Assembly: GCF_036785885.1 (NCBI RefSeq)
Contig: NC_092323.1
Span: forward strand, 1,900,501-1,964,500
Source: Coffea arabica
Lineage: Eukaryota > Streptophyta > Magnoliopsida > Gentianales > Rubiaceae
Length of the DNA: 64,000 nucleotides
Reading direction: 5' to 3'
A program made the position numbers and the translations under genes. The notes under the pieces are model-generated. The model made no database searches, was not told where the DNA came from, and saw only the letters and a list, made by a program, of their open reading frames with translations. Shown here piece by piece: positions 1 to 64,000 of this stretch; positions within the stretch are counted from its first letter, which is position 1; every line of letters begins with the position of its first letter.

Positions 1-928
1 CAATTATAAAATGTTGTGTTTATTCCCTTTCTACTTGCTTAACATGATGATGTTAATGGAGATTGGAAAGCATCCAAAAACCCGCATCTCCCGCTAAAAA
101 AGGTTCAATCAGGTTATCATTTAACTTATTCTGTGATGCAGTTCTGTGGGGTTGTTGATCTTGACATTTCACTCTCTGATGGAAGTGGAGCTGATAAATT
201 GTCTCATTCTTTGGACAATGGTCTTCCTTCTAATGGAGCACAAGGTGTTTCTCTGCCCATGAATTATATAAGGAAGAAGTCTGCTATTGTGCACATGGAG
301 TTTTCCTTCTCACTGAGGTTACTGTTTTTGCTCTTTTGTGATGAACAACTTGTGTCATGTTCTGCAAGTAAGAAAGGATTAAAGCAAGCTGATTTAATTA
401 AAGTTGAAAAGAAACTGGCATATGGTTATGCTGTATGTGCCCCAGTTGCTTCGGAGCAACAAATTCTTGTTGTGGGTACAAAAAGGGGAGATGTTGAATT
501 GTATGACCTCACAGATTCTGCTTTCCTTGTTCGTGCTGTTTCTTTATATGACTGGGGGTAAGTGCTCTGTTTTAAATTGCACGGAAGAATACTTATTTGC
601 TGCATTCAACCTTCTCCTTTAACAATCAGGCTGTCTCGAGCAACTGCGTTCAACATTATAACTTCGTACTTTTTGCATGATCTTCTAGGCATTCATCAGC
701 TCAACTTCCACAACCTAAACATTCAAGATGAAAACTAAACTTGTTTGCTTTTCATATTTACAATGTCTGTATAATTACAACTTCTTTCCAGTACTACTAA
801 TTTTTTCCTCAAATTCCTGTATGATATAGCTCAATTTTCTACCACTAATTTTCATTTTCGCCAATATTACTAGCTAAACGTTAATTGAGCATGTATACCA
901 CCGCGCACAGCGCGGTGTTACCACCTAG
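1..928 (+). mobile_element. Helitron 3' part, 5' end outside the window
   Basis: The 3' terminus is diagnostic. An 8-bp GC-rich stem (899-906 pairing with 910-917, loop ACA) is followed after 7 bases by CTAG (925-928) and a host T at 929, as expected for insertion between A and T. There are no terminal inverted repeats. The RIC1-like exon lies upstream in the same orientation. The 5' TC end is not in the window, so the stated start is only the window edge. No Rep/helicase coding was seen, so the copy is probably non-autonomous. Confidence 0.6.
142..557 (+). pseudogene. RIC1-like exon fragment (RAB6-GEF complex subunit 1)
   Basis: An open stretch of about 139 codons resembles part of the N-terminal beta-propeller of plant RIC1-like proteins, which act with RGP1 as a guanine-nucleotide exchange factor for Rab6/YPT6 at the Golgi. 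Recognisable pieces are SKKGLKQAD, ASEQQILVVGTKRG, VELYDLT and the terminal VSLYDWG. It is bounded by an acceptor (TGATGCAG ending at 141) and a donor (GTAAGTG from 558), so it looks like a complete exon. The exon expected next in RIC1 is not seen in the following 370 bp. Instead a Helitron 3' terminus follows at 928 in the same orientation. The simplest reading is a genomic gene fragment captured by a Helitron. A functional gene whose other exons lie far away cannot be excluded because the window starts here. Confidence 0.6.
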
Positions 929-3843
929 TTGTTGATGAGAGGAAATAATGGATTGGGTGGTATATCAGGAGAGAATGCAAGTAAAATAATAAGTTCGAGA
1001 TCTTTCACTTACACTAACAAATATGAATTTAAAATAATAGTATTAAGGGCATCCAATGAAGTTGTAATTTGGTGTCATTATTTTAAAATTCAAATTAAAA
1101 GTTCAAAAAATAACATAGAATTTTTATTTCAAGATCCAATTGCCACGTCTCTCTCTTTATTATTATATTATTGTATAGATAAAGTGTTACATTTCAAAAT
1201 CGTCTCGACTTTACTATCAGGTAATATCTCTTCCATAGAGACAAGTAACGTTGCGCTATTTTATTCAACTTCACTGTTGGCATTACTTGAGCTTGAGTCT
1301 TGAATCGAAAAAGACCATTACTCAAATCTCATCTCATCTCTCCTGTACACGTTGAGATGTCCAACTATCTCATTCGATACCAGCTCTTTTGGAAATTGGA
1401 TGCAGTTACTAATTCATGATCTGACATATATAGAATGAAAGCTTTATTCTCGATTCTACGAGAATTTTTATGAAAGCCTTTCACTTGCTTCTTTTCGATG
1501 GAATTTTGATTTTTCCAGAATATATCTTAATTTTTGGCCATCGCCCTTTCTAACGAAATCAGAGAATAAATGAAAATAGATAAACCACCACGAAACTAAA
1601 GCAAATTTTTTGTTTGGACAGTGGAGTTTTTTCAAAAAAACAAAATGCTACGGGATGTTTTTAGAGGCTTTTTAAACAATCTGACTAACGCGTGTCAATT
1701 AAACATCCAATAATAAAGGCCTCAAATGTTATTTTGCAAAGTAGCATACTCCATCCGTCCCACTTTGCGATAGAGGGAGTAATTAATTTAAGAAAATATC
1801 TAAATATAAGAAATCTTGGTGTTATTTTCCAAAGGAAAATATTATTTACACTCATTTTCTAGAATCACACTTCTAATGTCATTGTAATCACATAATTTTT
1901 ATTTATTATATTATATGATAAAACAAGTAACGAGAGTATAAACAACAAAAGTTGAGTGTAAATAACCTATTCTGTTCAAAAAATGTATAAGGATTGAAAA
2001 ATTAATTTGAGAAAATATCGAGAAACAAGGATTGAAATAATTTTAATTATGTATAAGTACCTGTTAGAAATGTAAATTATTTGAGATATGTCTCCATGGT
2101 AACTAGTGATGAACTATCCTATTTGGTTGAGCTTATTTGTGATGTAATGTATGTGAGATAAACAGGTAATTGGGAAGATAAAAAGGTGTATTGAAAATTG
2201 TAATGATAGTAGTGTGTTTGTACTGGAGATTATTTGCCTAATGGGTTTGGGTGTTGGGTTTATAAGTCTCCTCAGTACCCTCACTAGTTACCATGGCTTT
2301 TGAGGTGTACTGTGGACTTATGTTTGTAAAGTCAATAGTCAGATTTCTTGAAATTGACAAAAAAAAAATAGGATAGTTCATCACTTTTTCTCTTTTTGTG
2401 AATATGGGATAGCTCATCACTTCAGCGACACCTCCAAACTCCGACACCTGCAGGTTTCATGTTTTATGTACTGACAAAAACCTGGGTAGACCCGATACAC
2501 GTCTCCGCTTGTAGACCGAGCGGTCCATAACTTACCACGTCGCCAATATGTATTCTAAATATGCAAAAGCAATTCTCGGACCCTAGATTGAGGCAGAAGC
2601 TTTTTCCCGTTTCTGTGTTCCATCTCAACCCCTCTGCATTTGAAAGCCCAAAACGATACCAACTATCACGGAACTTCTTCCCAAGACTCGTTGTATGGCC
2701 ACGGCCTTCTTTTTATTCCCCGTCTTTCTTCCTGATGGTTGACGGAAAACATCCCAACTCCATCAGTGCAGTAAATAATCAGACATGCAACTTCTCTTTT
2801 TCATTTCTTTTTTTTTTTTCCTATGTTACTATAACCAATTTTGCCTTTTGAATCATATTTATGTATACTGAACTAAGCGATTTTGGAGCAAAGACGCAAA
2901 TCATTAGGAACACAATCATATTCTCATCCATTTCAACTTTAGAGAGAAAACAGACCAAAAGAAAAATGGGCTGAAAAAATTGAGGAGAAGAAGAGAGGAA
3001 GAAAGCCATTAATCCCGCCTTTTCTTTGATTACTAGATCTACTGAAAAAACATCATGCGAGAGGAGAATCTTCTGATTTTTGGGGAGAGGAGAGCCCGAG
3101 GAATTCACAAATTTGGGGAAAAGGGGTACAGGTGGTGAGAGAGTGGCAAGGATCGGTGATGCTCAGTGGAAGAAGGGAGGCAAGAAATATGGTAGTGTTC
3201 AAAATGGTGGTGGACAGATTGAGGAGACAGGTGGAGAAGAAACTGAGAGCTTGAAGCCTGAAGTTTCGATTGTTGGTAAATTTTGAAGCCAAGTTAAACG
3301 GAAGACGTAGCAATTTGTAAGACCCTACCTTTAGCTTTAGGCGCTCAGCCTACAATTTATGAACTGACCGTCGACCCCTTTCGCCGTCAACAGCAACCAG
3401 CTTTTAATGAAACCATGAATGCAGACATTATTGCTCATCGCTCATTAATTTCCATAAAGGCAGGAAACTCATTGATCATCGCACCAACACAAAAGAGAGC
3501 ACGAAATGAAGGAATACAAACACTTTGTAAACTCCGCACGTACCCCAACAGAAGATGCATGCCACGATGAGAGAGAGAGAGAGAGAGAAAAGATATACCA
3601 AAACCAAAAGTGTTTAGCAAAAATTTAACATATCATATGCTTAATCGTGCCTAAAGCAAAATCTAGATTGAAATTTACTAAGTGCTGTCAATTAACTAAG
3701 AGGGTCTATATGGGCAAAAGCTTTACTCAAGAAGAAAACCGTAAAGATAACTAGGAATCCACCACCACAGATTTCATCCCCCATCAACATGTAAGCTTCA
3801 TGCGGGTATCTTCAGCCTATACAGGTACAAGGCTGTCAGCAGC
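929..3843. other. Intergenic, no gene recognised
   Basis: No open reading frame here resembles a known family. The stretch holds a Stowaway-like terminus (TACTCCATCCGTCCCACTTTG) near 1,748, a MITE fragment at about 2,121-2,215 and a (GA)n run at 3,571-3,590. The bases CCATGGTAACTAGTGATGAA near 2,095 recur inverted at 2,280-2,385. The part just below 3,844 should contain the TOM20 3' untranslated region. Confidence 0.5.
2121..2215. mobile_element. MITE fragment, same family as 15,575-15,738
   Basis: The run from TTTGTGATGTAATGTATGTG through GGGAAGATAAAAAGGTGTAT to TTGTAATGAT closely matches the middle of the element at 15,575-15,738. The TTTGTTTGGATTG ends are missing, so this copy is internal only. 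Confidence 0.6.
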
Positions 3844-6800
3844 TTATCTAGGAGGCGGTGGCGGGACATGGGATTTTGCAAACCCCACCCATGCAACAAT
3901 CCCAACAGCAAGGATTACCCATCCAAAAATGTCATACTTGAGGTCGCTGCTCTTCTTTTTCTTGGCACTTGGCTGCGAAAAGAACAATACATAGCATTTA
4001 ATTTAAAAAAAAAAATCACCAAAAGTGAAACAAAAACCTTCCATCTCAAGTCACCAAATCATCATAGTGTCTTCCTAGAATAAATCTTGGCTATTTGACG
4101 ACTCATGGATGTTAGATGAAAATGGTGCAAACTGCTAGTTCCAACAGCTCTGTCTATGTTTCATTTCATCCTCCTAATCAGTCTAGAATCTTTTTCCCCA
4201 AAGATTTTATCTGCATCTTTTGTTTCCGTTTTTCCTTAGTTATCTGTTTCAAGTTGGTAAGAAGGAAGTGGAAACTCAATTACACCAAAAAGAATAGTAT
4301 ACATGTAAATCACATAACTGCATGCTCATCAGTATGCATTATGGCGCAAAGATACTGAAAAATGACGAAGGCATAAATGTCCCGTGCTTAAACATAAAAT
4401 TGAACTCAACCACCTAATCTTTGAAAACCCATTGAAGCAAAGTAACAACTACTGCCTTGGGATTCTAACTACCACATAAAGCCACTGTTTGAGGGAAAGG
4501 TATCAAAAACCCATCAGGCCAAATAAAAGGAAGCAGATGCCTAATGCTCTAAATGAAATTCTAAAAATATCCTTTGCATTGGGATAATGGGAGTTAAGGG
4601 CCTTTAGATTACTAGAAAAATAAGGTTAATTGCCAAAGCTATCGGCATAATAACAGCAGAAATATAAGTCATATGAACAATCTACACAATACCTTTGTCC
4701 CACTTGACGTTGTAGGGGCTGTGCCCATAGCCTGTTGAAGGGAACCATGCTTGTGGATTTCCATGTGCAACTCAGGTGCCTAAATAAAGAATCAGCCGAT
4801 CATCCAGAAGCATCAAAAGGACCATTTTATGGATGTCAGTAATAATACAATTTAAAAATACTTGTGAGAACAAATTTGCAAGGCAACAAGTGCAGATCTG
4901 TTTCATGCAGCAGCTAACAAGTAGTTGACCACTCGAAAAGCCTTTTTCTTTTTTTAAAATTCTGATCAGTTTCAAAACTTGCTCAAAATTTATTCTGTTA
5001 AAAACATAAATTTCACGTATCTTAGAATGTTTCTCAATTTGAGCAGTTATGATGCGTTTGGAATTGAATCATCTTTCCTTCGGGCATTGATTGCAATCTT
5101 GACTAAAAATTATTAGTGAAAAAAAGTAAATACTAATAACTAAACATCTATTAATGTGCACACAGATGTATATGCATTTCTACGAAGTGACATGCAAGAC
5201 ACTATGCGGACATGAAACCGCATAAGCATCTACTAGTTAATATCAGAACACAATAAAAGAATAAACCATTTTCTCAAATCATTATACGTGGCGCAAATGA
5301 AATACAAGACAAAAGAAGATCAAATGTGAGATGCAAAAAGTATGACAATTTCCAAGATGATATAGCATCATTAAATTTCAGAAACATGTGAAAGAAATCA
5401 ACTTATTAGTACAAGCAAATCACGCAACTATCATTATTGACATAATTCATCAACATGAAAAGAATATCAAATCTTCGAATCCTTAAAGAAACCATAAGTT
5501 AAGAGGAGCACAAGGGTTCCTACATCAAAAGATGTTTGTTGACAAAAACTGTGTTAAGCCTAATTATGATCATAGTCATTGCTAGCCTGCTGCATTGCGC
5601 AAGACTGGTAAAATAGATCAGTAGAATAGCAAAGCATGAGAATGGAAGCAAAATGCACTTTGTGCACCATACCCCGAAGTGTCAATCTCTATTGGTGGGG
5701 AGTGTTTGGATACCAAAATTATCTCAAATAATATTTCGCTTGCATCACAAACACATTTCCCAACCTACCTTTTTATATTCCCAACTACTTTTTATCTCAC
5801 ATACATCACATCACAAAAAGTGCTACAGTAATTATTTCAAATAATACACTATCCAAACAAATTGTTAAGAAACATGGAGGTTCAATGAATACATTCTACA
5901 TGGTACAGGTCAGTCTTTCCTATATAGCTTATACTTTGCTTAATTGCTCATTCTGCGTTCTTGAATACTATTTACTTCTTAGTTTAAAGTTTGAAGATTT
6001 ACGCATTGCATTGCATATCAGTACCAGAATCGCAAAAAGATTGTAAGAGTTAAATGCACTTTCCCATACATTATACATCATGGCCCAAGGTAAAACACTA
6101 TGCTACCATGCATTCTATTATAGCCATGGTAAAAGTTTCTTCCATGTAATCGAAAAGGGCACCAATTTCCCATGCAATTGCACAAGCTGTTAAAAAAAAG
6201 ACAGAAAAAAGCAATAGAAAACAATATATTGCTCCTTGCATTAGGCGCAAGATGTCCCCTACTGCCTTAATTTCCTACTGGAACAAACTCAACACAACAC
6301 ATAACCATCTCATATATGATTGCACTCCACCAGCGTTCTATAACCATCTGCACTAACCTCTGTGATCTTTTGTCAGAATAAAAGCATTGTACACCAATAA
6401 CACACAGACCAGCCATCTTTAGCTACAGAATATATCCAGCAATGACAAATTAGATAGGTCCTATGTCTCAAGCGAACCTCTTTTTGTTCCTAATTGAAAG
6501 AATGCAAAAAAACAGAGGTATCTGGTAATTAGCGGACGAAAGATTATAAAAAATGATACCTTAGCAGCAACTTCCAAGGATTTGCGATAGAGTTCATTAC
6601 TTGGATCCTGCACAATGAAAACGAAGAACGCCAAAATAATTCTTACAACCCACACAAACACAACAGAGTGCAGTGTGGAGTATTTCAATACCAAACTAAA
6701 GATACCTCGGCAGCAGCTTGTTGGAAATACAAAGTTGCTCTGTCAAAATAAACCCTGGCCTCGTCTTCATCAGGAGTCAGAAATGCCTGCGAAGTATGTG

Positions 6801-7590
6801 CATTTCCCAAAACCCACAATGTATCGTGATTTTTGGGATTAACTTGCAAGGCCTCCTCCAACTTCGATATGGCATCTATACAATCAAATCAAGCTATCAC
6901 AAAGCAAGCAAAAGGAGATGATTCAATATATAACAATATATGAACCATAATCAATTACCCGATTCAATAAAAAAGCAGCCGAACCTTCTTTTTCTCGAAT
7001 AAAGTTACAGCATTCAGTTGTTATCTTTTTCCTTGCGTCACCACTATATATCGTTTAGAACCACCTTTTGTAAATTTTAACATGTGTCCTTTCTGCCTAA
7101 GGTATTACAACAAAATTTTTGTTTCTCTTCCACAGGGTATGAATTAAAAACCTAAAACTTAACAACAAGAAATAAAAGGCAGTAAAAAAAAAAAGCGCAT
7201 ATGGCAAATATGAGAGTACCCAGAATCATCTTCTTGGACTCAGGAACAGTCTGAAACTGAGATAACTCCAGCAGCGCCCCTCCCCATTTCGTCAGATTCT
7301 GCATCAACCAATTTAACAAATCACCACTCTTCTTTTGCTCAAAAAAATCATCTACTTATAATCATACGCGCACGCATAAATAACCTAACGTCTTTTTCTC
7401 TATTTTCCCCCTTAAAAAGATATTCATATTCGGCCAGTTATAGTTAAAGGGAAATACAAACAAAAGAAACATTAAAATATATATATCTATATATACGGAC
7501 ATCGGCATCGTAAGGATTTTGAGCATATTTTTCCTCTGCCTGTCTGCGAGTGCCCTCGAAATAGAGCAGCCGATCAAAATCGTTCTGCAT
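3844..7590 (-). CDS. TOM20: TOM20, mitochondrial outer membrane import receptor (plant type)
   Basis: Plant TOM20 is a TOM-complex receptor that binds mitochondrial presequences on the cytosolic face. It is tail-anchored, the reverse of animal and fungal TOM20. Six exons (minus): 7501-7590, 7220-7298, 6706-6875, 6560-6607, 4693-4779 and 3844-3972, joining in frame to 200 aa, the usual size. Residues 1-140 form the TPR-like receptor core, with [22 protein letters not shown] and the conserved [25 protein letters not shown] basic stretch precedes a C-terminal membrane anchor ([16 protein letters not shown]), then a PPPPR tail. The start is the first in-frame [12 protein letters not shown], as in relatives; the frame stays open upstream but without an ATG. 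All introns are GT-AG. Intron 5 is about 0.7 kb shorter than the 1.8-kb intron 4-5 region and carries a MITE at 5,703-5,860. In Arabidopsis TOM20-3 sits next to a DCD gene, as here. Confidence 0.95.
5703..5860. mobile_element. MITE, TTTGGAT/ATCCAAA termini, in a TOM20 intron
   Basis: A 158-bp element with inverted ends TGTTTGGATA and TATCCAAACA. Its interior, CATCACATCACAAAAAGTGC then TACAGTAATTATTTCAAAT, is the reverse of the sequence in the 15,575 copy and is shared with 54,208-54,335. It lies between TOM20 exons 4 and 5. The superfamily cannot be settled by eye; hAT is possible. Confidence 0.7.
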
Positions 7591-8009
7591 TTCGATGATG
7601 GGGTCGTCGACTATTGATGACGTTGTCTTCCTCAAAATCTAAACAAGAAAGAAAGGGGGAAAAAAACTAGGGCGTCTCTCCTCTAAACTCCCGCTAAGAA
7701 AATCAGCTAAAGTCGTCTTCGCCGGGTGGGGAGTGGATTGGGGTTTTATTGAAGCCCTTGTTTAGTTTTGAGGGCTGTTTTGGTTTGCTTTTGTCAACAA
7801 ATACCAACTGGACCATATTACCCCAGCCAATAGCCAAACTACCTAAGTACTACGAGAAGGGAAACTACCACCGGAGTTCTCTGACGTTTGTTTTTATGTC
7901 TGTTACGGTCATAGTAATTAAACCCGACCGGGATCCGGCAACAGAGGTGGATCATTGGATTGTTGATAAGTGGCCCAATCGATTCGGTCACTATATATAT
8001 TTAAATATT

Positions 8010-9099
8010 GGGCCTGTTTGGAACCTGAGTTTTTTGGGAGTTTATCTAAAACTTTACTGTAGTACACTGTAGAAGTTTTTGAAAAAATTTGTGTAAAATT
8101 TTTTGTAAGGTGAAAATTTTTTTTGTAGAAGTTTTTAAGAGGAAAAACTTTTTTTTTCTTTTTTTCTTTTCTTTTTCTTTTTCTCTTTCTCTTTTTCTTT
8201 TTCTTTCTTTTCTTTTTCTTTTCTTTCTTCTCTTTTTCTTCTTCTTCCTTCCCTTCCCCCTTCCCCGTTACCAGCCCCCCTCCCCGCAGCAACGCAGCAC
8301 CCCCTACCCCTCCCCCTCTCCCTCCCTCTGCCGTCACCCTCCCTCTCCCCTTCCCCCTCCCTTCCTTTCCCCTTCCCCTTCTTTCCCCTGCCACTCCTCT
8401 TCTCCCTCTCCCGCCACCCCCCTCTGCTCTCCACCCCTTTTCCTCCACTCTCCTTGCCACCCGCCACCCATATTCCTCCCCTCTCCCCCGCCACCCGCCA
8501 CCCCTTTTTCTCTCCCGTCACCTCTTCTCCTCCCCTCTCCGCCGCCGCCCCTCTTCTCCCTCTGCCCCGCCAACCCCCTCTGCCCGTCACCTTCTTTTTC
8601 TCCTCCCCTCATCTATCCCCGTCACCCTCAGCAACCCCGTCGCCCTCGCGCGAACAGATCGCAGCTCCCCTCCCCTCCACTTTTGCGATCTGGTAATGGG
8701 ACCAGATCTGGTCGTGGGAGGGGGAGGGTTGCGGGGGACACACAAAAAAAAAAGAGGAAGGCAGTCAAATTGGGTAAAGGAGGAGGATGGCAGGGAGAGG
8801 GAGAAAGGCAAAAAAAAAAAAAAAAAAAGAAAATGGCGCCGGAGGTGGTGGTGGTCGGCGACGGAGGTGGTGGACTGGGTTGGGATGGTAGAGGAAGAAG
8901 AAAGCCAAAGGGAAGGGAATTTTTTTTATGTGTGTTTTGTGTATTGTCTTGGGATGGTGGAGGAATTTGTGTGTGTTTTGTGTATTTTGAAGTGTGTAGG
9001 TAAAAAATTTTGAGAAGTTTTTTGGGTTCCTGTAGCAAAAGTTGTTAAAAAACTTGTAGGTAAAAAACTTGCCCAAAAAACTAGCTTCCAAACAGGGCC
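8010..9099. mobile_element. 1.09-kb MITE-like element with a pyrimidine-tract core
   Basis: The ends are inverted: GGGCCTGTTTGGAA at 8,010 and, on the other strand, GGCCCTGTTTGGAA at 9,099. Both are followed inward by a shared ...GTTTTTTGGG motif. The flanks ATT (8,007-8,009) and ATT (9,100-9,102) fit a 3-bp target duplication. The interior is simple sequence: CT-rich at 8,138-8,640, then GA/GGT-rich to about 8,960. No transposase is visible. Tourist/PIF-Harbinger and hAT elements both use GGGCCTGTTTGG-like ends, so the superfamily is left open. Confidence 0.65.
8138..8640. repeat. Polypyrimidine/polypurine tract, about 500 bp
   Basis: The plus strand is almost pure C and T, beginning as T/C repeats (TTTTTCTTTT units) and becoming CCCCTCCC/CCACCC units. 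Long open frames on both strands (proline/serine-rich or glycine/arginine-rich) are artefacts of this composition. The tract is the core of the element at 8,010-9,099. Confidence 0.85.
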
Positions 9100-9574
9100 A
9101 TTATATCTTATAATTTTTTTATATGATTGAAACTATAATAAATTATATCATAATAAATGTTCAATTAGTCTAATTCATTATAGAATAATTAATTCTTATA
9201 AGAATTAACAACCTATGTTTAATTAGTAATCCACCAAATTTCAAGTATAAAATTTTATCTAAGTGTAATTTTCTAGTTTATTTATAAATTTTAAGTGCAA
9301 AAGTTTATTAAGAACGATATTTAGCTTTAAAATGAAAGGTAAAATATTTATGAATTGATGAAAGGTAAAAATATTTATGAATTGTGTATTTCAATTGTGA
9401 ACTAAAACTATTTATGAATTTCAATTGATTTTTTACGTCTATTTCATAAATTATAGAGTTTGGGGAATAATAAAATGTTAATAAAAGATTCCAAATAAAT
9501 ATTGTTTTTGAGAAATAAAATAAGAATAAGAATATAATATATAATATAAGAAGAACAAAAATACTAACAAATGA

Positions 9575-9840
9575 ATTATTGGTTCAGTGGCGCACTCTAC
9601 TTTTATGCATAAGATCCCATGTTTGAACCTTCATTGAAGCATTTACACAAAATTTTTCCTATAACAACATATGGTCTGGGTTCCTTGAAAAATCGGCCGA
9701 TTCACCGAATTCATTGGTTGAACTGTTGATCCGTTAACAAATTAACAGTCTAATTGCTTGAACGGTCCAATTAAATATCCAGACCGACTTAGTTGCTGGT
9801 TGATCGGTTGAACCATCAGATCGGATTTAATAACACTGGT
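9575..9840 (+). mobile_element. tRNA-like SINE or SINE-containing composite repeat
   Basis: TGGTTCAGTGG near 9,581 fits a pol III A box. GTTTGAACC near 9,623 fits a B box, at tRNA-like spacing. It continues into a degenerate region rich in CGGTTGAAC-type motifs and ends near TTTAATAACACTGG, a pattern common in dispersed plant repeats. No poly(A) end is clear, and the boundaries are approximate. Confidence 0.4.
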
Positions 9841-9866
9841 TACGATATTTTGGACTAAGACAAATG

Positions 9867-10082
9867 TCGTGTTTGATAACTCAATTCATCCTTAAAAAAA
9901 AAACTCAATTCATAATAAAAAATAAAATATTTAAATTAATTAATTGACACTTAATTTTTAGACAAAATTTACTCTTTTAATAAATGATAATATATTAACT
10001 TACCATTTAATATAAAATAAGTAACAATTTAGTGACTTAATAAATTTAAATTTCAGATTTTAATTTTATTAAACACATCCTA
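9867..10082. mobile_element. MITE-like element with TGTTTGATAA / TTATTAAACACA ends
   Basis: The left end TGTTTGATAACTCAATT and the right end TTTTATTAAACACATCC form an imperfect inverted repeat around AT-rich DNA. A diverged relative with the same ends lies at 10,882-11,103. Age looks moderate to old. Confidence 0.45.
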
Positions 10083-10236
10083 AAACTCACAAAACAAATA
10101 CTTAAAATAGTATTAGCCAAGATTATTAAGATAGGCGAAGTTTTGGTGTGACTCAGAGCTTATGCAACAAAGAAAACAATACTCTTAATTTTGAGGTTCA
10201 CCTCACTTAAATTTTTTCCCTTGTTTCTCCAATTAA

Positions 10237-10875
10237 CTAAGACTCTGTATAGATTGGGTATTTTTGAGATATTTTTTAATTATAACAATATAGCATTTTA
10301 TTGTAAATATTTATTAGGATGTTTTTTAAATTTAAAATTTTGTTGGAGTGTTTTTAAAAATTGAAAATACCACCACCGACCTATCAATGCTTTCCTTCCT
10401 TCATTCCTTTCTTTTTCCTCCTCCTCCATCATTCCCTTCACCCCTCTTCCATTCCTTTCCCTACCAAAACTTGCATCCCTCTCCATTCCTTCTTTCAATT
10501 GTTGCCAACGGTTTTGCAGTAAAAAAGAGTCATAACTAGAGGCTTGCAACCAGAAATAAATAAGGCGTAAGGTAGGAAAATGGGGGCTTGACGGGGAAGA
10601 GGGAAGGGAGAGAAAGATATGAGGGAAGAATAAGGAAAAAATGGAGGGTAGAAAGAGAAAATAGGGGAAGAAGAAGAAAAAAGGGAGACGGATGAGGAGG
10701 TAAGGAGCAGTTGTGGTGAGTGATGTTATGTAATGGTAGGAATTATGTTATTTCTTTAGATGTAACTGGAATTGTATGGATTCAGTGTTTTTAGAATTGT
10801 TTTTTTGAATGTATTACTGTGAACTCCACAAATAAAAATAGTTTTTTGGGAAAAATAGATAATCCAACTAGAGCC
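10237..10875. mobile_element. MITE-like element with a purine-rich core
   Basis: The start near 10,237 (CTCTGTATAGATTGGGTATT) is matched, inverted, near 10,875 (CTCTAGTTGGATTATCTATT on the other strand). Homology of the arms continues for about 35 bp. The middle, about 10,590-10,710, is GA-rich. In style it resembles the 8,010-9,099 element. Confidence 0.45.
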
Positions 10876-10881
10876 TAAAGT

Positions 10882-11103
10882 CCCGTTTGATAATTCAATT
10901 TAGTATTTAAAATTAATAGATTAAGACAAAGATGAAAATATTTTAATTATTTAAATAGCTTTAAATTGTTTAGACAAAACAATAATGCTTGAGTAATATT
11001 CACTTATCACTTACTTAACGCACAATACGTTAAAGTGTTAAAATTTCAATGGTAAACCATCTAGTACTAATAGATTTAAATTTTAGTTTTATTAAACACA
11101 TCC
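10882..11103. mobile_element. MITE-like element, second copy of the 9,867 type
   Basis: CGTTTGATAATTCAATTT on the left and TTTTATTAAACACATCC on the right match the ends of the 9,867-10,082 element. Its right end lies about 0.7 kb upstream of the probable DCD-gene leader. Confidence 0.45.
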
Positions 11104-11862
11104 TGAGTCAGCTGAAACAATAATGCTTGGGCTGGACTCCGTCCGGTTCAAACGTTCAACGTGTAATCTGATCCCGCATTTAAATCTTTGGGCTTTTGGG
11201 AGACGCATACAACACAAGACCCAGAAGCACCGGATGTTGGCAGTTTCTTCCATTGCCGATCGGCCAACGCGCGAAAGCAAACATGGGTTTGAGCTGCTCT
11301 CCCGGTCCCGCAAAGTATTCCTTTTCCTGTTTCTCATCGGTATTCCTATGGTTGATGCTCTCAGTTACCTGATCCGAGGGTAAAAGATCACTCAACCGAC
11401 AGACAACATTAAATGTTGATCAGCAGCAGTTCATGAATTTAGCATGACACTGAGCTGTGACCATTCTAACACAAGTGTGTCCCCATCCTCACTTCAAAAC
11501 CGTGAGTGACACCCTGTTGACACCAACGCCACACCTCCCGCCAAAGTCCGCCAATAACGCCTTGCTGCGTGTTCGCATTTAGCTTCCAGCGCGTGGGGGG
11601 AACCGTTAAATGATTAGCTGTTCGACGCTTTCCGAAAGAGCCAAAAAAGTCCAAACAAGGATGGCAGTGGTGTAAATAATAGCAGAACTCTTGGGCATTT
11701 TTCTCACGCCATTCAATATGAATTTGGAAAAATCTGGGTTAGCTGCTCCGCTGTCGCATCTTCCGCCGAGGACATAAGGGTGCATCTCTCTCTCTCTCTC
11801 TCTGTCTCGACTCACTCGTCCTACTTACTTTCTCTCCCTCTAGACTTTGTTCTCCTCTAGCT

Positions 11863-11892
11863 ATGGATCCCCAAAATCTAGGGTTCTTTTAA
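11863..11892 (+). promoter_or_regulatory. Possible upstream ORF in the DCD-gene leader
   Basis: A short ATG frame (MDPQNLGFF, stop TAA) lies just after a (TC)n-rich stretch (about 11,787-11,860) typical of a plant promoter/5' leader. It is upstream of a possible 5' UTR donor (GTGAGTG near 12,001) that could splice to the acceptor at 13,028. The transcription start is not known, so its place in the mRNA is inferred. Confidence 0.35.
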
Positions 11893-13029
11893 CGGCCGAA
11901 TATCTTGCTCGGATCTGTTGATTAAGCCCCTGTATTTGCTCCGTTTAATCTAGTTCATCAAATTTAGAGCTTGTTTTTTATTATCTCTCCAGAGCTCTGA
12001 AGTGAGTGAAGATCTTATGGCTTTGCATGCATTTGCCAATTCTCTGTTTTGGTTGCTCAAAGTTGAAATTGCTCAAATGTTGGCTTGATTTCCCCCCCGG
12101 CATGTTAGTCCAGTTGATTTTAGGTTGCTGTTGTTTTTACGAATCCATTTGATTTAGTGACTACTTTAAGTTTGCTGTCTTTTCTTTTCTTTTTCTTTTT
12201 TTGGGTGTGAAATGTCGTTGATTATGATCAAGACGATAGCTTTACTGTTCATGAGGCATGGATGAGGATCCTGGGGTTGGGCTTAGCTTTTCGAACTGTA
12301 TTCAATGGAGGTCACTACTGTTTTTTGCCTTCCCCCTGACTTGGATCAACGCAAACTCGTAGATTATTTAAAGTCTCTTCAAATTTTAAGGATATTTTGT
12401 CAATTTTATCAATTGATATAAGGAAGTACGCCTCTCTTTCTTTCTTTCTTTTCTTCTTTAAAGCACCAATGGAGCAATAATTTGAGCCCATTATTTAATT
12501 TGCTCTGTCCAGTTTTAACTGTTCAAAAAATGAATTTCTTTTCTTTGTGATTGAGGAACAAGGAGCGTTTTTTAGTACATTATTAGAGTAATGATGTGTA
12601 TTTTTTCCCCTTTCGACGTAATTTACCAGCGGCCAGCTCTACTGCGCATTCTATTGATATGCGGGGTGAAAGAAAATGTGATTTGTGGGTGTTGTTTCCG
12701 TTTGCTGCTTATAGCCTTTCAGTTTTCAATTGATTTACATTTTACTGAGTGTGATTGACATCCACTTGCTTTTATGTTGGCATGATAAAATTTTTTTGGT
12801 CAATCAACTAGGCCTTTCATGTAAGTTATTAGCTTCTTTCTTTTGACCTTTCACCGAAAAAACGCATTTGCTATTTTCTGTTTCTTGCTGTATGTTGTGA
12901 GTTTGGGCCCCTTTCTTATGGTCTTTCAAGTGCCACTTTCAAGGTGTTCTTTCTAGAATTTTCATCAGTGCATAACTGATAATATCTGCTTATTTATTGG
13001 GTGCATAATTGTATTCTAGATTCTGCAGC

Positions 13030-15149
13030 ATGGAGAGTATGCATAGCTATTGGCAATTGGGTGATGAGCTTCGAGGACAAGCTAAAGTCTCAGAGGATCA
13101 TAAATGGTTAATGGCTGCTTCGAAGTTGGCTGAACAGACTAGGTTAAAGGGTGAGCGACGGAATAATCTTGATCTCTCAAAGGGCTCAGCTGAAATCAGG
13201 CCTAGGGATAATTTTGGGTTTCAAGAAGACAACAAGTTTGAGAGTCTTAACTTCACCATGTTGAATTTGGACATGAAAATGAATGAGAGTTTGAGCAGAA
13301 GCCCCATGGGAAATGGTGTATACAATATGAATCCTTTGTATCAGAAGCCTGGTGCCAATGGTATGGGAAATTTATCTGTTAGCAAATATATCACAAACAG
13401 CGGCAGCAAGGACCATAACAACAACATCAACAACGAAAGCATCAATGCAAACAATGCAGTTGACAAAAGATTCAAGACATTGCCTGCTGCTGAGACACTT
13501 CCAAGGAATGAGGTTCTAGGTGGATACATCTTTGTCTGCAACAATGACACGATGCAAGAAGATTTAAAGAGACAGCTGTTTGGTAATTAAGCATTTCTTG
13601 CTGTTTTAGAATTACATAAACTAACTTCTTGGGACGCTGTTAGTTTATTTGTAGGACTCCTGGAATATTGGATGTTTTCTGTATGTAGATTCAAGAATTC
13701 CAACTTCCAAGTCGGTTTATCAATACTAGTACTTTTGTTTTTTGTAACGTGGGGCATGCAAAATGTTCATATATGCATACTGCAATTAATTCCAATACTT
13801 TGCTTTTTTCCATTGTTGTATTTAACCATGGATTCAGGAGTAACATGAGCTGTCCATATTGAGCTGTTGTTTCATGCCATATCTCATATGGAGAGTTGTT
13901 AAGTTTTGAAAAGATGATTCTGTCTTTAAGAGGCGCATTTTTCTTTTCTACCTGATGATCCCATATAAACCTATTGTTACTCCTTTTCTATTAGGTTTAC
14001 CACCAAGGTACAGAGACTCCGTGAGGGCAATTACCCCAGGCCTACCACTGTTTCTCTATAATTATACCACTCATCAGTTGCATGGTATATTTGAGGTATT
14101 TCACTATCCCTTTTTTTAAAAAAAAAAAATATATATATGTCTGTCCTTTGGCATGTAAGTTATACTGAGCAATGTACTATGGTCTCTCTTGTGGATGTTG
14201 CTTTTTCGTTATAGGTTCCGAATTTGAGTTTATTTGTATGGCATCTTTTATTGCTAGGACTAATTCATATATCTTCTGAACTATTAAGTTAATTACCTTT
14301 TTTTTTTTTTTTGGCTTGGCGTTTGACATCATCATTTTTGGTAGGGTTGTCAATTGTTGATTAATGAATTATCTGAATGAGGTAGCTTTTTTTAATGTGT
14401 GATTTTTTTTTTTTAAATCTTTTTTTGCATATGGGGTGGTTGTGGGAAGGGACTAGGGGAATTGTGACAATTAAACCCTGATTGTTTGACAAGAAACAAT
14501 CTTGACCGTTAAGCTCTATTTGATTCTCAAAGTTCACTAAGGATAGCTTTTGGTATTCTGATTCTGCACTTCTCTTTGATTGTAATTGTGTGATTTTAAC
14601 ATGTATTGTCTGTATCCAAGTGCACATGAATCAGGATTTTATTTTCTTTGCAACTGGCGCTTACTATGCTTTTAATCTTTTAGTTAGAGAGAACTTCTCA
14701 CAATTGCTTTTGGAAATTTTGTCTGTGCAGGCAGCTACTTTTGGTGGTTCCAACATAGATCCTACTGCCTGGGAAGATAAAAAATGTAAAGGGGAGTCAA
14801 GGTTTCCTGCTCAGGTGAAGCACTGATATAATATATGTATCAGTATCCGTTTACTTTTTGGTGGTAGGTAGGTGTTTCTTGTTTTGTTTGTCAACTAAGT
14901 GTTCATGGGGTTTAGGTGCGTATCCATACAAGGAAAGTGTGTAAACCTTTGGAGGAGGATGCTTTTAGGCCAGTCTTGCATCATTATGATGGTCCCAAGT
15001 TTCGCCTTGAGTTGTCCATACCTGAGGTATGATATTCTATGTTGCAACTTGCAAGGTTTCCTGATATGCCCTGAAAATGACATTGCTCGATTTTGGTGGC
15101 AATGCAGACTCTCGACTTGCTAGACCTCTGTGAGCAAGCTGGTGTCTGA
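13030..15149 (+). CDS. DCD-domain asparagine-rich protein (NRP/B2-like)
   Basis: DCD (development and cell death) proteins of the NRP/B2 group are plant stress proteins linked to ER- and osmotic-stress cell-death signalling. Five exons: 13030-13582, 13995-14095, 14731-14814, 14916-15026 and 15108-15149, joining in frame to 296 aa. Residues 1-160 are low-complexity and polar, with an Asn-rich run near NNNINNESINANN. From about residue 160 comes the DCD domain: LGGYIFVCNN, FGLPPRYRDSV, GLPLFLYNY, HQLHGIFEA, FPAQVRI and a short C-terminal helix LDLLDLCEQAGV. The start is the ATG two bases after an acceptor at 13,028, implying a 5' UTR intron of roughly 1 kb. The Arabidopsis gene beside TOM20-3 (At3g27090) is of this family. 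No catalytic activity is known for the domain. Confidence 0.93.
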
Positions 15150-15574
15150 AACTCATAGAGCCTTGTTGGACGTGTATTGGCTACTTGGTAGCGTGGTTGT
15201 GAATTGTAGGATCGCGGTGCATGTAATCAGTGCTTTCCACAGATTTTCCAAAGAGCGCAAGCTCCGGGGCATTTCTGTTTGTGAGATGTTTCTGGGAGTA
15301 GATTGGGTTATGAGTGGCCAAATAAGCGTAATACTTTTGGAAGATATTTTATGTGTAGCTTAAAAGAGTTCAGTTGTGTGATGCTTGTAGGATGATATGT
15401 ACTGCCATTGTTGGAAGATGATTATGTAATATTAGTAGCGTTAGTTTATTTGTGTTTTATGAGATGTCCTTGGCCATATTCCTGCCGTTAAGAGGGATTT
15501 TGGGCACGTTTGACCATCCTCCTTGTTGACTTGCACGGAATTCGTCGTTTGGTATTTAATCCTAATAATCTATA

Positions 15575-15738
15575 TTTGTTTGGATTGTAAGTTATTTGGG
15601 ATATTTTTACTGTAGCATTTTTTGTGATGTGATGTATGTGAAATAAAAAGATAATTGGGAAGATAAAAAGGTGTATTGAAAATTGTAATGATGATGTAAG
15701 CAAATAAAATTGAAAAAATAATGCTCAATCCAAACAAA
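15575..15738. mobile_element. Complete MITE, TTTGTTTGGATTG ends
   Basis: A 164-bp element with near-perfect inverted ends TTTGTTTGGATTG and CAATCCAAACAAA. The interior carries TACTGTAGCA, TGTGATGTGATGTATGTG and GGGAAGATAAAAAGGTGTAT. It is the best-preserved copy of the family also seen at 2,121, 5,703, 29,285 and 53,849. It lies about 430 bp past the DCD stop codon. Confidence 0.8.
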
Positions 15739-18223
15739 CCTTATAGGTATTTAGGAATGGATTTTTAGCAGAAACTCTCTCAATAGTTTTTAAACTTCTT
15801 ATTTTTTTTTTCTAGATTTTTGTATTTATTTTAATACATAAAATGTAGTGGGTTATAACCCACTTTATCACTAATCAAATTTAAATTTAAAATATTCTCA
15901 CTATCTCTTAACTCACCCTACAACCACTCCTACATCATTCCACGTTTTCCCCTATATTTCCTCCCACGTTTCCCACTCCAATTAAAAGTACTCCAAACAT
16001 AGCATGGTAAATACCTGAAAGCTATCCCATCCTGGTACCAGAACTCTGGTGCTCTTCTTAGTACGCATCACACTTTTTTTGTTGAACCTTCGGCAGACGT
16101 CAGGAAGCGGCAGTGACTACCTTTCAGTAAGTGACCCTGCTCATTTAGCTATTGATTAGTATTATTGTGTTATTTTAACTTTGCCCCACTTATCTGCTAT
16201 CCCAAATTCAAGTTGTCCTATTATTTAATATATTAAAATTTTTCACGCAAAATTTGTAGGGAACTCATCTAAAGTTTCCTCACCCTCTCTCTCAGTTTCT
16301 TATTTGTTTTTGGTTATCTATTGATTTTGTAAATGTATTGATTTTGTTTCTTTTGTGAGCAGTAATGGAAGATATTATGTGCAGAGACTTCAACAGAAAT
16401 CAATCTTCTTGCGGAGAATTAGAAGTATATTCTTGCCGGCTTAATTTTTCAGGTTGGTTCCCTCTGCCCCTCTGCCCCTCTGCCTTTTAAGTATGTTTTG
16501 CTTTTGCTTTGCTTTTTGTCATGAATGATATTGCATTGATTTTCTGATCATCCTTTATTTCTGAAAACTTTTTACAAAATCCTATGAACGGAACAATAAG
16601 CAAACAACCATTCAAAGGAACTGGGCTATGAGTATCTTCCTATGAACGGTTGTGTTGTTTAGTGGAGGATCGATGTTTAAAAAAAAAAAAGAAAATAGTA
16701 CAAGAGGTAAGATGTTTAGTCATTATCTTTGTAGCATCTCTGTTAAATAGGAAAATTTCGAATAAAAATTGATGAGAGGAATGTTGAAGTTGATTTTCTT
16801 CCTTTTGCTAAATAAAATACGTCAGTGACTAACTAATAACTACCATGTTGAAAAATGACTTTTAATTTTCTCAAAGCATAGAATTCTGGTATTGGGTGGC
16901 AAAAAAATACTTATGTTAAAAAGTGAACGTGTTGCAAGAAATATTTGAAAGTTCTGTAAGAAAATACCAATTTATTCAAAGTTATTAACTTTGCACGTGA
17001 AAACTATGCGAGTTTTAAGTATCTTAATGACATAAAGCCTTGCCATTACAAAAAAAAAAAGAACAAAAAAAAAAATCTAAGACATATGACTCCTTATTGC
17101 TTTAAATACAAGGAATGAAATTTATATGACCAATAATAAAAAAAAAAGAATTTGCTTTTAGTCATGAATGATATTGCATTGATTTTCTGATCGTCCATTA
17201 TTTTTGAAAACTTTTTACAAAATCCTATAAACGGTTGTTTGCTTATTGTTACACCGTAAAGCAAAGATACTCAATAGTGGGATAAAGTATAAACACAAAA
17301 TCACAAGCACATGCTCCAAAAGACCCATTAAATGCATGATTTATGCATCTACCATGCTGTTGCTACTCAAACAGCATCAATTTAGCGAAAATGGAAAGTG
17401 GAAGCGATGTGTGTGAAGAACGAAATTGTAAAGTTTAACTGCACTTATTGTTCATGATAAGACACAAACTCGAACCATCAGAGTAGGGCCTATTAAACCT
17501 CTACCAATTAACCAACGTGATCTTCTGGAATCTCATTTTTAGGCCTGCAATAGCCTCACTCATTAAAGCTGCTTGGCAATGTACTTGAAGGCCTTGTTTT
17601 TTCAATCATATTTAAACTTCACTTGGAAGTCAAATTACAACCTTCTTGATCTCATGTTTCTTTAATTCGAGACACAACATCAGGAAACGTTGAAAATTCA
17701 TCTTGCATAGCAATAACTCTTACGTGAAGAGGATCAGAAGAGACTAAAGAATTCAGATACCAGTGTAGCAGTTATTGCATTAAGATTGATACAAAAGGAG
17801 TAGTAACAATTATGAGCATACCTGATCTAGAAATGCACCTTTTTGGTTTGCTTGAATTCAGCTTGAAACTGTCGGCTGTTCTTATGCAGACGCTATTGAC
17901 AAAACGACTAGCCATTTCTTCCAGGTTCTGAATTCTTCAATATCGGCAAGCATTAGAACAGTCTTAAAAGGCAGATAGTGTTTTTTTTTTTGAAATGAAG
18001 TCCTCGATAGCACATAGATTTTGTTTCAAAGTAAAGTTGGACAAAAAAAAGTTAATCATTTAATTTAATTGAATAGACATTAAGTTATATGGTATTTGAT
18101 CCCATTAATCCAATATGACCATATTTGACTTCTTTAGTATATCAAGCAGCATGCCAATTGTAACGTAATAATAAGAAAAAAAAAAGCAGATGCTGAAAAT
18201 GAAGTTATGAAATTACTTTAGAA
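15739..18223. other. Intergenic between the DCD gene and the Helitron
   Basis: No family is recognised. A good donor (GTAAGTG at 16,127) and a short ATG frame of 29 codons starting at 16,365, flanked by AG and a GTTGGT donor at 16,453, could be exons of an unidentified transcript. An approximately 90-bp direct repeat occurs at 16,515-16,610 and 17,155-17,250; it shares TCATGAATGATATTGCATTG and the flanking GTTGTTTGCTTATTG is inverted between copies. A SINE-like copy lies at 17,430-17,540. Confidence 0.4.
17430..17540 (-). mobile_element. tRNA-like SINE, minus strand
   Basis: Read on the minus strand, GTTGGTTAATTGGTAGAGG fits an A box and GGTTCGAGTTTG fits a B box at tRNA-like spacing. No complete cloverleaf or CCA-adjacent acceptor stem is visible, so this is a SINE head rather than a tRNA gene. 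The ends are approximate. Confidence 0.5.
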
Positions 18224-21067
18224 CTAGTGTGAATACCCGTGCTACGCACGGTGCCTATATTATTAAAAAAAATTACAATCTATGGAAGAATTTAAAAATA
18301 GTAAAATATTATAATCACGGGCATATGAAAGTATATTTAAAAAAATGAAACTTTGTAACAATAGTTCAATATATGATAAAAACATCTCCATTATTTATAA
18401 ACGATCATTTCGATGAAGGTTGGATCCTGAAAAAAAAATAGAAATCTATATCATAAATTGAACGACATAAGGGTCCAATTAAATATAATTGAATATTTAA
18501 TTTGATAAGTAAATGAAATGCATACAGACATTTTGCCTTTGATTTGATAATCTTCTACGAAGGTGTGAACATTCTTCACACCAGTCAACTCTGAGTACGA
18601 ACGCCAGTATTGGGGGTTTAATTAATTCTGTTGTTTTTTGTGGAGTTCACACTATAAATGAGAATGCACGATTTTTGCATGAATTAATGTGTTGGTCGAA
18701 CAATGCACCTCCATTTTTCTGACAATTAAAAGCATACATAGTTCAAAATTATCTTTTGTTTTAGTCAGTTTGTAAATAATATTGTGTAAAAAAATATACA
18801 TATAAATAATGTATACCTTTGTTTTTAAATCTCTAAGATAAGAAGCATCACAACGAAACATGAATCGTGCATGCCTGTCTTGAAGAGCGAAGTATAGTAC
18901 CGAAACTTGTAAACAATGGAAACAACAATTATATTATAATATTGAAAATATTAGTAATAATTGAAATTACAATGAAAATGTCAATATTCAAAGAATAAAT
19001 AGTACCGAAACTTCTATTTTGATACATAAGATTACTGTCCATAAGATTACACCTAAAAAGTATATTAATTTTTAGGTGCCATTGTCTCATATGTTCTCGT
19101 AAGCAATGTTTTGCAAGATTCTTAGGTGCCATTGTCTCATATGTTTTTGCAAGAATTATTTTTTGAATCTATTCCTTTTTTTTTTTTTTTTTGCTCTTTC
19201 TCTCGATCGTCAACATTTTTGTCTTGCACGATTCCTACTTTCCACAGTAAAATTACAGCATAATCCAGATTTAAGCAGCCCAAGGACATGTAATGCAGTA
19301 AGACACAAAATCTACCAAAAAAAAAAAAAGCCAAAACACAAAAAACGAACCTACCCGTTAGTAGTAATCTCTTAATGTCAACCTTCAGAACATCTTATTT
19401 CAAAGAAACGAAAAAACTCCAAAGATCACAACTCATAATTAATAGTACTACTATTTTGCGTGAGTAGAATTAACAGTTTGGGGGAAAACCTACATAAGTC
19501 ACATCATGAGCACAACTCATGATATGATCAGTTTTTCAGCCATAATGTGGGATGTAGTATACTTTTGGGAATTACTCATTATCTTTGTCAAATTTAAAGG
19601 GCTATAGTGAAGCACTTTAAGCATGATCTTCCACCAAAAACTTCTGCAATAAATGCAAACTGCATTCCTTGTTCAGTATAATGTTTCAGTTAATTCACAT
19701 TACCTTACTTTTATATTTTTTTCAAAAGAAAAAAAAAGAATGTTACATTAGTCCCTCATCAGTTTCCCAAGCTATTTGTCTCTAAGTCTGAATAGTCACT
19801 CGAGGTGACTGGAGAAAATATCTTAATCTCCATTTTTGTTCTAAACTTTTAGCGCTTTGTGCGTAGAAATAATAGCATTAATGGGAAGACATTTAATGAA
19901 AAAATAACGTTTTCCCTAATCAAAGCTATGACCATGTTCTGGGACTAATATGATTAATTACTAATACAATGAGAACTATATGTCTAAATGCCTAAACTCA
20001 CATAAAAGCCATAGTACCATACTTTGTTGATTGAGCCAGCAAGGATTAGTATGGAAACAACAATAATATTACAATATTGAGAATATTATTTATAATTGAA
20101 AATACAATGAAAATATCAATATTAAAAGAATAAATAGTACCGAAACTTCTAATTTGATTGGCGCGGCGTTTGAGTCGGTGTAGTCGAGATTTTATCCATC
20201 GTAGTTGATGTGAGATTTCTCTTTCGTCGACGCAAAGTTGTTGGAACTATTCCAATTCTTGTGCAGGACCGTTGTGGCGTCCTTTTCGTTTTGTTAGCAG
20301 ATGTTTCCTCCATTGCAATCTTGCGAGTTTGAAATTCAGGCATTGTTGACATGCCTGTAAACGGCCATGTTCCATTATGAAGTTAATTTGAGAGGTTCGA
20401 GAAGGAAGTTGATTGGAAGGGTTTTAAGAGTAATTCCCAAAAGTAGTACCAAGTATATTGTTGCTTCGTGGCAGTTGGAAAAGATCATGTGCTATCTTCA
20501 ATTCCGTTGAATTATGGGCTATCTTTATTCTGGTCAATGCTCTTCAACTCACTGGAAAATGGGAATCAGTAGTGGTACTACAACCATCTGACGCACGGGT
20601 AAGTGGAAACAGTTTTAATGTAAGTGGAAGTTAAATTTTTGTTTGAGAGAATGTGGGAGTGTTAGAGTTTTAACGTAAGTGGAAGTTAAATTTTTGTTTG
20701 AGGGGACGTGGGAGTGTTAGTTGAAGTTAACTCCTTATTTGAGGGAAACGTGGGGATGTATACAACCATCTGACGCACGGGTAAGTGGAAACAGTTTTAA
20801 TGTAAGTGGAAGTTAAATTTTTGTTTGAGGGAACGTGGGAGTGTTAGAGTTTTAACGTAAGTGGAAGTTAAATTTTTGTTTGAGGGGACGTGGGAGTGTT
20901 AGTTGAAGTTAACTCCTTATTTGAGGGAAACGTGGGGATGTAATGTGCCCATGATATTTTTTACGAAATAAGATAAATGTGAAATGCTAGGAAAATAGAA
21001 TTGAGAGTGGGAAGGGTTGTGGAGGCTTGTTCCTAAAAATCCCTTCTCAAATTTATATAGATATAGA
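18224..21067 (-). mobile_element. Apparently full-length non-autonomous Helitron, 2.84 kb
   Basis: On the minus strand the element begins TCTATATCTATATAAATTTG (21,067 downward) after a host A and ends with a 6-bp stem (CCGTGC/GCACGG, 237-242 and 246-251 of the 18-kb block), then ATTCACACTAG (to 18,224) and a host T. This is the canonical A-TC...CTRR-T arrangement. No Rep/helicase protein is visible. Inside are two direct repeats of about 100 bp (18,916-19,016 and 20,051-20,150), a 182-bp tandem duplication (20,579-20,942) and a 50-bp duplication near 19,072-19,140. A 67-codon basic frame (20,149-20,352, minus) is unrecognised. Confidence 0.8.
20579..20942. repeat. 182-bp tandem duplication inside the Helitron
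   Basis: Two copies, 20,579-20,760 and 20,761-20,942, differ at only a few bases (for example GAGAGAATGTGG against GAGGGAACGTGG). Each copy itself contains two sub-repeats of about 65 bp built on GTAAGTGGAAGTTAAATTTT. Confidence 0.9.
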
Positions 21068-21109
21068 TTTTTCAGAACTTTTAACAAGGTCAAATATGTT
21101 AAAATTAAA

Positions 21110-21802
21110 ATGGTGAACAAATAAAGGTGAAAATACTTACAAAGTTATTTTTGGGTCCCCTCCTCTTCAAATTTATTTAAAAAATATTTTTTTTTTGCGG
21201 ACGGGTTAATTTCATTCAAACCCTGAAAAGTTGGAAAAAAAAATCGAAGTCCTTAGATTAGAAAAATTATCACCCAGAGATTTATTTTAATTTCTACTCC
21301 AACTTTGCTTACTATTAAAAGAACAAATATTGAAAAGAAATTGCCAAAGAAGGCTTTTAAATTCAAAGTATGTAATGTTATCATGTTGAAAGAGTATGTT
21401 TCCTTTTTTTTTTAAAAAAAAAAATGATTAAAAGTACGTGAAATTATTAAAAGAATATATTTGGAACTCCATCTCTTAATTCTCTTTTCTTTACCTATGT
21501 AAGGGATAGAGTTTCTTCTAACTTGAAAAATAAAAAAAAGCGCTGAATTATGTTTTAATAAAATTTCTAGATTTTTTGTAGGGTCAAATTGCAATGCAAC
21601 CTTTCACCTTGACGCTTTTAGAAAAGAAGATAACAAAGATTGAAAAACCCGAGGGATGCTGCAAAATTCAAGAAAAAGGTCTTTAAAAAAAAAGAAATAA
21701 AGAAAGAAAAATTCAAGATTTGTTAAACAATAAACTATTGTTGAACAGATATTATATTTAAATTTTATTGGTTCAATTTTTTCACCTTTATTTGTTCACC
21801 AT
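21110..21802. mobile_element. Inverted-repeat element of about 0.69 kb
   Basis: ATGGTGAACAAATAAAGGTG at 21,110 recurs as its exact reverse complement ending at 21,802; the match spans at least 24 bp. The interior is AT-rich with no coding. No target duplication was found, so it may be a worn foldback/MITE or internal inverted repeats of the Helitron whose 3' end lies at 21,855. Confidence 0.5.
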
Positions 21803-21855
21803 GTTATTTTTTTCAATAATATCAGTACCGTACGTAGCACGGGTATTCACACTAA
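21803..21855 (+). mobile_element. Helitron 3' terminus, plus strand
   Basis: A short imperfect stem (CCGTAC/GCACGG) is followed by GTATTCACACTAA and a T. It matches the 3' end of the 18,224-21,067 Helitron in the opposite orientation, so it is a second copy of the same family. Its 5' end was not found between 21,068 and 21,803, so it is truncated or interrupted. Confidence 0.6.
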
Positions 21856-22129
21856 TAACACAGTATTGATCTGTCTCAGATTTGCAGGGGAAGGTTATCA
21901 CATGTTGATTTTTGGGTTTATCCATGAAGCAGTTATGATTTAAAAGAATATCAAGTTCTTTAAAGAGGGGTAATCGGTTCTCGTGTGAGTTATAGGATTT
22001 CGGAAATCACGATATGGTGAATTCCAACTGCTAATCTATCTGTGGACCGCTTTGCTTCTGAAGTCGATGGCTGGATGCATACCGTTGTCGATTCACGCAT
22101 TATTTGGCAAAATTGCACTATCCAAGCAC

Positions 22130-22318
22130 ACTGAGTACTACTGTTACCTGCTCTTTTTCGACTCAGGGAGGTCAGGGTCCAACCCCTGCATCCCATAAAT
22201 TTGCCACAATATGTGGCTGGTCTTAATTGACCATCTCCCTTTACCCCTTCTCCTAGATTAGGCTAGATAGGGTTATAGGACATCTATCGTTGCAGGCAAA
22301 AAAAAAAAAAAAAAAAAA
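22130..22318 (+). mobile_element. Poly(A)-tailed retroposon fragment (SINE or LINE 3' end)
   Basis: The sequence GGGTCCAACCCC is B-box-like. It is followed by a pyrimidine-rich stretch, AGATTAGGCTAGATAGGG and TATAGGACATCTATCGTTGC, ending in about 20 A residues (22,298-22,318). No A box was confirmed and no reverse-transcriptase coding was seen. Confidence 0.4.
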
Positions 22319-22525
22319 GAGTAGATTGACACGCATTTTGGTAAAACAGTTTTGGAGTACACATTCGAATTTGATTACCGCATTTTCTATCGCAACGAAT
22401 CTTCTGTCACATGTCCTGTGTCATTCTCAGTTCTACTTTTTATTATATTGCTATTTCTCCTACATAAGCATTATGTTTTAGTTCTTTTTTGTTTTCTTAA
22501 GATCCAATAACTATTAATTGAGTAA

Positions 22526-22720
22526 TCTATATCTATATAAATTTGAGAAGGAATTTTTAGCAACAAGCCTCTACGTATCTTCCCACTACCAATTCCATTT
22601 TTCTAGCATTTCACATTTAATTTAATTTATAAAATATATTCCTCTCAACTTCCACATCTACTCTTCACATTTGAAATTGTTGGTTACCTTTTAAAAACAT
22701 TTCATTTCAAATTGTTGGTT
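22526..22720 (+). mobile_element. Helitron 5' terminus upstream of POT1
   Basis: TCTATATCTATATAAATTTG after a host A is the same 5' end as that of the minus-strand Helitron ending at 21,067. Homology continues through GAGAAGG, ACAAGCCTC, TTCCCACT and CTAGCATTTCACATTT. No matching CTRR hairpin end was found downstream, so this is likely a truncated copy; its right limit is approximate. Confidence 0.55.
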
Positions 22721-23007
22721 AATATGCATGTTATCCTATTTGAACTTCAACCCATCACGTTTCCGACTGTCTTGCGGTATTTATGATTCTACAACAATTA
22801 AAACTTCTATAAGACCATAAGAAAAGATAACAAATATAACATATTTACATGCTTTCTTATTAATTTAAATAAGTAAGATTATTTACACTCTATTTTTGTT
22901 ATTCACACTTCAATAAATAGAAGGTAACTGGGAGGTTTCGAGGATGCAGTAGAATTGGGGAGTTGGAAGTTTTGCAGTGCAGCTTCAGAACAGAAATCCT
23001 TCCAGAA

Positions 23008-26000
23008 ATGAAAGGGGATAGTCGATACATGGTGAAGTTGAAGGATTTGAGCAGCTTTGCACATCGTAAAGTTAATCTTGTGGGCCTTGTGGTTGAGTTC
23101 TCCGTTCCCAGGAGGACCAACGGGACTGGTGGGGTTCTTTCTTCTGTATTTGTGTGGGGTTTTTTCTTCTTCTTTGATATATGTACATAAAATGATATTA
23201 AGCAGAGGTGGCTGGGTTTGAACTTGTAATTGGCAGATTATTGTACGGTTCTGAAGATCATAGACCAATCTCAACAAACTCCAGAGGTGACTGTTAATGT
23301 GTTCATGAGAAACATTGATGGGCTTCCCCACCTTCGTTCCCACAAAGATATCATCCTCCTCTGCAGTTTCAAGGTATAGTGCTACAACTAAGTTGCTAGG
23401 TTTTAACAGGCGAATAAAACTGCTTGGTGAATAACCTCATATTTTGATCCCGCCTCTTCTTCTTTCATTTCTTTTCGCAAATACAGGTGGAATTCTATAA
23501 CCAAAATTATACTGCTGTTTACGACCACAAGGCCTCCTCTTTTGCGCTGTTTGACGGGAGAATTACAAATGACTTCACGCCATATCAAGTTTCTCCGTCA
23601 TTTTACTCTCTACATTCTGATAAACATTTTGTTAGACGTATGAGGAATTGGTCCCAGATTACTCCTTTTGATGCTGGTATTTACAAAACCGGAGTTCTTG
23701 TTTTTACATCTTCACTTTTCGAGTTTCAAACTGTTTTGGCCTTTGCTGTCGCCTGTCAGCATGCTCACGTTTGCTGGTTGAATTGAAACAATTTGCTCTG
23801 ACCTAGACTTGCTTACTATCTGTGTTTTTATTGTTTGTAAGTTGTAACAACGCATCCATCTTCTCAGGGAGCCTACAGTTGCTTACCCAGTGTACAACTT
23901 AATTTTTGCTTTCCAAACATATATATTTTTTTAAAAAAATCTTCCTATTAATTTTTGATCCGTGATTATGCTGAAAATTCTAGAATCTATATGTTACGAA
24001 CTCATAAAAGACGCAAATCATCTCGAGATCTCGAAATGCCTCAGGAAAGAACTGCATGGCAGCTTTACATTTTGCAATTACTTGCTTTCCGAATCTTAAA
24101 ATGTGCTTGGGTCAACCAGTATCCTTTCTATGAATATAAACGTCTTTCCAATTGTATGATGCTGGATGACATATCTAGAGATTCCATCTCTTAATATCTG
24201 TTTGACATTCAAGTTTACTCTGATGACTTAAGGAACCAGTGATTATGCTGTGCTGCTGAAAGATATCAAAGGGCATGAATTTATTGATCTTGTGTGCATG
24301 GTAATTTATAATATAAATTTGTTTCCTTTGCTATGGAATTTTTAACAATATCGTTTTTTTAAACTTCTAATTGTTTGGATTGAAGGTTCTCCATCTGTGT
24401 GAAATATCTAATGACAAATGGATGCTATTTGTGTGGGATGGAACTGATGCTCCCGCCCTTCACTTAGAAAAAGAGTAAGTTTTTGCCACCGTCACTTCAT
24501 GTTAAATGTTCCTGGTGATCTCACTGCATAACGCCTTAAAGCAGAGTGAAATGCCAAAAGAACAAACTTAAAATCTAAGAAGAATGTTTGTTCGCCCTCT
24601 TCTCTATAATTTTCTATATTTCCATGGCGTTACTCTAAACTCTCAAGTGTTTAAAATTGTACCTAGATGTTTTCATCATATGTGAGCTACTAATAACGTT
24701 ACTACTGGTTGAAAAAGTTGCGAATAAGTGCAGATAAGATTCAAACTGGAATGCAGTAACCCTATTCCCTCCATCACGGCTTCATGACAAAACAAACAAA
24801 CTGAATAGAGCAGGAAAAAAAAAAGGAAAGGAAGTAAGAGTGAAAGAAGAAAAAAAGGAAGTAGCTGAAAGGAATTCCTGCCATTTGGTGATGTTTAGTT
24901 TAATTCATTCATAAACATAAGTAATAAAAGAAGCTTTTTGGTAACTCCCATTGGTATGGAAATTCATGTTTGGTATTTTTGTTGATGCATTGAGCTTTTA
25001 TCCTGTATAAACCTGTCCTGCTTTATAATTGGCAGTCAGTTTCATTTTTAAATTCTTTTTACCACAAGGTTTCAATTTGGGGTAATCTCATTGAAAGGCA
25101 AAACTAAAAGCAGGGCCTAATGGCATATGTATTGCAGGGTTGGAGCTGACAAGTTGCCTTTACAATTGGAGCAAACTGGTTTGCCTCCAAATGTTTTAAA
25201 TAATTTCCCTCGTCTTGGCACTGTATTGAGGGTTATGATTGATGAAAAATACGAGCATTTTGGTAACCATTTCAAAATTGTAAGAGATTGGGTTAGAATC
25301 CGTAATCTTCACTGCAGGACTGTTTCGGGCTTGTGGGAAGGTGTTTTGACTCCTCAAACCAAAATTCGACACTTGTCCAGGAATGACAATAGTGTTGTTG
25401 GACATTTGAGGTATCTCCTATTGTTGTTAATTCTGAGAAATGTCAATCAAAGGTGCTCAAGATTTTTCGTTTTCCATATGGTAGAAGTTGCTTTGTTTGC
25501 AGTTATTGAGCTTCACTATATTATTCCTGTGGGTCTCGTGAGGCAGGGACTATAAGGAGAGAATTGCACGACAAGGTTGCTTGCCTTCCTGTATTAGTCC
25601 CACATCTAATTTTTTGACTGGTATTTCATGTTATTTCCATTTCCCTAGTATTAAAAAGTTTTAGCAGTTATGATGCACTTATTATGCAAAGCGATAGGAC
25701 GATATCTTGGCATTGAAATTATTTATTTTTTCTCAGAGGTACCAAATTTTGAGCAAGCTCGTTGTACTACATTAATGGAACTTCTCACGTCACCTCTGGT
25801 GATTTTATTTTATTTTTCTGTACCATGATTATCATTTTACTGTGTTTGACTAGACGTACCTTTTAACTTTGGAATTTCCAGCAAATGCTGTCTGTGCACT
25901 TTTGTAGTGAAACTGAAGCTCATTTCCTTGTGCAGGTTCGTGGTATGTTCAAGTGTGTCGTCCGTTTCCTAGCAGTTCTTCCGGCAGAAGTTGAATGCTT

Positions 26001-26382
26001 CAGATCGCCCACTGGCAGCTATAGGATGAGAATTACCCTGGAGGATCCTACAGCAAGAATACATGCACTTCTGCAAAGTGGAGATGCGGTAGGATTAGTT
26101 TCTTTTCTTATGCTTTGAAATACTTAGCTATTTAAATCACATTTCAATTTATTCTGGGGAATTCCGCGTTTTTGAGTTGGCCAGGATGAATTCTTTGGTG
26201 ATGAGCTAGACATTGATGCACTTGCTGTCAAGATGAACAGATTGCTCGGCATGTCTGAATCAGATAACACATGGCGGAATCCTCCATGGAGTGTATGTTG
26301 TATTGGATTTCATTCCTCGAATGAAAATGATCTTTGGGGAAGTAGGCACTTTCATATATGTAACACTAGACTTGTTACGTGA
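23008..26382 (+). CDS. POT1: POT1, single-strand telomere-associated OB-fold protein
   Basis: POT1 proteins use N-terminal OB folds at chromosome ends. In plants some copies act with telomerase or the CST complex rather than as classical end-binders. Ten exons: 23008-23128, 23237-23373, 23487-23676, 24233-24300, 24386-24474, 25138-25410, 25547-25575, 25737-25798, 25936-26088 and 26185-26382, all in frame, 439 aa (family about 450-470). OB1 covers about residues 5-145 (LSSFAHRKVNLVGLVVEFS, DYCTVLKIIDQS, IILLCSFKVE, ASSFALFDG). OB2 follows with FVWDGTDAP, FPRLGTVLRV and WVRIRNL. The C-terminal part has MFKCVVRFLAV, YRMRITLEDPTARIHALL and WRNPPWSVCCIGF. The first ATG after the last in-frame break is used as start. 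All introns are GT-AG; exon 4 is placed by the frame requirement (acceptor TTAAG at 24,232). A Helitron 5' end lies 0.48 kb upstream. Confidence 0.93.
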
Positions 26383-27209
26383 TACTATAACTGCATTTAA
26401 GGATAGCCAGTCATTAGGGTTTTGAATCATACTCTAGAGTCTAGACTAAAGGGTTTGCTCCTGCAATAGATGTAGTGGTTATTATGTATTGTTTGATTGT
26501 CCAGCATTCGATTTACTCGTGGCCTTTGAATGATTCCTCTTTGTGGTGGTAGCCGCTAGCCAGGAAGCAAGAATGCAAGTGAAGATGTTGTGCGTGTTTA
26601 GAGTTGTATGTATATGATTAAGCGTCCCCCGTTGGGGACAGGCAGGCAGTAGATAAAATAACTAAGCAATTTTTCCATAGAAAGAAGTCCAAAGGGAGAG
26701 AAACAGTTTAAAACTTTTATAAGGTTTTGTTAGGAAAAGAAAAGAAAAAAAGGGATTTTACTCCCCTAGAAATTAATAAGTTCCACTAATAATCTGGACA
26801 TTCATTCGGAAAGGGGGAGCAGGTGCCAGTTTTGCCTCCGATAGCTCACATCCTGCTACTACATGTCGGAGGATGTATTTCAGACCCCCAGAAAGAACCA
26901 GAAGCTTTATGTCATATTAAAAAAAAGTAGAAGAAAAATGTAAAAAAAGATGTGCTAAGTTATTTGAAAGTCAACGGCAGGAAAAGGAAATGGCGGAAAA
27001 TAGTTGCCATGAGTACGGGCTGTGGTGGCAAAGAAGTCTACGTCCCTCCTCCACTCCCCTGGTTCCATGAATCATACTATATATCAACAGACTAGTCTAT
27101 AGTCTATAGTCTATACTACTGTGAAAAAAAAAAAGTAGTCTCTTCCTTATCTGATGATTTGAAAATCCCAAATTCATTCCGGAGTCCATCATTTCATTCC
27201 CTTCCCTCC
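26383..27209. other. Intergenic between POT1 and the M48 peptidase
   Basis: This contains the POT1 3' region and the M48 promoter. A triplicated TAGTCTATAG motif occurs at about 27,092-27,115. A short hairpin (CCCCCGTTGGGG, near 26,624) is not followed by CTRR, so it is not a Helitron end. No gene seen. Confidence 0.5.
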
Positions 27210-30011
27210 ATGGCTTATATTCCTCTATCTTCTTCCCTCAATCTCCCCGCAGCAAAAGTTTCGCCTCTCACTCGCAGCTTTCGTGTTACTACTGCTAGTA
27301 CCGTTGGCAGTAAAGAAAACCTCGCGGTGTCGTTCAGTTTGTCCTCCCTTCGCCCTAGACCGCCCAAGATTCACCGGATATTTAGATTAACGGTATCCGG
27401 AGCTGCCTCTGTTGTATTTCGAAATCTCGACGCCGATGATTTTAGGCATCCTCTCGACAGACAGGTATGTCATGGAGATGTACTCTTTCTTCTTTGTTAA
27501 TCGTCTTTTATCCCACTCCCACTTATTGTCGGTGATCTATTGAGTTCCTCCCAAGTGTTTACTAGGCTTTGCGTTTTTTCTCTGCATCAGAATACTCTGC
27601 TTCTGAGAGCCGTTCCCGGTTTAAATGATATTGGAAAAGCATTGCTAGGTGCTCCTTATTCACCATTCCTGGTTTCACTTTATGATTTCGTTCTTCATGT
27701 GCTGATTTTCGCTTACGAGTACTATTAGTTAACAATCATCTACGGAACTGTTGCTGGAAGCTAGTTTGACTGCGTGAAACTGCAGGAACCGTCACAGAGC
27801 AGGTCATGCTTTTGGAGAACATTGGTACCTCAGTTCTTGTTACGGAGAATCAGGTCATTTTTTCTCTTTCAGGAATCCATTTTCCTCCACGTGTTCAAGG
27901 AAGACTGACTATTTTCTTACACGAAATTGTTTCCTTTCCAATCTTGATGCCGTTCGAAAAAAAACTTTGGAAATCATGCGCTGTATGGATTTTGTTGAAG
28001 CCCATTGATGTGCTGCAACTGCTTTACCCTGTCATGGTCCCATTTCCTGGATGCTTTTTGACTTTTTACCTTCGCTCTTTAACTGTTGAAAGGTGACAAT
28101 TGATATTTCATGCAAGTAGGCGCTCTACTCTCCTGTGTCCGACTATGTCTTTGTTTAAACGATAGGCTGCTTCCTTGTTTTACTGGATTTGATGTGACCT
28201 TAGTCATTTGTCTTGCATTAACATGTATTTCCTGTTTGTTGTTCTTAGTTTTACATGCAGAAGAATGCCATTAGCTGCGTTTCAAATTAACTCTTTAGAA
28301 AACTAAGTTGCCTAAAGGAAGAAGATTCTCTTTAACTTGTTTTCAATTGCCTAATTTGAGTGTTGTGTGTTGTAACAGCTCCCAGAACTTCATTCTTTAA
28401 TGATTCAGGCCTCCCACATTTTGAACATCGAGTCTCCTGACTTGTATGTGCGTCAGAGTCCCATCCCCAATGCTTACACGCTGGCTATCAGTGGTAAAAA
28501 ACCATTTATTGTGGTTCACACAAGCCTTGTGGAGCTTCTCACTCGAAGGGAGTTGCAGGTTTTCGTTATATTCTTTTTCTACAGTCACGCACATCACATC
28601 GCACACCTTATGGGTCTTTCTACCTTTGCTGGCGTATCAAAATATGTTTTATATGTGCTTTAAGCTGAATATTCCAGTTCTATGACAGGAACTCAATGAT
28701 GTGATGTTCTTTTTCTTTTTCTTTTCTTCGATTTAGTTTTAAGCAATTTTTCCGTGCATATGCAATCACTCATTCAGTCACTAACTTACTCAATTAGATT
28801 GCTGACAACATTTCTTGGAATGGAATATTTAGGCTGTTTTGGCTCATGAATTGGGTCATCTGAAATGTGACCATGGTGTTTGGCTGACATTTGCTAATAT
28901 TCTAACGCTTGGAGCATACAGTCTTCCAGGTACACAATTTTTATTTAAGAGATTTGACGGGTACACAAGTAGATTAGGCAGTATGATCAGATATAGGAAG
29001 CATGGTACCTACTGTTGTTTTTTCTGATTTGTGCTGTTTTGTGGTTGATAGATGTGATAATCATAACCAGTTAATTATTTTTATTGTGCTAATTTGAGAT
29101 CAGGCGATCTTATTTGTCTGTCATGCTTCCTGTGTGTGAATGGGAGCTGGCATCTCCATTACTGGTTATGGACAAATTTTGCCTTTTGTATCAGTTATCT
29201 GGGCTATCTACCGGATGTCATGTCGAGGAGAAACTAGATGCTTACTTTTTTTCTGATCAGGTTTGGACTCTAAAAATAAAGGAGTTTGTTTGGATTGAAG
29301 ATTATTTGGGACAAAATTTTCCTAATTTTTTGTAAGATGTGATGTAATAAAAATGTGTTTGAAAAAGTAAAGAGTTGGTCAGAAAACGCATTTAGAGAAT
29401 CTTTAGAAAATTATTGGTCAAATGATATGTATCAAACAAACCAAATAATACCACCATTTACAGGTCTTGGTGGTTTAATTGCCCAAAGATTAGAAGAACA
29501 GCTTCTGCGCTGGCTTCGAGCTGCAGAACTTACATGTGATCGTGCAGCGCTTCTTGTTGCTCAAGATCCAAAGGTATAGAGATTTGGAAACAACCTTATT
29601 TGGGTGATTGGCCTAAATCATGGAATTAACTTGTTATTATATCTCATGCTCCTACAAGAGGTGGTCATCTCTGTTCTCATGAAATTAGCTGGTGGTTGCC
29701 CCTCATTGGCTGATCAACTAAATGTGGATGCTTTTTTGGAGCAAGCGCGCTCTTATGACAAGGCTTCCTCAAGCCCAGTTGGGTGGTATATAAGGTGCGG
29801 TAGTGTTTTCAGAGCACTGCATGATTTGAATATCGATACGTTGAGCTAAATGCTTATTTTCCCACTCAGAAATGCTCAAACAAGGCAACTTTCACATCCT
29901 CTTCCTGTTTTACGCGCAAGGGAGATTGATGAATGGTCTAGAAGTCAAGAATACAAACATCTTCTTACACGTGCAGTTGTGGTCAATCCTATGCAAAGAG
30001 TAGCTATATAA
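27210..30011 (+). CDS. PGM48: Plastid M48 zinc metallopeptidase (plastoglobule PGM48-like)
   Basis: The Arabidopsis counterpart is, from memory, At3g27110, a plastoglobule-associated M48 peptidase promoting leaf senescence. Eight exons: 27210-27464, 27591-27648, 27786-27853, 28379-28558, 28833-28929, 29464-29573, 29661-29794 and 29870-30011, in frame, 347 aa. The first ~70 residues are Ser/Arg-rich and poor in acidic residues, as in a chloroplast transit peptide. Mature landmarks are FRNLDADDFRHPLDRQ, LYVRQSPIPNAYTLAISG and the zinc motif HELGH (His192, Glu193, His196). The likely third ligand is the Glu in RAAELTCDRAALL, followed by VLMKLAGGCPS and LPVLRAREIDEW. The strongly hydrophobic stretch after HELGH (VWLTFANILTLGAY) is typical. 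The ATG at 27,210 is the first in frame. Intron 5 contains a MITE ending 23 bp before the exon-6 acceptor. Confidence 0.94.
29285..29440. mobile_element. Diverged MITE in intron 5 of the M48 gene
   Basis: The left end TTTGTTTGGATTGAAGATTA and the right end ATGTATCAAACAAA are inverted. AAGATGTGATGTAATAAAAA resembles the family interior. The copy is more diverged than those at 5,703 and 15,575. It ends shortly before the acceptor of exon 6 (29,463). Confidence 0.5.
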
Positions 30012-31961
30012 GGATGATGAATTTGATTACTTAAATAGTGCAAATTTACAGGTATGTGTTGGTTTTTTTCAGTATTTTGTTGCTTCCTTTTGCCCTTTTG
30101 CATTCATAAACTTGTCCCTCGTTTTCCCTGTTGATTTTGCATGTTTTGCCTATGAGACGGGAGTAGGGAATTATTGAAGCCACTGGTTCTGTATTATGGT
30201 CCTATCTGATTCCATTGTAACTTTTGAAGAGTTTTCCTTATATTTTTTTTGTCAAAACAACATTTTTACCACCATTCTCGAAGACAAGGTAAGTTTTGTC
30301 TACTTCGGTTCAGCGGGAGTTGAGCGAGACAATTTGTTGATCTACTGATCTTTTATCCTCGTGATGCATATCATATGTGCCCTCAGTCACCTTATTTGCG
30401 CATTGCAAACTTATGTTAATGTTTATGTTTTCATTGATGATTTTCTTTGCTGCTCCATGCATAGATCAGGCAGCTATGGCGTATACACAGGAGTCCAGAT
30501 GAGTGGCTGTAGTAGATTTACTTGTCATGCAAAGCTCTGGTAGATCGATCATTGAAGCAGCTGTTCTTGACTTTTTGACTGATAGTTGTATATTATGCTA
30601 GTGAGGAATGTATCTAGTCTTGAATTTAACCCACATTTCCCCACCCAGGAAGAAAAAATTCGGGGGATGCAATCGAGGTTTGCAGTTTGGAGTTAGGGAT
30701 TGTACCGTATTTGTATAGACACGACATTGTATGAACTGTTCACACACAAATGAAAAATTCGATGTTGGTGGTGTCTATTTCCTCGTCCTACCAAAGGAAG
30801 AGTCGCTTCCACTCAATTTCTAGCTCTCTCACACATTGTTTTTTGTCTTTCCTCCAGCTGACAATTATAAATGTAATGAATCTTCCGCTCATTCTAACGA
30901 CAAATGAAATAGAGTCAGTCATTCTTTTCTGTAATTCCAATTTGGAAATGGGTTGCATTCTCTAGGCGAATGGGAGTGTAATATACCATATAATTGTTTT
31001 TTTTTTTTTGATAATAATATACCATATAATTGTTGAAAAAGAGCCATGAGAAAGAAGTAAAGTGGAGTGGTAACATGCTCTACATGAAATAGAAACGGGA
31101 AGCACTTAAAACCGCAGATTTTAATTCCATCCTTGCTCAGTTTAACCGTATAGCTTTGACGGCTTATCGGCACTGGAATAACTGTATAGCTTTGTCACGC
31201 ATAGAATATATTCCAAAAAGTTTTACTGTATGATCTTTAAATGTTTTTTTTTTTGTCAAATAATAAGTATCTGAACTATGTGACTTTCTAGTTTTTAAGT
31301 CACCATTTTGCGCCTATAGTTATTGATACGTGAGGCACAGATCTGAGCTGGCGTCTGCATTTTTAGTCAAAAAATAAGCCGGAAGTATAATTTGAGACCA
31401 AAATAGTACAATTTATACATGTGATCGATGCTTATTTTTAGGAGTTTTTGTCGAAAAATATATTGTAATAATTTTGATGTATCGTGATGAAGTAAAAAGT
31501 TGATTGCGAAATATGTTCGGTCCAAAAATCACTTTCCAAACAAGGGTACCTGGACCGGATTGAATGATATATTGGTGGACCAATCCGACGGCGCGGAAGT
31601 TGTAAGATGATTGATGATCAAATGTAATACTAGTGAGAGTGCGAGACGAGTAGGAAAGAAAAGGATACGGCATTCGTGATTCGTGTCGTCCAAAGCTGCT
31701 ATGCTGGCAGTGGTAGGGAATGAATCATGAGGTGTCCGTCCAAAGCTGCTATGCTGGCGGTGGTAGGGTATCCTGTGGCATAATTCCTCGTCCTTTTCTT
31801 CTCCTTCTTCCCTCGTTAAAACCCAAACATCAACCATCCAACAAACAGCCTTATTCATAGTAACATAAAAAAAAAAAAAAAGAGGTACTCCTCCTCCTAC
31901 GTTTGTTATCATCAATTTCCCTGTCCTGGGATCTGCGATTGGCGCCTGCCTACCGATAACA
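30012..31961. other. Intergenic between the M48 peptidase and sulfite oxidase genes
   Basis: No gene recognised. TACCATATAATTGTT is repeated around a T-run (30,983-31,035). A 33-bp direct repeat beginning GTCCAAAGCTGCTATGCTGG occurs at 31,687 and 31,738, close to the sulfite oxidase promoter. The last ~150 bp are pyrimidine-rich and probably the 5' leader. Confidence 0.5.
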
Positions 31962-34900
31962 ATGCCTGGATTAACTGCACCTTCTGATTACTCTCGAGAA
32001 CCCCCTCGTCACCCCTCTCTTAAAATCAATTCCAAGGCTAGCCCTTCTCTTCTCTTGTAATTTGTTTTGTGTTCGTCTTTCTTCCTTCGATTTTTATTTA
32101 TTGGCTAGTTGTTTGAAGTATTTATTAGTGAAATGCCTTTGTATATCTAAGGCATTTATATTTCCCTCTCGTATGATCGATTCTTTCGTCTGCAGCACCA
32201 AGTCCCCCCCCCCCCTCTCCTTTTTTCTCTTTCTCTTGAATTGCAAACCTGAAGCGGTCTTGATGGTCGTAATCGGTAGTAGTTTCCGACGTTTAAATCA
32301 AGTAAATTAGCATCCTTGTCATGCTGCATTAGCATGCTTCGGAGGTATTCCTCCATTATCTGCTAAGTGGACGTCTTATTCATTCCGTTGATGGGCTCTC
32401 CAGATGGTGTGCTTGGCATCTTATAATACTACAAAATCAGTAAACTTTGAATATGAAATTGTTGATAGCATAGTTTTCTATGTTGACTTTGGCCATTTAT
32501 ATGAATACAATTGGTTTTGTGGGATGTTGTTCGGTCGAATGAATAGTCATCCTTCTTCTTCATTTACACTTTAGAGTTCTTCACAATTGTTTTCTGAAGC
32601 TTTTGAGAATTATAAGATCTGTTCTCATTCTTGTTTCAGGAACCCTTCAATGCTGAGCCACCTCGCTTAGCTTTGATTTCCTCTTATGTGACCCCTGTTG
32701 ATTATTTCTACAAAAGAAACCATGGCCCAATACCAATAGTTGAAGATATAGACAGGTCTATCCTTGTTTTTCTCCATTTTCTCGCGCAAGTGGTAGATAG
32801 AATGTAGTGACTTATATCTTACATCCCTCATTGACTCCTCTTGTTCTATTGATCAGATATTTCGTTTCTATAAGTGGTTTGGTACAAAATCCAAAAGACA
32901 TATTTATGAAAGATATATGGTAAGTGATAGGCTAATGGTGGATGACTTATAATACTTACATTATATTCATGGGGATGAAGAACCTTGTCGTTTAATTAAC
33001 AGGAGTCTTCCAAAATATACAGTCACTGCCACTTTACAGGTCATTCCTTTGTTTTTTTTAAATTTTTTATATATGCCATTTTTATCTTAATTTTCATTTT
33101 TCAGAAGTGATTGTGCATGCTAACTGTAATTTATTAATGTGGTGTTTCTCTTTTGCAGTGTGCTGGTAATAGGAGGACTGCCATGAGCAAAACCCGCAAA
33201 GTGAAAGGAGTTGGCTGGGATGTTGCTGCAATAGGAAATGGTCAGTGGATGATGTTGCATCAACTAAACTTTTCTTTGGATACCATGATAGTTACCACAT
33301 TGTCAGTGTATCTTTTCAGAGCTCTCTCTCTCTCTTTGTATTCTTATGAAACTTAAAGCATACTTATCCTGACTGCATCTCGCTCAATTTCTGTATGCAA
33401 TTACGATTTTCCATTATCATCTGTGCATGTGTTCTTTGTTAGAATGGCTTATTGATGGAGTCTCTCTTTAACATTACCATCGATTCATTATCATGCAGTG
33501 TTGATCCAATTGAACTGTCTAATTGGGCCAGTCCTTCCTAAACCCTTTTTCTTTTAAAGATTTGGTGGTTGCATTACAGTAGTTGCCAGTTTTCAGTTTC
33601 AATGTATTCGGTGAAGATCGTCCAACAGGAAATTTTTAAAGAGTAGAATGACCATGAGTAGTTAGCAAAAAAGAATATGTCCACAATGACACCTTTCCTT
33701 TTTCATTTTTTCCTCCTGATGCCTAATGGGAGCATTTTTAAAAAGGAATTGATACTCTTGCGCCGAGTCTCTTCATTTATGCATATCTCTTATGGTTTTT
33801 TGTGTTTCAGCTGTCTGGGGTGGTGCCAAACTGACAGATGTTCTTGAGCTTATTGGCGTACCCAAGTTGACAAGTGTTACTCCCTTAGGAGGAAAACACA
33901 TTGAGTTTGTGAGCATAGATAAGTGTAAGGTGATTTTGTTAGCCTTCATTTTACTTTCGCGAAATTTATCTTTTTTCAAAATATTCCCTTCCACTGGTTG
34001 ATTAAACTGTTTGGTGCTAATAATTTACATGATCGAATTATATTCTCATAGGAGGAACATGGAGGTCCTTACAAGGCATCAATTCCATTATCTCAAGCCA
34101 CAAATCCTGTAGCTGATGTTCTGTTGGCTTATGAGATGAATGGGGAGGTATTGTATGCACTAGAATGTCATAAGTTAGATTTTAATTGGAATAAACTTCA
34201 CTACTACTCTGTAAAATGTATCCCATCATAACATTCAGTCCCATATATGCTTCCTTTAGTTAAATTATGTCTTGCAATGTTGACCAAAAAATTGAATAAG
34301 ACAAAAAAAAAAAGAAAAGGATTTTTTGTGGCTTTCAATGATTGAATTTTGGCCGGGAGGTTAATATGATAAATTATCTGACAATATTATTGGTTTGCCA
34401 CCATCTAAAGCCTCTGAACAGGGATCATGGCTATCCATTGCGTGTTATTGTACCTGGTGTTATAGGTGCTCGTTCTGTCAAGTGGCTTGATTCCATCAAT
34501 ATAATTGCAGAAGAATGCCAGGTTAGGACGATGGCTTTCAGTTCAATGCGATTATGATTTTGGCTTGGCTTTTAAATATGTTTTTTTCTTTGTCTTATTC
34601 TCATTTCTCTTGGTTGACCGGTTTTTGTACTTTACAGGGATTCTTTATGCAGAAGGACTATAAAATGTTTCCACCTTCAGTTGATTGGGAGAATATTAAT
34701 TGGTCAACCAGGAATCCCCAAATGGATTTCCCTGTTCAGGTGATTGCCCGATGCAGTCCTTTATTGATTTATTGTCCTGAGGTTAGAAGAGTTGTGCTCC
34801 AAATAATTACAAGAAATTCGATTTTACCGTATGCTAATGGAGGGTATCCTGAAATAACTATGTCTATTATCATATTAATGAAGTGATGCAATTCCGATTA

Positions 34901-36021
34901 TCAAACTGTTATCAATTATTAAGATCTGGTTGTTGGATGATTAGAGTTCTATTGACCTGCTTATTGTTTTGCTGTTGACAGTCTGCTATATGTTCTTTGG
35001 AGGACATAAATTTCGTAAAGCATGAAAAGGTTGGCTGCTTCTGTTAACAGTATACTCAGTTAGGTTGAGCTGCACAGTTTCTGTTTTATTTTACTGTATA
35101 CTTGCATTGTATTTCTTTTCAGATAACAATAAAGGGGTATGCAGTATCAGGAGGCGGGCGTGGCATTGAGAGGGTAGATGTATCTATTGATGGTGGCAAA
35201 ACCTGGGTGGAAGCTTCCAGATACCAGAAACCTGGTATTCCATACAATGCTGGAGATTCTTGTAGTGACAAGTGGGCATGGGTGTTTTTTCAGGCTGAGG
35301 CTGAAGTCCCACAAAGTGCTGAGATAGTGGCCAAAGCGGTGAGCAAAACGTTTCTCATTATTTAGCTACTTGGCTTCTTTGTTTGAATATCTACAAAATT
35401 TTATGTTGTCACATAATCCAAGTCATGCGCGTGAACAATAAGATCTTTTTTATGAGAAGCATGTCACGATTATACAAATGGTCCATGTTTTTTGCAAGGT
35501 GATGCATAGTGCCTGGATGTGTTCTTAATGAACCCATTTGGTTTTTCGTATATGATCCTAGCTAGTGCAGAGATCAAAAGCGCCAATATCCTCAAAATTT
35601 GCATCTGTGCAGTTTGTAGAGGTGGTGACCTGTCATGCCTGCTCGATCTTTGTTCTTTCGTAGGAGATCTAGTTATACTTTTTAAACAAAGTCATTTTAT
35701 TGATGGGAATTCATATCTCTTAGTTTCTTCAGTAGTTGAAATTGAATTGTAAGGTGAAGAAGGAATGTCAAATTGCATCGGAGAGATGCATTAGATAACC
35801 TGCAAGCTAGCTTCTGTGTCTGACTTTATAATCTTTGTTGTAGCTTTTAGTCATTGATTTGGGGTGTCAAGACTTCTCATTATTTACAAGTCATCTCTGA
35901 CCAGGTAGATATAGCTGCTAATGTCCAACCTGAAAACGTTGAAGTTATTTGGAATTTGAGAGGAATACTAAACACCTCCTGGCATCGAGTTCATGTCCGC
36001 ATTGGTCACTCAAATATGTAG
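31962..36021 (+). CDS. SOX: Sulfite oxidase, peroxisomal molybdenum enzyme
   Basis: The enzyme oxidises sulfite to sulfate with oxygen as acceptor, giving hydrogen peroxide, in peroxisomes. Plant SO has the molybdopterin and dimerisation domains but no haem domain. Twelve exons: 31962-32036, 32640-32755, 32857-32919, 33003-33039, 33159-33240, 33811-33929, 34052-34147, 34411-34521, 34638-34739, 34982-35029, 35123-35338 and 35905-36021. They give 393 aa, the same length as I recall for Arabidopsis SO. The Moco-ligating cysteine is Cys98 in [14 protein letters not shown]. Other landmarks are [74 protein letters not shown] and [14 protein letters not shown]. The C-terminus is SNM, a PTS1-like tripeptide (Arabidopsis ends SNL). 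Intron 1 appears to start with GC (AAG|GCTAGC) because no GT donor keeps frame; other introns are GT-AG. Confidence 0.96.
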
Positions 36022-36854
36022 AAGCCAGCAGAATAGAAGAGAGTAGCCAAAAGCCGCCATTGTTCTAAGCTGTATTCTTCCACGTTCACGTTCATCGCTT
36101 GGGGATGATGTCAAAGATAGTGAAGGATTCTGGATGCCAGCCAGTAGGTGGAGCCGTTCGATTTACAGTAAAGATTGCATCTGTAGCACTCATGTGTCTT
36201 GAGTTGTTTCTGACCTCTTCTCCTTTTGAATTAATGATGGGGTTAGAATTTGTGTAAACTGCACATCGTGGCTTTGGCGAGATGAGATTTTGGAGGTCTA
36301 ATTTTGTTTTGTTATTAGAATTGTAAAGTACTAACAAATTTAAAATTGAGACGACAGCACCAGTTGTTTTATTTGTGTGGCTCTGTTGGGGTGTTTCATC
36401 AATTAGGGCCCCCATGATTTCCAGTAGCGAATCTGTTTCACTCGAATTTAGACTTAGCGTCCTTCTCGAAAATGGATTGGGCTGCAACATCCACAATTTT
36501 TTATTTTTTTATATAAGGCTCAGCGCCGTTTGAATGTGGTGGTACTGACGCATAATAAAAAAATTGGTGGGGCCAATGGAATCGTGACAACTATCCCAGG
36601 CAATTTAGAACCCACTGTAATACTAATCGCAGAGAGTGATGTGGACGATCCTCTTCATTCTCAAAAACACTAGAGATCGCTGTTAGCACAAGTATTATGC
36701 AACAAGTACGCTCAACAGTATCACAAGGACTTTGTATCACAATTTCATTCACAACGTAAAATTGAGCTGGACTCTGTCAAATTCATAATGAAGTTGAAAC
36801 TACTAACACAGTTCACAATTTCTAGCTTCTACCCACATAAACGGTACTGACCTT
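36022..36854. other. Convergent 3' regions of sulfite oxidase and FIGNL1
   Basis: The 833 bp between the two stop codons must hold both 3' untranslated regions. No further gene is recognised; a 134-codon minus frame here has no recognisable similarity. Confidence 0.6.
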
Positions 36855-39689
36855 CTACAATGCTAAGCTTCCAAATTGCTTATTCCACTCCTCGTATATA
36901 CCAAGTTCATTCGAAGAAACAGAAGGCCTAACCTCCTGAAGTGCATTCTCAAAGTCCTATAGAAAACCAAAACCACAAAAAAGATAATATTCCTTTCATC
37001 CTTGAGGTTATTAAAGTGCCATTTTTAAACTGTACAAGGAGGCAGTGCAGCGAGATTTATGTATTCCTAGATAGGTTCTGTTCTTTAATTTTCTCTATAT
37101 GCTGTAAATTACCTTAACTGTTACGGGCCTCATATCCTCCTTTTTCAGCTTTGTGATTTCAAATCCCCGAGTAAGTGCCTCTCTCAGTGGGCCCATTGAA
37201 GCATCCTTCACTAAGTTCTTCATGTCAGATCCCGAGTACCCTGAGAACATGTAAAGGGGAGGTAGGTAAAAATAAAACAGCATTACTACACGTTTTAGGT
37301 CCCAAAATCTGAGGAGAAGCTTATATTGCAATCAACAACTTTGAGGCACAGACCTTCAGTCAACTTGCATATGGTACCAATATCTTCCCTTGAAAGCTCA
37401 AATAGTCCATCTTTCTCTAAGAGATTCTGCACTATCCATGCTCTCGCTTCTTCATTTTCAGATATAGAAAGTTAGAAAGAAGATCAAAGATGGAAGGGTT
37501 CTTAAGAGAATGACAAAAACTGGTGAATCCTGCACGCACCTGAAGAAGGGAGTGGAATGTAAAGCCTTTTAGCAAGTCTCCTTCTTGCAGCTTCATCAAG
37601 TTCTTGGGGTCTGTTTGTTGCTCCTGTTTAAGTAACAGAATCACCTCTGTTACTTCTCATAAAACAAGGAAACAAGACACAATATTGCCCTCGAAGAAGA
37701 AAAGCAATTGCACTTTTACACATGCCTGAAGTCCGCCAACTACCATGAAATCAAGCAATCATGTGTAGCTTCAATTACAATGGTTGCAGAGTTGAAAAAG
37801 GTAACATATGTCAATAGTCTACATACTTGAATATGCATATTTTACCATCTGTTTGCTTCTTAGTGGTGGTTTGTGATACCTAAAATTGTTTTGGGAGTTA
37901 AACATTACCTACAAGCAGAATTTGTTCACTTCCAGTATCAAAGCCTTCCATTTCAATCAGGAATTGCGTCTTGAGTCTCCTACTTGATTCATGTTCACCT
38001 TCAGACTTACGCTGAAAAGATATACAAGTTCTTAGCAGAGAGAATACTAGAGTTGAAAGAGACCCAAGCTTGACTCCCTGATTTCTGAAACATGGCAAAA
38101 CTCCAATTGCTTGTAGTTAACATGGGACTTGGATAAACTTTAGAAAACTTGGACTGAGCATGTGGGCCTCAAAATTTGCATGGAATGAAGTTTCAGTGAA
38201 GTTGAAATGCATAATCCATTTTTACAAATTTTGAAGCCAAGAAGTAGTAAACAATATTATTTCTTCTCTGGAGAGTGGAGACGCAATCAACTTATGCTGA
38301 TCCATGTTAAAAGAACATCTCATTTGACTCAACATAATTATCCCAAAATGTTCTCTTCTTGGTTGAAAGTGAAAACCTGAGATAGAAGTGAATCAATTTC
38401 ATCAACAAATATAACGGCTGGCTGACGACAACTTGCAACGCCAAAAAGTGCCCTTACTAACTTTTCACCCTCACCAATCTGCAATCACCAATTGATGGAA
38501 ATTAATCGCACTGCGTATCTTCATAATCTTGCAAAAGTAATTACTAGAGCAATTGTAAATGAATATGACATAACAAAGCAACCACTTCCATTTGTTTTTT
38601 TTTTTTATTGACAAAAATGTTTGTTCCAATAGAGCTGGAAACAACAAGTATCTACATTTTGGCCTGTTATTCACAGCAATAAACAAATTATTAAAAGGCT
38701 GTAGGGTGTCTGGTTCCTCCCTAAGAAGGAATCACATAATCAAGTACAACTGAATGTAACAAAAAGGACATTGTCAATCATTCTCTACTTGGGCTACATT
38801 TAGTGAGGCCTAATCTATTACTGTTAATTTATAGATGAAAACGAAAAAAGTGCATACATCACTACTAGGAAAGATTCAGACCAAGCATCCACCGTATTTG
38901 CCCACTCAAAAGTTTGAAATCCATGACACAAACAGGTTTTAGACTAGGAGAACAAGATACCCAGCAAGTTTTAATTTCAGAGTATCAACAAAGGCACAGG
39001 ATGTCCAGATACTTTTAATTGTAAAAATGCACTAGTGACTTTTAACAATCCATTACGTGAAAGTGATCTTTTTCCATTTTCTTGTGTGCTAAACGTTATA
39101 ATCTTATTGGATGATCAGCCTGAATTGTACTAAAAGAAACTCACCCACTTGCTCGTCAAAGAACTGACAGATATATAGAAAATTGTAGCTTTAGCCTCTC
39201 CAGCTATTGCTTTCCCTATCATAGTCTTACCAGTTCCCTGTGGCATAATAGAATGACAAATCAATACTAAGAGGGTCAATCTCTTTGGAGTAGGTGAAAT
39301 AAAAACTTACTGGAGGACCAAATAGAAGAAGACCACGTCCAGGGGAGCGGCAGCCTCTGAATATGTCAGGACGTAGTAAAGGCCAAATGACCATCTCAGT
39401 CACACATTTTTTAGCATGATCCAGGCCGGCTAAAGAGTTCATAGGCAATGAAATAGATAACATAAACGCAAAGTTATCTCTCACATTCTGTAGTAACTGG
39501 TTATCCAGAAAAATGAAGATGAAAGAATATGAAGAGAATGGGATCCAACTGACCTATATCATCCCAACGAACATTTGGATCACGATCCATTATTTCATTG
39601 CTTACATGCTCAATAAGGCGAGGTTCTAAATTCCTCAGTTTCTCAGGAAGCTCACCATCAGGACCACACAACAAGTCCAAACTAGAACA

Positions 39690-39746
<57 letters not shown>

Positions 39747-41731
39747 AATCTCAGTTATTCTAGCTGGTTTCATAGAGAAAATTAATTTATTGTCTTATCA
39801 TAAAATGAAAGCAAATTTATACTGCTAACCATTTCTTGGTTGAATCATCCAATGCATCTTCACTCTTCCCAGCAATGCGTGAAGTTACATTACCAGCACT
39901 ATTCCCATTGGATTTTATGGGGGGAATGAAATTACCACGGATGCCACGGCGTGGCCCATAGGATCTGACACCATAAACTCTTGCAGCATTATCATTTTGT
40001 GGGGAAACTGAAGAACTAGGCGATCCAGTTAAACCTCGCTTTTGCCTTGCCTCCATTTCCTACAACAATGAAAAATCACCAAAATGGGCATCAGTAGATG
40101 AAGTCCTCATGTGTTCCAAGGAAAAGGTTCCCGTGACTTGAATCGATTGATAATGCAATAAATTGTTGTTCAAAAAGATCTGAATGGTATGACAACTACA
40201 ACAACACCAATTAGCTACGACATAGCAGACCTATTTAGTTCCAAATCAATATTAGCTACATTAATAGTACAGAAGCTGTACAGACACCAGAGAAATACCA
40301 GTTTCATTCTAGCAGTAACAAATCCATTGCCAGATATATCATTCTCAGTTTCTTCAGCACATGATGGGGATTTTGTGTTGTTGGTTCTTGGGCTAGCAAC
40401 TTCCATGTGCAGCCTTTTTGGATTAGAATTGTGTGCACATGCTCTTTCTTCATCTTCAGCTTTGACATGGACATGCTGATTCTTTGGAAAACCATGAGTT
40501 GGGTGAGCAGTTTCAACAAGTACACAGTCCTCTGAGCTATTCTGAGGTGCAAAGCTACTACTTTTTGCCTTGGAAAGATTTCCATACATGTATGTCAATT
40601 TTGTCTGCATAAGAGGTTTCGAGGGTTTGCAGCTTGATTTCTGCACACTGTCAGCTTGATCTCCCTGCAAAAAACAGTTCTTCCAGTAATTTCTTAAGTT
40701 TTGCAACCATAAATTGTTTAAGAATCACTGATACATGTGCATATGAAAACAAAAAGAGTTCAAAAAGGTGGTGGCCACTGGCCAGTGGGATAAAAAAAAT
40801 TCAACAAATGGTTGCTGCAAAGAAGTAAGAACATGTACGCAAAGCAACGCTGGTAAAGAGATAGATGGGCTGTCAATCTACAAACACACCAGCAGACTAT
40901 TGAGAGCAATTTAAAAACCATCAAGGCTTCATTTTGTTTACCAATCCATTCACAGCTGATCCCTTAGATTGAAGCCGAAGAGCTCGAAAGTACTTGGACT
41001 GCATAATCTTCTCAATATTGATGTCTCCTCCCTTGGTAAATACAGAGCTTGGCTCTCTGCCTGCTTGTTGAAATACTTGGCTGAATCATGACAAACATAA
41101 ACCAGTGGTTAAGCAACTGGAACTTTAAACAAACAAACAAAGGGTAGTTTGTTACAAGATCTATGAAACTATTCATCCATGTTCTCTGGCTAATAGTTTA
41201 CTCCATAAGCGAATTGATTAATTCAGTCCACAAATTTTATTGACCCAAAAAAAAAAAGAAAGAAAGAAAGAAAGAGAGAAAAGAAGGAAATCTCCTTTAT
41301 GATATGAGACGACGTCCAAAAAGGCCTTTCAATTTCAATTAGTGAAAGAACAAGGAAGTAAGGCATTTTCATGCCGAGGGCGCTGACAGGTGGGAAAGAA
41401 GTGGATAAAAGACGAATTATTTGAGAATGTACCGATCGGAGGAAGGAAAGAGAGAATTTCGAGCCGAATCGAGCTTAGACAGAGCTTCGCGGCGAATAGG
41501 GCTGATGAAGGCCTCATCAACGTCAGAATGACAACGAGAATCGAGGAAGCCGACGAGTCCTAGGGCAAGTACTTGAGCCCGAAAGTAATCTCCATTTTCG
41601 AGGGCGACATCGGCTCCGAATAGGAGAGAATGAAGACGCTTGAGGTTTACGTCCACTTCTTTTCTCCAACTCGATTGCCAATTAAACTGCGTTTCCATTT
41701 TCGTCTTCTCCTCCGACGTCACAGTAGCCAT
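36855..41731 (-). CDS. FIGNL1: FIGNL1, fidgetin-like AAA ATPase
   Basis: FIGNL1 is an AAA ATPase that limits meiotic crossovers by controlling RAD51/DMC1 strand invasion. Thirteen exons (minus): 41433-41731, 40942-41080, 40299-40664, 39830-40059, 39554-39681, 39311-39429, 39145-39237, 38377-38478, 37909-38011, 37540-37623, 37354-37449, 37113-37240 and 36855-36956, in frame, 662 aa. The N-terminal ~340 residues are variable ([20 protein letters not shown]; a polar middle). Then come [20 protein letters not shown] and [16 protein letters not shown]. Walker A is GPPGTGKT (split across exons 6 and 7, about residues 425-432) and Walker B is [30 protein letters not shown] follows and the Vps4-type C-terminus ends FGSLAL. 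The exon 4/5 junction gives a Cys codon (TG|T), and the acceptor follows an (AC)n(CT)n microsatellite. The start ATG (MATVTSEEK) lies 107 bp from a Harbinger-type MITE. Confidence 0.94.
39690..39746. repeat. (GT)n(GA)n microsatellite in FIGNL1 intron 4
   Basis: A run of GT followed by a longer run of GA on the plus strand. In the minus-strand transcript it reads (UC)n(AC)n and ends about 8 bp before the exon-5 acceptor CTAG, so it forms the polypyrimidine tract region. Its length is expected to vary between individuals. Confidence 0.9.
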
Positions 41732-43773
41732 GGCCGCTGCTCACCTATTTTTCGTCTCTCTCTCTCTCTCTCTCTGGTAGCCGTAGTCTCTACTACTCCA
41801 CTTTCCCGCCAGTTTTGTCCACGCGCACCGCACGTAAGAGCATCCACAATGCTATTACACCTTGTGGAGTGTAATCCACATGCCACGTCAGCATTCCACT
41901 TTCTCCTCTTTTATTACACTTTCACTCACAATGGATTACACTCCACAAGGTGTAATAGCATGGGTCCACAATTAATCAAATATTTATTTTAATAATGCAT
42001 AACTCATATCCCATAAATAAATAAAATAATTTTTAAAACTAATTTTGTTATTTTTAAAAAATAAAGTACTAACTTTCGTTAAATTTTGTACATTTTGAAT
42101 TTTTTTATTTTCTAAAAATGATATTATTAATTTTTAAGTTTGAATAATATATCTTTTTCTATGTTTCAAAAATAATATATTTTTATTTTTTTAAAAATAA
42201 TTATGTAAGAAATTAAACAAATATTTGATACTTCAAATGCGAAGATATCATAATAATTCATATTTAATTAATAATTCGGAATATAATTAGTTGAACTCCA
42301 TAACATAATATTACATAAGTTAAATCAAATAAAAAGGCACAAAAGGCCCACATTCAATGGATTACACGCATCATACATGTGATGCGTGTAATCTTGGAGC
42401 CGTGTCATGGAGCGGTGTAATGGCTCCCCATTACACCCCCATTGGAGCTGCCCTGAGAGGTTTCGAAACAAAGCCCATCCGTCTCCGTAGTCCGTACATA
42501 CATATGCAGCCAGAACGTGGCCCAACCAAAATTATGGAATACCTTCCTAACCCGGCTCAGTTCTGCTGCTTATTAGTAGCAATCATTCAGAAGGAATTTT
42601 TTTCTCTTTTTTGGAAAATGTTATACTAGATTTTACTCTCTATGATCATTTGGGTTTCAAACAAATTTATTCTTTAATAGAATAAAACTCATCCATAGAG
42701 GGTTTTGTGAATTCGAAATGCCCAAAAAAAAAAAATCCCTAGTTCTGCACTAAAATATTACGACTGTTTTTGGATATTAATAAATAGTATTAGTAGCAAT
42801 ATTGATCTCATCCTAGAAGAAAGAAGTTAATTTTTATATAAGTATTTGCTTCATAGATTATGAGGATTTATTTCTTTGGCTTTTAATTTTCTTAAAACCC
42901 CTTCAAAACTTCCCAGACCGGACCCCTAGTGGCTAGTCCTCCACAAATCTAAACAGCCTTGAAAGTAAAGGCGTCTTTTCACTTCATTTTTGCAGGAATG
43001 ATGGTGTACTAATTTGCACAATCACCAAATTCATCGCGGCAGTGAAAAATGCAGTCAGACGGCATCATGGCACCTGAGTAAACCCCTGTTCCAGCCGTAA
43101 GACATTTTTAAAATCCAGTGATTCACGTTTGTTCCAGCCAAAAGACCTTCGTCGAATATGATAATTGACAGTTGCTCGGACATTACTAGCAGCATAACAC
43201 AGAACCTCTTATTTGGGTATGACTATAAGCCAGGTAACCGGAACATCTTCACTTTCTACAAGAAAATATATTTAAAAAGAATAAAAAATTCAAACGCAAG
43301 GAATATGAAGAAACTATCATATATTACACAATATTATATTTCTCTTCTAATTTTCCCTTTTTCCATGCAAAGGTCCGAGTCCCCCAGTATATGATGCCAG
43401 AAACTGAGATTGGTTATGAAATACATGAATTTTTAACAATGTCAGCATTGAAAGCGCCTGCTACTTGATCTATGGTCCTAGGCTTCCATAAATGAACTAA
43501 CTACAGAAATACATTACAGCACGAGAGGCCCTTTAAACTGCTTCGCCTTGCTTTATAACCAGCATAAACAGCAAGACCGAGTAAATTGCTTGAAACAGCC
43601 CACAAATCCTAATCTTTTCTTCTACCAGAATGCATCTTTCCCTCCTGCCGGAACATGGAAAGAGCAACTACGGCCCAGCACTTCTCAAAAATAATATGAC
43701 ATTTTCAGTCAAACCGTCAGAAAGTGAAATGCACTCAAATTGCAGCAACTGCGGGTTATCTTTCCCTCGTTAT
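41732..43773. other. FIGNL1 promoter and SWP73 3' side
   Basis: Immediately upstream of FIGNL1 are a (CT)n run (41,755-41,776) and the Harbinger-type element at 41,838-42,453. The remainder, about 42,500-43,773, is AT-rich with no recognised gene; its right part should contain the SWP73 3' untranslated region. Confidence 0.5.
41838..42453. mobile_element. PIF/Harbinger-type MITE, copy 1
   Basis: 616 bp with imperfect inverted ends GAGCATCCACAATG and, on the other strand, GGGCAGCTCCAATG. The flanks are TAA and TGA, a decayed version of the intact TAA duplication of copy 2. Subterminal blocks containing GGTGTAAT are themselves inverted. The AT-rich middle is nearly identical to that of copy 2 at 53,170-53,827. 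No transposase. Confidence 0.8.
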
Positions 43774-45805
43774 TCAAGTGCTTCCAGGGGCATCTGCGGG
43801 TGGTTTCCGGTTCAAGTATCGAATAACAGCATCTTCAACCCTGTTCATGACATAGTTAATTTGTGACTATTAACCAAGCCAAATGGGGAAGAAGTGCATG
43901 CGTATCTCAAACTTTTATGCACCACTATAGAACTCCAACAGCATGCAGGAGGGGGATAAAAGGCCCTCAAATAAATTTAGTAGTTTAACACAAGAAAATT
44001 GAGCTCTTTCGTGAACATAGAAGAATGAACAAGTACTTCATCTAACGATGTTTTGGTTAGAATATTCTGAGAACCAAATCAACCAAATGACAACCTCTAC
44101 AATGTTTGCAGTATCAAAGTAAGCAGATATATGTAAAAAGTAATCCTACAAGAAGAGTGCATACTTCACAAGCACTTGACCATTCTATTTTCATACAGCA
44201 AGAAGTTAGCACTTCAAATTACAAGTTGAAGACAAATAAAAGAGATGCAACCAAAGAAGAAACATACCATGGCTGGTTGTAGAAGTCAGACCGGCGCTCC
44301 TTCTCAGCACTACGGCCACCTTCCCCTACAACAAGCTTCAGATCCTTGTTTTGGGAATCAATTAAGGCATTAATGAATTCGACCGGTGACTGACTGAAAC
44401 CAAGAAAAAATGCTCTTCGTTTTCGGTGCTCATGTATCTTCCTGATGGCAGTACAAATTGCTTCATCACAGGCATCAATCTCTTTGGTTTTTTCTGTGTT
44501 GGCTAGCAAGGCATTCAATTCTCTCTGTATAGGGAAGGGCACATCAACTAATACATCATAACATGCAGTTCCAGCCGGGCTATTGCCAGAAAGTTTTATC
44601 CTGTGCTCCAAATGTATAGGCTGTGGTGGAGCCAAATGAGGGCATATCTTCTGCGTCACAGCAGTAAACTTCACCTTTCCCTCACCAAACACTTTATGGA
44701 GCGGAGGATCACAATTGAAATAAGAAGGATCATCCTGGCATTGCAACTTTCTAGCCTTTACATAATGCCATATAGCAGATATAATTCTTGCACGAGTATC
44801 AACCTCAATCCCAAGTACGTCCATCAGAGCAGCTGAAAGCTTAAATTTCTCAGGCATGTAATTCATCTCCAACCGTACATTGACAGTAAATTCTTGATCC
44901 CCTTTCCTTTTTACCTCGAATCCCTCATGAGGTGCTGAGGATCGAGCATTATCCCATATAATCATATGGTTATCGGGATACAATTTCTGGTCCAAAGATA
45001 TGGTGACTCTCTTGAAGAATGAAGAGAATTTTGGGTACATGGAACTCGTTTTCTGAAACATGGCAGCCTGTTCTGGGTCCATCCCCTCCTCCAGAATCCT
45101 CCCAATTATCTTCAGTGTCCAGGTAGGTGGTTCGGCATTGGGCTTCTTGGGAATTGTACGGATCTGATTAGCGAAGGTGTTAAATACATAAATGCGGAGG
45201 GTTTTCTGAATACAAGGGGGATTCTTAACGGCCTCTTGGATGTCAATTTTCTTTCTCGAGAGTGCAGCATCAACACGAGACTCAAACTCCAGGAGCTGGG
45301 TGTACAGGGAAGATTCAGGCAAAATAGCTGCAACTCTTTCATGCAATTGCTTCTCGGGGAGCTTTTGCTTTTTCCTCCGAGCAGCAGCAGAAAGCTCCAT
45401 CGTTCTCATTGGAGAAGGAGCGTTGGTGGTGGACAAGCCAGGTGGGCGTACAGGTGGTTTCTGCGGGAGCCTTTTGGCATTGGGGTTACCAGAGCCCGAA
45501 ATGGAAGGTGATGCAGAACCCAAATTGGCAAGCGCACTGGGATGAGGCTGGTTAAGGGATATACCCTGAGCTTGTAAATGGGCTTGGAACTGGGCATGCG
45601 CCTGAGCCTGAGCCTGAGCCTTTGATGCTTGAGCAATGGCTTGGGCATGAGCAGCAGAAAGCTGGGACAGATTGAATTGGGCGGGAAAGGAAGAAGGGAG
45701 TTGTTGCTGGGGATGGGACTGTGACTGGAGATGAGCAGCCATAGAGTTGCCAAAAGGGGATGGAACCCCCACACTCTTAGGAGCATTACTGTTGTTCATA
45801 GACAT
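43774..45805 (-). CDS. SWP73: SWP73/BAF60, SWIB-domain SWI/SNF subunit
   Basis: A core subunit of plant SWI/SNF chromatin-remodelling complexes (CHC/BAF60 group) in the nucleus. Two exons (minus): 44268-45805 and 43774-43840, joined at a split Trp codon in YNQPW, 534 aa. Residues 1-110 are Gln/Ala-rich ([18 protein letters not shown]), followed by a basic Pro-rich linker with [12 protein letters not shown]. The middle has [13 protein letters not shown] and [13 protein letters not shown]. The SWIB domain spans about 314-390 ([36 protein letters not shown]). The C-terminus has [17 protein letters not shown], then [12 protein letters not shown] from exon 2. A telo-box lies 0.36 kb upstream, and a sequence-rich leader probably extends to about 46.5 kb. 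In Arabidopsis SWP73A (At3g01890) neighbours sulfite oxidase. Confidence 0.96.
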
Positions 45806-46167
45806 GATTTACAGCTAAACCTACTAAAACCAACCTACAAACGAGTACCAACCCGATCAAAATGGCGCATTCACATAGGCACCAGAGAGAGAGAGAGAGG
45901 CTACGTTGAACAAAAGAAAATAAAAAACCTAAAAAGGACTCGAATAAAACATCCGAATCATGGTGAATTCTTGAGCAAATATAACAAAAACATACATACA
46001 AAAGAAGAGTTGAGTATTGCCAAATCTAATTACGGTTCATGCTCCCACTCACAAGATGTCGTGGAGATCCCAAAAGAAAAAAAATAAAAAAGAAAGGATT
46101 ACAGCACAGGAATGGCAGTCCTTACAAAACCTAAATAAGAAAAAAAAAAAAAAAAGCTGAAGCCCTA

Positions 46168-46176
46168 AAACCCTAA
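46168..46176 (+). promoter_or_regulatory. Telo-box (AAACCCTAA) upstream of SWP73
   Basis: AAACCCTAA lies 363 bp upstream of the SWP73 ATG. Telo-boxes are frequent in promoters and leaders of plant translation and cell-cycle genes and can be bound by TRB proteins. It is a single short match, so chance cannot be excluded. Confidence 0.4.
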
Positions 46177-48760
46177 GTTGCGGACTGAAATTAGAATAGA
46201 TTTGGGATAAAACGGGTGCAGAAAACGAGAGTTAAAAGCAGTAATTGGGGGAAAAGCACAGAAAACAATAATAAGCTGAAGAAGCAAAGACAGGAGTGTG
46301 GAATAAAGGGGAAGTAAGAGGAAAGGGCCGGACAGAAGTGACTTCTTACAACAATTTGAAACCTCCCCCTCGCAACTGTTTCAGAAGAATGACAAAGCCG
46401 CAACCAACCAACCGACCGACCAAGAAGAACCTCTCGCGACGTTTTCTTCGCGGCTACCGCTGCGACTCCATTAAACACATCAAAAGAGGAGCCTCCACCT
46501 CCACTCACTCACTCGACTCGTCCGTCTGATCTTCTCTCTCTCTCTCTCTGTCTGACGCCTCGATGAGAACTTCAAATAACTGTTTGTTTCTTTGATTGCC
46601 TAGTTCATTTGTTTACCACTTCTAGATCCAGTCCACAAGGCTTAGAAGCAGGCCCCTTTCGGTATTGCTTGTCGCTTTGGGTTTATTATATTAATCTATC
46701 GGCTGATCTGGGCTTCGGATTCGTTATATTTGGGCCGAGTGCCTTCTCCATTACTTTCTTCCTTACAAGTAACAAATTGTGGAGCTCTTTCTATGCTATC
46801 AACAAAACACAACACATGAAAATTGAAATTTTATTTTTTTAAAAAGTTTTTTAAAGTCATTTTTGTATTTTTCCATCAAAGCTGATTTCCAACCAGATCA
46901 CGCCTCAGTTTCGGGTTTTTTAGCAACTGACGCTCTAACAGTGGACATCTTTCTTTTTCTTTTTTTGGGTTTGGGAGAAAAAGGGTTTTGGAGGGGGGTG
47001 TGTGTGTGGTTGGTTCAATTCTGCTGGAAAGGAGGGTCTCACACTCACTGCCAAAAGATCAGATCAAATCAACTTGTTAGCTCAAAGATCAGATCAAATC
47101 AAATACTCCAGTAGTAGCAGTATTAGGAAATTGTTGTTGTCCTGTGCCTGGTGGTGCAGCCAACTATTTCAATCACCAATCAACTGAAGAACGGCTGTAA
47201 CACGGGGTGTAATTTCTGTTTTCCAACTCACTACCGCACTGGCTTTTTGCGAGCGACATGGCCTCTTAACTTCGGATTTGGGACAGAACAGTGGAAACCG
47301 TTCGGACCGATTTTGTGCATTATATACTAGAAATAACTCAATTTACACACAATATAACTCATTTTATACGACGTGTAACTATTCCTTGTATATAAAACGA
47401 TGTACAAGATGAAATTTTCATCTGGACCTTATATATATATATATATATATAGGCAAATCTTGACCATCAACCTTCTGAAACGGTTGCAGGAACCATTCCT
47501 GTCCCAAACCCCTCAACTTCTTGCCACTCGTTTTGAGAGTACAGATTTGACAGGAAAAGAAATGAGAGACAGACAGATGGTTTTTTCAGTCGTCGTTACT
47601 CATTTGGGAGTTTTTTGTTACTCATTTGGGAGTTTTTTGTGACAGAGGAAAAGAAGAGAAACAGATGGGTTTAGAAAGACACATTGACTGAAAACAAAGG
47701 AAAGTCAGGAGGAACGTTGGTAAAATATTTTTCAAAATGCATGCCCACGTAATTTATACTTCACTGAACATTGAAGTACATTTTACTGATTTACATATAT
47801 CCCAAATCCTCCCATTTCTTCCCAAAACTCCCACACTAAGCATTAGTGATTCAACGAATGAGCAGCAGCACCACCGAGAATCCGCGTCCTCCATTCTTGT
47901 TCAACTGCCCATTGAAAAGTTTTTTTTTTTTTTTTTTTTCTAAAAAAAAAAAAAGAAGCAAAGGGAGAGAATCAACGGAGTACTAATACCAAATCATGAG
48001 CAAAAAAGCTTCGAGCACAACAACATACCAAAGTACTCTCTAGTAGGTCTAGCACATCATGATCAATTCACAAAGCAAACTTTGGCACGGTACCTAGAAA
48101 GGCAGGGAAATTCCCACTAAACTACTCAAAACCCTATAACACCATCAAAATCCTCGAAGCAAAGTTGGCTGATAATGTATGCTACATAGTACATACACAT
48201 TGCCTGATCTACACCATGGATTGGAGGCTAGTTCATGTGCTAGATAGATATATTTTTTTTCGCTTCATCTAACTAAACGACCACCACCGAAACAGATATT
48301 TGATAATCTCATCAAATCTCAACAAGACAAAAAGGAATGTGTAGTGAAAGGAAAGGTAGAACACGTCACAAAAAAGTTTTACCTATTTACACAGAATGAT
48401 TCCAAGATCAACAAGTACAACAACCTGCCCAACTATCAAAATCAACAATGCCATCCGATACGATACCATAGCAACAGACTTTAACTTCGTCCTCCAACTA
48501 CTATATCAATTACTATAAGTCAGTTGAGCATTCATTAGTCGGCGGCAGAGAAATGGTCTACCATTTTCGGTTAGAACTCACAAACACAGACACCAAACCA
48601 CTACCCTGCAGTCAAAGAAGCAAGTGGATTTTAATCATGTAATGATTGCACACAGACCCAAGTCTCCTTTTTCTTATTTATTTATTTAGTTTACTTTTTG
48701 AGTTTTTATTTAGCAACAACGGAGATTATGTAAACGCCCCTTCAGCTGCTTAGCCTCATG
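46177..48760. other. Intergenic between SWP73 and the kelch gene
   Basis: The left part (to about 46,560, ending in a (TC)n run) is probably SWP73 leader or promoter. The rest has no recognised gene. It has a (TA)n run at 47,432-47,452, a 22-bp tandem duplication (GTTACTCATTTGGGAGTTTT) at about 47,597-47,640 and long homopolymer runs at 47,920-47,954. Confidence 0.5.
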
Positions 48761-50068
48761 CTATGCTACCATAATGGAACAATTTAGAATGAAGTGACTC
48801 AACCGGTTTCTACCACCATCAAGAGGTTTCCATGGCTGTTCACTCGCTTCAGGATCTGGGCAGCAGGTGTATATGGACATGCAGTTCCCAGCACATGAAT
48901 ATGATGATGCTCCTATTACCAGCAGCTCGTCTCCTAAGGATTTAAATGCAACTCCCCATCCTCTGTTGAAATCTGCTCTTACTGGGACCGGCCCCAAATG
49001 CTTCCAAGTGTTGGTTTTTTTCAAATACACCTTCAGCTGGTTGGAAGAAGCTTCCAGCGAGTATAGCTCATTATTTACAACAGCAACCAGAGGTGGAGAG
49101 TGGCATGTACGAACTGGATCATCTTTAAACATGTCTGGTATTAGTTCCCATCTGTTTTTGCTCTCGTCAAAATATTCTCCACACGTAAGTTCTCCATTCT
49201 CATTTCGCCCTCCAATAACGTAGAATCTATTGTCCATGAAGCAACCTGAGCATAGCTTCCTTCTCCTTTTCATCCTCGGGAGAGGGTCCCAGAATCCAGT
49301 TTCAGGATTATACTTTTCAGCTGTGTCATAGACTTCGCTATTTGCACCAGCACCAACACCACCAGCAACAAAAGCAGAGGTACCACAAGTTGTAGAAGCA
49401 AACAAACATCTTGGACTAATCATGGAGGGACCTTTGAACCATTGGTTTGTGGCCAATTCATACCTCCAGATGACAATTCCATCAATCTCCCTGCCCGAAA
49501 CAAGCAGATGTGTCCCAGCACAAAGTGACTCCTTATCTCCAGAATGAAAACATGGATCAGATGGCACAAATGGAAGCCTCATTCGAGACTTGAAGTCCCG
49601 ATCAAATGCCCACCAACTAGTTTCCCCACTTGCCAGCATGAAAACAGAAGGTTCTTTAAACCCAATTTCTCGTCTAATCTTGAATATCTCACCACTCGTC
49701 AGGAGAGTTAAGCACCTCTTGTTCACAAAGCATAACTTCCAATGCTCCGACCTAGGTAACCTAGCGAAAATCAGATTCTCAACTTCATAGTCCAATGAGG
49801 GAAGGAAAGAATAATCTGCATCCTGAGGTTCTTCACCTACCGATGTAATGGCACCACCATCCTCAGAAGGTTTAGGATCCGTCTTATGGTCCAAGCCGTT
49901 TCCAGTCTCACAAACTCTAACCTTTTTTGGTGGTGAAGTGCCATGTAATCTGAACAAGTTACCATCATCATAACTCAAATCAAATGTGTCTTTCTCAGTC
50001 AGGCAGTAACAATACTCATCCAAACCCTCATTTTCTTGTTCAGTTTCTTTTCTCTTGTCCTTAAACAT
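48761..50068 (-). CDS. Kelch-repeat F-box protein, miR2111 target type (TML/HOLT-like)
   Basis: The protein resembles the small F-box/kelch group that includes Arabidopsis At3g27150 and legume TOO MUCH LOVE, root regulators repressed by shoot-derived miR2111. A single coding exon of 435 aa runs from the first in-frame ATG (MFKDKRKETE). A polar N-terminus (1-85) precedes a weak F-box region (about 88-130: FLPSLDYEVENLIFARLPRS, WKLCFVNKRCLTLL). Kelch blades follow at about residues 150-380, with LLVSGREIDGIVIWRYEL, SAFVAGGVG, YNPETGFWDPLPRMKRRRKL, FYVIGGRNENGEL and WELIPDM. The miR2111 site is at codons 80-86. The frame continues upstream without an ATG, and the leader may include an intron. 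Substrates are unknown. It keeps the Arabidopsis neighbour GHS1. Confidence 0.92.
   Translation of the reverse strand: MFKDKRKETEQENEGLDEYCYCLTEKDTFDLSYDDGNLFRLHGTSPPKKVRVCETGNGLDHKTDPKPSEDGGAITSVGEEPQDADYSFLPSLDYEVENLIFARLPRSEHWKLCFVNKRCLTLLTSGEIFKIRREIGFKEPSVFMLASGETSWWAFDRDFKSRMRLPFVPSDPCFHSGDKESLCAGTHLLVSGREIDGIVIWRYELATNQWFKGPSMISPRCLFASTTCGTSAFVAGGVGAGANSEVYDTAEKYNPETGFWDPLPRMKRRRKLCSGCFMDNRFYVIGGRNENGELTCGEYFDESKNRWELIPDMFKDDPVRTCHSPPLVAVVNNELYSLEASSNQLKVYLKKTNTWKHLGPVPVRADFNRGWGVAFKSLGDELLVIGASSYSCAGNCMSIYTCCPDPEASEQPWKPLDGGRNRLSHFILNCSIMVA
49812..49830 (-). promoter_or_regulatory. miR2111 target site in the kelch/F-box coding region
   Basis: The plus strand reads TAATCTGCATCCTGAGGTT, identical to the first 19 bases of miR2111 as I recall it. 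The minus-strand mRNA is therefore perfectly complementary to the miRNA seed and expected cleavage positions (10/11). It encodes EPQDADY just before the F-box. The next two bases differ from the miRNA. Confidence 0.85.
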
Positions 50069-51540
50069 AGTCCCCAAAGCCTTCAGTTCTGTGTATTCTC
50101 ATTGGAAAAAAGTAAAAGAAAGAGGCAACAGGTCATCAAGTGATGAGATGTTGTGAAATCTATTAAACAAAAGAGAAATGCAACTAGAGTCCAACAAAAT
50201 GTTCATGCAATGCACTAATCTGAACTTGGGAACAGATAACATCCTTCGCATCCTTTCAACTCAAATGGAAAATGAGAATAAGTTAATATAGCAGTTGGAA
50301 CAATTGGTGCCATTGTCAAAGTTCCCAAAGGATGAAGAACAAAATGTAAACACATGGACAAACTCAGATGCAGGTGGCAAATTTTGCAATAATACACAAT
50401 AGAATGCCTAAAACATAGAAAAGAGCAGAATCACGAAGTGAAAATAAGACACAAAGAAATTAAAGCACGTAAGAGTAGCTACTTGACTATGAAAGTCTAC
50501 TTTACTATCAAATTAGTATCCAAGGAGAAATGTGTAAGAGAAACCCAGCAAGGAAAAAGTTATTGACATGCAGACAAGAAGTGATAACAATCCCCTCCCC
50601 CTCCTTCAACCCAACAAAAACAAAAGCCCAAAAAAAGAAAAAAAAAAAAAAGGACAATCTTTGCTTAGCAAGGTAATAAAAGGTCCGGCAATCAGCGAAG
50701 GATAACCATTCTCAGCTTGACAAGATCATAACTTTTCGCCATCCCACACCCACCAAAAGTAAGAGAAAAAATAGAGAGTGGGGCACAAGTAGATTACTTG
50801 AGGGGGAGGGAAAAAATGCTATGCTACAAATTAGAGAGGAATTAAACATGCGCAACTCCGATGTAAAAATAATAAATAGGGAAGAACGAAGGTGAATGGA
50901 TAATCAACAAATAAGCCAAGGATCAAACAGACCTCAGAGCAGAAGTTGTCAAACTCAAAGATTACAAACATCACAGCCAGAACCCTAACGGCAGCCTTTT
51001 ACCCTTTTTTTTTGGGTCAAAATACTAACCAACTTGCTGGAAAGAATCAGCAGACAAAAAAAAAAAAGTAGTCTTGCATAAATGATTACAAAGCTGAAGG
51101 AAAAGAAAGCATACCGACAAAGACGAAAGGGAAGGACGGTTACATTGCATAACAAAGTAAAGAAACGATGCAGGGAAACCAATTGGGGATTATGAAGTCT
51201 GTATATTTCCTGGTTTTACAATACTGCTATTAAGGAAGTACGAAAGTGGAAGAGAGAAAAGGCACAAAGCGAGTTCTAATATAATACATATCTGTCTCGC
51301 GTGTGAAAGATCGAAGGCAAAGGCAAGGAAGGTGGGTTCTTTCTTTTTTTGTTTTCTTGCTTGTTTGGAGTCGGAGTCGGACCCCTCCAACTCCATTTCC
51401 AGGGAGAGAATAAAATACCCCAGACATGAATGTTTATTATTTATTGTTTTGATTGAGGAGAGTGATTCCAAACAATCCCAAGCAACAACGTTAGCATCGT
51501 CCATTTCGGAAAAGTAGAGAAAAGGTGGAAATTTAAAACT

Positions 51541-52506
51541 TAATTTCACAAACCTCCCCTGAGGTTTTTAATAATTACAGAGAACTCCTCTCGATTTTTA
51601 AAACTTACACATACTCCCCTACTTTTATTGTTTATGTAACAATGTGAGTTCAACATGCTATATTTTCTTTCAAAATTTTGAAATTGCCCTTTTGTATAGA
51701 ACTAAGAAAGAAAAATATGGTATACTCAAATTTTTTCTTCCATACTTTGCACAAATCAACAAGCCGAATTCCTAACAACCATCCAATCATGAGTTTTAAA
51801 TTCAAGTAACTATCCAAAAAATCCTAATTTGCAAATACAGTATCAATAGTTGTCATAAAAAAAACACACACACATAACTCCTCATTGACAACCAATTTTA
51901 TACCCCAAAATTAAATATCAATATTCAAATACCTTTTCAATACAAGTTAATCCACTCTAAAACTACTATTACAACCCATTCTATGGCCTTAAAATATTAA
52001 TATCTCAAAAGTAGATAATAAATTTTACCTCTACAATAAAATCATCACAAAAAATTTAAAATTCAACGAAAGAAATCCTTACGTAATTATTGACATTTGA
52101 AAAATTTTTTATTGAGAACAAACAAAATTTGATAAATTTCACATCTTTAGTTCTTATTCATATTTTAATCATCAATTTCATTATTTATTTCTCTATCACC
52201 AGGAGTCTCTTCATTTCTTTTAGTTTGAGACACAATCTACTCCATCTGTTAATTTTGTAATTTCAATTTGCTAATACCCACAAAATTAAAAATAATAAAA
52301 AGATGGTATAGCAGTATATTAACTATAAAAGAGATGAGCAAAAATAGATGAGAGACAAAAAAAATGGACTTTTTTTGGGTTTTGTAAATCTATTGCCTTA
52401 AATTTGTAACTGTCTATCAAGTGGAGGATATTATAAATATTTTACTATGTCAAGGGATGTAAGTGTGATTTCTTAAACCTTGCCTTGAGGTTTCTGAAAT
52501 TATCCC
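51541..52506. mobile_element. Long-TIR MITE (Mutator-like?), copy 1
   Basis: The left end AATTTCACAAACCTCCCCTG is matched inverted by GGGATAATTTCAGAAACCTC read from 52,506 on the other strand. The arms share a repeated CTnnnGAGGTTT pattern over about 50 bp. The interior is AT-rich without coding. The same family is better preserved at 61,334-62,279. The superfamily is inferred only from TIR length. Confidence 0.65.
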
Positions 52507-53169
52507 ATTTTATTTTACCCTCTCGCTTTGCTTCACTTGGTGTCTCTACTGGAAAGTTATCTTGCCTTCCTCGTCAGCACTAGTTTTGTCCTATACATAC
52601 ATATATATATATATATACTCTGTTCCGTCTTCGAGACGTTTGACACTTTTGAGTGGGCGGTGGGCGCTTGGAGATCTCTTTCCTCCATTTTCTTTCCTCA
52701 GTCTCTAATTGTTTACGCATTACAATTCCTCAGACGCGCCAATAAATGGTTTTTGTTTTTTTTGGGGGTTCAAAAACCTCATATCGTCAAAACATACAGA
52801 GATAAATATGGTTTACTTTTTTTTTTATTTTTTTCCTCAGGCAGTTCTGCAAATTTCTGACAAGTAAGCATACTGCGTACATAATGGAGTATTACACAAA
52901 TCTCTTCTTCTTCTTCTTCTAGAAGACAAAAGGACCATGTGGCAGTGATAAAAGAGAACGGCCCCGAAAAGTTTATATCATCATCCTATCCTTAAATTGA
53001 TTGATTCCCAGCCATGGCTAATTAAATAACGACGAAACGCTGGGAAAGTGCCACGGTACGGTACAGCGCCCTTGATAGTGGAATTGTTGGAAATTCCGTA
53101 GGATAAATAAAAGGTTAAAGGTGCCAAAGCCCGAGGCATCCCTCCATCCATCCATACCGCTCACCCTAA

Positions 53170-53827
53170 GAGCATCCACAATGCTATTACACTTTGTGGA
53201 GTGTAATCCACATGCCACGTCAGCATTCCACTTTCTCCTCTTTCATTACACTTTCACTCACAATGGATTACACTCTACAAGGTGTAATAGCATGGGTCCA
53301 CAATTAATCAAATATTTATTTTAATAATGCATAACTCATATCCCATAAATAAATAAAGTAATTTTTAAAACTAATTTTGTTATTTTTAAAAAATAAAGTA
53401 CTAACTTTCGTTAAATTTTGTACATTTTGAATTTTTTTATTTTCTAAAAATGATATTATTAATTTTTAAGTTTGAATAATATATCTTTTTCTATGTTTCA
53501 AAAATAATATATTGTTATTTTTTAAAAAATAATTATGTAGGAAATTAAACAAATATTTGATACTTCAAATGCGAAGATATCATAATAATCCATACTTAAT
53601 TAATAATGAAAAATTTATTAGTTGAACTCCATAACATAATATTACATAAGTTAAATCAAATAAAATACAAATAATAACAAAATGGATTACCGTTGCCATG
53701 GGCCTTTATCAATGGATTACACGCATCATATGTATGATGCGTGTAATCTCCATGACACGGCTCCAATGGGGAGCCGTGTCATGGAGCGGTGTAATGGCTC
53801 CCCATTACACCCCCATTGGAGCTGCCC
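53170..53827. mobile_element. PIF/Harbinger-type MITE, copy 2
   Basis: 658 bp flanked by intact TAA duplications (53,167-53,169 and 53,828-53,830). Ends GAGCATCCACAATG / GGGCAGCTCCAATG. It is nearly identical to 41,838-42,453 over the first ~500 bp. The right side has two long palindromes: GATTACACGCATCATA with its complement (about 53,714-53,750) and GACACGGCTCC with GGAGCCGTGTC (about 53,753-53,782). Confidence 0.85.
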
Positions 53828-53848
53828 TAAGGCTAAAATAATACTAGT

Positions 53849-54335
53849 AGGTTTGGATAGTGAAATTATTCCAAATAGTCCTCCGTCACACTTTGATAGT
53901 TCTGTTTCTTTTTTCACACAGTTTAAGAAAAAGTAGTTAACTTTGTTGGAAAAGTAAATTTAGATTGCTATTTTCCTAAAATATCTTCACATTAAATATG
54001 GTACAACTTTATGGGAACTTGAATTGATGGTAAAAAAAGAATCAACTCTCATTAAATGGGGTAAGTTTATAGTAACAACTACTTACATTGAATAAGGGTA
54101 TTTTAGGAAAATTAAAATACAACTACATTCTTCAATTGGAAAGTGGACTACAATTTGGGACAGATAAAAAAGGAATACAGGATTATCAAAGTGGGACGGA
54201 TGGAGTATAATTTCGCTTGCATCATAAACACATTTTTCAACCCACCTTTTTATATTTTCAATTACTTTTTATCTCATGTACATCACATCACAAAAAGTGC
54301 TACAGTAATTATTCAAAATAATATTTCAAATACTA
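53849..54335. mobile_element. MITE of the 5,703 family, split by a Stowaway
   Basis: The left part (GGTTTGGATAGTGAAATTATT, to 53,877) and the right part (ATTTCGCTTGCATC from about 54,208, through CATCACATCACAAAAAGTGC, to 54,335) are contiguous in the 5,703-5,860 copy. The terminal TATCCAAACA is missing at the right. Confidence 0.7.
53878..54205. mobile_element. Stowaway-type MITE (Tc1/mariner) nested in another MITE
   Basis: The left end CCTCCGTCACACTTTGATAG and the right end CTATCAAAGTGGGACGGATGGAG-like terminus (ATCAAAGTGGGACGGATGG) form inverted repeats of about 28 bp. TA dinucleotides flank both sides, as expected for Stowaway. About 328 bp, no coding. Confidence 0.75.
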
Positions 54336-55262
54336 CTACTACTTAATATAATAATAGTAGTGTGGTGTGGATTAAATTAAGTAATAGTACACACTAATGG
54401 GAAAAAAGGTAGTAATATGTTGGATGTGGTGTGTGTCCACTTTGATTAGCGGACTAACAAAATATTCTGCTTTTCTTCAATCCCAATCTATACCACTATT
54501 ACTCTTGTCACGTATCAAGAAAAAAAACTTGGATTTCACTCACTTGTCATAGTCGTTCGTGTAGGCTGAAGCATTTTTGCATAATTGCAAGCGTGTCTCC
54601 AAAAAATGCAGTCACCAAAACCATCACAATGAATGAACGACAAGCATGTTAAGGATTGGTGGAGAAGGCACTTTTTCTACTTTTACATGTGCACCGTACC
54701 ATGCAGATATGATTGGCGGATGACATTAATTTAGCGCTGCGCATTGGCTTCATGTAACCTAACCTAACGAGGACACTGCCGCCTCATCATCAGTTGTAAA
54801 CTCAATCACGCAGATATAACTTTTCAGTACTAAAATACAACTACTATATGTGCTCTTGACTGAAAATCTGTAGTCAATTTAAATCTTTTGCTTCAAATTT
54901 GACTCTCTATTTCCATTACAACTGAAACTGACCTACAAATGGTGGGGATTATTTGCTACTGCTACTATACTATTGATCATCAAACCCTTGCTGTTGACAG
55001 ATCCCTCCATCCAACCCCTTTGATTTGATTTGAGAACCAGATTAGGCCCATATGAAAGAACCAGTTGATGGACTTCTAGGACAGGAAAAAAATGTCCCCT
55101 GGTTGAGGCTGTAATGATCCAAATTTGGCTCATCGACGACCGGCCCGTCTTATGAGACTTGTGACACTCTGCTCCAGTCCCTCTCAGCTGAGCTGAGGTC
55201 TTTTCATTTATTTAGTTTTTATTTACGGTTTTTGGGTTTTATCCAACACCGAAATCGAGAAT

Positions 55263-58200
55263 ATGGCTGCTGCAGCCTCATCCATAGCAAACCTCCTCTC
55301 CTTCTTCGCTCCCTCATCAAAACCTCCAGCTCTGCTCAAATTGCCACAGCCGTCCCACCTCTTCATTCCCACTTGCTCCACCAAGGATGGGTTGGCTTTG
55401 GCCGCCGCCACCCGACTTGAAAACCAGCAGTACCTGCCCCTGTCATCGTCGACTGATAATGATCTTAATAATGGGCTGATGTCGGTGGTTTGCCCGTCTC
55501 TTGCTTATGCTAACACGCTCTTCTTTAGATCGGCTTACAACGTTCAGGTGCTTGTGGATGAGAACGAGCCGGAAGAGAAGCTCCTGAACAGGTTCCGGAG
55601 AGAGGTGATGAGGGCCGGCGTGATTCAAGAATGCAGGCGCAGAAGGTTCTTTGAGAACAAGCAGGACGAGAAAAAGCGCAAGTCTCGCGAGGCCGCCAAG
55701 CGCAATCGCCGAAGGTAAACCCCTTTTATACCCTCCCTCCACCCCAACCACCCTTTCCCTTCAGAACAGACGGGATAAATATGAATTTTTTTTTCCCATA
55801 GAATATACCTCACGTGGTAACTGGGATTTTATGGTACCACACTAACAAAGTAAGTATAAGTTGTTACTTAAACGTTGGGATGATTCCTCTAAGTAAAAAG
55901 GAAAGGTAAAGGTAAGTGTTAAGAGACATTGCGGAATTCGAATACTTCTACCGTACAGTTGCAGATAAGTATTTTAGTAGCTTAGACGCCATCATCTTTC
56001 TAAATGGAATTTCTCCAATTTCAGCTCCTGATGCCTAGAATTCTAGGCTCCAAACTGCAGCAGCTGCCTGTGTTTTTCTCCGATGCATGATTTCTCTTTC
56101 CAAACAAGATGTGCTTCATTTGAATTATTTTTTTCATTCTTTACTTTATGAAGGTTCTTGATGCTAGCTTCTACCTGCTTACATTTCTGCATATATGTTG
56201 GTCAATCCAAGTATGGATGATGGTACTTGATTTCTGAAAGGCCTCGTTGGGAAGCATGTTCGGATCTGTCTTTGAAGAATACATTTCTTGCATCTCAGTT
56301 ATTGTTGCTGCAATAAGTGATTTATTCATATTCTGATTTGGTTGAATTCCAATTAATGATCAAGACAAATATTTGCACTGGGTACATGAAGATTTTCCTG
56401 GTTCAGCGAGATGCATTGAACTGATTTTGCCAACATGTCTCGTAGTTTGTTCACTGCAACTAAAGCAAAAAATCACCCTTGGATCTTGTATTCTGGCAAC
56501 CTTTTTTTTTTTTCAGTTTTAGGCACCTTAAACCGCGCAGTTTTTGCCATTTTTTGTAAGCTAGTCATTCAATTTTTTACTGGGATTATTTTATTTCTCT
56601 GTTTGACACTCTGCTCGCTTCCGATGTCGTCCTCTTAATCTTTTAATTGCAACAACCTACCACTCAGATTAGTACCCACTTCTTTGGATGTAGATGTTTC
56701 CAACGCCTAGAAATCCAAAATATAAACTGGTTTTTTGGGTAGTTTTGGGTACAATTGCATGGTTAGTTTTTTTCACTAGTGATTAAGTCACACTCAAACA
56801 TCTGTGCAACTAATAAAAATAATCCTTACGTACGGAAAATATTCTCAAAAAATTGGTTGGATAATCACGACTTCATTAAGAAAAGGTATCAAATTCTCAA
56901 AAACCCACTCCTTTCTCTCTCTTTCTTCTCCCACATCAAAGAGTACTAAATCTTCTATGGCCCTCCCCGTTGTTCTCTCTCCACCATCTCCCTCTCCAAC
57001 CATCCGTCCCCACTCTTTCACCACTTTTTGCTCTACTCTCATAGCCTTCAGCCTACTCAAAATTTTCCAACAATCTGCATAATGTTGACCCCTTTTTATG
57101 ATTGCCCATATCTCCTTATCTCTTTCCCTGCTGTAGTTACATGATGGCTGATGCCGTCGTGATAATAGGGGTGGTGAAGGTGTTGGTTTGTGGTGGACAG
57201 GTGGTTCCCTTTCCATTATTTTCCAGGGTTGCCATTTGATTATCTTCTAGTTATCTAGATCCCTCTCTCTTCTTATATTGGTGATCGTCAGTGGTGGATG
57301 GTAGTGATCGTTGTGGTGGTGTGTGTGGTGAACTACTGTTGGTGGTGATTATGTCTAAAGTGACGATGTAAGTAGAAGCAAAAGAATGAAGGATAGAATA
57401 GGAAAAATGAAGGATGCCGCATCAGTGGTAATGACTTCTCGTAATATGATGTTGTACATGGTAGCAAACTCAAATTGGTCTCACATTTTGACAATAATTA
57501 TTTAGAGAACTTGATGAGTTAAAAATGTGCAGATGGATAACAATTTGGCAGATTGGCAGTTACTAACATGGTTTCAAGCATTGCAAATTTTTTTTTGTTT
57601 GGTTGGGCATGGCTTTTGGTGATTGTATAATGTTTGTCCTTGATTTGCTTGGGGCAAAAATGAGAAAACAAAAAGTGGCCAAAAATTTTAATGCCAAAAT
57701 GGTGTTGATGTAGGAAGATAAGGGTTTCCAAACACTCCCCCCCCCCCCTCTCCTCCCCCCCTTGAGGCAGAAGCATAGGAGGATAAGTGAAACATTTTGA
57801 TGGTACTTAAATTCACAGTTGGCTAATCATTTTAACCTAGAATGGGGATGCTTCACTATCAGGTGTTTGACAGTGTTTGAGTTTTCTTAAGAAATTGGAC
57901 TAATTAGATAAGCTAGTGCCTGGTGGTGTTTATAAATGCAATCAAAGGACCGAGGGAGCAATAGAAGAATTACCTGAAGATGCAGGAAAGTTGATTATAA
58001 GCCATTTAATCCTAGATCATTTATAACATTCCTTGAGTTGAATATTTCATGATTGACGCAACAGTGTAAATTTTCTTCTGTGAACAAAATTTTCCATCAA
58101 TTAGGAGATTGTGAATTTGTTGGTTTGATTTCATATGCTCAAGTACCAAAACAAGTGTGTGTGTGTACGTTTACAACTTTACATGGGTATAAAAGTAAAA

Positions 58201-58632
58201 GGACTAAATACGCTGCAATGGTGTCTGTCCTCACCACCCCCTCGTCCCATCCCACCCCCAATCCAAACCACAAAAAAAAAAAAGAAGGAAAAACAAAATA
58301 ATGGTAGTTTGCTTTTGAAATTAGCTTGTGCTGCCTTGGATATCAAATGTTAACTAGTATCAGGGCTCTTCAATTGTTGTTTATGCATGCGTTGGGCCAT
58401 TGTGATTCACTTGTCATGTGACCAAGTAATGGTTCATTTTGTGATTTGTGCTTATGCATTGAATGGTAGACAGTTATTTATTTGGCTGGCTGTAGTTAAT
58501 CATCTCTTTCGTGATAATAGACGCCCCCAGTCGCGAGGCAGTTTTCAAGACAGGCAGGAGACCTCTAAGAATAGTAAGCAAGATGAAGACGAAGATAACT
58601 GGGAACTTCCTGATGGAGACCTTCCCTATTGA
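55263..58632 (+). CDS. GHS1: Plastid ribosomal protein bS21 (GHS1)
   Basis: A chloroplast 30S ribosomal protein of the bS21 family; loss in Arabidopsis (GLUCOSE HYPERSENSITIVE 1, At3g27160) impairs plastid translation. Two exons, 55263-55714 and 58521-58632, split in an Arg codon; 187 aa. Residues 1-75 are Ala/Ser/Pro/Leu-rich and serve as the likely transit peptide. The S21 core runs from about residue 90 (YNVQVLVDENEPEEKLLNRF, RREVMRAGVIQECRRRRFFE) to a very basic tail (KKRKSREAAKRNRRRR). The C-terminus is acidic (EDEDNWELPDGDLPY), a plant addition. The start is the first ATG. The single intron is 2,806 bp and holds no recognised element except C-, A- and GT-runs. It sits next to the kelch gene as in Arabidopsis. 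Confidence 0.95.
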
Positions 58633-61333
58633 TTGCTGTCCAGCGTTGAGGACTCTTTCCTCATTTTAGGTTTCTGTCTGTCAAATTTTCTTCTGTAGAA
58701 TCAAGAAAATCACCTTCGTCATTGAGCTATATGCAGTATGCCCTTTTTGTTGTGTAGTAATGAAGACAAATTTGATCAAATGGATAGATCGACATGGGTC
58801 GAATGTAAAGCTGGGATAGAGGATCGGTGATATTCCCGAATGAGATGAAATTCTTTCATTTTGGTGGAGTCGGTGGAGGATTTACTTTCTGACAGCGCAA
58901 GAAAATTGGAGAAAAAATCTAGCGCACCCCATGTCCATGATGGGGCGGTGTCCTAGGTTTGGAAATTCGTCCCAATTCCGATATTGCGTTTCTGATTATA
59001 CTTGCAAAAAGCTATATGCCGATGGATGAGGTGTGAGGAGTTATTGCAGATGAATTAAGGCTCATCTCATTTTGGTTTAGTATGCGGCAAATGGAAACTT
59101 TTTGTTATGCAGTCAGTCAACACACTATTAAGGATTTTTTAAAAAAATTATTAATTTTTTTGCTCAATTAAATACGATTCTTAGACAAGGTTAAAAAAAA
59201 AAAGAAAAGAATGTTATCTATCCTTCTGGCTTAGAGAGCATAATTAGTTAAAGAATGAATGCATCAATTAAAGGAGCTCTTGGGTGCGGACTGCGGAGGG
59301 GGACTTTGATTTAATGGCTAAAGTTTGTGCTTTTTCCTGTGGAGGACTGAAAAAATAAATAAATAAGGGTTCAGTTGGGTAAAGCTGCGATAATGAATAA
59401 GGGTTCAGTTGATCAGTGTGTGGTTGCTTGCTAGCTGCTTAATTATGGTGTGGTCGTCTAAATCCATCCTCCCCGCATGACAATACTAATGTATCTATAT
59501 GTTACGTTACGTTACTACTGGGACGGCGGTGGTGGGAACTGGCAAGGGCCTCATTCTAGAACTATGGGCGGTTTTTAAAGCCATTTACAAATTACAACAA
59601 CTCAAGAAAAAAAAAAAAGGGCAGAATGGGTTGAGCGGAATCAAGGAATGTTAAAAGACTTTTAAGTCTTAATGGACAGGAGATCAAGGATTTAAACATT
59701 ACTTTTCATTAATATGTTACTATATGTGACTTTTTTCAAATTCATACGAAATTTGTTTGGTATAATAGTGATTCAGTTTCTGCCGGATTTTTTAGGTTTT
59801 GTTGAGCCACTAAGTTAGGCTGAAATAGAAATAAGTGTATAAGCAAATTAGGCTAGCTGCTGACGTCTAATGAAAAAAAAAATGCTTGCTTGTGAATGAC
59901 AAGAAGAAACATGTGATCTATGTAAACGGTAGGGATGGGTGCAGTCAAAAGTCAAAAAGAACAAAACGCAAGCGTGCCTTTTTAAGAGTTTTGATTGGGA
60001 CATGTGAGATCTGGAACCAGAGACTGTCGAGACGGACGATCGGATGATGTAAAGGCGTGGATGGACCGCCCCCACAATTCCTTGATTTCACAATGCAACC
60101 CAACCAGGCAGGAGTGGACAACTCAGCGCGCGGATCGCTGGCTCAATAAACTCCCTCCCAACCAAAAGTAGCAAAAATGAAAAATTAAAAGTGATCGATC
60201 ACATGCGACCGACTCATTTGGCTTGGGATAAGATCTCGTTTACGCCTTCTGGACGTGGATAGCCGCCGGGCTAATAAGGGGTGGGATTCCATTCCGGTGA
60301 TAGTCGGCAATCTCGTTTATTCAAATGGAGGGGGTGGAGAATTTTTTCCATTTTTTCTTTTTTTTTTTGGGTCATATTTGGTCCTATCTCATTCTCACTC
60401 AATTTGCATCCGTAACAAGCCTCCTGCTGCTGCTGCTGCTGCTGCTGGCCACACAAGTAGCTAGTTGTACTTGTAAGCGGCTCCCCGGCTAACTGTGTGT
60501 GTGTCTTGGATTGTCCAAACACGAGCGACCGTCTATATTTACATTACCTCTTTTTTTTTTTTTTTTTTGGCCTTTTGGAAAAGACATTACTCATAACCAA
60601 GTTAATTCGAACTGGGTTTTTCTTAATTATTGATCGGGTTTCTCTTAATATTGATGCACAAAGTAAAAGCCGTGGTCCAACTCTTGACCTTTCCTAAACT
60701 GAAGTCTACTCCAACCCAAAAAAAAAAAAAAAAAAATGACAGAGAGAGATATTGAAGGCTGAGGTTTGGCAAGAAATTGGGCCCAGGTCTCTGTCTGAGC
60801 GTGAAATAATTCTAATACTTGTCAGGTCTTGCAAGCTTACATCATTCAAGTTTCAATTTAAAATCAACAGAATTTTGGACTAAATGTAACTAGATTGTGA
60901 AGCCGTAATAATACGTAACATTTAATTCTGTAGATCGAAAAAAAAAAATAATACGTAACATTAATTCTGTAGATCGAATATGTATTCAAAAAGGGAAAAA
61001 AGTTAAAAGAAAATAGTTGTATATGAACAAAGACGCACGTAATTGGTCCTCTCCTCCCCCATAACAATGGCTCAAATCATCCATTGCATGAAACAAGTGA
61101 GAGGACCACAATAGCAACACGTAGACGCAATAAGCCAACGTGGTAGATAGATCGATGTGGATAAGGTGACCGTTGAGTTGCTTCAAAAGTCATCTTATAT
61201 GCACCGTCCGACCAACTTCTGCCTTCAAATCTCCGCATTACAACTGTCCTGTCCACCCCACCCGCAACTGAGATACTCGGCCCATTCATTTCTTTTTACG
61301 TACACTACTGTTGTGAAATTTTTTTCTTTCTCG
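58633..61333. other. Intergenic, no gene recognised
   Basis: After the GHS1 3' region the DNA is AT-rich with short frames only. A (CTG)7 run lies at about 60,424-60,446. A duplicated AATACGTAACATTAATTCTG-like unit with TGTAGATCGAA lies at about 60,907-60,980. No protein family recognised on either strand. Confidence 0.5.
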
Positions 61334-62279
61334 GGATAATTTTAGAAACCTCCCCTTAGGTTTCATGAAATATCACTTAGCTCCTCTGAGGTTTTCAAAA
61401 TATCACTTAGCACCCCTCAATTTGACATTTTTGTAACATTGTCAGCCCTTCTAATCAAAAGTAATATTAGAAAATTCATGTTTGAGGAGAGAGACTATTT
61501 TAGTGCCCTTAATACCATTAAGCTATTTAAAAAAATGAACATTTTACAAACCAAGAAAAAAAACTAAATTGAAACCATCTTAAAAGTGAGGAGATAAAAG
61601 TTTGTGAAGATTTATATGTTACCGTCAATGTCACTTCTGTAGCAGAGAGAGATAGTAAAAGCAAATACTATTCTTCAAATCATTTCCACAAATAAAAACC
61701 TTCCATAGTGTTAAAAGCAATTGGCAAGTCAAACTTATGCATTCGAGCAAAAAAAAATCAGCAATAGATGAAATCAATTTCAATATCATATAAATAATTT
61801 ACTCAAAATAAGCTGACTTTTTTTTTAGGGGAGTGAAAGACTAAATTTTTATTACAAAAAGAAAAAGTTATAATTTGAAAAATCACAGAGTTTGGAGTTT
61901 CAATTACTTCATTTCTCCGGTGCTCTACATGAATAGAAACAAATAAATAGATAAATATAGTTGTGAAACACAAAAAAAAAGGAAAAAAAAAAATCTGCAA
62001 CTACTCTTCTCCAAACGTGCTGAATATTTCATTGACACTTGCACTTCAATTATATATATGTATGTATGTATAAATATTGTTAAAGAAAAGTAGAAATTTT
62101 AGAGAAAGAAAAAACAAGTTTAGAAAGTTTAAATATGAGGGTATTATTGACAATTTTTCACCATTGATATTGGCATATGGTGCCACTATTACTTCAAGGG
62201 CGCTAAGCGAGATTTTGAAAAGCTCAAAGGAGCTAGGTGATATTTTGTGAAACCTCAAGTAAGGTTTCTAAAATTATCC
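61334..62279. mobile_element. Long-TIR MITE (Mutator-like?), copy 2
   Basis: GGATAATTTTAGAAACCT at the left and the same sequence inverted at 62,279. The arms remain alignable for about 90 bp (shared ATATCAC, TTAGCTCC or CTAGCTCC, and GAGnTTTTCAAAAT). 946 bp, interior AT-rich with no coding. The flanks are both T-rich (TTTTTTCTTTCT and TTTTTTATTTCT), perhaps a decayed target duplication. Confidence 0.7.
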
Positions 62280-64000
62280 ATTTTTTATTTCTAGAGGAAT
62301 AACAACGTGCTGAATTAATGCAAAGCATTAGATCACTCCCAAGGCTTCAAATGAATTGAGTCAAGTTAAATTTTAATCTAATTGAATTGAGTTTCGATTT
62401 AATTTTTCAAGTTCAAAATCAAGCTCAAACTCGACAAATTCTCGGTATAAAGTTCGAACTCCAATCAAGTTTGGTGTTAAATATTATGGATATATATATA
62501 ATTTGATTATTAAAATAAAAATATTATATATATAATCGAATTGACTCACAAAATAACAAATTTAATTTCTTTAGGGTTGAGTTCGAGTCTAAACTCGATT
62601 TGAGTTTGATGCTAACCAATCTCTAAGTCGAATTTTGACTCAAGTTGCTCTTGAGCGTTTTGATTCGTACGTAGCTCTACCCTCCCTCAACAGAAAAAAA
62701 AAAAAGTTACGTACGAAAATAAATAAGTAAAGTATGAGTTATGTAGAGACGACAAAAACACAAATTGACAATCCAATTCCAGGCTACACGTGTGGTGGGT
62801 GTGTGTGTGAAGACAATCCAATTAATGGACTGAAGCTGAATGAATCAGCCATCCTCTCTTTGTCATGTGTCAAAGGCGGACGCAGGCAAAGTGCATCTGA
62901 TTGATTGGTTGTGGTTCACACGCCAGCCACACCTACGACACGACGATCTCGCATCCAACTTGCCCTCATTTCATGGGAGATCTTCGATCTCATCTTAAAA
63001 ATTTAAAATGTAAAAAACGGGAGGTTATTTTATTATACCCGACCCAATTCTAGTACTATGATTTTGCACCTCCACTCAACTCCGATCCGCTAAAAAGACT
63101 TTTCATCAATCATTCATTGATCCTTAGTCAACTAAAGTGCCAGCCGGCCAGTCACTGAGCCACAATTCCTAACACTGTAATTATTACGTTCATTATTAGT
63201 ATACAGCAAGAGGAGGAAAAAAAAATGCAGCAATGTCTATCTAGACGATAAAAAAAAAAAATCGTTGCCTTTTACTATTTACGTGTCTAGAGTCGCTCAT
63301 GTAGTATATTATATATATATATATATAGGGGGAGAGGGGGGCCGGGGTGGTGAAAAAAGGCGATCAGCTTTACGTAAGCATCAGTCAATGCAATAATGCA
63401 ATAAGCGGGTATCAAATACAACACCAATATGTAGAGCCAAAAGCCAGGTCATCGATAGCTATGTCTTTCCTTTTTTTTTTTCGTTTGGGTAATAATCAAT
63501 CAATAGTTATTATGTCTGATGATAACTAATGAAGTGAAGAGGATGACGTGGCATCATCTCTGCGACTTCCCCATCCCTCATCCAATCAGGATCCTCATCC
63601 AATCATTCATTCATTTATTATTATTAAAGTGTATTGACGACCATGAGAACCTCTTTCACCTACAAGCTTCTCCTTATCATTTCTGTTAGTACTACTGTTT
63701 GAAAAAAATTCACCCACCATTTTTTATTTTCCCCATAACAATTCCTAACTTTCATTGCAACACACTAATAATAATTCACTCCAACTCCATGTTAGAAAAG
63801 TAAGAGCGCCCCCCACATATTAGTTAGTTTAGAAAATTAAAGCTAATTTTTTTTTTAAAAAAAAATAATGAAATACAAGATCAGTGATAACACGTGCAAG
63901 TACGTACATATTTGTCTAGAAAAACAAGAGGGCCCACATTTTTTTTTCCCCACATTTACACACACACACCATTATGATTAAGTATGACTTGGCATTAATT
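62280..64000. other. Intergenic, no gene recognised
   Basis: About 62,370-62,660 is a degenerate inverted repeat built on TCAAACTCGA / TCGAnTTGAGTTTGA motifs, common in plant dispersed repeats. A (TA)n run lies at about 63,308-63,328. The rest is AT-rich with microsatellites and short frames. A promoter of a gene beyond the window is possible but not shown. Confidence 0.4.

Follow-up and report, generated by a model that had tools for sequence, protein, structure and literature searches.

The stretch of Coffea arabica DNA analysed here, 64,000 nucleotides long and referred to as the window, carries on its minus strand a CDS of 435 codons in a single open frame, at 48761..50068 (coordinates with the stop). 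The encoded kelch/F-box protein is the putative HOLT/TML of Coffea arabica, and we number its codons from the sole ATG among the first 60 codons of the ORF 50068..48761(-). Residues 90-127 (49688..49801, minus strand) form an F-box-like stretch that scores 15.1 bits against the Pfam F-box, below the 20.5-bit cut-off. Downstream of this stretch Kelch_1 is matched above its own Pfam cut-off in three stretches (E = 4.3e-23), and a match to Kelch_FKB95 that lies below its cut-off gives the span of a kelch repeat region at approximately residues 200-388 (48905..49471, minus strand). Reading the translation by eye, we also found a basic PPKKVR stretch; a nuclear localisation signal is among the features given for TML (PMC11668588). 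With its kelch repeats behind a putative F-box, the coffee gene resembles legume TML (Lotus TML; Medicago TML1 and TML2) in architecture, and Arabidopsis HOLT is likewise a kelch/F-box protein (PMC3673897). Based on this architecture and on the pairing site described below, the kelch/F-box gene is most likely the coffee HOLT/TML.

On the strand opposite the gene, the window reads as miR2111 (TAATCTGCATCCTGAGGTTCT) at 49812..49832, so that the minus-strand mRNA carries a predicted miR2111 target site over these positions. The miR2111 query sequence matches the form printed for Brassica napus miR2111c (PMC3599582). Sequence comparison shows that plus-strand positions 49812-49830 are identical to miR2111 bases 1-19 (19/19), the same run that the first-pass annotation had placed opposite the gene strand, in the coding region and ahead of the F-box. 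The mRNA pairs with miR2111 by Watson-Crick bonds at bases 1-19, by G:U at base 20, and is mismatched at base 21. The pairing is near-perfect and intact over bases 2-13, and the unbroken Watson-Crick run covers both the seed and the slicing bases of the miRNA. The 19-base match is contained in codons 80-86 (EPQDADY; 49811..49831, minus strand), ahead of the F-box-like stretch that starts at residue 90. From the ORF coordinates, the pairing site begins 237 bp into the CDS; the MtTML1/2 sites likewise lie close to the start of the CDS, at 143 and 134 bp (PMC11668588). The pairing geometry predicts slicing opposite miRNA bases 10/11, between 49821 and 49822 on the minus strand, in agreement with the cleavage position of about 49,821 proposed previously.

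MIR2111 hairpins on C11 and C12

The other two genomic copies of the 19-mer are MIR2111 hairpins, one on C11 and one on C12. Both loci contain the miR2111 sequence, a loop and star-side sequence (GTCCTCAGGATACAGATTACC). The 106-nt miR2111/miR2111* hairpin is identical at the two loci and folds at -43.2 kcal/mol (z -5.85), with 0 of 200 shuffles equally good; on C11 as on C12, folding places the miRNA and the star on opposite arms of a stable stem. Foldable miR2111 hairpins are thus encoded by the same genome as the target, and the objection that this genome might hold no miR2111 locus, raised in the first-pass annotation, falls away. A comparison with 4227 Rfam families gave no match to either hairpin at E ≤1, and the P1BS motif (consensus GNATATNC) is absent from the sequence up to 1.5 kb upstream of the miRNA at both loci. 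Judged by their sequence, the C11 and C12 loci are taken as MIR2111 genes.

The alignments of the MIR2111 flanks are 94.7% identical (1,926 columns, 183-bp block included) and 88.5% identical. Within the 183-bp block, which surrounds the hairpin, C11 and C12 do not differ at any position (positions 1467-1649 of L001 and the matching stretch of L002). Many gene matches in this assembly fall on chromosome pairs, e.g. C1/C2, C7/C8 and C11/C12, as expected for 11 homoeologous pairs. Arabidopsis resembles coffee in having two MIR2111 loci and a site in the CDS of HOLT (At3g27150) (PMC10700597), whereas in coffee, an allotetraploid, the two loci look homoeologous to each other. Larger numbers of MIR2111 copies are given for legumes, with 7 in Lotus, 6 in soybean and 15 in Medicago, as compared to the two loci of coffee (PMC8321092).

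Predicted control of the kelch/F-box transcript

The site in the CDS of coffee HOLT/TML is very probably genuine, and by analogy with other plants miR2111 from the two homoeologous hairpins most likely guides slicing of the transcript. Mature miR2111 would direct ARGONAUTE to the kelch/F-box mRNA, which, as in other plants, would be sliced between 49821 and 49822, leaving less of the kelch/F-box protein, a proposed E3-ligase adaptor. If it acts as in Arabidopsis and Lotus, this protein would stimulate the initiation of lateral roots in line with the supply of nitrogen. The first-pass annotation had placed the gene under TML/HOLT-type control by miR2111, including an effect on nodulation. The occurrence of the site in a kelch/F-box gene and of miR2111 genes in the genome lends support to the first part; coffee is not known to nodulate, and the nodulation role does not transfer to it. 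In Lotus, soybean and Medicago, by contrast, miR2111/TML is used for nodule control. A root role under shoot-derived miR2111 is reported for Lotus and Arabidopsis, and these two plants are also the source of the graft evidence for movement from shoot to root (PMC10700597); an older paper cites work in which miR2111 seemingly is not mobile in Arabidopsis (PMC6296076). A review describes the site and the miRNA as well conserved across legumes, Arabidopsis and tobacco (PMC8321092). Our results suggest that coffee, too, has an intact miR2111-HOLT switch, as known in legumes, Arabidopsis, Brassica and tobacco.

Nicotiana benthamiana is an asterid, as is coffee. Its F-box/kelch target also has the site in the CDS, and cleavage is demonstrated there (PMC6296076), as compared to a predicted cleavage in coffee. 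In the same report miR2111 was not visible on N. benthamiana Northern blots, and phosphate starvation brought no significant change in the level of the target transcript despite its cleavage (PMC6296076). The steady level of target RNA as miR2111 rises under phosphate starvation, described there for both N. benthamiana and Arabidopsis, led to the suggestion of translational repression (PMC6296076). By this reasoning the coffee site might be real and yet serve mainly for translational repression, or as a sponge of miR2111, instead of for slicing, which we consider highly unlikely. A miRNA mimic would be expected to have a central bulge, whereas the coffee site pairs perfectly at bases 9-12, which is the slicing configuration. 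RACE ends known from several species also favor slicing: 5′ RACE placed cleavage of the N. benthamiana target in 8 of 26 clones (PMC6296076) and detected cleavage of soybean Glyma16g06160, in a paper that also cites cleavage of Arabidopsis At3g27150 (PMC3673897). In Brassica napus, an F-box/kelch ORF is among the miR2111 targets given in a degradome paper (PMC3599582).

A resemblance that arose by chance and has no regulatory meaning is a further candidate, and we regard it as extremely unlikely. When the peptide EPQDADY was held fixed, 3,185 of 200,000 random synonymous recodings drawn from the codon usage of the gene (1.6%) reached 19/19, and therefore a peptide under conservation purely as protein could bear the match at modest odds. 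The search statistics point the other way. At three or fewer mismatches to the 21-mer the window contains one matching place, as compared to a mean of 0.01 in 100 shuffles, of which one gave a match. The whole genome (1,197,963,845 bases, 131 contigs) contains three exact copies of the 19-mer, two of them being the MIR2111 hairpins, where approximately 0.009 matches are expected (2.4e9 start positions, equal base frequencies). No copies with one mismatch were found in the whole 1.198 Gb, and the backwards control of the 19-mer gave 0 matches genome-wide. The shuffle mean, the rarity of the 19-mer in the genome and the empty backwards control indicate that the match is not due to chance. In addition, the gene is of the type that miR2111 is reported to cleave in other plants (PMC6296076, PMC3673897, PMC3599582). 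The recoding result fits, and weakly suggests, the constraint on the EPQDADY codons at the RNA level, besides that on the protein, that the first-pass annotation proposed.

The plus strand does read as miR2111, but there is only a negligible probability that this strand serves as a miRNA precursor or gives rise to an antisense RNA resembling miR2111. Folding rules out an antisense hairpin at the site (z +0.35 on the plus strand and +0.93 on the other, with no hairpin in the surrounding 106 nt that holds the site in an arm), a miR2111* query has no match in the window at ≤3 mismatches, and none of the Rfam families scores as high as its gathering threshold there.

Searching the genome for further targets at ≤3 mismatches to the 21-mer yielded 13 places, with 6 for the backwards control. 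These 13 comprise two miR2111 arms, two star arms, the window site and eight others; each of the eight has 3 mismatches. None of the eight lies within a target-sense open frame that reaches 62 codons, and, the MIR2111 loci apart, the window site is the only one found genome-wide with fewer than 3 mismatches. The frame check leaves room for a target in a UTR or in a spliced transcript, such as L032, where the mismatches fall only at bases 16, 17 and 20. For grapevine, the predicted targets of vvi-miR2111-5p include, with a score of 0, a transcript that carries the annotation root hair cell development (PMC7278995). Other protein matches to the kelch/F-box protein within its own genome are at most 45% identical. 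The pairing site occurs in none of the 11 paralogue loci examined (L005-L014 and L023, drawn from 19 extracted and 59 other matches listed), the best of which match 13-14 of 21 bases; the rest are covered by the genome-wide 19-mer search, which gave no further copy at ≤1 mismatch.

The target gene and the homoeologous MIR2111 pair are candidates for the control of root branching in response to nutrients in this perennial crop. The coffee pair is an ordinary member of a regulatory pair that has already been described and leaves the general picture unchanged; its interest is confined to the coffee setting and a target of possibly single origin. Judging by titles and abstract openings, which are not proof of absence, none of the papers listed for coffee together with miR2111, microRNA degradomes or kelch genes and lateral roots reports this target. 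A 2019 study of C. arabica root mRNA and small RNA under nitrogen starvation (Funct. Integr. Genomics), cited in PMC8438446, may hold miR2111 reads.

Copy number of the target and the C13/C14 chromosome end

The DNA of the kelch/F-box CDS was found at one place in the assembly, giving one copy of the target, while MIR2111 is retained on both homoeologues. The surrounding stretch, window positions 44219-55715 (C14:1.944-1.956 Mb), contains the kelch/F-box, SWIB and ribosomal S21 genes and has no close copy of them on the partner chromosome C13 in the assembly. The SWIB search found one partial match on C13 at 40% and a fragment of 104 residues on C8 at 94%; a SWIB relative at C14:1.41 Mb (57%) has no comparable C13 match in the same search. 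Further along C14, an open frame at 2.107 Mb has no second place in the assembly. At C14:2.40-2.41 Mb a partner is present, with 100% identity over a 660-bp frame and 99.43% over an alignment of 10,005 columns with 39 mismatches and 9 gap openings, a closer match than that between the MIR2111 homoeologues. A 16-kb DNA search for the homoeologous region scored 39 of 6,859 candidates, all of them repeats, and did not return the window itself. Among these scored candidates, dispersed-repeat matches to window positions ~53162-53848 and 41834-42458, the main ones at 88-99%, fall on 18 of C1-C22.

The start of C13 (1-10000 and 30001-40000; L045, L046) consists of a tandem array of gypsy-type retroelements with a period of ~8.3 kb. 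A PPR-like frame at C13:0.305 Mb (L053, C13:300001-310000) is 98% identical to C19 and does not match C14 in this way. Because of the retroelement array at its start and the C19-like stretch at 0.305 Mb, this end of C13 looks misassembled, misjoined or translocated.

For one end of chromosome 7, two papers describe a fixed change in which eugenioides DNA has taken the place of canephora DNA (PMC11018527; PMC10805892, Chr7c:1-1,252,944). If C13/C14 correspond to chromosome 7, as the order of the pairs suggests, the target would lie within or beside this exchange, and a collapse in the assembly is possible. The lack of C13 copies across the C14 stretch, with a partner present at C14:2.40-2.41 Mb, agrees with a collapse or an exchange at this chromosome end. 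We tentatively raise the possibility, which we hold to be somewhat doubtful, that the target is kept in one parental version only, through a fixed homoeologous exchange in which the chromosome 7 end of canephora gave way to eugenioides DNA. Such an exchange, with both parental MIR2111 loci kept, would mean that the canephora-derived miRNA acts only on the target of the other parent. Two observations count against this reading: the span given in print does not extend to 1.95 Mb, and the 99.4% identity at C14:2.40-2.41 Mb falls short of full identity. A true loss of the target on C13 is also possible.

Beside the kelch/F-box and SWIB genes, the window contains a ribosomal protein S21 gene at 55263-55715 (Pfam S21, 3.3e-16) that is probably of the plastid type. 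The biased region of chromosome 7 is described as enriched for chloroplast-associated genes (PMC11018527).
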